A DNA stretch of 64,000 nucleotides, from assembly GCF_000165425.1 (NCBI RefSeq), contig NW_001798971.1, forward strand, positions 74,151 to 138,150, in the 5' to 3' direction. How positions within the stretch are numbered: position 1 is the stretch's first letter; each line of letters starts with the position of its first letter. Positions 1-64,000 of the stretch are shown here, piece by piece. Under the pieces are notes generated by a model, which did not search any database, was not told the origin of the DNA, and was given only the letters and a program-made list of their open reading frames with translations. The DNA comes from Paramecium tetraurelia (taxonomy: Eukaryota > Ciliophora > Oligohymenophorea > Peniculida > Parameciidae). A program made the translations under genes and the position numbers.

Positions 1-331
1 ATTTATGGGATTCTTTCTTTCAAGAATCTTAATAAATGTCTATCATTAATGGGATCTATTTGTATTCGAAAGTTACTGATTTGCACATGACTAATATAAA
101 AATAACTATTTATATATTCTTTCAATTTTATGATGTTAAAATATAATTATAATACTAATCACATTTGATAATCCATTATCGCAAATACAAATAATGAATG
201 AAAATCTGATTGAATCAAAAAACCTACTAAATTTAATAGGTTATTTAATAATTAATTTCTTAAAAAACCCTAAAATAGTTTTCCATAAAGATGCAGAAAT
301 GTCTTGAATTAATTTTGGAATTAATATTAAG
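1..331. other. Leading stretch with no recognised gene
   Basis: AT-rich sequence upstream of the first gene. I see no open frame with recognisable protein content and no RNA gene. It may hold the promoter of the gene starting at 332 and the flank of an off-window neighbour. Confidence 0.4.
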
Positions 332-3300
332 ATGAACTTTGAGAGACAACTCTATGAAATATATCAAGTTGACCCAGATCAATTGCACAAAAATATGAAT
401 CAAGATAATCTCATTCTTTTATGCCAATTGGCAGATCAGAGTGATAATGAAATTACATTACAAATTGTTGGGAGCTTGGTTTCAACTTACATCGATTAGA
501 ACCATCAAAATACACCAGAATTTGCAAAGATATTTGAATTTGCATGGAATAGAATCAAAAGATTTACTACAAATTCACGTCCAGTCTATCACTTTTTTGC
601 TTCCATCATTGCCAATATCATATTACACTTTTATGATCAAATCCCTGTGTAATATTTTAAAGAACAAGCCTAAATAATGAACAAATAAGTGTATCTCATC
701 ATCATTGATACAGTATTAAGAAGATTACAACCATAAGAACGAGTTGGTGAATTCAGGATCCTAGATTCAAAGCAAAAAATAGTCAGACAACAATTCTTTA
801 AGCACAACCTTGATTTCTTTCTTGAAATCATAACTACTAGTTTGATTGGAAACAATAGCAATCCTGATTTACAATTGTTGGATAGTGCAATTGACTTGTT
901 AAATTTGTTGTTGTCTTCAGAAATTAAAGAGGATATTAAAGAGAAAGACTGGCATAACATCAAAAGAGCTGAAGTGAAAAACAAAAGGAACTTATAAACC
1001 ATTATGAGGGAAATCAAATCCTAAATTCTGGATCAGAATGAACTTGAAAAGATGATACAAAATCAACATTTAGATCACATGGATCCAATCACCAATCATA
1101 TTAAAATGGTTTGGTCCATTGTCAAATATTAGTAATTCATTGCTAAAATGACTGAATTATTACCTTTAAATATAAAGATATGGGAATCTCTTGGTAAAAT
1201 TTGTAAAATATACTAAAAGTACTATTCCAATGATAAAGACAGCATTGATATAATCTTTTAAATCACATCAAAAATCATGGTATCAGACATATCAAAAATT
1301 AACTCAATAAATTTACTCAATTTTGCAGGTAAGACAATCTTTGCCAATCACACTCCACAATGGATTGAGTTCAATCTAAATTTAATCAAAAACTTAAATA
1401 CCATAGAGGCTGTTTAAGTTGGACTCAAGTTTCTCAGAAATCTAGTGAGGTTTCAGAGATAATATGACTATAGTTAATTACATACTTTTGTTATGCCCAT
1501 AATTACAAGCTTTTTTAATTCTTGGATTGTGCAAAACAACCAATGGGGTAATGATAAATTTTTAAGAAACAATATCAAACACATATTGAAAGAAATCAGT
1601 TGCTTTATGATTGAATAATATTTAGCATTCTTCGCCTAGATGATTCAATTAAATCCTGAATAAAGTATAAAGGAAATGGCTTTTAGGTATTACTCAATCG
1701 GATTATTCGCATCCATTAAATGCACAACATATCAATTAGATGTTACGAATAAATTGTAATTCTACAAGATGGAATAATTTCTATATCCAATCAACCTAGA
1801 TCTGTTCAAACAATTTCAGTATTAAGAATTCTACAGTAAGGCCTTTGATTTCGCATTCTTATACTTGAATAACCAATCCCCTTATACAGATAGGTTCTTA
1901 TATAAATTTTGGAAGGTTCTGTTTGATCAGTAGACTTTGATAAAATTTGAAGAAATAGTATAGAAAATATAAATAGATAGAAAAATACTGTTTAATTTTA
2001 GTAGAATATTTTTATTTAATGATCAAGATTTGATATAGAAGGCCTTAAGGGTATTTGTCAATGCTAAAATTAAAATGGAAGATCAATTTTATTAAATCAA
2101 TCAAATCAATATCCCAAAGGAATGTTTTTCTGACTTTCATGAGTTTCGCATCATTCCCAACTAAAAGATTATTACTCTCTATCACAAAGTCAAAATGTAT
2201 TTGCTCAATGTTTAAAATGAATCTATTCATGATCAATTAGTATCTGAGCAATTAATATAGAAATTTAAAAATGATGTTCTTCAGTTTATGGATTAAATTT
2301 AAATCACTCGAGACATTGTTTTTATTTTGTAGAGCATGTTGAATGAAAACGTAAGGAGTTTATATGGAGTCATTATGCAAATAATAGACGATAAAGGCTA
2401 TTTGAAATTATTTGCATAGGCAGTCGATTTGGATATGCTGAAATTAACCAGAATGATGATAAATACAACAGGGTAGATTGGACAATTGAAGTAAGTTATG
2501 GTTGATCAACTTTATGAATGGATTTTACTGGTAGTTTAGAAAGTACAAATTCATCTAGATTCTATAAACAGGGAATTCAATTAAGAAAGACAATTAGGAT
2601 AAAAGAGTATCTAAAATATATACAAACTTTATTACAAACCCCTGCTATAATTATTAAAGATATTCGAAAATTTAAAATACCTTAATCGATTATTAACAAG
2701 CAAAAAGCAAGTCAGAATTTAGATTTATCAATCAATTTTACTAATTTTCAAATACATTAATCTCAATGATCTAAGCAACTACATTCACAAAATGTCATCA
2801 TTATTCTATGTTATCCAATGGTTATTGGAATTTGAAATTACGAGATAAATGATAACTGATGAGATATTCGGAAATATTTTAGATGTAACTCTATTCATAT
2901 TAAATTAGTTTATCAACTGTGCGTTATTAATACAGGAGAAACGATCCCTGATGACCTGCTTAAAGATAATCTCAGATATCTAGACATATGATTAGTTTAG
3001 CCATTCTTAATATGTAAGTTTATTAGTTCATTCTTTAGATTTAACAGAGATTAGTTGCTGAGAATTGTTTGTTTGGTGCCTTTTTGTATAACATAAGAAT
3101 CTCCGATATATCAGTCTTGACTTTAAGGTACTTTTAAAGAATGCCCAATGATTTTACTGTTCTATTCTCTAAACTTAAACAGAGAATGCAACCGTATAAA
3201 AGTCAAGAATGGGATTAGATTATAAATGTCAAATTAGATAAGCTGTACTCAATCATTCCAAAATAATAATAACTTATTAAGGCAACAGCTTCAAACAAAT

Positions 3301-3365
3301 AAATTGAAAAAACCTTCCAGGAATATTTTTATTAAGTATAATTATTTTATAATTATTATCCATGA
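332..3365 (+). CDS. Large all-helical protein, possibly importin-beta/exportin-like
   Basis: Reads as 1002 residues with TAA/TAG as Gln, starting at the first ATG after a stop and ending at TGA 3363-3365. One 25-nt intron (3014-3038) restores an exact multiple of three. The protein is almost entirely alternating amphipathic helices, with repeated Leu/Ile-rich segments and no signal peptide or membrane span. About 1000 residues of helical repeat is the size and texture of karyopherin-beta nuclear transport receptors such as exportin 4 or 7. That comparison is inference, because I recognise no diagnostic motif. Other HEAT-type scaffolds are equally possible. The next gene, a GST, lies 276 bp away on the other strand. 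Confidence 0.85.
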
Positions 3366-3641
3366 TAAATTAATGTACATTCATCCATTATCCTAGTAAA
3401 ATTGATAAAAATTCAACATCATCCAAAATATGATATAACTTCTAATATTATTATTTCATATTTATTTAATTAGCATTCTAAACTTGCTTTATAAATCAAT
3501 TACAGAAGTGCAATCATAGATAAGATGCTATATATTTGAATGGGTAGAAAATATTATAAATTTACAATTAAGTTTTAATTGTACATTTATAAAATATGAA
3601 AATCAAATAATTGTAGATAAATGTTATATAATAAACATATC

Positions 3642-4315
3642 TCATTATTTCAAAATGTAAGGATCTCCTTTCTTTAATCTTTCTTGGAGGATTTAATCGT
3701 AATTCTCTACTTTGCTTGATTAAACTCCTGGTAGTGATAAAATTTGTTTAGAGTATTCTTATAATCTTGGAAATCCTTCGTAGACATCCAATTTGAAAAG
3801 TGGCTTAATTGCCTCAAGCAATGTGAATATTGGTGCATAAGCAAAGTCAGCTAAAGTTAATTCATTGCTATAAATGAATTTGGTTTAAGACAACCATGCT
3901 TCTAATTTCTCAAAATACCACTTCAAATCACCAAAACTGCTTTTGAATTACTAAACATAAATATAATAGATACCTCTTCTGTTTTAGATGAAAATACACT
4001 CCAGAAAGTACCAATGATTTCTCCAGAGAATTCTGCTCTTGCTCTATTCAATGCTTTTTATAGATTGTCAGCTGGAAGCAATGACTGAGGAGCAAGAGTA
4101 TTGATATAGTCTAAAATAACAAGGGATTCGAAGATGACTGTCTCACCAACAAAAAGGATAGGCACTTTTTCCAATGGACTTGCCTTAACAAACCAATCTG
4201 GCTTATTCTCTAAATCGATGTATTTTATTTCATAAGGGATTTTCAAGTGGTTAAGTGCTGCCACTACTCTAAGAACATATGGGCAAATGTTGAAGGATAC
4301 TAATGTTAAACTCAT
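3642..4315 (-). CDS. Glutathione S-transferase, omega-like
   Basis: 216 residues, ATG at 4315, TGA at 3642-3644, one 23-nt intron at 3951-3973. The N-terminal thioredoxin-like domain has CPYVLRV at about residues 11-17, so the first Cys sits where omega-class enzymes carry their catalytic cysteine. It also has ENKPDWFVKASPLEKVPIL, with the conserved cis-Pro that binds glutathione, and the ES...ILDYI motif near residue 64. The C-terminal half is helical, with LADFAYAP as in GST domain 2. Omega GSTs are cytosolic thiol transferases or dehydroascorbate reductases, so a thiol-redox role is likely. A decayed relative lies just upstream at 4440-4805, which suggests a former tandem pair. Confidence 0.92.
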
Positions 4316-4439
4316 TTATTATTAATTAATGTGTAATCAACTAAGTCATTTATAAATCAGGGAATTAGAATTTCTTAATTCTAAAATAAAAGAAGCGAAC
4401 ATTCATTAAACAATTGTTTATATTGATTCTAAACTCTAT

Positions 4440-4805
4440 AATTTTAATATCTAACTTCGGAATTACTCTAATTTCTTGGCCACAGCTGGCGAAGATCATT
4501 AAATCAATGACTCCACCACCTGTGAATTCCTATATATATTCTTTTATTAAATATCTATCAGATGTATGAACAACATAAACTCATGATGAAGAAAAAGGGA
4601 GCAAAAGCAAAACGACCTATTTTAAATAATTGTATGCATTTTTGTATATTATGAAAGCATATAATATAAAGAAATCTAATATCAACTCCTTGAATATAGT
4701 ACGCTTCCTATGATTTTTCCAGAAAATACACTTCAAAAGATTTCCAAAGGTTTCTTTTGTAATAAGCTGTGAACTCAAAGTATAAACCAAAGAATAAGAG
4801 CATTT
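4440..4805 (-). pseudogene. Decayed glutathione S-transferase copy
   Basis: Read on the minus strand, pieces resemble the neighbouring GST in the same order but not in one frame. An FSGKIIGSV segment matches FSGEIIGTF. RFAFAPFF matches DFAYAPIF. A final FASCGQEIRVIPKL segment matches the position of YSKQILSLPGV. At the DNA level about 20 of 25 bases agree around + strand 4708-4733 versus 4004-4028. No N-terminal CPY motif is evident. I read this as a tandem duplicate lost by mutation. A short hydrophobic frame across it (minus, from about 4803) is probably fortuitous. Confidence 0.55.
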
Positions 4806-5285
4806 ATATAATGTTTATTACTAAAATAAAGGTTCACTTGAATGGATAGACAACCAATGGATTATAAATAATAGGAATTAAGAATGATAATTTTTAATAC
4901 TTAAAATTCTCAACAATATTTACTAGTTTGATGATTATACAGAGATTGTTGAATTTGCATCATTCATTCTCTTAGTATTAAGTCTTTTCTTTGAAATTAG
5001 AAAGTGTTATTAACTACTTCTTATATATATTTATGATACATAGTAATTAGTCGAAAAAATAAATTTGAGTTTTTGCAATTGAAAATAAAGATTGAGAAAA
5101 GAAATATCTATCCCTTATCTATACCACCTTTACTCATTTTAACCATTTAGTATATAATAACTTAATAAAATAATAGCATATGAAAAATATATATAATTAT
5201 TTATAGTTTATGCTAAGAATCTTATATCCTTTTGACTGAAAGATCCTTGAAATTTAATCATAAATACTTTTTAATTATGATATTT

Positions 5286-7252
5286 TCATTATTTTAATTC
5301 TATGTATTCTGACCCTTATAATTTTCCCTTTTGAATCAATATTTTAATAGCTTCCTTTATATTGTTTTCGGTGATAGGAGTTGAAAATTCACTTTTGAAA
5401 GTTGTTTTGAACAACTGAACAATCTTCTCAATTTTCAGAGTGCCTGTTTATTTTAACAATTCAATCAAATTATGAGAAATTTATTGAATAAGTTGGTTGG
5501 ACTATAAGAAATTAGTAGATGAGACAAACAAGTCTTCAGGTATTTCTTCAATCAATAAATCATCACAAGCTAGGATAAATATATATGATACATTAAGGAA
5601 CATATATTTTGACAGATGTATAGCAAATTACATCATTTTCACCTTTTTATTCTCTAATGACTCCTTTCTAAACCCAAAATTGCATTCTCCTCTTCAAATC
5701 TTCATGGTTCATTTGTAATTATTAAGCCAGGGCATCACTGTACAATCCCTTAGAATCATCATCATTGAAATATCCAATTATACAAGCATGAATTGGCAAA
5801 CATTTGAATTCAAAATCTCCATTATCGAAAGTCAAATCCAAAGTGACACTGCCTAAGTCATGATGCCATAATAAAGAACGCATAGTCTTGATTTTCTCGA
5901 ATCTTTTTTGATAATCATTAAATAATTGTTCAATGGCTGGAGGTAACTTAAATGTAGGTTTAAATTCATAACTGATTGGCCAGAAGGTTTTGCTTAAAAA
6001 CAGTGGTTTCAACATATTGAATTGGGTTGTCAATGATTAAATATTAGTATCAATACGTTTGCTTTCATAAATGTCTTTCATCATAATACTGCAGGTATTC
6101 ATCGATTATTCACCAAAACGAATCTTCATGAGTTCAATATTGGCAATCTCTTACTCTAAAGAGAAATCTTTTGGAGTCAATATCTTTTCAGCAACCATGT
6201 TTTAATATTCACTTATAAATGCTTCTTAAGATCCATATAAACTAACTAAAACACTTGTTAAATCCTTTTCTTGAGAGGATTCTTCATCAGATGAATCTTA
6301 TTATTCAAATATCATAACTTTATCAGTTGAATAGTTTTATTAAGTCAAGATACCGATAATGCATCTTAAGAAATCAGATCTCTATAATAAATATTCTTTG
6401 ATTGGCTTAGTGACTTTATCAAATACCATGTAGTCCGAATCTACAAACTATAACACCTTCAATAAATTCACATAGAATTTTAGAATAGTATCAGTATTCA
6501 CTCCTGAAATCAATAATCTCTTTTTCATCTGTTGTTACAAACATGAATCCATATTGGCATACATTTTAGTTACTTCCATGCTAGATTTAAATTCGTGTAG
6601 ATGATCACTTGTATCAGGGTAGTAGAGCACAGCTTCAAACATGTTCTTGATGGTTCTGTCTGCATGAACTTATTATATAATATTTTTGGCCAAAGGTTCA
6701 ATTGATTCCAGAGCAGCTCCGAATTCCAATAGCTCATTTAAGAAACCCTCCTCTGAATACACTTTTTCTGCATACAATTTCAATAACTCTATTGTAATTG
6801 TTTAGTATTGCTCTTTGAAATTCAAATTATTTAATGATTTAAGTCGATCTTATATGTCGTATTCAAGTTCATATTTTTCAACCACAGTCCTCACCTAATC
6901 AAATAGACTGTAATCCTATTTTATTCCCATAAATTTGACGAAATCAGCCAAATAATCAATTTTACCTTCTTCTTCAAGTGCACTACTCATCAACTTCTAA
7001 ATGGGTTCTAATGAACTTAACTTGTTCTCTTTTGCAAAATCTAAGGATTAATGATAAAATAATACACTTATAATTCTCATAGCAGATATCTAATATTCCT
7101 GCCTATCTCACAATAGGCCAGATTTCTGCTATCTTATTAGGGTCACTTTATAACTAAGAATAATATTGCTAGTATGCCTTCTACTACGCAATAATTGTGT
7201 CATATTGAGTTTGACTAACAAATTAAGAGTTAAGTATGTCAAATATGTTCAT
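5286..7252 (-). CDS. APC2: Anaphase-promoting complex subunit 2 (cullin)
   Basis: 639 residues, ATG 7252, TGA 5286-5288, introns 7041-7065 (25 nt) and 5570-5591 (22 nt). The middle and C-terminal part is clearly cullin-like. It has a helical N-terminal half, then FWPI, FKLPPAIEQLFNDYQKRF, SLLWHHDLGSVTLDLTF and LPIHACIIGYF, which follow the APC2 cullin-homology domain. The last 80 residues (TGTLKIEKIVQLFKTTF and after) form the winged-helix end. APC2 binds the RING subunit APC11 and is the catalytic scaffold of the nuclear ubiquitin ligase that drives anaphase. It is shorter than the human protein (about 820), mainly at the N-terminus. Ciliates use the APC/C for both mitosis of micronuclei and meiosis. 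Confidence 0.9.
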
Positions 7253-8119
7253 TCAAATTTCAATTTTTATTAAATAAATATAAATAACTATAGTATTTTA
7301 TAGGAGAAATGATCCAAACAATTAAAACATTAATCAAACTTTGATTTTAATTATCTAGTACCTTTAACTATAAATTGAATGCATTCTGTATTATAATAAA
7401 TAAAATATAATAGTTAATATTATATTAATTGTATAAGCAAAGACAATTAATTTTGACTTATATAGCGAAATACTCTTGCTTTTAATATTGTTAATTATTT
7501 AACTATTTTTGTATATTTCTTTTATAAATAATCAAATTATAAACAATAATTCATTCCTTTCCTCTAAAATTTTGTCTTAAAGTTCTAAGTTTTTTGTTTA
7601 TTTTAGATTTGGGAGCAAATATATTTATCATTAAAAAGAATTTTTAGTTCAGTTGATTAGTTTATGATATTTAAACAATCAAAAATTACCAATAGATCTA
7701 AGAATTTTATTTTGTATTACATAGAGAATTTAGACTTTAAAAAAGAATAATTTTTTCCTTTGATACAATTATGTTAATCATCCCTAGCTTTCGACATTGA
7801 ACTTCTTAAAATTCTAATTACTTATAACAAGATTTGTATTTAAATAACTAAGCATAATAATTTAGATATTCGATTATTGATTGTTAATTAAGTATTATCT
7901 AATTTTAATAATTCAATCAAAATATACCAATAATCCCCATATATATTTTGGCTTATTAATTGTAATTTAACTACCTTAAGATAATTTGAATAAATACTTT
8001 TATTGTGAATTTTGTTATTCCAACAATATGAATGAATAAATATAAACATAATTTGTGAATACAATTTTTCGATCTATTAAATAGATTTATTCAGTTAGAT
8101 GTATAAAAATTAATATAAC
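7253..8119. other. Intergenic, AT-rich, nothing recognised
   Basis: About 870 bp between the APC2 start and the stop of the next gene. It is strongly AT-rich, with many short poly-A and poly-T runs. Open stretches are expected by chance when only TGA is a stop, and none shows protein-like composition. No tRNA or repeat was seen. Confidence 0.5.
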
Positions 8120-8470
8120 TCATTCTTTGGGTGTAATTTTCTTGGCTTCCATTTTTAAATCCTTTTCTAACTTTTAGATGCATTTATAATTATCTCCTTC
8201 ATCTGGTCTATGTTTCAAACAATCAACAAATCTATGTTCAAAGTAGAGTCCTTAGTATCTAAACTTCTTTGACATCTCATTAAATTGATTGACTAATTGC
8301 AATGCGCAATTTACATAATTGTCCACAGATTTGATATTTTCTTAATAGCACTTTTCTTTTTGTTCAAACATGTAATTGGTTAGATAATATTTAGTGAGAT
8401 TTTAGAATTCTTATACATGATAACTGATTTTTTCAGTATACTTCATTTCTTTCTCATACCTTTTATCCAT
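8120..8470 (-). CDS. Small helical protein with paired cysteines
   Basis: 116 residues from ATG 8470 to TGA 8120-8122, no intron. It is charged and helical, with two spaced Cys pairs (C-x13-C near residues 43-57 and C-x12-C near residues 81-94). This vaguely recalls CHCH-type mitochondrial proteins, but the spacing is not the canonical x9, so I do not name it. The first ATG lies inside the end of the upstream glyoxalase-like gene (stop 8454-8456). The second in-frame ATG at 8446 would remove that overlap and is a reasonable alternative start. Confidence 0.7.
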
Positions 8471-9344
8471 TAAAATATTTATTTTATATATTTTTTAATT
8501 TTTTTAAGTACTTAATGGGATCTGATTCCTTAACCTTCCCATTCAATTAAGAATATCTAAAGTATGGATTGCCCATTCTTTCTTCAATGAGCGAGGTGGG
8601 AATCAAATTATCTAATCCCATTTTATTTTAAACAACAATGTTGTCAGGTTCAAGAGTTTTGGCAAACAGAAACACTTCCTATTATGGTAGATGACCTGGG
8701 AAGATTAAGGTCTCATCATGAAATCCTCTTAACTTTTATAAAGTAGCGAAGAATGCTCCGTAATCTTCGATTTCTCCAACATTACTTATCATTATTATTT
8801 AACTAAACTTACTTCACTAATATGGTATCTCCAGAAAATAAGATGGGAATCTTAGTGGATTACGAATTCGTATCTGTCACAGCAATCATGTAATTATCAA
8901 AGGTGTCTAAATTAAGAATTCAATTGTACGTCCATTAGCTTAGATGAAACAAACTGCTAAATCTCCAATTTAAAAAGGTTAGAATTCTCTGGCAAAATCA
9001 GTTTAAAAAAGTGTGCACAACTTATTTTCAACAACTCCACTATAGACCTTCGCGTCTTTGAATTTTGAATAGAGTTCTAAAACACTTGCAGTATGATTAG
9101 ATCTTCCATGTGTTTAGAGGATATAATTCAAGCGATATCCCGAATTCACTTCCAGATTCTTTATATTATAGAAGGCGGCTTCAAAATCTCCAGGATCAAT
9201 TGATATGATAGATTTGGTTTGGTGATCCAAAAGTAGGTAAGCAATATAGTGGTCTCTATAGTTATAGGAATATATTTGTTATAAAAGCGAATGATTCTAA
9301 GAGGAGTATTTTGAGAAGCTGTATGCAAATCTGAATAATTTCAT
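8454..9344 (-). CDS. Glyoxalase II-like metallo-beta-lactamase fold, ligands partly lost
   Basis: 279 residues, ATG 9344, introns 8907-8929 (23 nt) and 8785-8812 (28 nt), TGA 8454-8456. The order of motifs is that of hydroxyacylglutathione hydrolase: IDPGDFEA near residue 50, the first metal loop, then NGHT, LFSGDT and FPGH. In active enzymes the first loop is THxHxDH. Here residues 78-84 read THGRSNH, so one His is Arg and the Asp is Asn, while the outer His residues, the GHT His, the GDT Asp and the PGH His remain. Hydrolase activity is therefore doubtful. A changed metal site or a non-enzymatic role is possible. It starts 12 bp from the divergent methyltransferase gene. Confidence 0.85.
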
Positions 9345-9356
9345 ATTATATATTTA
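9345..9356. promoter_or_regulatory. 12-bp divergent gap shared by two genes
   Basis: Only 12 bases separate the ATG of the glyoxalase-like gene (minus) from the ATG of the methyltransferase gene (plus). Any promoter must either be tiny or extend into the coding regions. No motif is resolvable. Confidence 0.4.
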
Positions 9357-10055
9357 ATGAAAGGTTAAAAATTATGGAAAAAATTGAAGGGCTATCTTCT
9401 CGAGAACTAAGACTATAAGCCAGACATAAATGATGTGCAAATATTCAAAAAAGAAATCAAAGATGATATTATAATCTATTAAGTGGAAGATGTAATTGTC
9501 AAACAATCCAATAAATAATTATTACCTGATAAGAGTTAATTGAACTAAGTTAATGAAAATGATATAGATAATACAGGCGTCTTTTATTGGCCATCAGAGA
9601 TCATTTTAACAAAATACATCTTAGGTGATCTTGACAGAATAAAGAATTACAACATTGTCGAACTTGGAGCAGGGAGATCTGGTTTTTGTGGGCTTGTACT
9701 AGCCAAGAAAGGATTTAATGTTATTCTGACAGATGGAAATTAATCTATTATAAATGAACTTAAGGAAAATGTTATTTTAAATGAATTAAATTTATAAGTC
9801 GAAGCATTAAAGTGGTAATCTGGAGATCCCTATGCGAACACATGTGCATTGATATCTGACTGCTTCTTTTTTGAGAATTATCATAATGATTTAATCCAAA
9901 TGATAAAACGATTTTGCTTTGCCATAGGTGCAGCGCCATCTCGTGGAGGATCATTGGAACGATTCATAAATAAATGTTAGAATCAAAATATTGAGTGTAA
10001 ACAACTTAATATTCTTCATGATACTTAAATAATTTTATTTAATGTTATAAATTGA
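9357..10055 (+). CDS. Calmodulin-lysine N-methyltransferase-like (METTL family)
   Basis: 232 residues, no intron, ATG 9357, TGA 10053-10055. This is a seven-beta-strand SAM methyltransferase. FYWPSEIIL near residue 75 is the N-terminal signature of the FAM86/METTL21/CAMKMT group. IVELGAGRSGFCGLVLA near residue 100 is the SAM-binding motif I. VILTDGN near residue 125, followed by L..NV..N, matches the CAMKMT version (LTDGNE). CAMKMT trimethylates a calmodulin lysine. Assignment to that exact substrate is inference, since METTL22-like relatives share the motifs. It ends 19 bp from the convergent WD40 gene. Confidence 0.85.
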
Positions 10056-10074
10056 ATTTTATTCCTTTTGAATA

Positions 10075-11574
10075 TCACTCTTCTCTTACGTAAAGGCATA
10101 AGTTACGAAAATCATCAGCCACAATATACTTTGCATCCTTTGATACATCAAGATTCCAACAATTCACTTTAATCTATTACTTGACGATCCATTCATTATC
10201 ATTTTATTAATCTTCTTCAAACAGTTAAATTGAATGATTTCCTATGATAATCAGTTTTGAATTCAATCTAAACTTAATAGTGCATCCAAATGTTGAAGAA
10301 CTACTATAAATTGCTTATGCTTCATAAAATAAACCTTGAATATCTGGTTTCCAAAAAGCACGATTTCCAAATCTATTGACAGCACAAAAAATATTCTTAA
10401 CTGAATCACTAAATTAAGCATAGATTATTGATTGATTTTCAAAACATTAGTAAATTTCTATTTAATTTGAATTACTAATCTTCCATATTACCAAAATATC
10501 TTCACATGCTGTTAGTAAAAATGATGAATTATAATTAAAACTTATACTCCGCACAATTTTTTTGTGTTTCTAAGGAAGAGATATTTTATTTCTTTCTTCG
10601 TTCCCTTATTAAGGCCATAACATTACTATATTTTTTAAAGTTAACCCTATCAATTCAGACATACTGATTTAAATTAAATGTATAGTTTGTAGCATCTCAA
10701 ATTATTTAATATGTGTCCAATGGTTTTATTAGTTTTCTTCATAAACTTCAAGGTACTTATCAGAAACAACGTAAATCCTATTAACCATTTTGCTACAAGC
10801 AATTGAAGAGATATTTTAGGATTTTTATTCTAATTTTTGATAAGCAGTCAATTTGTTATTTACGATTTTAAAGGCAGTCAAAGGCAATTCATGACTATGT
10901 GCAAAAACATATTAATTATCTACACTAAATTCTATTCCTCTAATTTGTTAGGAGTATTATATTCTATCTTTTTCAATATAGTTTTTATATCCTGTTGGTT
11001 TTTCATTAAAACAATCTTCTTCGTCTGTTTAAATCGAACTTTAGGTTTAATAATCAGGATTGAAGGAATTTTCAATTTAAATTTTGAGTTAATTTACTTT
11101 TTTAATTTTATTATGAAGAATAATGATTTATTATTGTATAATACTATTTGTCTTATTATAAGAGAATGAATGGTTATCCAATCGAAAATTGAGTGCAAAA
11201 AGAGTACTCAATTGTTTTAAATCTTCAGATGTAAATTATTAGATACTGGAGTAATAGTTGATAGTTTCAGGAGTAATTATCTGTTATTTGAAGAATTTAA
11301 TTTAATCCTTGACTTATTTACTAAAACTTTCAATTACTTAAAGAAATTCTTGCTTGATTGCATTTATTCTATTTGATAAAAAGTTGAGATAGTTTTCAAC
11401 ATTCGATTCGTCTTCTATCTGAATTTTTGAAAGTCGGTCTAAAATTTGCACTATCTCAAGGCTGCCATCTTAGGATTTAGGGCATTTTGAGCAAAATAAT
11501 TAGAGTTCTTCTGTAGGAAATTAAATCAAAGTAATTTCAGCAATTGGTTGTTAGTGATGAAGACACAATGGCAT
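10075..11574 (-). CDS. Zinc-finger plus WD40 repeat protein
   Basis: 499 residues in one exon (1500 bp), ATG 11574, TGA 10075-10077. The N-terminus has CLHHQQPI followed by LFCSKC, a B-box-like Cys/His cluster. A long helical, probably coiled-coil stretch (about residues 40-190) leads to a C-terminal half with WD40-type blades, for example SISFNYNSSFLLTACEDILVIW and similar strands. The same architecture recurs at 33785-36094, so this is one member of a large ciliate family. WD40 propellers are scaffolds; no specific partner can be inferred. Confidence 0.85.
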
Positions 11575-11672
11575 TTAAATTTATTTCATCAGAATTTGTT
11601 GAAATTTTATTTGTAATGAAATAAAATATTAGTTGAATGTGTTTAAATTATTATTGGGATGAATTAAAATAC

Positions 11673-13808
11673 TCAATGTAAATTAGTGCATCCTTCATGA
11701 ATGTTTCTAAGTTCAGTTTCATTGGCTGGAGTTTATGAAATAGTAGATTTCCAGTGTGTTTTAAGAACATCAGCAGCAAACTCAATAAATAATGTGTCTT
11801 GAATCATACAAGCATGTCCACAATGGTCGATTCCCTTAAAATGATAAATGAAATAAATTTACAGTTTATCCAAATTTGCAAGAACAAGTAAGTCCTAAAT
11901 ATCCTGACTCAGTGAATTGTCTTTGTCCTTGAGCATCTTTTGAATCATAAATAGATGAGACGGCATCTCCATTATATTATGAACAATACTCAACCAATTT
12001 AGTTGGAATAGTGGTTAATCCATGGTTGTGTTCATATATCCATTTGATACCTGGAGTCATGGCTGAGGAGGCAAGAACTGTGCTGTCTCCAATGGCTTTG
12101 GTGATATGATCTGGGAAATAGAAATCATCACTAGACTCAACAATAGGTTTAGGTTGTTTCTTGTATTCAAATTGGAATGGAGTCATTTCATGAGCAGCGT
12201 AGACTATAACCATAGGTACTCCTGGATGTTCAACATTATTGGCTTTTTCTCTTTTAGTTTCTTCAACATAATCTAATATTTATTTGGCATCATTAGCAGC
12301 GATGGTGTCATTAATAGCTTCTTTGGTAGATTCTTCAGTTGAATAATACAATTTGTCAACGACTTTCAAAAAGTGTTCGCTCATATCATGCATTAACAAT
12401 TAGCAATGATTGGATCTATCAGCAAAATCAGCCCCACAAATCTCACTAGGTTCTGGGAACCAAGGTAGAGGATTTGCTCTTGTTGGTCTCTTTCCAGTTG
12501 AAATGAACTCGGTATCCCATTTCATTCTGTCAAGAATTTCTTACATCCATGGTTCATCTCTGAATCTTGTGAATGTATCCTTGGGATATAAATCCACAAT
12601 ACTGGCAGATGTACGAGCCATCTTCCTTTGAGCATACCAGTTAATACCAGCATCCAGGATTAACACTTTAAACATAAAGCTGTCATCTCCACCTACTTAA
12701 GGTTTGAATGTTTTAGTTGCTCCCAAAAGAGGTCCAGCAATTGTCACAATACCAGCTACTTTATCCTTCTATGCTTAAGTCATTGAGTACACTGCCTCTG
12801 TAGAATGAAGAGAACCCAAAGAATGTCCAAAGATGTAGGTTTTCTTTCCTGTCAATCTATAGAATGTTTCCACAGACTTCTTGATGTATTATTGAGATTC
12901 TGATGCTGCAATTGATTTTCTGAAATCATAGGGAGCAGCTTGCATTGTTAATCCTGGAATGTAACCCATGTTTTTAAGAGTGTCTGAGAAAACATGATAA
13001 CCTTTAGGATCACACATTGCTGCTTTGATAAGGGAATCAGTGGCTAACTCTTAGATGGCAGTTGTTCCACATTCATTATCGATTGATTTGGGAGTGTTAC
13101 CAGCCCAAGTGATTTCAATACCTGGGGCAGCTGTATATCTGTCTCTTGGATCCTTTTTAGATCTATCATAATAAAGTTCAATAAAATCTCCAAAGCATTT
13201 ATCCTTCTTGTTGGTCATTGCAATTGAAAATGGACCACTTAATGCACCTATCCACAATCTGTACTCTTCGCTTGGTTTCTTCAACCAGAATTTAGAGGCA
13301 CTGCAAGTTTACCAACCACAATTTTCAAAGATATCTGGTCTTTTTGCTTATAAGATTTCGCAATCAATTTTTACCTATTAGACTATAGAATATGACATTT
13401 ATACTTATAATGCTGTGCCAATCAATCCAGGTACTAAGATAGCTGGTTAACAAGGACCATTGATGAATTCATTCATGTAATTTTATAAGGTCATTTTGGT
13501 GTGATCTTTTCCATTTGTACAAATGTGAGCTGTGCTTTAGAGGAAGTCAGACATCTTTTCTTTACGTAATCTTTCTTGTTCTTGATAGATTTGTTCATGA
13601 TAATCTCTAAAATTATTTAATTCTATAATTACTCATATGCTGACTGTGGTTTCCAGTTTGGATCAAATCTGCTAACTCTTTTCATGCTTCCATCAGTGGA
13701 GACTATGAATGTGTCACCCTCAAACCATGGGTTATAATCTGTGTTGTCAAGATAAGGCACTATTGACAGTGTTCCAATTGCCACAATAGCAAGCAATTAC
13801 TTAATCAT
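11673..13808 (-). CDS. Secreted LCAT/PDAT-type acyltransferase or phospholipase
   Basis: 683 residues, ATG 13808, introns 13607-13632 (26 nt), 13375-13404 (30 nt) and 11835-11862 (28 nt), TGA 11673-11675. The first 20 residues are a hydrophobic signal peptide. ILVPGLIGTALQ then VKIDCE aligns with the oxyanion-hole region of lecithin:cholesterol acyltransferase. YIFGHSLGSLHS near residue 310 is the nucleophile elbow with the catalytic Ser. Near the C-terminus NGDAV and IDHCGHAC supply candidate Asp and His. The family transfers or hydrolyses acyl chains of phospholipids outside the cell or in the secretory and digestive system. The 30-nt intron contains no in-frame stop. I call it an intron because removing it aligns the LCAT motif. 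Confidence 0.9.
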
Positions 13809-13952
13809 TCAAAAAATAATTAATTCTAAATGATGAAACATTGAATGATATCATTCATCAATTAATCATCATTAGATTAATAAGACATACAATTAATGAT
13901 TGATTATTGAATTATTATTTATATAGAATAATGCTATTCAATAACTTTGAAG

Positions 13953-15605
13953 TCACAATTTATTTCTCACCATTTTATCAATAATTTCCGTCAAGATTTA
14001 ACATACTGTCCAATTGGGATTTTGTTTTTTTAAATCTAAATATTCTTTCACCATTTTCTCCTAATGTTCTGGTCGTACCAACTTGGATATATCGCTGATA
14101 TCTTTAGCCTACCTTTGATTTTCTTTCTCTCTTTCTTCTTTCGAAGTATCTATCTAGCATTTAAAGATGTCTTCATCTGGGTCTGTTTTTTAAATGTATG
14201 TATTCTCTTAATAGAATGGTTTGGATAGAGAATTATTTTTTTTATGTAGACTTTAGGAAGTATCAAAAATCTAAGGAAGAACATTTTAACCGAATGGCTA
14301 AGATGATTGTTGAACGATTGCTTGATTAAAATTTTGAGTCATTGAGGACAACTCATTATTTGGAATGGGGAAATTCGTAAATTTATTCGATATAGTGCCG
14401 AATGGTTTTAGGGTTCCTTAATTCTATTTATCTTATGAAGTTTGCTATGGAAACATGGGGAAAGGGCTTGATTATTATATGGGTTTTAGAGTTGATTAGA
14501 ATTAGAATTGTTATTATGAAGGTGGAAGTTATACAGAAAAAGAGTCTGGTATTTTGGCTGAAATAGGTGCAGAAAAAGTGTCTGGCGGTTTGGCTGCCAT
14601 TGGGAATTTGTTTGGTTGGATAAATTATTGTGTTGTTTGTGGAATTCCGTGTAGTACAGTGGATGGACGCTTTTGTGCATTCATCGTTTAAAAGGGGGTT
14701 AGAGCTGGAGGTAGATTATTGAACTTAGGCACTTCCTTTTACTCAAAATTCACAATAGGATTAGTTTTCATATTTCTAGTTTATTATTGCTTGTTCCCTA
14801 TCGAAGATGCTTCGTATTTTCTATTTTTTAAGTCATCTTTTTAAAGCTCGTCTATATAGGTTTCTAATTCTGGTTTTCCCTCTACGATGACTTTAAAGAT
14901 GAATTGACTTAGTTTGTTGGGTAGTTTTGAAAGCTCTTGCACTTTATCCTATGGGATACGTGTTCTGTCTGGATGGTTTCGATTGAACAACCTCTGCGAT
15001 GTGTAGACTTCAAATACTACACAGGCAAAAGCAAAGATATCAATAGTTTGATCATAGACTCTGTCTAGCATCAAGTCTTAATTCCAATAAGAACTATCTC
15101 CTACTGCATCTAATTTCTCTTTCATTATAAAATGAACAACTTAATTTAAATTAGTTATTTTATACTATCCATTTACAAAACAGATGTTTTCAGGATTTAT
15201 GTTCCTGTGTCTGTAGCTGAGTAGGTGGAGATAATATATTCCTTTGGCAACATCCTCACAAATCTTAAGTTTTTGAACGTCGTCAGGTTACTAATGCTTC
15301 AATTAGTAATTGAGATAGGATTCCTATTGGACATATTCCTAAATCACATATAAATGTTTTGTTTGGGGATCCATAAAGAAGTCTTGATAATGTATGATGT
15401 TTTCTTGTGGGAATTAGATCAACTCGTCCAGACACCTCATAAATTGATCGGTGTATTGTTTCAGAACATCACATTAAATTCTGATGTTTTTGCCTTCCAT
15501 TTCCCCTTCAAATCGATCCAGATTCTGGTCGATGGATTGCCTGTTTCTAAGGACATAGACCCACCCATTCGAAGGGTTTTGTTTTCTGATCGAATTCTAT
15601 TACAT
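13953..15605 (-). CDS. Protein pseudokinase with long Gln/Pro-rich tail
   Basis: 550 residues in a single exon, ATG 15605, TGA 13953-13955. Residues 10-260 follow a protein kinase: hinge-like YVIQEYV near 86-92, then IYYLHLLSYRHRNINPEN. The catalytic HRD is HRN at 133-135. The DFG position reads NLN at 152-154. No VAxK lysine is visible in the short N-lobe. The activation segment lacks a clean APE. Later helices (DQTIDIFAFACVVFEV) are kept. Loss of the catalytic Asp and the Mg-binding Asp makes phosphotransfer unlikely; a scaffold or allosteric role is the usual fate. Residues 290-450 are rich in Gln, Pro, Asn and Ser. Confidence 0.85.
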
Positions 15606-15636
15606 TTTATATTATTATTGTTATAATTTAAAACTA
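15606..15636. promoter_or_regulatory. 31-bp divergent gap
   Basis: Separates the pseudokinase ATG (minus) from the ATG of the large PAS membrane protein (plus). It is AT-only sequence apart from one C, with no resolvable motif. Confidence 0.35.
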
Positions 15637-18600
15637 ATGATAATGAATAATAGGAAGACTCTTTTTGAGTATTCAAAATGGGATCTTTGGATTCACTCCC
15701 TAAAGATGTCCATTTACAACCTCACACATAACTTACTCTTAAACAGTGTTGTAACTGTGCACCTATACAATTTCCTAATTTTATTGGAAACCATGCAAAT
15801 GGTAATTGAAATCATATAACATTTCAGGTGTACTATTCAATACATCCGAGCTTTTCATTCCTCTTCCAAACTCCCATTTTCAAATATTTCCGCTTAATTC
15901 TATCCTATTTCTAGCCCAACGAAGTATTGGGCAAAGGACAAATAGAAATTTAGTTAGCACTATTGTACATAGTAATACAAATCACCTATCAAGGTATTCG
16001 CAGTATAATTGCTCATGATCGCCTTGAAAATTGTGATCCTCTGCAATTTGAAAAAGCATACCACATTTTACATCTACACATATCGACTTGTAGCCTACTT
16101 CGGAGTATTCTTCAACACAATCCTACTGATTCCATTCACCAACGTGTACATCGCCATACTGTATTGCGTGAACTCCAACTTTGAATGCTATGTCGGAGCC
16201 TACTATGCTCACTTTGTGTTTTCTGTAACGCGTTTGTGTTTCAATATATTAGTTTTTGGGACTCTTCATGCACTTGATACACATCGTCTACTTCAACTTG
16301 ATTTTCATGGAACAGAACCCATTTTCCTCCATCCCTTTTGCCACTCCTCAACAAAGTGCCACTCTCATCAAACAAATCATAAAGATCGTCCTGCCCATCT
16401 ACACCATCTTCGACTACGCTGGCTCCCTAGACAGAGTGTTCATCTCACTCCTCTGCTTGTCCTACATCTATCTGAATGTGCAACGATTCAAACAACCCAA
16501 ATACTACAACAAATGGGTTGCTTGGGCCTCGATAATAGAGGAAATCACTTTGCTCTGGATCACACTCGTGAGTTTCTTCACGGCCTTCATCAATTACAAC
16601 CAGGCTGAAGACATAGGGTTCTTCTATATGATAATAGGCATCCCCTTGGTAATTCTTGTTTATTTTCACCTGTTGCATCTCCAAAATAAGAAGGTCCTGT
16701 CTATTCTATTCAGAAACATCGAAAGAGACATCGAGGCTGAGATATACCTGCTCGAAGTCATTAAGTTGATCAAACAGAGAAAAAAGATCTGGTCGCGAAT
16801 GCTCCTGGAGGGCAAACTGAGATTGCACTCCAAGGCCTGTTAAAACAAGGATTGCATCTGCAAGGCTTTGATGCATGAAAACATAAAGGAGGAGGAGATC
16901 GATCAATATTGGTATAAGTTTTTGGGATTCCTATTGAATGAGATGAGAGAAAGGTTCAATAAGAGTTGTAGAATCAATCTTCTGTATGCCTTTTTATTGA
17001 ATGATCAATTGAACAACCATTTCAAAGCACTCACTGAGATGATGTTCGCAGAAGACAACAAACCATCCTTATAAGAGGAACTAGCTATGTACCATTATAA
17101 ATAAATCATCCAACAAAAACTGAAAGACATGGAACAGAAAACCAATGAAAATAAAGGAATAGATGTGAATGGAATAATGGTATTCTAGAATACCTTCATC
17201 ATCTTCCTGAATGCAGTAGAGAAGACAGTCAATTATCACATTGAGTACTGGCGTGAGTTACTGGAAACTAATCCCGATATTCTAAAATTGAAGGTAGTTG
17301 GATCCAAAATAACAAAGAAATTAGAGTAGACAATGATTTAGTATCAGAAATTGCAAGAGCTGAATTCTAATCACATTAAGTTTTTAACCATCTATGGCAA
17401 TTTCTTAAAAGAGATTGTGAATGATGAGGATGAGTCCAATAGGATTCTAGACAGAGTTCAGATTTTGATCAAACAATTCCAGAACAATAAGATTCATGAT
17501 TAAATAAGATTGAAGTATGGAGAGAATGCCAATACATGTATAATAACATGTTCAGGTAATTTTAACAACATGGGTGTGGTCACCAATTGCAATAATGAAA
17601 TCACACGACTTCTACAATTTAGTAAGAGTGACATCATGGGTATTAATATCAATTGCATTATGCCAAAAATATATGCAAGTCATCATGATCAATATATGAT
17701 TGATTACATAGATACCAGCAAACCAAAAGTGATGGACAAAGAGAGGATCTTGTGTTGCATTAACTCCCAACAATATTTGGTGCCTTGTTCTTTGATGATC
17801 AAGATACTTCCAAATCTAGATGAGGGCATCAAGATGGTTGGATTCTTATAAGATTACAATAATCAATAGGAATCAAACGAAGAATGGCATTATCTAATAG
17901 TTGATGGATACACTCAGACTCTCTTGGGCATCACCTAATCTTGCACTCAAATCTTCGGAATTCCACAATCTATTATGACTAATAATACATTCAAATAGAA
18001 ATTTACTTTTGATGTGCTCTTCCCAAATATAGAAGAACACATCAATATGGAAGATGGAATCCTCACTTATTTAGATACAACTCAATTGTAGGAAGACTAT
18101 TTATAAGGAATTGGAGAAAGTCAGAGTGAAATATCAATTGAGGATGACGATGATTAATTCTGCGAGTTTCCTCATGATCCATTGAGATCCTCGAATGATA
18201 CAAGAATACAAAGGTATTTACTCAAACCAGTGGAGGTGAAACAATAAGACTAAGTCTCTGATACACCTAGTCCATTGTTTCATAGATTTTAGACTGTTGA
18301 TTTCAAGAAAAAGAAGAATGACAAATTGCAAAGATACAAAAAGTATAAAGTTAAATTAGTATTATGCGATCAACTCAAAATTGGAGAAATCAATTTATAA
18401 ACTATCAAATTTATGTGGATCAAGGAGGATGAGTAGAGTGAACAAATTATGAAGATGGATTCCATGAATTCAAAGCAAAATCAAAATAATCAAGATAACA
18501 AAATCAGCGATCATTTACAACCAGTAATCGAGGATGGCAATTCAAGTAGATCTTCTAGAACTGAAAATAATCAAAAGGAATTGAAGGAATTCAAATAAAT

Positions 18601-20665
18601 GATATCATCCAAAACTCAACCTAGATCTATAATTATTTTAAAGCGTACAGTTTGGTTCATTATGATCCTTCTACTAACTTTAAGTACTTTAATTATGGCT
18701 TATAGAATCATTTAGATTGATGATGTTAAGGAAGGTGTGAATGCCATCTATTAAGGGTATTACAGACATAATATCATCTCTGATGTTGTCTACAATGCTC
18801 GCAAATTGCAACTCATTTATAACAATACTTATAATGATGATTTGTAAGTAGTCAAATCGGATTTATAATATTGGGTCAATTCATTACAACAACTGCAATA
18901 TGATTTAATCAATGTCAGACTCATTATGGAAAATAGAAAGGGAAGCCAAATTCAACCTTAAATGTACACAACCAAGTTCTTAATGTCTAATGGACAAGAA
19001 AGCAATTAAGATCTACTCTTTGATGATGCCATGATGTACTTCATCACATCTGGTTCCTAATTGGACAATGCTTCAAACGATTCCTTTATTTAATCTACAA
19101 ATAGTGGTTACAAGAATTTCTATTTTCTCATCAATAATGGATACTATGTACTCAGAAATGGATCTGAAAACATTGCTAACAATTTCTATTCCTTTTATTC
19201 TAATCTTATCTAGGATTACTTGATCAAATTCCTCATCATCATGATCATCGGCATTGCATTCCTCATCATCTCCTCCTTGGTCTTAATTCCGATTGTCTCA
19301 CAAGTGCATGATACCAATAATAAAGTCTTGTCCCTTTTTGGTATCATACCTGTGAATGAATTAAAGGATTTGGTCACTAAATGCGAACAGTACTTAAAGA
19401 ATTTCTTAAATGAATAAGGAGATTCACATAAACAAACAAAAGTGTAAGAAGCATAAATTACTCACTAAAATATCATTCATACATCTGGACATGGAGAACA
19501 ACCATTAATAAATAAGGAACATCCAGAGAAATAAGAGAGTAATGAAGATGATGCTAGCAAACTCATTCAAAAACCATAAAAGTTATTGTCATCAGGACAT
19601 CAAAGTGTAAGTCATGTGAAACAATTATCAAATTTAACTTCTGATGGCTAACCTCAAATCCCCATACCAGTTTCTTAAGGTGCAACTAAACACGATTTAA
19701 AATTTTCATAAAAGAAATAGTAATAGAAAGAGGAAGAGAAAGAAGATGATTAAGAAAATTTAAAAGCAAACAAATTGTTGAATTCTCAAGGAAGTCACAA
19801 ATGTGCTGTAACTGTCTAGTTTATATTCTTTGCTCTCTTGTTCATTTCCTATTTTGTCTTAGATATCATATTAGAATCCTATTTCCTTAAAGAAACTCAG
19901 AATATATTTGATCACCTCAAAAACATAGAAGACAGACCCATCAATATTAAATACTACATGTACTTGTCAATTGAGCATTTGCTTCTACAGAATCCCACTT
20001 CTTTAGATACATATAAGACGGACTTTCAAAACAGATAGTCAGAAAATGAACGAAACATATCCATTGAAATTCAATAGTCTCACCCTTCATAATTTGATTC
20101 ATATTTTTCATTATTGGCTGGTATTTCTTTTAATAGTCTGTGCGACTATCCATTCACTGTAAACTAATTCACTCTGGTCGCCTCAACTTGCATGGAGGTA
20201 TAGGCTGGCCTCTTACAATAAGGATTGAAAACTACAATAGCTTCAGTCGCATTAACATCTAATGATATGCTAGCTAAGTGGTCATTAAGTAATAAGACTG
20301 TTGATGATCTATCCTAAACCTTGAAAGATTATTTTAAAAAGCTAGACTCTATTATGCAATATGTATCTAACTGTTGCTATTATCTAACTTTGTAATACTA
20401 GTAGGCTACCTTAGATTTTCTGTCATATTCAGAAATGATTGAATAAGTCAAATTTTCTGTGTTTCTAATTGTTATGTTCTTTGTTTTCATATTTTGCATG
20501 ACTCAATACTAAAATAATTTGAGTGAATAAATCTGGGAAACTAAGGTACTCTTATTTTTATTATTGCAGGGCTTGTTGAATATGATTCCTTTAGAGATTA
20601 TTGCCAAGTATCAACACTTGAAGGATCAATTTGTTGGAGGAGAAATTCTTAAAGCTGTTCAATGA
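15637..20665 (+). CDS. Giant multi-pass membrane protein with PAS-like domain
   Basis: 1642 residues; introns 15802-15827, 15972-15993, 16225-16252 and 20546-20569; TGA 20663-20665. ATG 15637 or the in-frame ATG at 15643 starts it. The N-terminal 240 residues hold about six hydrophobic spans. A long cytosolic region follows, with a PAS-like domain near residues 590-730 (a GVVTNCNNEITRLLQFSKSDIMG stretch, where a sensor core would start). Four more spans lie near residues 979, 1172, 1372 and 1582, separating two predicted extracytosolic loops. The layout resembles the large ciliate family related to Dictyostelium Tmc proteins. A sensory role is inference; no cyclase, kinase or channel motif is seen. 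It is a plausible ciliate surface sensor. Confidence 0.88.
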
Positions 20666-21191
20666 ATAAATAATTAATAATTACTCACTGTGAGCACCAC
20701 AATCCTTGTGTCAATAGCTCTTTTATAATTATTATAAAATAAATATAATACTTTGAGAATCATTCATTGTTTTTGTTTTCTGAGTTTTGGTAGTAATGAG
20801 ATTATGAGCATATGTAAACATGAATATCTTCTCAATCTCAAGCCAAAAATAGATACATGACAAACATAATTAATAAATGGACTCAGTTGCTCAGTGCAAT
20901 AAGGTAAAATTCATAAATAATTTGTATATTTAAAGTTGAAACAATATCTTTAATCCTTATTTGACTAGAATTATTCAATTTTAAACTCTGTAATTTGAAT
21001 AATAAGCTTATCAATATCGTTTAAATGTGATTAGAAGGTATCAATTATAGATAATCATTAAAAATTTCGTTTATTTTTCTACAAAATTTGACATTATCTA
21101 TAATAATAAATTTTGTTTATTCTAATTTATTAATCTTCCCTTAATTTTCTAATTTCCATCATAGATAATACACTCTACTAAAACTTAAATT
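20666..21191. other. Intergenic, nothing recognised
   Basis: About 525 bp between the membrane-protein stop and the tRNA gene. AT-rich, with no protein-like frame and no second tRNA. It contains short inverted segments near 21040-21180 that I cannot interpret. Confidence 0.4.
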
Positions 21192-21264
21192 CAATTTGTG
21201 GTGATGTGGTTAACACGCCGGATTCCAAATCCGAAGGCCCGAGGTTCGACTCCTCGCAAATTGC
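21192..21264 (+). tRNA. tRNA-Trp (anticodon CCA)
   Basis: 73 nt fold into a complete cloverleaf. The 7-bp acceptor stem is perfect (CAATTTG with CAAATTG). T8 is present, the D arm is 3 bp with GG in its loop, the anticodon loop is TTCCAAA giving CCA, and the T arm is CGAGG/CCTCG with loop TTCGACT. There is no intron. Two oddities are a C-A mismatch at the top of the anticodon stem (27-43) and C at the discriminator position, where eukaryotic tRNA-Trp usually has A or G. It decodes UGG; TGA remains the stop in this organism. Confidence 0.93.
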
Positions 21265-21271
21265 TTTTTTT
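21265..21271 (+). terminator. RNA polymerase III T-run
   Basis: Seven consecutive T residues directly follow the tRNA 3' end, the standard Pol III terminator. Confidence 0.85.
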
Positions 21272-21316
21272 AATTTTTAATAATAAAAAATAAATTAAAT
21301 AATTAAGATTCCATTT

Positions 21317-22102
21317 TCATGATAGATCATAAATAATAATTTTTAAAGTGTAATCCTCCATATTCTAAAAAAGAGGGGTTTTCTAAGAATTGTTCTTTTG
21401 TTTATCTTGTCCAATTCTTTTCAGATAAATATTCAATGTTGATTGCTTTTTATATAAGACTAGCGCTTGCTGTTTACCAAGTAAATCTAATGTCTTATGG
21501 ATAAATAAAAACAGGAATTAGATGGATAAATATCTTATTATATTTGTAGCAATCGAGTATTCCTTTCTTGCTAAGCCACAATTTAGGCTGCAATTATTGT
21601 TTAATGCATTCCCACAATAAATTTTAAGTCATTATTTCCTAAGCCAAGACTCTTTTTCAAAACTTCATTCAAATTTTCCTTGAAACCAATGCTGATTAAT
21701 ATAACACTCTATCTATTAAATATCTAATTGCTACCAATAATTTTGTATCCTTTTGACAGTATATTTTTAATAAGTTATAATGTGTAATTTAAACTAATTT
21801 CACTTACATCAGAAGGAGTATATGCCAAGATCTTAGTTGATAATTTTTGGGCGCTAATTTCGATTGTTTCAAATTGCAATGCCTTGCCTTTAAGTTTACT
21901 AATTATTTCTGAACTTTCGACTTGATTTTAGTAGAATTGTTTATTGAGTGATAAAGAACATTATTTAACAATGTAATTATGATTCGTGATTGGCCAAAAG
22001 CAACCTGCAATTATGATAGGTCCATTTAGAAGTCCTCTGCCTGCTTAGAAAATACCTAGTATCCATTCTGAATTGGCTTTAGAATATTCGTCTAAAACAA
22101 CA
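21317..22102 (-). pseudogene. Degenerate RNase H2 subunit A-like gene
   Basis: A minus-strand frame reads like RNase HII: WILGIFQAGRGLLNGPIIIAG, KLSTKILAYTPSDVSEISLN and IIAAQIVAQQERNTRLLQ correspond in order to the DEAGRG, substrate-grip and AAS(I)xAKxxRD blocks of RNASEH2A. The catalytic D and E of DEAGRG are replaced (FQ before AGRG), and the later Asp positions are not evident. I could not find an ATG or a normal short intron that gives this frame a 5' end, since a TGA lies just upstream. The frame stops at 21433-21435; a better-looking C-terminus to TGA 21317 needs a 26-nt intron with an unusual GTT start. This is either a pseudogene or a very divergent non-catalytic paralogue. Confidence 0.6.
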
Positions 22103-22704
22103 AAAAGTCACAAAAGTATGTGGCTATCTAAATGATACTTTCTAAATGTGTTTCCAAAAGATCATTTAAAATATTGCAAAAGATGAAAATTTTAAATTCA
22201 ACATTTATTAGATTTTGAATAATTTGATTCCTAATACTCTGATACCTAGCCTAAATCGCTTTAAATGAGAATTATTTTTCATAATATAATTTAATTTTTC
22301 TACATTATTAAAGTGTAAATTAAATTACTATATTATAAAAGTTGCGTGAATTAAAAGTAATTTCTTCGAATTAATAAGTAATTGTGAATAAATAATATTA
22401 AAATAAATAAATAATTAACATAATATTTAAAGATTTCAAATAAAATTAAAGAATTATTCTTATTAAAATTAAGAAAATACAAGTAAAATAATATACTAGG
22501 GATGAACACTTTTATTTTACAATGTTTGAAATGATCTAAAACAATGATGTCTTGTAATCTAAAAAAAAATATTTATGGGATCTATTATTTCATTATAATA
22601 ATCATGAACTACTCCTAATGCAGGTATTATATATAAATTCACATATTCTCACTATGGGTTAAAAAATAAGAGCATATAGCAACATTGATAAAATCATATA
22701 ATCA
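22103..22704. other. Intergenic, AT-rich
   Basis: About 600 bp between the RNase-like remnant and the TMBIM gene, with poly-A and poly-T runs. Any missing 5' exon of the remnant would lie here, but I could not identify it. No RNA gene seen. Confidence 0.4.
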
Positions 22705-23597
22705 TCAATTTACAATTTTAAACTCTTAAAGGAAAATAATTATTTTTACATCTTATTCTATCATTAATCTTAACTCCAAAATTAAATATAATCCGTAGAT
22801 GATACTGATAAATGCACATAACAAGTATTGCAATGCAAAAGAAGAGTCGAGTATGACAAAAAAGATAAAAGCCAACAAGGTGATGAAAAACACAATAACT
22901 GCGCCAACTATAAAATATAGAATGAGAATACTTTAGAAAGAAAGATCTTTCTCTTTCAAAATAACATAACACATCAATCCAAATATAATAAGACCAATAG
23001 TTCCCCAAGTCATACAAATGAACATAAAATAAATATGAATACCCATAAAATTGATATGAATACCCATAATCGCCCATATTATTGCAAACGTAAATCCATA
23101 GATCAATTAATATAAGAAAAAAAACAAGTATGGATGCATAATCTAAACTTAACAATATAATTATTACTTATCTTCCACTTTGTTGTCCAAAGTAATGTGT
23201 AAATTACAAAGTCATCGAAGAACTTAGAAAAAAATAGAACACCCAAGTTGGCCCGTAATAATAGCCGCAGGTTTCAACTTTTTGACCATCTTCGTAGTCA
23301 GATACACAGATGTAGGCGATCAAGTAAAACAAATCAAATAAATATGTAAAGACCACTAACATAAACATTACATAAGTAATGAAGAATTCAATCAGTAAAA
23401 TTGCAAACACTTTCTTGAGAAAGTTAGTTCTGATTGATAAATCATTAAGTTTATCCTACTCTAAAGATATATCTTGTAAAATTACATTCAAAGTAATTAT
23501 TTTTCTAAATTTATTATCCTTGTGTTTCAAAAGACTAGATATTAAGGTATTATTATTAAGTGGGCTAATTTACGTTGTTGGAAAAGTTGTTGTTCAT
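22705..23597 (-). CDS. BAX inhibitor-1 / TMBIM (lifeguard) family membrane protein
   Basis: 280 residues, ATG 23597, introns 23461-23485 and 23143-23167 (25 nt each), TGA 22705-22707. A Gln/Asn-rich N-tail leads to IRTNFLKKVFAILLIEFF, the start typical of lifeguard proteins (FIRKVYxIL). Seven hydrophobic spans follow, ending in AFIFFVILD, then ISIIYGLYLILELRLMI. In TMBIM proteins this last span carries the YLxFDTQLI motif. Here the Asp-Thr position is Glu-Leu, so the Ca-leak gating pair may be altered. The family sits in ER or Golgi membranes and controls calcium leak and stress survival. Two longer overlapping hydrophobic frames on the same strand are explained by the introns. Confidence 0.85.
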
Positions 23598-24576
23598 TTA
23601 TTTTAAGGTAATTAAAATATTGAAGAATATTTGTTTACCCTCAGGGGTATAAAAAGACAAGGTTATTGAATGATTATTCTATATTTAATTTAAAATTTAT
23701 AATTATAAAATATACATTATATCAAATTCTATATTTATTTTCAAATTTAATACAAATTGAAAATTTAAATAATTAGTTATATGTATAATTAAACAATTTG
23801 TAGATTAAAAAATGCGTTCTTTATTTTCTTAGGGATTAAATTTTTAGTTGCATTGTTGTAATAATAATAATAATTAAAAAAAAAAAATCGTAATATATTC
23901 GATATTCAAAATTGAATCAGTTCTCATTTTTTTCTATAAATTGAAGCTTTGCATATACTTTCTTTCATATCTCATATTTTTATAAAATCAAAGATTTTCT
24001 ATTTAATATATCCAACCTCCAAAACAGGTGAAAAAAATTATTAATTCCTTATAATAAAGTCATTATGATTATTTGTTGTAACAATTTAAAAACATATTTA
24101 TAAATATATAAGTTATAATATTTAATCAAGTTCTACAAGTTTTGGAACGCTCAACACAATAAACATTCATAACAATTAATGAAATTTATATGTTAAACAA
24201 TTCAATGCAAAAATATATCATGATTTATTCAATAAGAAAATACCCCCTAATTTAAATGTGTCCTTAATAAGAGTACTTAATAATTAAGGTCATATTATGT
24301 CTTAGTTCCTCAATTAATTTATTGAAATCATAATTTTTATATAAAAATAAAGTGTTTATTTTTGTTAGGAATGATTTTTTCTATTTATATGAAAGAGAGA
24401 TGAATACTATGATCACGTAATTGAAATTCAATAAATTTCTCTATCAATCTTAAGTTGAATATTGATATTTGACTGTAATAAAATAATTTTACAAAGTTAT
24501 TTTCCTGTAATAATTAATAAGTAGAATCTGGAAATCATTTTTGGTTTATCATTATTAAAATAACCATCGATTTGAT
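23598..24576. other. Long AT-rich intergenic region
   Basis: Nearly 1 kb, among the most AT-rich stretches of the window, with homopolymer runs (for example around 23870-23890). No protein-like frame, tRNA or repeat unit was recognised. Confidence 0.45.
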
Positions 24577-26721
24577 ATGTCATCTTGCAAGACTAATGAA
24601 TGTCAAAGGCCGCCTCTTCTTGCTTTATATGATAAAATAAGCAGATTAAAATCATTGGATCGAATTTTGATAAATACAGGCTCTAATTTTAAAGCTAAAT
24701 CACCACAAAAATCACCTGACATTAGGGCAATTCTTGATCATTCTAAACTTTCTATTGAAAGATCAAAATCCTCCAAAGCAATTGACTAATAATTAAATCA
24801 TTAAAAACGAGAACAGAAAAACGACATACGAAAAGAAGGCCAGCTTTTGCAATTATATTTAATGTGTATGCATAATTCATTATAAAACCAGAGATTAGTA
24901 ATTAATTTATAAAAGAAAGCAAAGATAATAGAACCGATAAGTGTCTTCAACTTCTGGAGCCAACCTTTGTACATTAAATATGTAAGAAATCAGTTTAATT
25001 AACTTAGTGAACTTAAATTCATTAATTCCAATTAACCCAAACTTAAAAGCAAATATAAATTTTCAAGATATCAAGAAGAACTCTGCATTGCATTACGCAG
25101 TGTTGAATGAAAACGTCTCTCTTGTGTAAGCTTTGATTTTTAAGCAAATTTAAATAGACATAGTAAATTCTGAAAATATCACCCCTTTTATGCTAGCTTG
25201 TATTCAGTAAACTTTGATTTAATTTTAAAAGCGGCCATAGAGACATAATTCTTATTTTGTATGAGGAAGGAGCAGATATCAATCATTCAGATAACAAGGG
25301 AGATACCTCGCTTCATTATGCGTGTAAATTAAATTAGAAAGAGGTGGTTGAGTGTTTATTATAAATGAATGGAATTTAAATAAGAAAAAATAATGAATAA
25401 AAAATACCAGAATATTATACAAATCTATTAGAAATTCAGAAGTTGTTTTAAAGTTATCATTTATCTACAAAAAGTAAGAGAAGTAGTAATTCAGAAAAAA
25501 GAACAAAAGAGATTAAAATTTAAAATATTTTGACAGAGTACCTTAAAAAAACCAAAAAATGTCAATCAAAAGAAACTTCTACTCCTATAGTCAATTTATA
25601 ACATGAATTAAAATAGTAAAGTGTAAATCAACAAACCAATCAACTAAATCAAATTTTAATAAATACTTCATCTACTATTGATTCTTTGAAATAGTCAAAA
25701 TCTAAGGAGGATGAACGAATAGGCCCACAACAATTTTTATTAGTTGGACTCTTAGGCAGAGGAAGTTTTGGAGAAGTATATCTTGTATAAAGATAGTAGA
25801 AATTATATGCTATGAAAGTGCTACGAAAAAGCTTAATTTTCAGTATAAATCACAATTTATATAAGAGTAAAACATTTGCAGATACGCAATAACTGAGAGA
25901 AATGTCTTATCAGTATCTTCACATCCATTCATTGTTAAATTAAGATATGCCTTTTAGACCTAGGATAAATTATTTATGATATTAGACTATTGTCCAGGTG
26001 GTGACTTAGGTTAGGTCTTGACTAAGTAAAAACGATTGCCTGAAAATGTAGTCAAGCTGTATATGTGTGAGGTAATATTGGCATTAGAGGATCTCCATAA
26101 AAGAGACATAATCTTTCGAGATTTGAAGCCAGACAACATTGTACTTGATTCGGAAGGTCATGCTTTGATAACAGACTTTGGCCTATCGAAAGAAGGAATT
26201 TTTGATGCTGATAAAGGAGCTTAATCCTTTTGTGGTTCAGTAGCATATTTAGCTCCAGAAATGCTACAAAGACAAGGACATGGGAAGGCTCTAGATTGGT
26301 ATTTACTCGGAGTTGTTATGTATGAACTCTTAACTGGATTGCCTCCTTTTTATTCAGACGATAAAGATGTCTTATTTAACAATATTTAGAATGGGGAGCT
26401 TCAAATTCCAAATTACATTTCTGCAGAAGGGAAGAACCTTTTGAAAGCAGTAAGATATTATTAATTCTTTAGCTATTGAACAGAAATCCAGTAAATAGAT
26501 TGGGATCTGGAGAAGGGGATTATTTGGAAGTGAAATAACATCCTTATTTTCAAGACATAAATTGGGATAAAGTATTTAATCGAGAACTCAAGTTGCCCAA
26601 GCCTACTAATAATAAGGCGTATTTGATATCAAAAGGGGGGTAGAATGTGTTTGATTTGCAAAGTTTCATTGAAATAGAAAAATCTCATGTTGATGGATGG
26701 TCATACATTCATACAGAATGA
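24577..26721 (+). CDS. Ankyrin-repeat AGC-type Ser/Thr kinase
   Basis: 681 residues; introns 24864-24891 (28 nt, GTG start), 25207-25231, 25843-25865 and 26450-26472; TGA 26719-26721. Ankyrin repeats occupy about residues 165-270 ([36 protein letters not shown]). The kinase domain starts near residue 370 with [11 protein letters not shown], then YAMKVL (catalytic Lys), FRDLKPDN (catalytic Asp), DFGLSK, the activation-loop [13 protein letters not shown] and [16 protein letters not shown]-terminal tail with KLPKP and FIEI is AGC-like, near the PKA/S6K/PKC group. All key residues are intact, so it should be active. The ankyrin module presumably targets it. The next gene also carries ankyrin repeats. 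Confidence 0.92.
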
Positions 26722-26930
26722 ATATTTTAAATGCTAAAGTTTATTTTGATATAGATTTTTATACTCGCAATAAGATTATAACCCATTTTCTTTATAATTT
26801 TCAGGGCTTTTCTATATTTTGATCATCAGTGTTTAGATTGATAGTATTTACCAATAATATTAATTGATTAAATAGTATATATTATTTTAATCATAAATTT
26901 ATACTTCTAAGTTTAAGAATATAATTGTAG

Positions 26931-28145
26931 ATGAAGAAATCAACGGGTTAAAGCTATCGTAAAATACAAGCAGAATTTAGGTATGAGGTGTATTAATAAT
27001 TTGTAGATAACCTAGACCACATTTGATGGAAGTATAAAGTATGACAGTAATTGCGAATCAAAGTAATGAAGTTCTTATTCTTTCAGATGGAGCAGGGAAA
27101 TTTTCAATTAAAGAGTTCCTTGAGCGATAAAAAGCTAATATAAGAGAAAAGAAAACCCAATCAAGCGATAACATTATCAGGAAGATTGCTCCAATCAAAA
27201 TAGAAAATTAAAAGGGCACAAACAGTTCTCCTCGATTCAGAATAAAATTGGTCTCGAGTCCTTTAAGCACTAACCGTACTACTCTTTCGAGATCTCCTTA
27301 GACTTCAACATTTCGAAATCATAGAATACCTTTAGAATCTGATTATGTTTGTGAAACGGAGATGCATATATAAACCAATAGAATAGACAGGGCATTTCAT
27401 TAAACTGATATTGATGAAAGCACAATGTTATCCCCTAAGTCTCCTACAACACAGGATTACGGAGTAGACAGTTCTCCAGTAGTTAAAACAAGGAATGTTA
27501 TTAAATCTGTTGATGATGAAAATTTGTTGAAAGAGTAAATTAAACCTCCAAAAAGAACCAAAAAATAATTGAGACATTGTTTGCTCAGAGCCTTGAAAAA
27601 ATTGAAGGAAATGAACATCACCACTAAAATGATGGTCTAAAAATAAATATTCTCTAAAAAGCCTTATCAAAAACCTTTTTCTCAAGAATTCATTCATGCA
27701 GTAAAGTTGAATCAATTAGAGAAGGTTCATCAATATTTGGAGAAAAACAAATACTTGGTTTTCGATTTCGATTTCTTCAATATGTCTGCCTTGCATTGGT
27801 CTAGTAAAAAGGGTTTGTATGAAATGTCTGAATTGTTAATTAAGTATCATGCAGATGTTGATGCAATAGACATATTGAATAGAACACCTCTGTATTTAGC
27901 TATACAAGAAAATAACATTCCTATTATTGAGGTAAGAATCTCATTGCTAATTTTGTAGTTACTATTAAGAAATAGGGCATATCCCTGGTCTACTTAAGTC
28001 ACTGATTTGGGAGAAGTGGTTAAGGACAATAAGAAAGTTCGTAGGATCTTAACTTAAATCAGAAGAGTAAGGGTTATAATATAATTCTTAGGTGGACATC
28101 ATCAACATGTGGGGGGAGAAGAAATTAAAAGAAGAGTTTTTTTGA
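26931..28145 (+). CDS. Ankyrin-repeat protein
   Basis: 378 residues; introns 26981-27006 (26 nt), 27932-27958 (27 nt) and 28067-28091 (25 nt); TGA 28143-28145. The first 230 residues are Ser/Pro/Thr-rich and probably disordered, followed by a basic stretch. Ankyrin repeats lie near residues 265-335 (MSALHWSSKKGLYEMSELL, RTPLYLAIQENNIPIIE, then a third repeat). The 27-nt intron has no in-frame stop; if retained it would add nine residues in the middle of a repeat, so I treat it as an intron. It lies directly downstream of the ankyrin kinase on the same strand, 209 bp away, and could be a duplicate of that module or a partner. Confidence 0.85.
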
Positions 28146-28306
28146 TTTTTATATATTTTTATAATGTCACCAATCATCGTCACTTGTCATTGATCTCTCA
28201 GGTAGGGGAGAGCGCTATTCAGGGAAGAATCTTGAATAGTAAGCTATGTTCCTTTGTATCTGGCTTAACAACGAATCTTATTCTACAAAGTAATTTATAG
28301 TGAAAC

Positions 28307-29917
28307 TCAGAGGCTCTATACTAACTAAACTTATGGGGCCTTTGTGAATCTTATTGTATTAATTGGATAATAAAGTACTTATTTTCGAAAGAAAGGCAAT
28401 TATCCTTTTTAGATATGCCACATTATGGTAACTCCTTCATTAGTACAACAAACTATTAAATTATTATGATGCCACCCGATATCAAATTATTTAATGAGCA
28501 ATTTTGGATTATGTTCTATAAACATCTTCACAAATTCAAGATTGGGTAGGGAATAATAGGTGAATTGATAATTGATATTTTTGGTCATGGTAATTAAAAA
28601 GGTTTGTGCTTTTTCAATTTTCACATCTATAATTTGATCATTCAAACTAAGTTGTCGAATCAATTGCTTTTTTGATAATTAGTAGATTGATAACTTGTAT
28701 TCACTTACAATAATTAGGGAATCCTGATTTTGATCATAATGCATTCTTTTCACCTTCTCCTCAGTCTTAAGACTGTAAATCTTATTTCCCTACTCCCATC
28801 CAAATAGCCAGCCATCGTTGGCAATAGTCCATATCTTGTACTTTAATAATTTTAGAGTAGTTGATGTCTAATTACTTTGAAAGAGTGATTCTTATTAATC
28901 CTGTTTCGAATGTTGAATATTGGCACTACTATTGCCATTCACGACATTATGTTACAAAACCCAAATCATATCTTAGACTGCACTCTGATGAGCATTTAAT
29001 ACTAATTGTTTGTTCTTTCGTAGTTCAAATATTATTGCTGTTTTGTCTTTGGATGTAGTGCCGATATATTGATTGCAAGGAGATATCGTAACTGAAAGGA
29101 TCTCGCTTTGATGATGATCAATTAATGTGCACAATTTGTATACTTAGAGTTCTGAGTTGTTTAACAAATGTTATTAATAAATTATCAAATTTACCTTATC
29201 ACTTACTTACACTTGCAATGATAGATCATTAGAATATTGAACAATAGATCTACATAATAGAAATATAAATAAAACATTGAATGTTGCTCTCGTATAATTT
29301 TCTTGGTTAATTTTTAAGTGCACTGATGTTTGGAAGTGAGTTGATAATTGGATTCCAATTAGCAATGATTTTTGCATTCCAAAATCTTATTTGTCTGTGC
29401 TTATTGCATCAGAACCATGAGTCTGTTTGGTTGTAGGACTCCAATTTCTTGGTGACATATCAGTAGGATCTGCCTGATGATTTCAACACAAGTAAGAGGT
29501 TGAAATTCTGATTCGATAATGAGGTTTGCAAGCTGGTGTTTTTGTTGTTCATCTATCATATGAATTAAGAGAATAGGAACCTAAACAGCAATCTTGTAAT
29601 CGACCTCTCAATAATTCGACAGCTTCATTTATTTTTTGTTGTTGCAACAATTCTACATAATGATTTTAGACAATTATAAACATGCATTTTTGCTTCTTCT
29701 CTTAATTCACATAGGTGTTGAATAGTTATTCCAATTAATCGAAATCTTGATTCTGAATGTAGGTAGTAATCTTGGAAACAATTGAAGAATCAACTTTTGA
29801 GTCTAATTGTTATAATTGATTATAACTTGTTTTTTAGATGAGTTCTTGAATTGTTTAATAGTAACCATGATTGTTTAAATATTGAAGAAATATTTATAAT
29901 TTTTCTTATTGTTTCAT
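28307..29917 (-). CDS. LisH-CTLH-WD40 protein, WDR26/GID7-like
   Basis: 518 residues, ATG 29917, introns 29553-29580 (28 nt) and 29250-29275 (26 nt), TGA 28307-28309. Residues 5-32 fit a LisH motif (IFLQYLNNHGYYQTIQELI). Residues 45-150 fit a CTLH/CRA helical region (NEAVELLRGRLQ). The C-terminal 290 residues hold WD40 blades (ILSVTISPCNQYIGTTSKDKTA). This order is that of WDR26/Gid7, a substrate-recruiting or oligomerising subunit of the CTLH/GID ubiquitin ligase; the assignment is inference from architecture. Both introns start with GTT instead of the usual GTA, yet both are needed to keep the domains in frame. Confidence 0.82.
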
Positions 29918-30000
29918 TAAATAAATTAATAAATTGCAATCAAATAATAATCGCTCGATTATTTTTCATTAAATAAATTATCACAATTAAAAATTTATAC

Positions 30001-30806
30001 ATGATTTCCAAAATCCCTCTTAGATTGTTAAGCACCATCCAACCATTGAAGATGACAAGAGTATTTGCTCCATTCTGCACCCAATTGGAGAAGGTCAATA
30101 AAAGTATACACTCAATTAATAAAATAGCTGGATAAAAGTTAGTGAAGATAGTTGAGAAAGAATTGAAATACGAGAAAACCAATTACGTTGAGGATGACAC
30201 AGCCATTCAATTCGTCGAAAAGGCCGGATTCCAATTGGTCGACGACGAAGCCAATCACGAAGTCACATTAGAAAAGAAAGTAGGAGATGTCAAAGTCATC
30301 GTGCAATTCCAATCAAGACAACCCAATTAAGACGAAGGAGAAGAAGAAGAAGCAGAAGAACAATAGAAAAATAAGTAAAATCAAGAGGAAGAGGAAGAAT
30401 AAGAATCACATACTGAATATGCCGATTTCACAGTTTATCTCCAAAAAAGCAATGGACAAATCTTATGCTATGAATGCAGCACTTCATAAGGAGAAGTACA
30501 TCTCTTATTATATCCCATTAGGTTAATGTTAACATGGTTAGTTTGATTAAGGACTTAGAGGCTCACAAGTTGATTCCAAGATTTGAGAGAGGATTATAAG
30601 ATTACTCAGGCCCAGATTTCATTACTTTAGATGAGGTTGTCATTAATAGTTATTTTTAGAGATTACAATTGGCTTTGGTCGACTATTTGAAAGGATTTGG
30701 AATTAACGATGAATTGGGTGCATTCATTGAACACTACTCATTGGACAAAGAATAAAGATTGTACATCTAATGGTTAAACTCATTGACAACCTTCTTGAAG
30801 AATTGA
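30001..30806 (+). CDS. Mitochondrial p32/MAM33 family protein
   Basis: 259 residues, one 26-nt intron (30496-30521), TGA 30804-30806. The basic N-terminus with LRLLSTIQPLK looks like a mitochondrial presequence. The rest is the C1QBP/MAM33 fold: N-terminal helix LVKIVEKELKYEK, a beta strand region with VTLEKKVGDVKVIVQF, an acidic Glu-rich loop, then TVYLQKSNGQILCYECST, and two C-terminal helices ending in EQRLYIQWLNSLTTFLKN. MAM33 forms an acidic doughnut trimer in the matrix and supports mitochondrial translation. Convergent with the next gene, 35 bp apart. Confidence 0.92.
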
Positions 30807-30841
30807 GCAAAGTTATTCATTTGTTATTGTATAATAATTAG

Positions 30842-32634
30842 TCATTATTATTTATTCACTTTTGCCTTCAATTTCATGTGTATTCTCCAAATTGATAATA
30901 ATCCAAATATTCCTGAACTCTATAACAATATCAAACCACAAAATTTTCCGAAAAAGTTAGTTAGAATATATAATAAGGAGGTGATAGAGAAAGAGAAACT
31001 GTAAATTATATACATTAAATCGACTGAGTAAATGAACTATTATTAATTTAATAATTTACTTTTTGAAAATAAACGATCTAAAATGATATGGTGGTTGACA
31101 TCATTGCAGAACAGCTGAATCCAAAAATGAATGACATTACAAATACTAAAAACTCTATTTAAAATATGTAGATTCCCCAAGCCAAAAAGCAACCCAATTG
31201 ATATACTCCAAGAATATAATACAGTCCTCTTAATTTATTACACAATTCTATACGTTATTTTTTATGAGAAGTCTCCAAACAACCCTATATAAAAACATCC
31301 AAAAATCTGTCCTATCCCTACATACAAGAATCCTTCATAAATTGTGGCAGCCCTCATCTCAGCATCCAACACTGAATTTATTGTCAATAAGTTTGGCAAT
31401 TACAACAACAAAAAGGACATCAAATTTCCAACATTGAAAATCAAAATTATAAAATAAAAGAATCCTTCAGAACAAAGAACGGACAAAGTTAAATATAAAT
31501 TTCCAAAGTAATTGTTTTTTACATATTCCTCCATCGATATTGTTTTCTAACCAGCTTACACCCATCGCAGATCTTCAGCTGAACTTGGCTTCTCTGACAA
31601 AATATCCTATAGGTTGTTCTCTTCATATGAAAAACTTTAAATCGTAAAGAACTGCTGAGTCTGCATCATCTATACCTACTAATCCATAATTTTTTTAATC
31701 TTCCCATTTTCCCCAGTCACTTCCTCCTCTATTAGTTTATGATATAATTCATTCTGCTCTTTCTTCTAATTCATCTTCTGTAGTTCTAATTTCAAGATCT
31801 TTTTGTTTTCCTTACCATTCTCCATCAACAATTGAGCAATAATCTTATTGAACTTCTTAAACTTTGACTTCTTCTTTTCATCAGGAATTGTTAAGAATAA
31901 CGAACATAAAAACAAAGAACTGACTATCAATATAATATAAACGTGTTTTAATGTTTCTACTAATGAATCTCTACTACAAATATGAACCAGCAAATTCCCT
32001 ATCAGACTACCCACCAACCATTGAAATTGATGTCTATGCATTAAATTATAATATCTATATACATACATAAAATAGAACGAACTATAGTAAATTATCTTCT
32101 CCCGTCCACCAGCCAAATTTGACAAATAATAAAGCATCGAAAAAAGCAGCAAAGTCTTACAAAATCCTGAGATAAATGAAAACACTATTGTGAATGTCCA
32201 TAATGCAAAGACATTGCAAATAGGCTGTTCAGCGTCTTTGCAGATTGTTGCAAATTAAAGGGGTATAATAAACAAAATAGATCCTAATGAGGAAAAGAAA
32301 AATATGTATTTGAATTAAACTTTCAATAAAAGCATTGGCATCATTGGCAAACTCAAAGGGGCAGCCATCTCGTAACAAAACCATCTACAAAGATTAATAT
32401 GCGATTGTACTAAACATTTCCAAGACTTACAAGTCCTGAATCGAGACCTGATGGAAAATTGGTTGAATATAGGAAATCATATATTTGCATCATTCCCATT
32501 TTTCCAGTCATATTGAATGCCTTAAGCAACATAAACATAAAGCAGCAATAAGTTGAAAGCCACAAGTCTTTTTCTGATTTTTTTTCTTGTATTCTCAATT
32601 AATATCTATATTAAATGAATTATAATTCATTCAT
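30842..32634 (-). CDS. Polytopic membrane protein, transporter-like, unidentified
   Basis: 588 residues, ATG 32634, one 26-nt intron (32385-32410), TGA 30842-30844. About six hydrophobic spans lie in residues 20-235 and about six more in residues 370-585. A charged cytosolic loop between them (residues 240-350, rich in Lys, Glu and Gln) looks helical. A 6+6 arrangement with a central loop suggests a major-facilitator-type fold, but I see no family motif and name no substrate. A long open frame on the opposite strand (31131-31658) is rejected in favour of this one because this frame spans the whole gene with consistent membrane topology. Confidence 0.82.
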
Positions 32635-33784
32635 TTACTATAAATTTATATATGTTTAATTGTCTTAAACAAAAATTTTAAATTTGATAATGTTGTACAA
32701 ATTGTTAAATTATTGTCACAAGTAAATTACGATTAATTTTAACTCCTATAAATATCGACTCTTGTCATTATAGAATATGAACAGAATCCTAAAATTATAT
32801 CATTTCGAAGTTTAAATCAAAAATGTTAACCTATAAATTTAAATTTCAACTTCTATTTAGACAACAAAGAAAAGTAACCATTCAAGTAAACAATCAAACA
32901 ATCCAAACGACAAGAAAATATCACTTACCCAATTTCCATTATATTAAATGTCTATAACTACGAAGATAATAAGATAAATATTAATTTTAATATAATTATA
33001 TTCTATATAAACTTAAAATTGCATTTTTTAAATTCTCTTATTTATGACAATTTAGTTTAACTTTAAATAAAAGCCTAATTAATTCAAATAAGTTCTTCTA
33101 AATGATAGGAATGGAAGATTTAATTTATTCCTAACATTGTTCTATACTCTGAGGTGAATAAATTTTGGAATAAACATGTGTTCATTTGATTATAATCTAA
33201 CATGAAAAATCAAGCTATTTAAACGATTTTTTAAAAACTGCCTTGCCTATTACATTCTTATACAATAATAATATTATTGGAAACTGTAATTTAAGATCTA
33301 GTAACCTACTTTAACAGGATTACTCGTCAGCTTTTTCCATAAAATGTAAACGTTTCAAATGTGCATTTAATATTCAGATGTCCTTTGAATGATTTATCAT
33401 TTCGTATGCTAAGTATGATAGATTTTTGGCATTAATTAATTACTTGTCTTAATTTAATAATATCTCTATTGATGATTTATTGTTACTTTCACATTCATAA
33501 CATTTAGATGCACTGAAATTACGTTTATATGTCAATTAAGGATTATTGTTTAAAATAACAATAATTTGATTCTTTCTATTAATTATTTTATATCATAATT
33601 ATCTAAATCTATTAAAAATTTAAATTTTTATTAAGAATAACTGTTCTCTAAAATGAAAACGCATTTTACCTTTGCTTTTATTTATTTTATTTATTAATTG
33701 TTTTCAGTTTATGGAAAATTTAAATATATATGATTTGCGATAGAAATAGAAATAGAGCAATAAATAATTATTATTATTAATTAA
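32635..33784. other. Long AT-rich intergenic region
   Basis: About 1.15 kb with no recognised gene. Short less AT-rich patches near 33290-33350 show no tRNA or protein signature. Confidence 0.45.
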
Positions 33785-36094
33785 ATGTCTTAGAGCTCAG
33801 ATAAAAGAATGTGCAAAACTCATAATTTATAGATCATTGCCACCAATCTTAAGGAGTCTTGTGACGAGGAAAGTAGACATTTATGTGGGTAATGCCTAAC
33901 ATTAAGAACTATGGAATAGACCATCCATATAAATGAGGTGGCCTAAAATTACTTAAATGAAATTAAAACAGAGTACTATTAACAAAAGAGTAAAAATATT
34001 GAATAGGCATAAAATATACTAAGCTAACTCTAAGTTTGCATTGATGAGCTCAAAAGAAGTTTGTTGTAGATTTGTGAAAAAGTCTCTCAATAAATCACTC
34101 AAGAGATAGAGAGATTATCATCTCTTATGGAGAAATTAGATTAGACTGTTTAATCTATAGATGTTTATAATTTTGATGAATTATTTACCAAACTCTCAAA
34201 AAGAAGATTTAGAAAATTCATAGTTTTCATTCAGAAACATCTTAAAATCTCAGATAGAACAAATTTAGAATAACTAAAAAATCGAAGAATTTCTTCAATA
34301 ACTTAATTCAATAGAATTTTAAACAAGTCAAATGGAAATCTTTTAAACTCAATAATGCTCGTAGAATTAAGAAGAACATTAGATTGTAAAGATTATAATG
34401 ATAATAAATAGGACACTCCAGGACTTAAGGTAGTATGCCAAACTCACAATAAAGAAGTAATAGCCTTTGATCTTGATCCTGAGAGAGCTAAGGAAAATCG
34501 GTTAGCTTGTATTTACTGTATTGAAGAAAACTCAATAAAATATCATTCGTTGACAAAAGTGTAGAAACAGTGGAATTAATTGGAAGAAATAAAGAAAAAG
34601 AAATTGGAGGCATTGCAACAAAAAAATTATGAGAATGAATAAGTTATATTGTAATAATTAACCACTTTTACTGATATATTGCAATAGAAGAAAAATGAAA
34701 TTATTGATTATCTAAAGGAGCATAATTCAAATTTAAATAACATAATTAATTCAGCATTTTAGGGATAGAATTAAAATTGGCAGAATTTTTAAAAGAAAAC
34801 TCTTCTTGATATAGCTGAAACTTTATCTAACACTTAATTAACTGATTAGATTTAGTTTAAGTAAGAAAATTAAATATTGGAATAGGAATAGTAATTAAAT
34901 AAAAACATTTATAATTCTCTTTAGAAGGTTAAAGAAACTTGTGCGACATCATTCCAAAAAATATCTGAAAAGATTTGTAATGATTAGGAATAAGTCTTTT
35001 ATCATTCTATGATATAACAGTAGAGAGAACCTTAAATGATATCAAAAGTGGTCGAATTAAATTTGTAGATTCCATAAGAAACGAAATATCAAGAGATAAA
35101 ATAAACATAAACAGATTCAGTATCGTAAGGGCAAGCAAAGATTAATTATTTAATGTTACAAAACCCTCCAATAAGGCAAGTTGATAATTTTAGGTCATTA
35201 TGCTTTACAAAAGAGAATGATATATTAATAGCAGGATGCAATAAATCAATATAACTATACAAATTTATTTGGGGGTAATTGGAACTTATTTAATCGCTAG
35301 ATAAGCACGATTCAAATATTTGTTCAATTTATGCTATGAAGAAAAGTAAATCATTTGTTTCAGGGGATTTTAATGGGAAGGTAATCTTTTGGGTTTTTGA
35401 AGACAATAAGTTAAAATTCTAAGCTGAATTAAAGGAACATACAGATTACGTTAATTAGATATTGATGAATAAGGATGAGAATGAAATGATCACATGTAGT
35501 GATGATAAGTGTATTAAATTTTATACCAAAGAATAATAATAATGGAGATGCGTATAGACTATAAAGAATCATCAGAGTAACGTAAATGCAATATCATTGA
35601 ATGCATTAGAAAATACTTTGATTTCATGTGGATTTGATAGCCTAATTTCAGTGTTAATTAAAGATCCGCTTTTAAGAGAATGGTAAGTAAAGTAAACAAT
35701 TAAGAATGAGCAATATGGTTATAGGATTTGTTTCATTAAGAATAACCATTTCTTTTTTTAACCTCAGGGATAATCGAAAATATAGCTATTTAAAAAATCT
35801 AGTGTGAGTGGTGAATTTGAGAAGATGAATGAGTTTGATGTGACTAAAATATAGAGTAGTTGTTGTAGATGGTTCTAAATGGAATATAAGGAATAAAGCA
35901 AGTTGTTATTATGTAAGAATGGAAATTGTGTTAATTTATTTAAAGTTTAGGATGATTATTCACTAAAGGCTGAATAAACAATCACATTCGAAACTTAGAG
36001 TATTTATGGAGCAATAACAAGTGATTCTTTGTATCTAATTTTATGGGATGAGAAATCTAAGCAATTTTAAATTAGAAAATAGTACGATGAATGA
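33785..36094 (+). CDS. Zinc-finger, coiled-coil and WD40 protein
   Basis: 769 residues in one intron-free exon of 2310 bp, TGA 36092-36094. The N-terminus has MCKTHNLQIIATNL then HLCGQC, and a second Cys/His group VCQTHNKEVIAFDL then LACIYC near residue 220, both B-box-like. Residues 260-440 are Gln-rich coiled coil. The C-terminal 330 residues contain WD40 blades (DNFRSLCFTKENDILIAGC, ICSIYAMKKSKSFVSGDFNGKVIFW, MITCSDDKCIKFY). Same architecture as the minus-strand gene at 10075-11574, so the two are paralogous members of one expanded family. Function unknown; probably a scaffold. Confidence 0.87.
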
Positions 36095-36131
36095 TAGATC
36101 TAATCACAAATCAAATTTTATATTAACATCA

Positions 36132-37757
36132 TCAATCATTGATATCACTTCCAGTTAGATGCGAATGTCTCTTTTTATCTTAAAGTTCTTCTCCTTAATT
36201 CTCAAGATGTTTGGCGAAAATGACTGTCACATTCTTATCACTATTTTTGCTTTGTCTTTTCTATGAGATAGAACAAAGGATTTACTTATTTGTCTTCATC
36301 ATCAACATTGCTCATCTCGTAATATTTGATATCAGCCTACAACTGGTCATCGAGAGCCACTCTCTTTAAGTGCTATCTTCTCTAATATACGCCGCAGAGA
36401 ATGGCTACCAAGATGATCATAACATTATACACATAAACTGAATAGCCTATTTTGATATCAAACCCGTATTCAGCCTATTTAGTTAGTAATAATTCATTCG
36501 GATAACCTCCAGCAATGAATCCAATAGGTCTGATTAGGCAGTAAGCCTAGGTTATAATATACTTCTTACTCCAACTAAAGAAGTGGACACAATTCCCATT
36601 TGGAGATTGTATCTGAGACCAAGCAAACCCAAAATCACTCCAGATACAACGATGGAAGTTGTCAAAGGGAAGAACATTAAGTCTGTTTCAATAGTGTAGT
36701 AAAATAAGGATTGAATCATCAAGGAGATAATCACACCAACACTAAATCCAAAGTTGAATAGAAGGAAAAAGAATCTCTGCATGGAAGCATTGAAATAAAT
36801 GAAAGCCACTAATATTCCTGATCCTATGACGACACACAAGGCGGCATTACTCGATTAACTATTTAATGTGGCCTCTCCAATGACAATAGTAGTAAATCCG
36901 AAACCCATTATGGATGCTAGAATCATTGATGACAACTATGCTAATTAGTATCCGAAGAGTAGGAAGAATATTCCAACCACCCAAAGGAATATGGAGAACA
37001 TCCATTTAAAATCAATAAAGAATTAAGTCACAGGGTTATAGACCAATATTGGACAAGCAGATGATGTTGTAAGGATGAATAGATATCCATCTTTATTAGA
37101 GTCTTCTATCGTCAAGACATCTGATTCGGAACACTTCAATTATAATTTAAAGGTCTCCTTTTCTATGATTCCTCTTCTTTCAATAATCAATCCCTCAAAT
37201 GGCTTATTTTCAACCAATAAAGTTATTTGGTTTGCATCCACATTGCTTTATTCAGAATATGGAGTGCATGTGTTTTTTTCTCCAATAATAAGTGATTGTG
37301 ATTAGTCTTTATCTACTTATTTAAGTACATTCGCATCTTCCTTATCATTAGTTTTCTTATCATCACTTGTCTTATCATCTACTTTAGGAGTATTTGTATC
37401 AGTTGTAGTGGAAGTACCACTATTAGTATTATTGTCCTCTTTATTTGTATCTGTTGCGGGTTCTGTATTAGTGTTGTTTTCATTTGTTTTTTCAGTATCT
37501 GTGGTAGTGGTGGCAGTGTCTGTACTTGTATTATTTGTTTCAGTTTTGGTCTCTTCCAAAAGTCTGGTGGATTCTTACTACTCACATCTATAATTTAAAA
37601 GTCCACACAATGTGATGTATAAGGATTTCCCATCATTTCCATAAATCAAATAATTAGCTTATACATTGCTAAAATCGAATTTAAGGTCGTTGTTATATTG
37701 GACTTGGCATGAGAGTAATGTTGTGAATAAAATTGATACTATAAAAATATTCATCAT
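36132..37757 (-). CDS. DUF4203/TMEM198-like membrane protein with Thr/Asn-rich ectodomain
   Basis: 525 residues, ATG 37757, introns 36547-36569 (23 nt) and 36261-36285 (25 nt), TGA 36132-36134. A signal peptide (MMNIFIVSILFTTLLSC) is followed by a short folded region and then about 75 residues made almost only of Thr, Asn, Asp, Glu and Lys. A cluster of about seven membrane spans begins near residue 225 and includes CVVIGSGILVAFIYF, then after the intron GAYCLIRPIGFIAGGYPNE, which matches the glycine-rich core of DUF4203 proteins. The C-terminal tail of about 80 residues is polar. The mucin-like stalk suggests cell-surface exposure; TMEM198 relatives act in Wnt receptor scaffolding in animals, which need not apply here. 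Confidence 0.82.
37325..37550 (-). repeat. Thr/Asn-rich low-complexity coding tract
   Basis: Within the preceding gene this stretch encodes irregular short units such as TNTEPATDTNKEDNN and GTSTTTDTNTP. No perfect period, but strong bias to ACT/ACA/AAT codons. It marks a probable extracellular, possibly O-glycosylated stalk. Confidence 0.7.
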
Positions 37758-37765
37758 AATTAATA
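37758..37765. promoter_or_regulatory. 8-bp divergent gap between two start codons
   Basis: Only eight A/T bases separate the ATG of the DUF4203-like gene (minus) and the ATG of the EF-hand gene (plus), the shortest divergent gap in the window. No regulatory motif could fit without overlapping coding sequence. Confidence 0.4.
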
Positions 37766-39049
37766 ATGAAATATCACAAAGTTAAATGGGAATTAGTACC
37801 AATCGTCGATGAAGCTAGCCAACATTATCTGAATTAGTTGAATTAACGAAATCGCTTTCATAACTTTCCTGCCAACCAGTGGTTTAAGAGAAGATCTGAT
37901 TAAGTAAAGCCTCAGTATCTCTATTACCCTGAAGAAAGAAGATTATAGATGGAACTTAAATAGATTTTCATGGTAAATCCGCTCATTAAACCTCTTTAGA
38001 CTTTAGATTGTAACAACGAAGGAGTACTTACATTGGCTCATCTGTTTATGCTCTTCAAACACTATGGGTATGAAGTCAGTGTCAACGATTTATAAACCAT
38101 ATACCAGTTTATCGATTATAACAAGGACAAGGCCTTGTCATTGGATGAATTCAAAGGTCTCACTGAAAATCAAGAAGCCTTGTCAGCATTCAGAATGATG
38201 ATGCTTAAGATTCAGAAGACCTTACAATATAGTGAAAAGTATGTTCCTCTGTCGGTCGGGGCTATGCTTAGTCATATTAGTTACTTGGTTCAAAGAGAAA
38301 AGTAACTCAAAATGATTCTCAGTGAATAGAGCATTTCAGTCAAATTCTAAGCATTTCGCTAATTAATTTAAGAAACCGAAAAGAAAACCATCGCAGACGA
38401 AGCTTATACTCTATTTCTTAAGGCTTAGGCAGAATTCTAAAGAAAACTTAAAAGGCAAAATTCAGTAGATTTGACAATCAAAGTCAGAAAATCCTTTTCA
38501 ACCATCAATGGGTTATAGCCACTCTTGTTTAGGAACATGCTCATGAAGGATGCTAGTGAACTCCAAGATCTGGCGAAAATGGTTCAAATTTAAAGTAAAA
38601 TAAACCAAGATACTTTTCAAACTGTGACTGAATCATTGGAAGAGAGTTCATTATCCAATATCGAATCAAATGATATAGAGTTAGTAGTCAAAAAAGCTTA
38701 ATAAAATGGCAGACTCTAAGCTAGTCAAGAAATTAAATAATTATTAACTCACAGAGAACTTCCTAAAATAACATCATAACATAGAAAATAATTAAGTGTA
38801 GCAACTGAAGATTTACCCAAAATTTAGTTTAATTTTAAGAAATGCCACTCTACAAATAATAAAAGCCTTTTAGAACGCTAATTGAAGCTATAAAAAATTA
38901 TTCCTGCTGAGGAATTATCTCAATTTAACTTTCTTTCTTCATCGAGATCTAATAAAAATTAAAGTACAACCTAAGATCAAACCTCTTCAGAAAATTAAGG
39001 ATGTTGGTCTAATAGTATTTTGTCTATGAAATTACCAACATTACAATGA
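37766..39049 (+). CDS. EF-hand protein, function unknown
   Basis: 427 residues, single exon, TGA 39047-39049. A calcium-binding loop DYNKDKALSLDEF lies near residue 130, with Asp, Asn and Asp at loop positions 1, 3 and 5 and Glu at 12. A preceding helix pair (residues 60-110) may be a degenerate partner EF hand. The remaining two thirds are helical, Lys/Gln/Glu-rich and without a named domain. Probably cytosolic and calcium-responsive. Shares an 8-bp divergent gap with the DUF4203-like gene. Confidence 0.82.
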
Positions 39050-39613
39050 ATATTTGATCTTATATTAAATAGCATTTTCAAATAATCTTTATGTATCCCT
39101 TTTATAATTAACTATTTTAATAATTATACTCTGTGGGTGTATCTATAATGTCAATAATTTTTATATCTCATATTGATAATCCTTAAAAACATTTTTAATC
39201 TTGAAAAACTTTTTTTGAATTTGAAAAATTAATACAAACCCATATCTACAGTAACTATTATTTTTATAAAATAAATTTAATCATTAATTACTCTAAGCAC
39301 TAGATATAATTTATTTATATAGTTTGTTCTTTTAATGTTTTATAATAGTGATTCTAAATCTAGTTTGACCAAAATATCTTTCATCTTTCTCAAAATGCAC
39401 TATGATATATTTTAATATAAAATAGATATATTTTTAGTTTATAATTTACTCATTTATCATATAAATATTTTTTCATTATTAATTTAATTTAGTAGATTAA
39501 ATATTACAATTAAATATCATACCTACCTTTGATGTTGTTCATCTTTGAATTTGTTAAATATGAAGCTATTAATATATGAGTAGATAAGTAAAGTCAATAA
39601 AAAATGTATATAT
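39050..39613. other. Intergenic, AT-rich
   Basis: About 560 bp of AT-rich DNA between two genes facing each other; nothing recognised. Confidence 0.45.
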
Positions 39614-40351
39614 TCAAATAAGAAAAGTTACCTTCTTCTCCTTTTTCCCAACTGGGGGCTTTTAGATCTTCTTAATTAAGGTTTGCAATTCATTAAGTTG
39701 TTCATCACAGGTTTGTTTCTAAATTAGTATTTCAATACCATTAATTGTTCATATCTCTCTAATCTCTTAATAGGATACTCCTCTTCAATTCCTGCTTTTT
39801 ATTTTTTGATGTTAGGTAGAATAGATATATATTGTCTTTTAGTTTCAGTGTGTGGATTGCAACTCGGATTTTATACATCGACGGTTGACTGATTGTTCGC
39901 ATCATCATCATAAATAAAGTCTTGGGAATTGATGGGGTTAATTGGTTTTTATTTTCTATTGATTATTTTTTATTAGTAATTGTTGCTCCTTAGAATCTAA
40001 GGAGCTATTTTGTAGAATTGAGAGACATCCACACTATATTTGATAATTGGGTTAATTGGAATAGACTATCCTTCAAATATCAATGAGTTCCTCCTACTCT
40101 TAAAGGCATTGCATTAGTTTTTGATTGAATCTTATGTAAGTTACAAGCTTTAAATTACCTGAGCTAATGATATTTGCTTCAATTTATTCTTGATTTGCTT
40201 TATTTTCTAAAGATAAGATCTACGCTGTTTTTTGGGCAGAACAATGCAATTATCGTTTGAGTTACTTGATAAGATTGAAATCATTATAAGGACTGAGAGA
40301 TTGGGATCGAAGTTGTTTAAATTGAAAAGGCTATTCACTTTATGAATTCAT
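39614..40351 (-). CDS. Unidentified 229-residue protein
   Basis: ATG 40351, introns 40131-40158 (28 nt) and 39719-39738 (20 nt), TGA 39614-39616; 690 coding bases. It is hydrophilic, Gln/Asn/Ser-rich and probably disordered for the first 170 residues. It ends in a short coiled coil (ERYEQLMKQTCDEQLNELQ) and a basic patch GKKEKK. No domain is recognised. The 20-nt intron is supported because it alone brings the coiled-coil end into frame. It starts 14 bp from the divergent IFT20 gene. Confidence 0.72.
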
Positions 40352-40365
40352 AATTATTATTAAAA
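40352..40365. promoter_or_regulatory. 14-bp divergent gap
   Basis: Separates the ATG of the 229-residue unknown (minus) from the IFT20 ATG (plus). A/T only, no motif. Confidence 0.35.
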
Positions 40366-40778
40366 ATGGCAGAAGAGATTTCAATAACATTTGATGAATA
40401 AAACAAGATCAGAGTGTTAGATGCTGAGAAGTATAGAGAGACAGAATAGTTGAAAATAGAGAGCATGGATTTTATTAAAAAGGTGCTTGCTTTAGATGAG
40501 GTGGTTCAAAATTTGAATGAGACACTTGAAGAATATTCAAAAAAAATAGAGATTGAGAAGTTGAGAGCAATAGGAGAGGTATGATTAGTATGATTAATTA
40601 GAGAAATAAAGTAGAAACAGAGTAGGAAAACAGAAAGAAGAAATTGATGGAGTTATCGAACATTTTGAATGAGAGAAAGGCTGAATTGGATAGATATCAA
40701 ATTGAACTTGATAGTCTATAGAAAGTCGAATAGGATCAAAGAATACTAATAGAGAAGCTTAGCAACAATGAAGCATGA
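40366..40778 (+). CDS. IFT20: Intraflagellar transport protein IFT20
   Basis: 129 residues (human IFT20 is 132), one 23-nt intron (40579-40601), TGA 40776-40778. It matches IFT20 along its length: ITFDEQNKIRVLDAEKYRET at the N-terminus, a helix ending EIEKLRAIGERN (human: EKMKAIGARN) and RKAELDRYQIELDSLQKVE near the C-terminus (human: LERYRVEYEALCKVE). IFT20 is the small coiled-coil IFT-B subunit that also works at the Golgi, sorting membrane proteins to cilia and binding IFT54. Paramecium carries thousands of cilia, so it should be strongly expressed. The PP2C gene follows immediately on the same strand. Confidence 0.95.
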
Positions 40779-40803
40779 TGAGTTAATTAAAAATATCAAT
40801 TAT

Positions 40804-42051
40804 ATGTTTCATTAATCGCAATCTCTTAATAATCTATAAAGGGATCTTCATCTAAAACCATTACAAATAGCAGCAAGATATCCGGAAAGTGCTGACTTCA
40901 ACATTAAGTTAAAGTTCTTTTTGCCACAGATTAAAAAGGCTGAACAAAGTAGTGTGTTTACAGAATAGTCAAAGTACCTTCGACTACCATAGTTATAAAA
41001 TCATATGGCATCAAGTGATTAGCTCTAAAGTAAGAAGATTGAGATAAGAAAGTCAAGCACTCCCAAAAATTAAAGGAGATAAACAACTCTATATGCTATG
41101 AGAACTAAAGCAGGATGCCAAATTAATAAAGCTACAAAAATCAACCAAGATTCAGCAATTGTTTGTCCTAAAATTCTTGAAAAGTATCGATCTATGATAA
41201 ATAATCTAGTATTGGTTATAAGCTATTTGCAGTTTCAGATGGACATGGTCTAAATGGCCATCTTGTGTCCAATTTTATCAAACAAACGCTTCCTAAACAT
41301 TTCCATAAGTATTTAGTAGATAACCAAGAAGATATTAAAATGTAAATAGCTAGAGCGTTTACAATTACAAATAGAGAAATTTGGAACTCAAATACTGATA
41401 CAAATCTTTCTGGCTCTACTACAGCATCAGTACTCATCACAAAAGATAATGTAACTTGATATTGCTATAATTTTAGATCTATACTGCAAACGTTGGTGAT
41501 TCAAGAGCAATTTTATGTAAATTTGATTAAATTTGGAAAATTGTACCATTAACGAGAGATCATAAACCAGATGATCCTGAAGAAATGAAAGTTATAATTG
41601 ATGCGGGGGGTAGAGTTGAACAATAGAAAGGTTTTAATCAATTACTTAAATTTAGATTTTCATGGGAATCCAATAGGACCCTTTAGAGTTTGGTTATAGT
41701 ATATTTAAGCACCAGGTTTAGCAATGTCTAGATCCTTTGGTGATAAAGTAGGAGCTTAAGCAGGAGTAACTGCAATTCCTGAAATTAAAGAATTTCCTTT
41801 GACTAAACATAATCAATTCATTATTGTTGCTTCTGATGGAGTTTGGGATTACATGAGTAACGAAGAGGTATTTTATTTAATAATTAGGTTATGGGCTTGG
41901 TGATCCCATACTTTGAAAAGGATAATCCAGAACATGCTGCAGAGAAAGTCGTTAAAGAGGCAATTTAAGCATGGAGAAGAGTAATATTTGAATCCAATTT
42001 TAGAATAGTTTAGCAAGAGACGATATTACTTGCATTGTTATCTTTCTATGA
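40804..42051 (+). CDS. PP2C-type Ser/Thr protein phosphatase
   Basis: 375 residues; introns 41184-41209, 41451-41476, 41631-41655 (GTT start), 41868-41887 (20 nt) and 41981-42003; TGA 42049-42051. The PPM core is complete: INQDSAIV, FAVSDGHG (metal-binding Asp and Gly), SGSTTASV, NVGDSRAIL, LTRDHKPD, MSRSFGD, ASDGVWD and finally RDDITCIVIF. These provide the Mn/Mg ligands, so activity is expected. An earlier in-frame ATG at 40768 overlaps the end of IFT20 by 11 bp; I prefer 40804, which leaves a 25-bp gap. The first 110 residues are a non-conserved leader. Confidence 0.93.
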
Positions 42052-42787
42052 CTAGAACAAGTAAGGGTAGAATGAAATAAACCTATTTTGTTCTTATTTT
42101 ATAAAATTAGACTTAAATTTTATTTTATTTTTGGTTAGATAGCTGGAAAAAGAAAATACATTTCTTAAATTGTTTAATTTTATAATTTATCCATTTAGTT
42201 TAAGAATATTTAAGATATAACAAAAGTGAAGGAATTTCTAAAAATTTATCATTAACTAAATTTATTAACATAAATTAATAGCTTTCTAGTTGAATATATT
42301 AAGATTATGTAAATTGAATATAATCATTTTAAACTTATTTATTAATTTATAACCTTTATTCAAATATCTTTTAAGCATTAGTGCTTCTTTTGCTTTGATG
42401 TATATATTCTCGAGCTAGAGTTTATTTAAATTTCGCACAGATGCATATAATAGCTGGTAGAAATCCTTATTGTTAATTTAAATTTTCAGCAACCATAGCT
42501 TTATATTTTACATAACTTATAGGGGATCTCACGTATTTAAGCTTCAAGACAGACTTTTAGATGAGATTTAGAAAACCATTTAACACATCAATTTTAACTT
42601 TGAATATAATTCTAATTCATATTTTTTAAGATTTCAAAGAGTCTTTTATATTAGAGATAGCTTTATTAAAAATATTCAAATTAATACAGAAGAGGTTAGA
42701 AAAAACTAAAGATTAAGAAAGATGATGAAAATACTTTTGTTAAATAAAATCAAATTTAAAAAGTATCAACTTTTATTTATTAATAAA
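42052..42787. other. Intergenic with an ambiguous minus-strand open frame
   Basis: Mostly AT-rich. On the minus strand about 42370-42560 an open frame contains fairly protein-like sequence (VRSPISYVKYKAMVAENL, then ARFK-like helices), but no convincing start, splice signal or end could be assigned. Frames without TGA are common by chance here. It could be a small gene; confidence is low. Confidence 0.3.
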
Positions 42788-43631
42788 ATGTTTAAATTTG
42801 GATAGGAGAAATTCACAAAAAAGACTTTGCCTAAGAATTTTGCAGATTAGATTCTCAATCTTGAAATGGAAATAGAATTGAACGAGTAAGTTCAAATAGA
42901 ACTCATACAAGATTTGATTTCACTTTATATGGTAATAATTTATCGTCATCTCATTTAGGAAGGAGTAGAATATTACGAATCGATTAAAGACAGAAGACAT
43001 CTTTATTTTTAGAGAAAGCTTAATGCACTAATGTTAAAGCCTACTTTTATTAATGCAACTTAGAAATTTGAAGAATCTCATAAACCGTAGGATGACAATT
43101 AAGTCAAGAGAGCAAAGTTTCAAGAATAAACTCGCAGGATAGAGCTTGATCTCATTTACAGTCAAACTGAATCCAAAGAGGTATTCATTTCAATTTGCGA
43201 TTGAGGCTCAAGTTAAAGGAATAGTTGACAATCACACAAATTAAGTCATGAAAATTGAGAGCCTTATCAAAAATGAAATTGCCAATTAATCAGATGTATT
43301 ACAAATGCGTCTTGAAAGACGACGCCGTTCAAAGTTGACCCATTCTCTAAGTCAACCTGAAATAGATCTGCAATCTCAAAAATCTGGTAATAGCAATAAG
43401 AAAAAATAAATTGAATTACACGAGTAAATAGGTATTCGCAATTCAATATCCTTTTAAGTGCAAATCAAATAAATCATTCATGAGGAAGATGAGACAGCGG
43501 CAAATAAAAAAGATTCCACATTACAATAGACTAAAGAAAAGAAATGGGAAATAATCCATTAGGCATCTTTAAATTAAGAGAATAAGTATACTGCAATTTA
43601 TTAAATCACAGAAAGCGAACAAATAGTTTGA
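42788..43631 (+). CDS. Unidentified helical protein, about 263 residues
   Basis: ATG 42788, introns 42932-42958 (27 nt) and 43181-43205 (25 nt), TGA 43629-43631. It is charged and helical, with long Gln/Glu/Lys-rich runs; residues 1-140 look like a coiled coil (QILNLEMEIELNEQVQIELI), followed by an arginine cluster RLERRRRSK. The 27-nt intron has no in-frame stop, so a 272-residue version without splicing is also possible. No family recognised. Confidence 0.72.
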
Positions 43632-43949
43632 TTCAGAGAAGGAGATCTTTATTTTTGACGACAAAACAAATGATATAAATTAAAAGATCCTTAAGTTGTG
43701 GAGCTTAAGAACCTGTAGAAGGACTCAAAAATGAATGAATGACAATGTAGTAATAATAATTATTATCATAAACGCATTATTATACTTTGCTTATTCTGTA
43801 TATTTATTCTCTTTCTCCAAACTTTATAGGCTAAATAATTTGGAACAGGATCTATAAGAAGGCAGAGATACTACCCTTAAAGACAAACATTTTTTATATC
43901 TGATAGTCAATATTAAAATTTATAAATATATATTTAAATAGATAATTTA
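43632..43949. other. Intergenic, nothing recognised
   Basis: About 320 bp between the unknown gene and the CCCH gene, with short inverted GATCC(T)TAAG-like words near 43690-43715. No gene. Confidence 0.4.
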
Positions 43950-45522
43950 ATGAATTAACTTGAGGACGGAGAAGTTCCCACAAATAATGAACCCAAAAAA
44001 AGTGGAGCATCCATATACTCTTCAACTTACAGAACAAAAGTTTGTGAGCATTTCAAAAAAGGCTCCTGTATTAAAGGCAATAAATGTTCATATCTGCATC
44101 CGAAAGAGTTATAGAATGTTACTCGCATTTGCAAGTATTACTTAGGGCAAGGATGCTAGAATTCGTAACAATGCTAATATTCTCATGATTTGTCAAAATA
44201 CCAATGTAAATTCTTTTTTGCAATGAGTAATTGCAAAGGATAGAATTGTCGCTTTTCACATGATCTTTGGGAAAATGAAATCGCCAAGCAACAATGGGCA
44301 GCTGACAATGATTAATTTTTAAGAGATACTTATCAAAGAAGAGTAAATTTTAATTTTATTTTCTAATAGGGTACTACTGGTTTAGGAGCAGCTTATGATG
44401 AATAATACAAAATGAAAGTTTTCGAACAATAAAAAGCCAATCCAAGTATTTCATTATTTTATATTCTTTAAAGATCAGAGAAGCTACCCCTTTTATCCAA
44501 ATAATTATATGCCTCCACAATCATAAATGCAAATGAATATTTTATAGCAAATATCTCCATAAATCCCTTAAGGAAGAACCAAATTACCCATCAATAATGA
44601 CTTGGATCCAATAAGTGATGAAGAGCAATAAGAAGAAATTAACAAGATGCCAAAGCTAAACATCTACGAACAACAAAACCCATACTAAATGCACTAAAAT
44701 AACATTGCACCCATTCCTCAGCATTCACCATTTTAAATTAATCCTTAATTCCTTCAATAAAGAATATCTATCAATTAGTAAAATTAATTTTTGTATCCTA
44801 CTCCAGTCCTTCCAAACTAATAACAACAATAAATGTTTTAATAGTAATAATAAGCATTTTAATCAATGAAATATTATCAATAATAGACTTAAAATAATAT
44901 GTTAATCAATTAATATCACCAGCAACAAGCATATTAATTATAACAATAACAACCTCTTATTGAAGAACAAAAAGAATAACTGTTATAATAATAATCACAA
45001 TAACAATAATAAATAATCTAATAATAGAAGTAATAACAATTATAATAGTTATAATAATAACAAATTTAATAATAACATTAATAGTAATAATTTTTATAAT
45101 AGCAATAATAACAACCATAATAGCCATAATAACAATAATAATAATAACCATAATAGCAATAATAACAATAATAGCAATAACAACAATAGTAACAATAATA
45201 GCCTTAATCATAATTTGAATAATAAACTAATATAGGAAAGCAAGAAAATAAAGAAAAATTCGAATATAAATAATAAAAGAAGAAATCCTCAGAAAAACAA
45301 TAGAAAAAAATAAAAAAAAAGAAATAATAAAGGTTTAATAATAAAAAGAAAATGGAAACTATTAAATAGATTAAGGATAGATTAAAAAAATAAAAAAGTA
45401 AAATAAAAACCATCCAAATTCCTCCAGAAATGCCTGTCGATAGCTTTAAAAATGGACCGATCAGCAAACATCTTGGAATAACTATACGAAAGCCTGTACT
45501 CTAGTATTTCTTAGGTTTCTGA
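43950..45522 (+). CDS. CCCH zinc-finger protein with glutamine-rich region
   Basis: 505 residues; introns 44343-44369 (27 nt) and 44446-44473 (28 nt); TGA 45520-45522. Three CCCH fingers occupy residues 32-115: CEHFKKGSCIKGNKCSYLH, then CKYYLGQGCQNSQQCQYSH (both C-x7-C-x5-C-x3-H), then CKFFFAMSNCKGQNCRFSH (C-x8-C-x4-C-x3-H). Such fingers bind RNA, as in the NOT4/CPSF30/muscleblind-type proteins. Residues 155-330 are Gln/Pro/Asn-rich, 330-420 nearly pure Gln. A Lys-rich segment follows, and then a conserved-looking end (ISKHLGITIRKPVL). A role in mRNA processing or decay is likely but inferred. Confidence 0.88.
44938..45213 (+). repeat. Glutamine-codon tract (TAA/TAG/CAA)
   Basis: About 90 codons of which the large majority are TAA, TAG or CAA, all glutamine here, interrupted by a few Pro, Leu, Ile and His codons. 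Read with the standard code it is a wall of stops. On the opposite strand it gives an artificial Ile/Val-rich frame. Confidence 0.85.
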
Positions 45523-45693
45523 TTCATCATAAATAAATCAAAAAAATTGTTTATAAAAAAATTATTTCTATAGCCTCATACATTTGATAATTAAATGGTA
45601 TGAGGAAATTAAATACTCTCTCAATTTTATTAGAAAAGTGAGAGGGAGGAAAGAATAGTGTTTTATTGATTAATTTATAATAATAATTGATTA

Positions 45694-48010
45694 ATGAAAA
45701 AATTTCTTGTTGCATAAAAATCTATAGGATTTATTCGATCAATCCGAGAAATCTTTGATGAAGAGTACAATGAACATGCCTAGGAATATGAGGAAATTCT
45801 GCACACAATAAAAAATAGCTAATTGTAATTTACAGATTCTAATTTCCCTCCTTAAAGCAGCTCCTTAAGCTTGTCAGAATTACCCAAGAGTAAAGTTCAT
45901 AAATGAAAGTAGGTTGGAAAAATTTGACATGGAAAAGAGCAAATGAGATCTTTGATGATTATGATATATTTAATGGATGTATAGAGCCATCGGACATAAA
46001 ATAAGGGATTTTAGGAGACTGTTATTTTCTGTGTGCACTTAGTGTAATAGCAGAGAAAAATGAATTAGTAAAGCGCCTCTTTCATAACAGCGAAGTGAGT
46101 CAATATGGTTTGTATGCAGTATGGTTAAATATAAATGGAGAATGGACATCAGTAGTGATTGATGATTACTTTCCATGTACAGATAATTTACCAGCCTTCA
46201 GTAGGGCGAATGGGTTATGGGTTATGCTCTTAGAGAAGGCTTATGCTAAAGTTTATGGATCATATTTGAATATCGAAGGAGGGAATCCTGCAATAGCAAT
46301 GAGAGATCTTACAGGAGCCCCATATGAGAACAAAGAGAGTGGTTCAGCTTAAGAATTTTGGGAGTACTGTGAGTAGAATCATGCTCAAGGATTCTTACTA
46401 ACAGCTTATACAAAGGAAGCAGAATTGATTAATCACGAGAATGAATTGGGATTGTTGGCTGGACATGCTTATGCGATTTTGAAGTTAGCTAACGTTTTAG
46501 ATTAGAACAATAAGTAATGCAGAATAATGCAAATGAGAAATGTATACTACTAAATATAATATGTAGCCATGGGGACGAGTTGAATGGAAAGGGGATTGGT
46601 GTGATAGCAGTAATAAATGGACAGAATAGACAAAGCAATAATATAGTGTAGAAGACAATGATGATGGTATTTTTTGGATGTCGATAGAGGATTTCAGAAC
46701 ATTTTTTGCAGGGATTGGAGTTTGCAAGATTAAGAATGATTACATTTATAATAGCATTCAATGTTAGTTAAACGAATAGAATTGTTGCATAATTCATTTA
46801 GATATGGTTGAGGACTCTCACATTTATATCTCATTTAATTAGAATGATAATCGATTTCATTTGCATTAGATCGCTGATTACAGGTATTCTTTTGTTAGAA
46901 TTATTGTATCTCAATTGGTGGATGATAACCTAAAATATATTTCAGGTATTTATAGGGCTGACAGGAATGTTGTAGTTGAACAGAATTTAAAGAAGGGTTA
47001 ATATTTAGTATTTATTGAATTGTAATGGCAATATTCCTAAATTCAAATAATTAGTACTTTGAGCACTTATGCAAGTAAGAAGGCTAAACTCAAACGTATA
47101 AATGGTTTGGATTATTTAAATTCTATTAGAAACATAATAAAAGATTATTCTGATAACAATGTACATAAACTTAAAGAAATAAACTATTTGGATCAATATA
47201 ACAAAAACATATTTAAGAGAATTGGTATTGTTGATGGATATTTATTCCTTCATTACTAAAATCAAACCTTCGATAGTATTTTATAGGAAGTCATTCACTT
47301 TACTGATACAATTGGGTATGTGCCAATTTCTCCTTTGTAATCCAATGGTTTTTAAAAGGATGGCTCATTGAAGGTTCAATTCACTTCGCCACCTTAATCT
47401 GTGGTTATTATTTTGTTATCTTAGGTAATGATTCTTAGTGAAAATAGGTTAGAAGTTCTATTGGAAAATGCTAGTACACTCAACAATCATAGAGTCAAAT
47501 TATCTGCATTCCTTAAAAGCACGATTAATATGATAATAATCAATTCATTTTAAAGTAGCTAAATCTATCATAGATGCAATTAGTGGGAAGACACAAATTG
47601 AATATCAAATTTTATCAAGCTCATTTGTAATCTAAATCTAAGAATTCAAATTTAATTAAGATATTTCAACCTCCACCTGAAAATGTTGAACTTTCCAGTT
47701 TGGAAACTTCCATATTTTATTATTTCCATGATTTCCTGTCAGGTATTATTGATTCTTATTATAGATGTTTGGGAACCTTTTATATTCTATATAATAATGT
47801 TGAATTTTATATCCATTATGATATTGAATAGTCATAGAACACACTTAGCTCAAGTATCATTTATCATATAATTTAGATTAGCAATTTACTCCTTTTCATA
47901 TGTTAAATATTGAGTGGTCAAAAATAAAAAAAATCTATCATTCGTATCATGTCTAAAGCATAATTCATTTCAATATTTTTAGAGATAATAACTAGATTGT
48001 TGAGTTTTGA
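45694..48010 (+). CDS. Calpain-type cysteine protease
   Basis: 739 residues; introns 45890-45912 (23 nt), 46542-46566 (25 nt), 47494-47519 (26 nt, GTC start) and 47854-47876 (23 nt); TGA 48008-48010. The catalytic core is complete: GILGDCYFLCAL with the active Cys near residue 99, GLLAGHAYAILKL with the His near 249, and RNPWGRVEWKGDW with the Asn near 275, the intron falling just before the Pro. Residues 380-739 contain two or more beta-rich C2-like calpain domains. No EF-hand domain and no membrane span are seen, so it is a soluble, non-classical calpain. A cytosolic, calcium-regulated processing role is expected. The far C-terminal model rests on one GTC intron. Confidence 0.9.
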
Positions 48011-48265
48011 ATGTCAATATTTTGCTCTCCCTCCAAATCAAATGACTGCCCTTTATAAGTTTTTATTAATTATTACTATTCTCCTTAATTTCTTACTTTT
48101 TGTATGTATACTGAAATTCCTTATTCATTATGAGACTATTGAGACTGAAATCTTCAACCCAATGCAACTAAGGTATAAATGTCTTTATAATTTAGATTCA
48201 ATAATTATTTAAAAAAACTGTCAATAAAATGAATGTTTGATATTATATGTATTAAATGATTAAAT

Positions 48266-50515
48266 TCACTTATTTTTATCCCAACTTTAGAGTTGTTATT
48301 GAGGACTGAAAGTCTGATTTTAACATAATTTATTTTTCGGAGTCAAATGTTCGTTATTCTTATCATTCTAATCAAATGAGTTTCTTTTCTTGGGTGATGA
48401 GGGTTTTTCTGGTTTTGGTGGTTTTTCAGAATATGAGACTGTACCTCTTCTTTTTAATCTTGAATCACATTTATTTATCTCCAGTTCTCCGCTTTTGCTA
48501 TTTTTTTCATTCTTAGCTTTCGTTTTAACATGATCATTTAGTACTCTATCTGCTGCATCTGGATTTTTGTATTCATCTCTTTCTAGAACTTCCTCTATTT
48601 CTAAAAATTATGACTAAAATTACTTGCATTTACATCATTTTAATTTTTAATTTCTTCTTAATCTTAAAAGATATTATCTATCTCACCAAATTTTTAGCTC
48701 GATACTATTGTAGAGTTATCCTATTAGACTTTCATTTCCTGTTACTGAATAATGATATTTTTTTAATCACTTTCTTAGAATTAAATTGATGGTATTTATT
48801 ATTAAATTATCTATTATTATTATTATGGTTGTTGTTGTTGTTATTGTTATTATTATTATTAATTGTTGTTTTATTCTACCACTTCGGTCTATTTTATAAT
48901 ATTGTTGTCCGAAGTAAATTTGATTGATTACATCAAGGCTTCCTCTTATTCCTCGTTCTCATAAGAATTTGGATTTTACCCAAGTAAATATGTATTTTCG
49001 TTCTAAAAAATCTATTGGTGATTTTGTAGATAAGCAGTCCAATTTTCATCTTAGAAATCTCCTTTCAAGATGTATGACAGTTTATTTGCCATTCCTTAAT
49101 ATCCTTTAGTGATTTATTTTTTTATTGATCCTACTTGATATTTCTCTTATTAGTTAAGAAAAATAAAAAATCCCATGAGATTGGCAGCGTTGTAAGCCTC
49201 TTGAATTTATTAGTATGCATCATTCTTCATGACTAATTAGATCAGCTCTAAGAAGAGATTCTAGATAGCATTATTGAATTAATGTTTAAGAATCAATTGC
49301 ATAATTGCAAAGCATACATTTTAATGCTAAATGTAAGGAATAATTTATGAGTCATTCATTTTTACTATCTTCAAGTATAATTCGACCAATTGTAATTTGA
49401 ATTAGCCTAACGGTTCCTGGTTTGCCCCATAGGATGTTGGAAATGGAGCTAAGATTTTATAGATAGATTACTTAAATTTAAATCTAAATTAAGCAAGTCT
49501 ACTAGATTAATGCCAACCTCTTAGATTAGCAAATAATTAATAAATATTTTATTTTCACCTGCTTAGATATCTCGCTAAATGTACTCTAGAATGATTATCA
49601 GTATCTTGATCATTGAACTTGACTTGCTAATATACTAGAAATTAAAATTCTTAATACTATTGAATCATATCTCAAACTGGAGGATAGAATGGTATTAATA
49701 AACTATGCTCTCTCGTCATCATCAATTGTTTCAGTTAAAATATTCTGTAAAATATAAGATACATTCTCCACAATTACACCGTTATAACTTTTTGATTATA
49801 AATAATCAATAATGCGTGTGAGTAATTACAACCTCTGATCTATATAAACCTCTTCGCCTTCGTCTTTAATTATATCCAATCGAATAAGGTTGTATATTAT
49901 TTCCGCAATCTGAGGCACATCTAATAGTTTAATGAGATCCTTAAATACATATTAACTTTCTTTTTGCGAATTTAATAAATATTTCCAAAGCTAAATATTA
50001 TTTTTATAGAATTACACTTATTCCTCTTTTTTCAATTAATGCTTTTAATATTTTTGCCACATACCCTGCAAGTGTATTATCAATGAAATCTCTGTCTATT
50101 GTTTTGAATAGCATATTAAGAAATTCAAATTCCTCAGGTCCCTTTTAATCAAAAAAATAATTGATTATCAATTCCTCTTTACTTCCAATAATTTCACTTA
50201 CTAGAAAAGGATATCTAGAGATCACTATTAAATTGTACTTGTAAGGGATGACTTCTTCATTCTCCTTGGGCATGAGATTAATTATTTATAGCATTTCCCA
50301 AAAGCGTTCTGGAGATTTTGTAACACTATTTCTATAAAGTATTTTTACAATTCACCGAACAATTTTATGTTTTGTTTGGACTCCAACAGATCCTCTTGAT
50401 CTAATATTTCTCGCAATTACGCATTAGGATTATCATTGAAGTATTGCCCTATTTTACTTTGTACCTTTTGCCCTGCTCTTTTTCTACTATATATTGTAAT
50501 GAATCATTACCTCAT
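48266..50515 (-). CDS. SAPS-domain protein (PP6/SIT4 phosphatase regulatory subunit)
   Basis: 703 residues; six introns: 50487-50510 (24 nt, after the fifth base of the CDS), 50326-50348, 49991-50015, 49635-49657, 49449-49471 and 48614-48633; TGA 48266-48268. EILDQEDLLESKQ near residue 30 and ISRYPFLVSEIIG follow the start of the SAPS domain. FEFLNMLFKTIDRDFIDNTLAGYVAKI and later YGANQEPLGQFKLQLVELYLKIV match its core. SAPS proteins bind the catalytic subunit of PP6/Sit4 and direct it to substrates, influencing cell-cycle entry. The C-terminal 190 residues are low complexity with a poly-Gln run (around 48805-48870), then an acidic-basic tail. Excluding introns, the coding length divides exactly by three. 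Confidence 0.88.
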
Positions 50516-50814
50516 GTATATGATGATTATATAATATTAATTTTTATTAATTCATTTTCTAAACTCAGATCATATAGTGATTTATAATTAATTTACTATT
50601 TTATGTTGTTTAATAAATTCTACTAACCAAGTTTTTATGAACTCCTGGAAAATTTAGATAGACTCTATTCTAAACAAAATCACATATCCTAACAGGTAAT
50701 CAAGCAATAAATACTGACACATGCACATATATTATCACCTTGATAAAATAAACTGGAGATTGATTCTACTATTTTTGATAAAAAAAGATTTTATAATAAA
50801 AATTAATAATTTAA

Positions 50815-51141
50815 TCAGAATAGCGACGTTTGATTCATCAATCTCAGACGAACGAGACCGTGTTTATCCTCATATGGTATTTCTATTATTGTAATCTAAT
50901 AATAAGCTTTTATTAAGATTAATTAATATTATGGGATAATATTAATTAATAAATAATATTCTTGATCTAAAAACTCAATATTTTGTTGGAGATACTCGAA
51001 AATATTTCTAACATTGGGTCGATCCTTAGAATTAATATTTTCACTTAGAAATTCAAATTATGTGTATTTAATGGTTTTGGATGTTTTTGTTTATTTTAAT
51101 GATAATCTAACAATATATACAATAAATAATATTAAGTTCAT
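50815..51141 (-). pseudogene. Protein kinase C-terminal fragment
   Basis: A minus-strand frame from ATG 51141 to TGA 50815-50817 (108 residues) contains ENINSKDRPNVRNIFEYLQ, a kinase subdomain XI signature that is very typical of ciliate kinases, followed by a tail ending GLVRLRLMNQTSLF. All other kinase subdomains are missing. It is most likely the 3' end of a lost kinase gene; translation of such a short piece is possible but not suggested by anything I see. Its start codon overlaps the start of the plus-strand coiled-coil gene. It explains the otherwise odd less-AT-rich island near 50820-50875. Confidence 0.55.
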
Positions 51142-54100
51142 GTAAAAATTATCTCTGGAGCAACATTTGAATGGACTTGAAAGGGAAGCTTATTCATATA
51201 AATGCAAGATCAAAGAGCTTGATAAGTATTCATATTGAGCTTTGTAGGGTGGTTAATCAATAGAGTGGGATTATAGAATTATAATAATAAAGAATTAATG
51301 AGTTGGAGGAAATCAATATTGATTTGAATAATAAACTGTTTAAGGTCGGCGAAGAGAAAAATGAAATTCAGGAAAGCAAAAGTATCTTGGAAACATAAAT
51401 ACGAAATTTATAGGAGTAAATTTTGCACACAATATAATGCACTGATGTATTTATTTGATTAAAAGGGCCAATAGTAGTCGTAATTAGAATACGATTTGAA
51501 AAAGGAAAGGAATCTGACAACTCAATTAGAGAAGGAGATTTAAATATAAAGAAGCTAATTGGAGCATTTAGAATTGGAGCGCTAAAAATTGGATTAGGAA
51601 TTGAAGACAAAGAGTTTAAATTAAGTAATATACATTAACAACGATGCTCTGACTAATGTCTTACAGAATTACAACTAGTATTTTGAGAACTTCAATAATG
51701 AAAAGCAATAATTACTAAATTAGATTCAATATTCTAAGGTTTTGGAAGAAAAGACAAGTAAATAAGAATTCAATAATTAGAAATTGAGAATCAAAAGCGA
51801 ATTGATAGATTATAGATGATAATAAAAAATGCAGAGGAGAAAAAAAGGGCTCTGGAAGAGGAAATACAAAACTTGAAGAATGACAATGAGAATTACAAGA
51901 AGAACTTGGAGAATCAAAATAAATTGGTGTAGGAATAGGAGAAAGTAAGATTAGAATTTGAGAAGGAAGCCTTAACAAAATAATAGTAGAATGAAATTTA
52001 ACTATTGGATTAGCAAGATCAGATTGCAAAGTTGTAGTAGAAAATAAATTCTTCCAATTCTATGGTTTTTGATATGGTTAATCTGATAATTCCATCAGAC
52101 ATGGAAGAATTGATAGAAACTAAATAGTAATTGTTGAAGTGCGAGGAAGAGTTGAAGGAATTGAAGGAGTAGAACAAAAAGGAGAGGTAAGATAAGAAGA
52201 AGCTGTAAGATTTGGTTGAGAAGGAATTGCCGTTTGTCAAGCAAAGGAAACAGGAGTTCGAATAGTTGATGGCTATTTCTTAGCAATAGAAGAAAAAACT
52301 AGAGGTGGAGATTAGTTTGAATAGAAAATTAAAAGAAACCTAAAATTAATTAGAAATAGAACTATAATAACTGAAATAGAAGGAGGAAATCCAAAATATT
52401 GAACTTATTTAGTTAAAATCGGAAATTCTTGCTTGCAGAACTTAGATTTAGGAGTTATCTGTTATTGATCTTCTAAAGAATCAACCCTAGGTTTCGAATA
52501 CTGATGGTTAGGTATTCATAAAGTAGTTATGCCATGAGAATGAATAGTTGAAAACTTAAATTTAATAAATCTTAATTAATTAGCAATCTTATAATCGCCC
52601 AACCAATTAATGGGAAGCAATCTAATAGGAGAATTTAAATCTCAAGTATGTTTTAAACACGAAGGAGGACGAGATTACGAATTTGAAAGAGAGGGTTAGC
52701 ATAATGACTCAGGAGAAGGCTTTGGGATAGATTATCAATAATAAGGTTGAGCCGATTGTTCATAAAATTGAAAGTAATACTCATATTCAAATTAGAAATC
52801 AAGGTTAGAACTGAAAAGCAGTAGAGTTTATTAAATGAATTCAGGAAATAGAGGATGGAGAAGCGTAAGTTGGAGTTTAGAATAGAGGAACTGGAATTTG
52901 AAATATCTAAATTGTAAAGTCAATATTAGTTGGAGAGGTAGCAAAAGGATTTCTTGGAGAGGAGATTGACTTAGTAGAAGGATGAATTTGGAAGGAAGAA
53001 AGAAGAATTTAGAAAGAGGTATGAGGAGTTTGAAATTAAAATAAAGGAATTGCAATAAGAAATGAGTTTAGCTTCTGTAACTCAGGAACATATTAATTAT
53101 TATTAATAAAACCAAATTTTGTTTTAGCAAAACAAGAAGAATAAACAATTAATAATTCAGTAGCATGAGGAAATTAAAAATTATGCATTAGAAATATAGA
53201 GATTGAGAGAGGAGTTGCATTAAAAGGATCGATAAATTAAGGAATTGGAAGGAGGAGATTAGAGAGGCGAGGAGAATTAGAAAATATTATAGATGAAGAT
53301 ATAAAGTGAAAATGATAAAATCACAATTCAAGGATTGTAGGAGTAGATACATCAATTAATAAAGGAGAAGGAGGATTTGTATAATCAATTTTTGATCCAG
53401 AAATAAAGATCTGAATAAGTCTAAAAAAACTAAAATAGTGATCAATCTTTATCGGAGTTGAAGAAGAGCACTGAATATTTGTAAAATAGGATACAATAAT
53501 TGAAGGAGGAGTCACAAAAGAGGATTCAATAATTAGAGATAGAATTTTAAAATAAGGTTGGATAGAAGTAGGACGAGATATCGTATTTGGAATAGGAAAT
53601 ATTGGAACTTAAAAAGGTACTGGAGGATTATAAAAATTAATATAAATAAGAGAAGTTAAAATAAGTTAACAAGTCTGAATTGAGTTTAAATGAGATTCAA
53701 GACTTGAAGGAACAACTGTCTTAGACGACTAGGGAGAAAGATCAGCTATTGAGAAGGAAATAAATGATTGAGAAAAAGGATACGGATTTGAAAGTAAAGG
53801 AGGAGTTAATAAATTCAAGGGAATAAAAAATTAATGAAGAGTAGGTTCAATTTGAATAGACCAGACTAAAATAGACTTAAGAGATATAGGATTAAATATC
53901 AATTCAGAAGAACAAGGAATTGTCAATAATAGCATGTGATTATATTTTGAGTCGAGAACTGGAAAAGTATAAGGAGAGACTTCTTCAGGAGTAGAGTAAA
54001 GTAAATGAATTATTATAACAATAACAAATACAACAAAGCAGTCAAGAGAATGAATTTAATAATGAGAGGTAAAGTTGGAATGGCAATGTAGAGTAAAAGT

Positions 54101-54342
54101 TTGATGGTCAGGAATAGGAGATGAGAAATGAAGAAAACAAGGTTAATAAAGGGATGTAGATTGAGGAACAATAAGTTTTGGAAGAAGAAAGACAAATTGA
54201 TTAATAAGAGGTTTAGGAGAATGTGGGAGCAAATGAGGCAAAATAAGGGATGGATATTATATAAGATGGTAAATTACTTGCTTATTTAGAAAAAGTGAAA
54301 TTGAATCAAGAGGAGTAGAAGGACAAGGCAGAAGAGAGTTGA
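51140..54342 (+). CDS. Long coiled-coil protein
   Basis: 1038 residues; introns 51226-51247 (22 nt), 51447-51465 (19 nt), 51758-51780 (23 nt) and 52774-52795 (22 nt); TGA 54340-54342. Apart from two short interruptions, the whole chain is heptad-repeat helix rich in Glu, Lys, Gln and Leu (NELEEINIDLNNKL, KKRALEEEIQNLKNDNENY, REELHQKDRQIKELEGG). The last 90 residues are acidic. It resembles basal-body, cytoskeletal or golgin-type rods in texture, but coiled coils align with everything, so no name is justified. The 19-nt intron would be the shortest in the window. ATG 51140 is the first in frame. Confidence 0.82.
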
Positions 54343-54445
54343 CTGTGATTTCATAAATGTATTTTTACGATGAAATAATGAATGTTAATAATAAACTTCA
54401 ATTGACAACTGTTACTACAATTTTTGATTAATAAAATATAAATAA

Positions 54446-56982
54446 ATGCCAGCTGAATGTGTAAAAGTCATTGTAAGAATGCGTCCATTCAATCAAAGAG
54501 AAACGGAGAATGGAAGCAAACCATGTGTGGTAGTTTATGAAGACACCAACACTGTGGAATTAAGAAATGTATTCTATTTAATCATTCATTCCTTAGTCAT
54601 AGGATAATGATGTGAAATCGTATACATATGATTACGTGTTTGGATCAGAGACACCTCAACTATCCATTTATCAGAAAACTGCTTTCAACTTGGTAGAGAG
54701 TGTAGCAGATGGTTATAATGGAACAATATTTGCATATGGTTAAACAGGTATTAATATTCAATTATCGTACAGGTTGTGGCAAAACATTCACTATGATTGG
54801 AGACCCATCTAGTGTAATAATATTATTCATTATTAGGAAACAATGAAGGGAATCATACCTAGAACTTTTGATCAAATTATCAGCATTATAAATAATAACT
54901 CAGACTCAAACAAAAAATTTCTACTTCGATGTTCATACATAGAAATATACAATGAAGAAATACATGATTTATTAAGCAAAGATGTGAAGCAGAAATATGA
55001 ATTAAAAGAGAGATAATAAGGTGTCTACGTTAAAGATCTAAACATAGCCGTGGTTAGAACTACTTAAGAAATGGATCGATACATGTAATTGGGTACATAA
55101 AACAGATCAGTTGGAGCCACAGCCATGAATAAGGAATCAAGTCGTAGTCATTGCATTTTCACTGTATACATAGAATGTTCTGTTACAGACCAAAAAGGAA
55201 ATGAGAGAATTACTGCTGGAAAATTAAACTTGGTGGATTTGGCAGGTAGTGAAAGATAATCAAAAACCTAAGCCACAGGTGACAGATTAAAAGAAGCAAC
55301 AAAAATCAATTTATCACTTTCAGCTTTGGGTAATGTCATTTCAGCACTTGTTGATGGTAAAACATAACATATTCCTTACAGAGATTCTAAATTTGACAAG
55401 ATTATTACAGGATTCTTTGGGAGGAAATACAAAAACAATAATGATCACAGCTATCAGTCCATCTGATTTCAACTTTGATGAAACTTTGTCTAGTTTAAGG
55501 TATGCATCAAGAGCTAAAATGATTAAAAATCAACCTAAAGTAAATGAAGATCCAAAAGATGCTTTATTAAAAGAATAGGCTGAAGAGATCAAAAAACTTA
55601 AAGAAATGCTGTCCAAATAAGCAGCAGGTTAACCGATATCTATGGATGCCTTTTAGCCAATTGCTAAATCAGAAAACAATTCAGAGCTGGCAAGATTGAA
55701 AGCAGAGAATGATAGATTGAAGGAGAAGAGTAAGGCCTAAGCAGGAGGTGGACCAACTGAAGAGAAACTTAAAGAATTACATGAATTTAAGGAGAAGAAC
55801 AATTAGTTACTATAAGAGAAGGAAAGAATTGAAATGGAAGTAAGAGAGAAGGAGATTTAAGCAGAATAAGAACGATAAGCCAGGAAGAGATTGGAAGATT
55901 TATTGAAAGAAAAGGAGTAGATGATGGTTTAAGGTGGCAGAGGTACTGAAGACGATAAAAAGAAGTATAAAAAATTGAGACAAGCTATTGATTTATAAAA
56001 AAAAGAGCATGAGGCCCTTATTAGTTAATAGGAATAGTAATAATAAGAACTATTGTAAATTGAGACTAAGTATCAAAGTGTACAGGAAGAGGTTGAAAAA
56101 TTAAGGAAACTTGTTAAATTTTTGAGAAAGAAATTAGAAGAGGCTTAAAATGAGTAGAAAGATTTAAAGCAAGAAGTTGAATATGAGAAAGAAGATCTGT
56201 TGGATACGATTAGAAGTTAGAAAAAAGAAATCAAATTATATTCTGGCATAGTTAAAATGATGTTTAATCAAACTGAGTTAGAATCTCTTCAAGCAGCATG
56301 TGAATGGGATGATGATTCTTCGGAATACAAGATTCCTCCTTTCAATTTCAAAGCTAAGAAAGTCAATTTTCCTAATTTGCCTTATAAACAAGGTAATCAT
56401 ATTAATTGAAACTAGCTATCGATTTAATTGAGCAAGAAAAGGCAGAAAGAATTATTGAAATAAATTCTCGATAATCTGATAAAGGTAGTTACTATGATTC
56501 TGAATACAATCAAAGAATGATTTCCTCAAAACAACAAATAAAGGGTATACTCTATTTTTTCAATGTTAGATTCTCAACAAAAATAAAATGGTACAAGTTA
56601 GCCTCAGTTGGATAGAGCCTAATTAGTGGCTGAGAAGATAAAATTGAATTATTAGATGCTCGAAGAAAAAGAAGGAAAATATAGATACTCGAATGAAGTT
56701 TCCAATCAGTAATTGAACGAGAAGAAACCAAATCAAAAAATAATATTAAGTCCTATTGATAATCGAGGAAACACAGTCCCCAATTTTCCAAGTCAATATG
56801 GATATAATAGTAATACAAACAGCAGCAATTTATCACAAGCAACACCACCATCTAATAAAAAAAGTATGATCAAACTTTTATTACTAGATGTTAATCTATA
56901 GCCTTTAGAATCAAAACCATAGGTTCCAGGACCTGATGAATTATAAAGAAGAAAATAGCATCAGAGAGTCTAACAAATTTGA
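54446..56982 (+). CDS. Kinesin-2-type motor protein, frame interrupted once
   Basis: About 795 residues once a single extra base is ignored. Introns: 54569-54596, 54748-54772 (inside the P-loop), 54814-54836, 56393-56415, 56545-56569 and probably 56864-56887 (24 nt, no stop). Motor motifs: [14 protein letters not shown] at the N-terminus, P-loop [16 protein letters not shown] (switch I), DLAGSERQ (switch II) and [28 protein letters not shown]. The neck [15 protein letters not shown] is characteristic of kinesin-2 (KIF3/KIF17). A coiled-coil stalk and low-complexity tail follow. Kinesin-2 drives anterograde intraflagellar transport. Between DSK and LTR (around 55392) one T is in excess, shifting the frame by +1. 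See findings. Confidence 0.88.
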
Positions 56983-57378
56983 AATATATATTATTTTCTT
57001 TTTATTTTCACATCTATTTACTAATGTTCCACAAGATGATCAAATGTATTCGAATCGATTTTGGTATTTTATTATCTATATTTAAATTTAATTTATTCAT
57101 AATCTCTCATTTAAGTCGTTTTATAACAATATATCATTCTCACCTAATGGAATTTCATCAAAAGTATCAGTTATGCCTTCAATATTTCTCATCAACCCCA
57201 AACCAATGTTTTTAAATTTAATTTATTCAGTAGAAACAAATAAATTGGATTCACCGTCTGTTTATTAACAGTTGCATATTAGGATTATCAATGCCAAAAA
57301 CAAAATTAATTTCATAAAAAATAATAAAAATAAATCCTAATAAAGTCTTAAGTTTTATTATAATTTATTATCAATTGA
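56983..57378. other. Intergenic, AT-rich
   Basis: About 400 bp between the kinesin and the EF-hand gene. A short Phe/Leu/Ile-rich open frame (56983-57215) is AT-driven and not credible as a gene. Confidence 0.45.
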
Positions 57379-58667
57379 ATGAGAAATCAAATCACTTCTC
57401 ATGTAACTAACATTATCTAATTTTAATAGAGTCCTTTTAGAACAACACAGTCTATAATCAGAGATAGTCCCCATACTTAGTTGGATGAGTCCCGTATTTC
57501 AAACAACCGAGTTCCACAAAATAGAGAATCTATGAGGGCAAGAATGTTGATTAACTAATCTCATAATAATATCCAGAATTAGGGGTAATAAGTCAGAAAA
57601 TAAATTGCTAATGAAAGAACATAGTCAAAAGGAGGCAATCCAAATGAATTTAATCCCAAAAAATTTATAACCAAAGAACTCAAAGCATTTTATATTGATT
57701 AATTTAATAGGAATCAGACATTATTGATATCAAACAAGTTTTCGATTACTATGATTCAGAATAAGCAGGAATATTATCTCCCAATGATTTAGAATAATTG
57801 TTGATTAGTTTTGGATATCACCCTTCTAAGGAAACCTTATATGGTAATTAAATCCAATTATTCTAAATAGAGATATTTTCTGAATTGGATGAAGAAGAAT
57901 TAGGAGGAATAACATTTCAATATTTCTTGGCCATTCTAAATCAGGATAAAACTAAATCAGAGAAAAAGGATGTAATTAGAAGAGTTTACAGAAAGTACGA
58001 TAAAAGCAACAAAGGATATATCACTTTACAAGATCTAAGATAAGTTGTGTATAAAGATTTGAAAGAAGATATCGATGAAGAGGTATTGGCTGAAGTAATA
58101 GAATAAATCTGATATTCAAGATCTTTAGAAAGACCGACTCTAACCAAGATGGAAAAATGACATTTGAAGATTTTTATAACGTCATTACCAAAAAGGTTTA
58201 TTATTGATATTATTTATCCGTACATATTTAATTATAATGTCCTGTATTATATAATTAACCAATAGAGCAAAGCGATCCTTATCACAGAGTATTTTTCAAT
58301 TTAATAAGATCCTACTCGATAGCCTCCTCATAAAATTATATTGCCTAAACTCTTTGTGGAGAGAGAAAGAGCAATATCCCTTGATAGACGTACCCAAAAT
58401 AAGAAAGTTATTTCGAACTCACCTAAACCCTTTATACATTCTCCTAAATTAATTGCTAAGTCAGCTTAAACAGAATTTAATCATTTGAAATTGTCATAGT
58501 GCTCCAAACAATCTGTTGTTTTAGAAGGCAAACAATTTAAAAATACCATAAGTAGAAAACTCAGATAATTACCCATAAATTCAAATGACTTTTGTTAAGC
58601 TGGTTTTGAAACTAGTGACACAGAATTTGATGATTTTTCTTTAGAAGCATATCTTAAAAGATAATGA
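57379..58667 (+). CDS. Four-EF-hand, centrin-like protein with C-terminal extension
   Basis: 388 residues if a 70-nt intron (58196-58265) is real, otherwise 258 residues ending at TGA 58205-58207. Other introns: 57685-57710 (26 nt, GC-AG) and 58095-58120 (26 nt). A disordered N-terminal 100 residues precede four EF-hand-like units: FDYYDSEQAGILSPNDL, FSELDEEELGGITFQYFL, YDKSNKGYITLQDL and the canonical TDSNQDGKMTFEDF. Only the last has all standard ligands. Spacing is centrin/calmodulin-like. The extension (residues 259-388) is polar, with an acidic end TEFDDFSLEAYLKRQ. Centrin relatives act at basal bodies and the contractile infraciliary lattice in Paramecium. That role is inference. Confidence 0.8.
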
Positions 58668-58947
58668 TAATATTATTGTGCTTAATTTTTGCTATAGCAT
58701 TAAGTTGTTTTATATTGAATATTATGAAGAAATGCTTTTATCTCACCATTTTATTATAATTTCTTATCAAACAGAGCTTAAGGACCTCAATAAATTACTC
58801 CAATAACTATTTTTAGTTAAAATTGGAAATATGTATTAATCAAATTCTTTAAATTAAACACTAGAACAACCTTTGAAAATATCACTCAAATAACAAAATA
58901 ATATAAAAACAGATTTTAAAAATTACAACAAAAATCAAATAAGTGTT

Positions 58948-60025
58948 TCAATGTGATATTACATAAGTCTCCTTATCTTCTTCTTCAGTCTAATTTTGTT
59001 GTTTATTTGCTTTTTCACATGGAGGTTAACTTAATCCTAGTTTATCTCTGATTTTGCTTTCGTCTAACTCATCATCATCGTCATCTTTTGATAGAGTTAA
59101 TGTTCGAAACACTTAATTGGAAAGCATCATTTTTGCTTTTTAAAGAGATAAAGATCTTGAGAGACTTTAAAATTTCCTTTGTTCATTTTATTAATATTAA
59201 CTGTTGAGTGTCACAGCGTTTCTCATGTTCAACACATTTGATGAAGTGCTGTTAAACTATTTAAATAAACTAGAAACTGGACGTACATCTGGTAACTTTT
59301 ATAGGTACACAATTATACTTATGATAACCAAATGAAAAAGGGTAAATTTAATTCGAGCTCTTAGTCTTACTTATCAAAGAAGAAATCTTTTATTTAAAAT
59401 CCATTTTCTGGATTTAAGTGAAAAGACACAACAGAATTCTTTTAATAAATCTTATTCATTACATCTACTATAATGATGTCTTTTAAATCTCTGCCCAACT
59501 TGTTTAGGTTTTTAGTTAATCCAATTTACAATGGTGTACAACTATCTCTATACATTCTGCCAATAGCTCTATTATTGGGATCAATAAAATCCATGACCGG
59601 ATCAGCATATTCTTATAGACTTGCAGTCCAAAAAACTATATCGTAAAATTCATAAAGTTGCTCTAGGAACTCATAAACTCCTGGCCGAATCGTTACATAG
59701 ACTTTGAACAATTGACCTTAAACAATAATCTAGGATATAATTGTATTTTACATCGATTGAAAAATCATAACCATTTATAATTTAAAATTAACTATGAACC
59801 AATGTTTCATCCAAATCTAGAACTATGACTTTGCGTTGTCCCTAACCAAATAATTTTGAAAAGTACTAAAAATGATGATTTGGGACTATCAATTCCCAAT
59901 TGATATTTTAATTGGTTTGTTTGTTGTTGCTTTGATTTCAGGAAGCTCAAGCAAGAGCATATTCTAGCCAAAAAGGACTAACTCTTTGTTTTCTACTCTT
60001 TTTAATATATAATGTTTTATTACAT
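58948..60025 (-). CDS. SCP/FCP-like CTD phosphatase (HAD family)
   Basis: 327 residues, ATG 60025; introns 59842-59866 (25 nt), 59730-59751 (22 nt), 59439-59462 (24 nt) and 59296-59318 (23 nt); TGA 58948-58950. KVIVLDLDETLVHS carries the DxDxT catalytic motif with the nucleophile Asp. VTIRPGVYEFLEQLYEFYDIVFWTAS, then IIIVDNSVVSFHLNPENG and DQELELNLPFF complete the small CTD-phosphatase fold (CTDSP/Dullard). These enzymes dephosphorylate the RNA polymerase II tail, or lipin in the Dullard branch. An N-terminal CSC near residue 28 could be palmitoylated. The C-terminal 110 residues are Ser-rich then acidic and not conserved. Confidence 0.92.
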
Positions 60026-61169
60026 AAAAATTAATGAAATGCAACGAAGTTCAATAATTAAAATAATCAATACAACTTTATCAATAACTCTTTATATATA
60101 GATTTGATTCAACCATTTAAATCAATCATTTCAAAGGGAACTTAATTGTTAAAACGCATTAAATTTGCTACATAACTATCTAAAACTAGACATTGAAGAT
60201 GAAAGGGATGGCTATAAACTCAGATTTCTATATTTAATTATTCACTTATTTATTATGATTAGATTCATAAATTTATACACAATTAATTTTTTTATCAATA
60301 TAACTTTAAATTTATGATATTAATTTAAACCAATGTTTTGAAAATAAGCAATTTTTATTATTTTTTCAAGAAAAACAAATGATTTAATTAGTTTTCTTTG
60401 AGAGATCTTTGATTATCATTGGATATTTGAATTATTAAATACTTATATCATTTTAATTCTGAACCAATTGTTATTGAATTCTCTGAGAAACAAAGGCAAT
60501 TTCATTAAGATACCATTTAATTAGTGATAAATATCAAAATGATAAAGGAGTTTCATGTTTTTATTAAATTTATATAAATCAATACAGAAACAATAGCGTT
60601 AATAATAATATAAATTCTATAAGTTATTTATTTATTTCTTTCAATTAAAGATATACACTACTTAAGGGTTCTTATTTTTATTCATGATTTGTTTCATTTA
60701 GATTCTCTTCAATATTTATAAGTATTTTTTTGAATTTAATAATGAAAGTTAAATTCTTAATTTATTAAAACTAGCTATTTTGAGTTTATTGATTTTAGAG
60801 TTAATTGAATTTGAATTACAAAATCAGAAAGATTGCTAAAATTGTTTATATATGTTAAATCTTCAATATGTAGTCGAAAATATTTTAGTGTTCTCTAAAT
60901 TCAAAGTATTAGTTTAATTCTTAATAAAAATGTGAAGAATCAGCTTCATGATAATAGCATAATTCTAAAATCAAGAGAGATATTAATGATGTACCTTAAT
61001 AATAGTAATTTCAATTATTAAAAAGTGAATGATAAGATTTATTCTGTTATAGACTCTTATTTTGACTCATTTATGAATCCTTTCATAAAGTATTGATTTT
61101 GCATTATATTTATTATTATTTAAATTAAAGTTGTTAATAAATAAAATTAATCATAAAATAACATCAAAA
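60026..61169. other. Long AT-rich intergenic region
   Basis: About 1.14 kb between divergent genes, with no protein-like frame, tRNA or repeat. It is the natural place for both promoters, unlike the very short divergent gaps elsewhere in the window. Confidence 0.45.
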
Positions 61170-62416
61170 ATGTCTGAAGAAGATGAAGTAATATGTGAAC
61201 AATGCTAAACAGTTCCAACACAATTTGTTATATTAGATTGCGAGCATAAGTTTTGTTTATATTGCATTTCACATGCTATTCACAAAGATGACAGTGGAGT
61301 GCCTTGTCTAAAATGCAATGCTCCAACTGTTTTAGATCACGAGTCACTTTAAGCTGTCCAACAAACAAAGGAATCACAATCATAACTTTCGAAGACGTAG
61401 CCCAATTACAATGTTAAGCCTTTTACAACAGAGAAGAGATAATATGTTTAACCAATTTAGGAGGATCCTACAATAAAAGGTCATCCTTGCTTAGAGAAAT
61501 TAAATTTAGCAGTTGAAAGAAGTTTGGATAAGATCAGGAACATTCAATTCGATAAATAGTAAGTAAAGGATAAGTGCCAAACATAAAAGAGTGACATAGA
61601 CACAGAATTCAAAGCTTTGCACATGTATTTAGATTCAAAATAAGAGGAATTTCAAAATCAATTGTCTAATATTGAGACTTCATATTTGAATGAACTTACT
61701 AAGGATGAAGAAGTTTAGGTACTATTTTAAAGTAGTTTAAGCAACTAGATATTGAGGAAATGAGCATAATCAAGAATGAAATAAAGGCAATTTTGAAAAG
61801 CTAGGATGGTTAAGATATATACACATTCAAATAATTAGTGGCTACAGTGGATGGAATAGTATAGGACAAATAGTTATCAATAAAACAACTTGTAATTATA
61901 ATAAATTACTATTTAAGAACTTGTTCAAACAAATGTAGGATGAATTGTAATAACTCTCAAAAAAATAGGCTCAGTTTTATTAGGATTTCAGGAGATTTTT
62001 TAATATTTTATAGCCTCTCCAAGTATCATTAGTATAAAATTATGCCAGTCCAATAAAATTAGAATATGGGGGTTCAATCACAAGGTATTTTGAATAATAA
62101 AGATAGTGACATTTAGGAGAAGATTAGAGAATTGAAACACAGGAATTCTAGATCGATGAATACTTCTTAACTGAACAACTCTAGATCTTAGAATTCTCCA
62201 CCTAAAAATACTTTTCTGAATGAAGAGATCAACATATCTAGGAAAATAAGTCGAGAGTAGGCTAACATTGTGCAACAAAGGAAATTGGGGACTTCGCCTA
62301 TGGATGCAAAAACTGTATTACAAAGTTCAATGAAGCATAATAATAAATCAAATTCAAAATTCAACAAAATTTTAAATAGCCCCCTTACACTTGCTGGATT
62401 TTCATATTTGAGTTGA
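61170..62416 (+). CDS. RING-finger coiled-coil protein, TRIM-like
   Basis: 391 residues; introns 61719-61741 (23 nt), 61892-61917 (26 nt) and 62085-62106 (22 nt); TGA 62414-62416. A C3HC4 RING is complete at residues 9-49 (C9, C12, C24, H26, C29, C32, C46, C49; for example CEQCQTV, CEHKFCLYC, CLKC). Residues 110-260 are coiled coil, and the C-terminal 110 are Ser/Asn/Lys-rich. RING proteins are usually E3 ubiquitin ligases; the target is unknown. The 22-nt last intron is required to join the Ser-rich tail. Confidence 0.87.
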
Positions 62417-62682
62417 TTTAGTACTTTATAGCTATAATTTATTAAAACCTATAATATCAGTAAATAATAAACTGGACTTATTTTAATTATTTTGCTATAT
62501 ATATTAATTATGACATTTATATTAAAAAATTAAAATAACTTTAAACATTAATTTAATGCTTAAATTTCATTATTATAAAGCTACCAACAATCTTTGTAAT
62601 AGGGATGTATTCAGATTTCAAACTACAATTGTACTTTCTAACGAATTTTGCCAGTATTTCTAAATTAAATTAATATTAATAT

Positions 62683-64000
62683 ATGTTTCAGGAATTCATT
62701 TCATAACTTGGCACATTCAAAAATGCTGAAATTCCTTTTTATTTTAGAAATCAATTTAAAATCAAAGACAATTTCATAAATCCGAACAGCAAGTATTTCG
62801 ATGGTATTGTACAAAAGTAAGAAATCAATATATAAAAACAACAGATTGATTTAAGAGGAAAAGTAGGGTATAAAGAGAAAATGGGATAAGTAATGTAAAA
62901 TGATGTTCATATGGGTATTAAGTAAGTATTTTCAAATCAAAAATCAAAAATCCATCAACCCAAACAAGGAGGAATGGCAAGAGCTTGCAAGTATCTTAAA
63001 AACTGATGAAACCATTCTCAAATAAAGATGGATCACACTAATAAACCCTGTTCAGAAAAGTATAAACTGGGATTCTCAAGAAGATGACATCATCCGTTCA
63101 TTGATGAAGTAAAATATCAATAAAACAAAATAGTTAATAGGATGAGAAACATATATGGACATTTATTGCCTTGGAGTTATATAACAAAAATGGGGGTCAA
63201 TTTATTAGAACCCCTAAGTAAGTTAGAGAAAGATGGATGAATTACCTCAACCCTAAGTTGAATAAGTAAGCATCAAATTTATACCCTAGAGCAAATTGGA
63301 CTTAAAAGGAAGATATCCAATTATTGACCAATATAGTCAATCACGGCAAAAGATGGTCACAATTATCAGCACTCTTACAAGGAAGAACTGAAAATCAAGT
63401 CAAGAATAGGTATCCCAAATTAATATAAATTAAGATTCAAAAGCTTAATGTAGAAGATATACAAAGATGAAGACGATGATGAATTAGATGAACTTCAAGC
63501 TATACAAGATTATTTAAAGAAATTAGGAGTTTACTCTGAAGAATTCGCAGGAGATCCAAATATTTAAAAAAACCAATCTTTCCAAACCTTCAAGTAGAAA
63601 GTCAGAAAACTCCATATTTAGATCAGGCATCCCAAAAAAACAACTAAGAAAAAGAAGGTCACCAAAGCTAATCTCAAAACCTTAAAAAAATAGTCAGAAT
63701 CAATTAATTAAGAATTTATTATTTAAAATAATTCATTAAATCAAAAAGAAAATAATGAACCCATCCCTAATGTTTAAGATTCCAACCTACCAAATGACCT
63801 TAATCGATAAGATTAATAATAATAAGTCTAATAACAAACCTAAATTTCAGAAATTAATGGTATTCAAACACCAAGTACTTTAAATAACTGTTTCTTGCCC
63901 TTTATCCAACAACCATATTAGTTCGATGTCTAATAATAAAATTAGAATTAGTTGATCTATCAAAGTTATAGAAATTAAATGGAAGAATTTCAACAATATT
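62683..64000 (+). CDS. Myb-domain DNA-binding protein (5' part, continues past window)
   Basis: Starts at ATG 62683 and is still open at the window end. Introns 62817-62844 (28 nt), 63109-63133 (25 nt), 63266-63289 (24 nt) and 63410-63434 (25 nt). After a divergent N-terminus come Myb-like repeats: KRKWDKQCKM...EEWQELASILK...LKQRWITLINP, then DEKHIWTFIALEL...RERWMNYLNP, then ANWTQKEDIQLLTNIVNHGKRW followed by QGRTENQVKNRFKSL. The third is the most canonical, with the spaced aromatic residues and the recognition helix NQVKNRF. R2R3-type Myb proteins act in the nucleus as transcription factors or in the spliceosomal CDC5 and SNAPc groups. The downstream region is basic, then Gln-rich. Confidence 0.87.

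Follow-up and report, generated by a model that had tools for sequence, protein, structure and literature searches.

The 64,000-nt stretch of Paramecium tetraurelia DNA analysed here (the window) carries on its forward strand, at 54446-56982, a gene for an OSM-3/KIF17-like kinesin-2 motor, which runs from ATG to TGA through seven exons and six short introns of 23-28 nt. Genetic code 6 applies, with TAA and TAG read as glutamine in genes of this genome. This code and the short introns are those of a Paramecium macronuclear genome, and one of its phosphoglucomutase copies (contig C35) matches PDB 1kfi, the P. tetraurelia parafusin, without any difference at residues 1-56, 58-159 and 235-475, an intron being read through at residue 57. 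The exon/intron model was built from an alignment of five copies of the gene, and the features of the locus are as follows.

54446..56982, forward strand: kinesin-2 gene (OSM-3/KIF17-like) with its frame broken once; from the five-copy alignment, with Pfam PF00225 matched on both halves
54569..54596, forward strand: intron 1 (28 nt)
54748..54772, forward strand: intron 2 (25 nt, ends CAG)
54814..54836, forward strand: intron 3 (23 nt)
55357..55381, forward strand: GTA...CAG segment GTAAAACATAACATATTCCTTACAG (25 nt), intron-like by chance and coding DNA in paralogues
55392..55394, forward strand: TTT, one base longer than in all eight paralogous loci, where the frame breaks; from the alignment of paralogues
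55464..55466, forward strand: TGA that would end a 314-aa product (end of the open frame 54237..55466)
56393..56415, forward strand: intron 4 (23 nt)
56545..56569, forward strand: intron 5 (25 nt)
56864..56887, forward strand: intron 6 (24 nt)

At the 3' end of intron 2 the copies differ: the window copy has CAG, the counterpart on contig C20 (locus L009) would end in AAG, and others have TAG.

The kinesin motor domain was recognised in two pieces, with PF00225 scoring 325.2 bits upstream of the break (profile positions 1-283) and 51.8 bits downstream of it (285-327). Searched against solved structures, the motor gave kinesin-2 proteins as its top matches (OSM-3, KIF3B, KIF3C and a chain named kinesin-2, PDB 2vvg). 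The best of these was OSM-3 (PDB 7a40/7a5e; 306.9 bits over residues 1-290), a homodimeric kinesin-2 of the KIF17 type, and KIF3B (PDB 3b6u), which belongs to a heterotrimeric kinesin-2, was nearly as close at 301.9 bits. The gene is thus probably an ordinary kinesin-2 motor, OSM-3/KIF17-like, its class being decided solely by the small difference between the OSM-3 and KIF3B scores. Unlike OSM-3, the window copy is broken as assembled. It probably belongs to a group of five close copies, consistent with the known whole-genome duplications, and the living gene is probably intact. Among the matches listed for Paramecium kinesin-2 and P. tetraurelia OSM-3, no title or abstract opening concerned this gene.

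The break lies within the sequence AGAGATTCTAAATTTGACAAG (55380-55400), which includes the TTT at 55392-55394. One extra T splits the conserved motor block as RDSK|LTRLL, with the first part in the frame of exon 4 and the rest in the next frame; the assembled sequence yields a product of 314 aa. Both frames and the alignment of paralogues confirmed the initial annotation, which had placed one surplus base in this TTT. Its statement that the coding sequence is one base too long after removal of introns was likewise reproduced by our own six-intron model, in which the exons total 2389 bases (1 mod 3). Within these exons, the extra T is the only length difference from the closest copy, on C20, that is not divisible by 3, and no further exonic frame break was found. 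The T run at the site is short, extended from two to three, and does not amount to a long homopolymer.

For comparison with paralogues, which the initial annotation had proposed as a check, a DNA search of the genome (69.07 Mb in 231 contigs) was carried out and found eight other loci paralogous to the window kinesin. The extra base was absent from all eight, leaving the window as the sole carrier among the nine aligned loci. Because the split block is conserved in every one of the eight relatives, chance was set aside as an issue. An exact pattern allowing both lengths was also sought in bacterial genome records, regarded as potentially host-contaminated, and gave 0 matches in a set from which records near the window's genome may be missing.

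Selection on the gene was then assessed from substitutions on either side of the break. Between the window and C20 copies, Ka/Ks was 0.034 for the 290 codons preceding the site and 0.035 for the 327 codons that follow. Changes were assigned to branches with the copy on contig C13 as outgroup, which restricted the part after the site to 145 codons alignable with C13. On the window branch, 24 synonymous and 6 non-synonymous changes (among the latter, G to R at residue 164) fell before the site, compared with 20 and 1 on the C20 branch; after the site, the corresponding counts were 10 and 0 for the window and 14 and 2 for C20. By these measures both sides of the break evolve as normal coding sequence: the relaxation downstream of the break that would mark a pseudogene was not seen in Ka/Ks, nor in the branch changes of the alignable part. 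An old pseudogene was rejected on Ka/Ks before and after the site together with the branch changes. The six upstream non-synonymous changes are the only sign of relaxed selection and hint at a mild relaxation.

Divergence between the window and C20 within 54446-56545 was seen to rise near 55646, from about 7-11% to 11-22%, a step absent from the pair formed by the copies on contigs C226 and C23. The step could reflect gene conversion affecting the motor half, or else a weaker constraint on the stalk.

Frame breaks elsewhere in the assembly were surveyed by comparing the window with C20 over 12 aligned stretches (about 23.6 kb of the window). Indels not divisible by 3 and more than 60 columns from the stretch ends numbered 34. 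Judged from frames and GT...AG pairs, 16 of these were intronic, 15 (58199 and 58233 among them) fell in intergenic DNA or beyond clear coding sequence and 3 were exonic (breaks 1-3 below); indels nearer the stretch ends, among them break 4, were inspected by eye. Kinesin motors in the genome were collected by a profile search (124 matches), and eight split or short ones among them were examined. The clear exonic breaks met were these.

Break 1, window 55392: one-base insertion in the kinesin-2 gene
Break 2, window position 12261, gene 11782-13632 (reverse strand): one-base insertion in the C20 copy
Break 3, window position 12584, gene 11782-13632 (reverse strand): one-base insertion in the C20 copy, less firm
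Break 4, window position 58158, EF-hand-like gene: one-base insertion in the C20 copy
Break 5, locus L010 (contig C13), about position 4670, kinesin paralogue, where the coiled coil begins: A run longer by one A
Break 6, locus L037 (contig C217:194400-195700), kinesin motor gene: one-base insertion relative to its partner on C16
Break 7, locus L044 (contig C19:49300-50500), kinesin motor, with no partner compared: seemingly one extra base, less firm

All seven were one-base insertions, so that insertions outnumber deletions in the way looked for in sequencing or assembly insertion error; ambiguous indels at window 58199 and 58233 and at position 2627 of locus L013 (from the C14/C200 comparison) were not counted. 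The gene at 11782-13632 is open in the window copy (616 aa; 617 codons with the stop) and in no single frame in the C20 copy, whose break at 12584 might instead, though less likely, be an intron of 18 or 19 nt. In the EF-hand-like gene (window 58121-58260), the C20 counterpart looks degraded, and the two ambiguous window indels lie at its end. The C13 kinesin gives a 438-aa product as assembled, while beyond the break its protein sequence remains conserved, in the next frame, as far as intron 4; a 5-nt gap of this copy in exon 5 was considered as a second break and rejected, exon 5 being in frame. The apparent break on C19 falls shortly after SKLTRIL, near the place homologous to the window break. 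No clear exonic break was found between C226 and C23 (7.4 kb compared), and two suspect places between C14 and C200 (4.6 kb compared) were discarded, both lying past stop codons. The kinesin motors on C185, C187, C155, C14, C230 and C61 showed intron-sized gaps or GT...AG junctions.

Sanger reads at 13x underlie the macronuclear genome assembly of P. tetraurelia, and polishing with Illumina data is described as having taken out 10,339 insertions and filled in 929 deletions, both of 1-2 nt, besides correcting 13,758 substitutions (PMC3464196). The v2 annotation is based on the same assembly after polishing (PMC5485702). The window site resembles the insertion errors of 1-2 nt reported for the Sanger assembly (PMC3464196) in being one extra base with no other damage, an insertion and not a deletion. 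At the published rate (72 Mb), 0.34 insertions would be expected per 2389 exonic bases, with a probability of 0.29 for at least one. If the window comes from the unpolished assembly, as we infer from the breaks themselves, such an error in this gene calls for no particular explanation. The surplus T would then have arisen as an insertion error of the kind frequent in the original assembly, and the base would be absent from the organism's own DNA. With the base missing from all relatives and the gene otherwise under selection, we place the probability that the extra T is a one-base sequencing or assembly insertion error at roughly 85%. The initial annotation had listed error, programmed +1 frameshift and inactivating mutation without choosing among them; the published error list and the insertion-only pattern support the first best, recent inactivation is possible, and programmed frameshifting is not supported, on evidence given below.

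Several observations weigh against an error. The published rate predicts about 3.4 insertions for the 23.6 kb of window aligned with C20, against 1 recognised, non-coding ones being unrecognisable by this comparison. The present 231 contigs (69.07 Mb) do not obviously match the published 188 scaffolds larger than 45 kb that make up 96% of 72 Mb (PMC3464196). The shortness of the T run and the excess of non-synonymous changes on the window branch before the site also count on this side, and some of the other breaks, such as that in the degraded C20 gene at 58158, may be genuine decay. Judged on sequence comparison, the case for a sequencing error is strong, yet not closed.

A real and very recent inactivating insertion, under which the window copy would be a duplicate in the first stage of decay and C20 would maintain the function, is the best of the alternatives, although an unlikely one. 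Its transcripts would contain a premature TGA and could encode no more than a truncated motor of 314 aa. Kinesin copies are redundant in this genome, the window branch has the greater number of non-synonymous changes upstream of the site, and one copy of a duplicated gene is usually lost in the wake of a whole-genome duplication (PMC3091696). Against this, the 2389 exonic bases hold no second disabling change and Ka/Ks after the site is as low as before it. Since none of the 10 polarised window changes after the site (145 codons) is non-synonymous, any period of neutral evolution would have lasted less than about 8% of the window branch; a mutation of this kind, if real, must be very recent.

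Splicing of the segment at 55357-55381 as an intron of the window copy is far less probable. The segment has the right size and GTA...CAG boundaries, and its removal gives an open frame of 787 codons; however, this restoration is unspecific, as excising any segment whose length is 1 mod 3 has the same effect, and splicing would exchange 12 conserved residues for EILN. The same GT...AG segment is present in C226 and C23, where it is coding and no extra base follows, whereas C20 and C13 have no GT at that place. Because it is coding DNA in two paralogues, its likeness to an intron is taken as coincidence, which bears out the doubt already voiced in the initial annotation, namely that the segment restores the frame at the cost of conserved residues.

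Programmed +1 ribosomal frameshifting, by which a ribosome would pass over one base at AAA TTT and go on to complete the motor, is very unlikely because the site has no stop codon and the extra base occurs in none of the paralogues. A shift site that is conserved among relatives and has a stop or slow codon was thus not found here; the first stop in the zero frame comes only at 55464-55466. In favour of such shifting, the frames on either side are intact and a hairpin spanning the site is more stable than shuffled sequences (z -2.5; 3 of 200 shuffles as good). Against it, the sequence downstream of the site shows no more stable folding than shuffles do (z 0.0), and the hairpin is also present in the C20 copy, which has no extra base, at almost the same stability (-16.1 versus -17.1 kcal/mol). 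The likeness to Euplotes is that of a +1 shift in a ciliate gene; TAA and TAG are the shift codons there, whereas in the present genome both are sense codons. Recoding confined to this single copy, with the cell reading past the extra base by slippage or by correction at the RNA level and the gene kept under selection, is equally improbable.

The extra T is therefore most likely an error and not biology, and its relevance is to annotation alone. A gene caller would either truncate the kinesin or invent the 25-nt intron, at the cost of a conserved stretch of motor sequence. If the assembly is unpolished, about one such insertion per 7 kb is to be expected.
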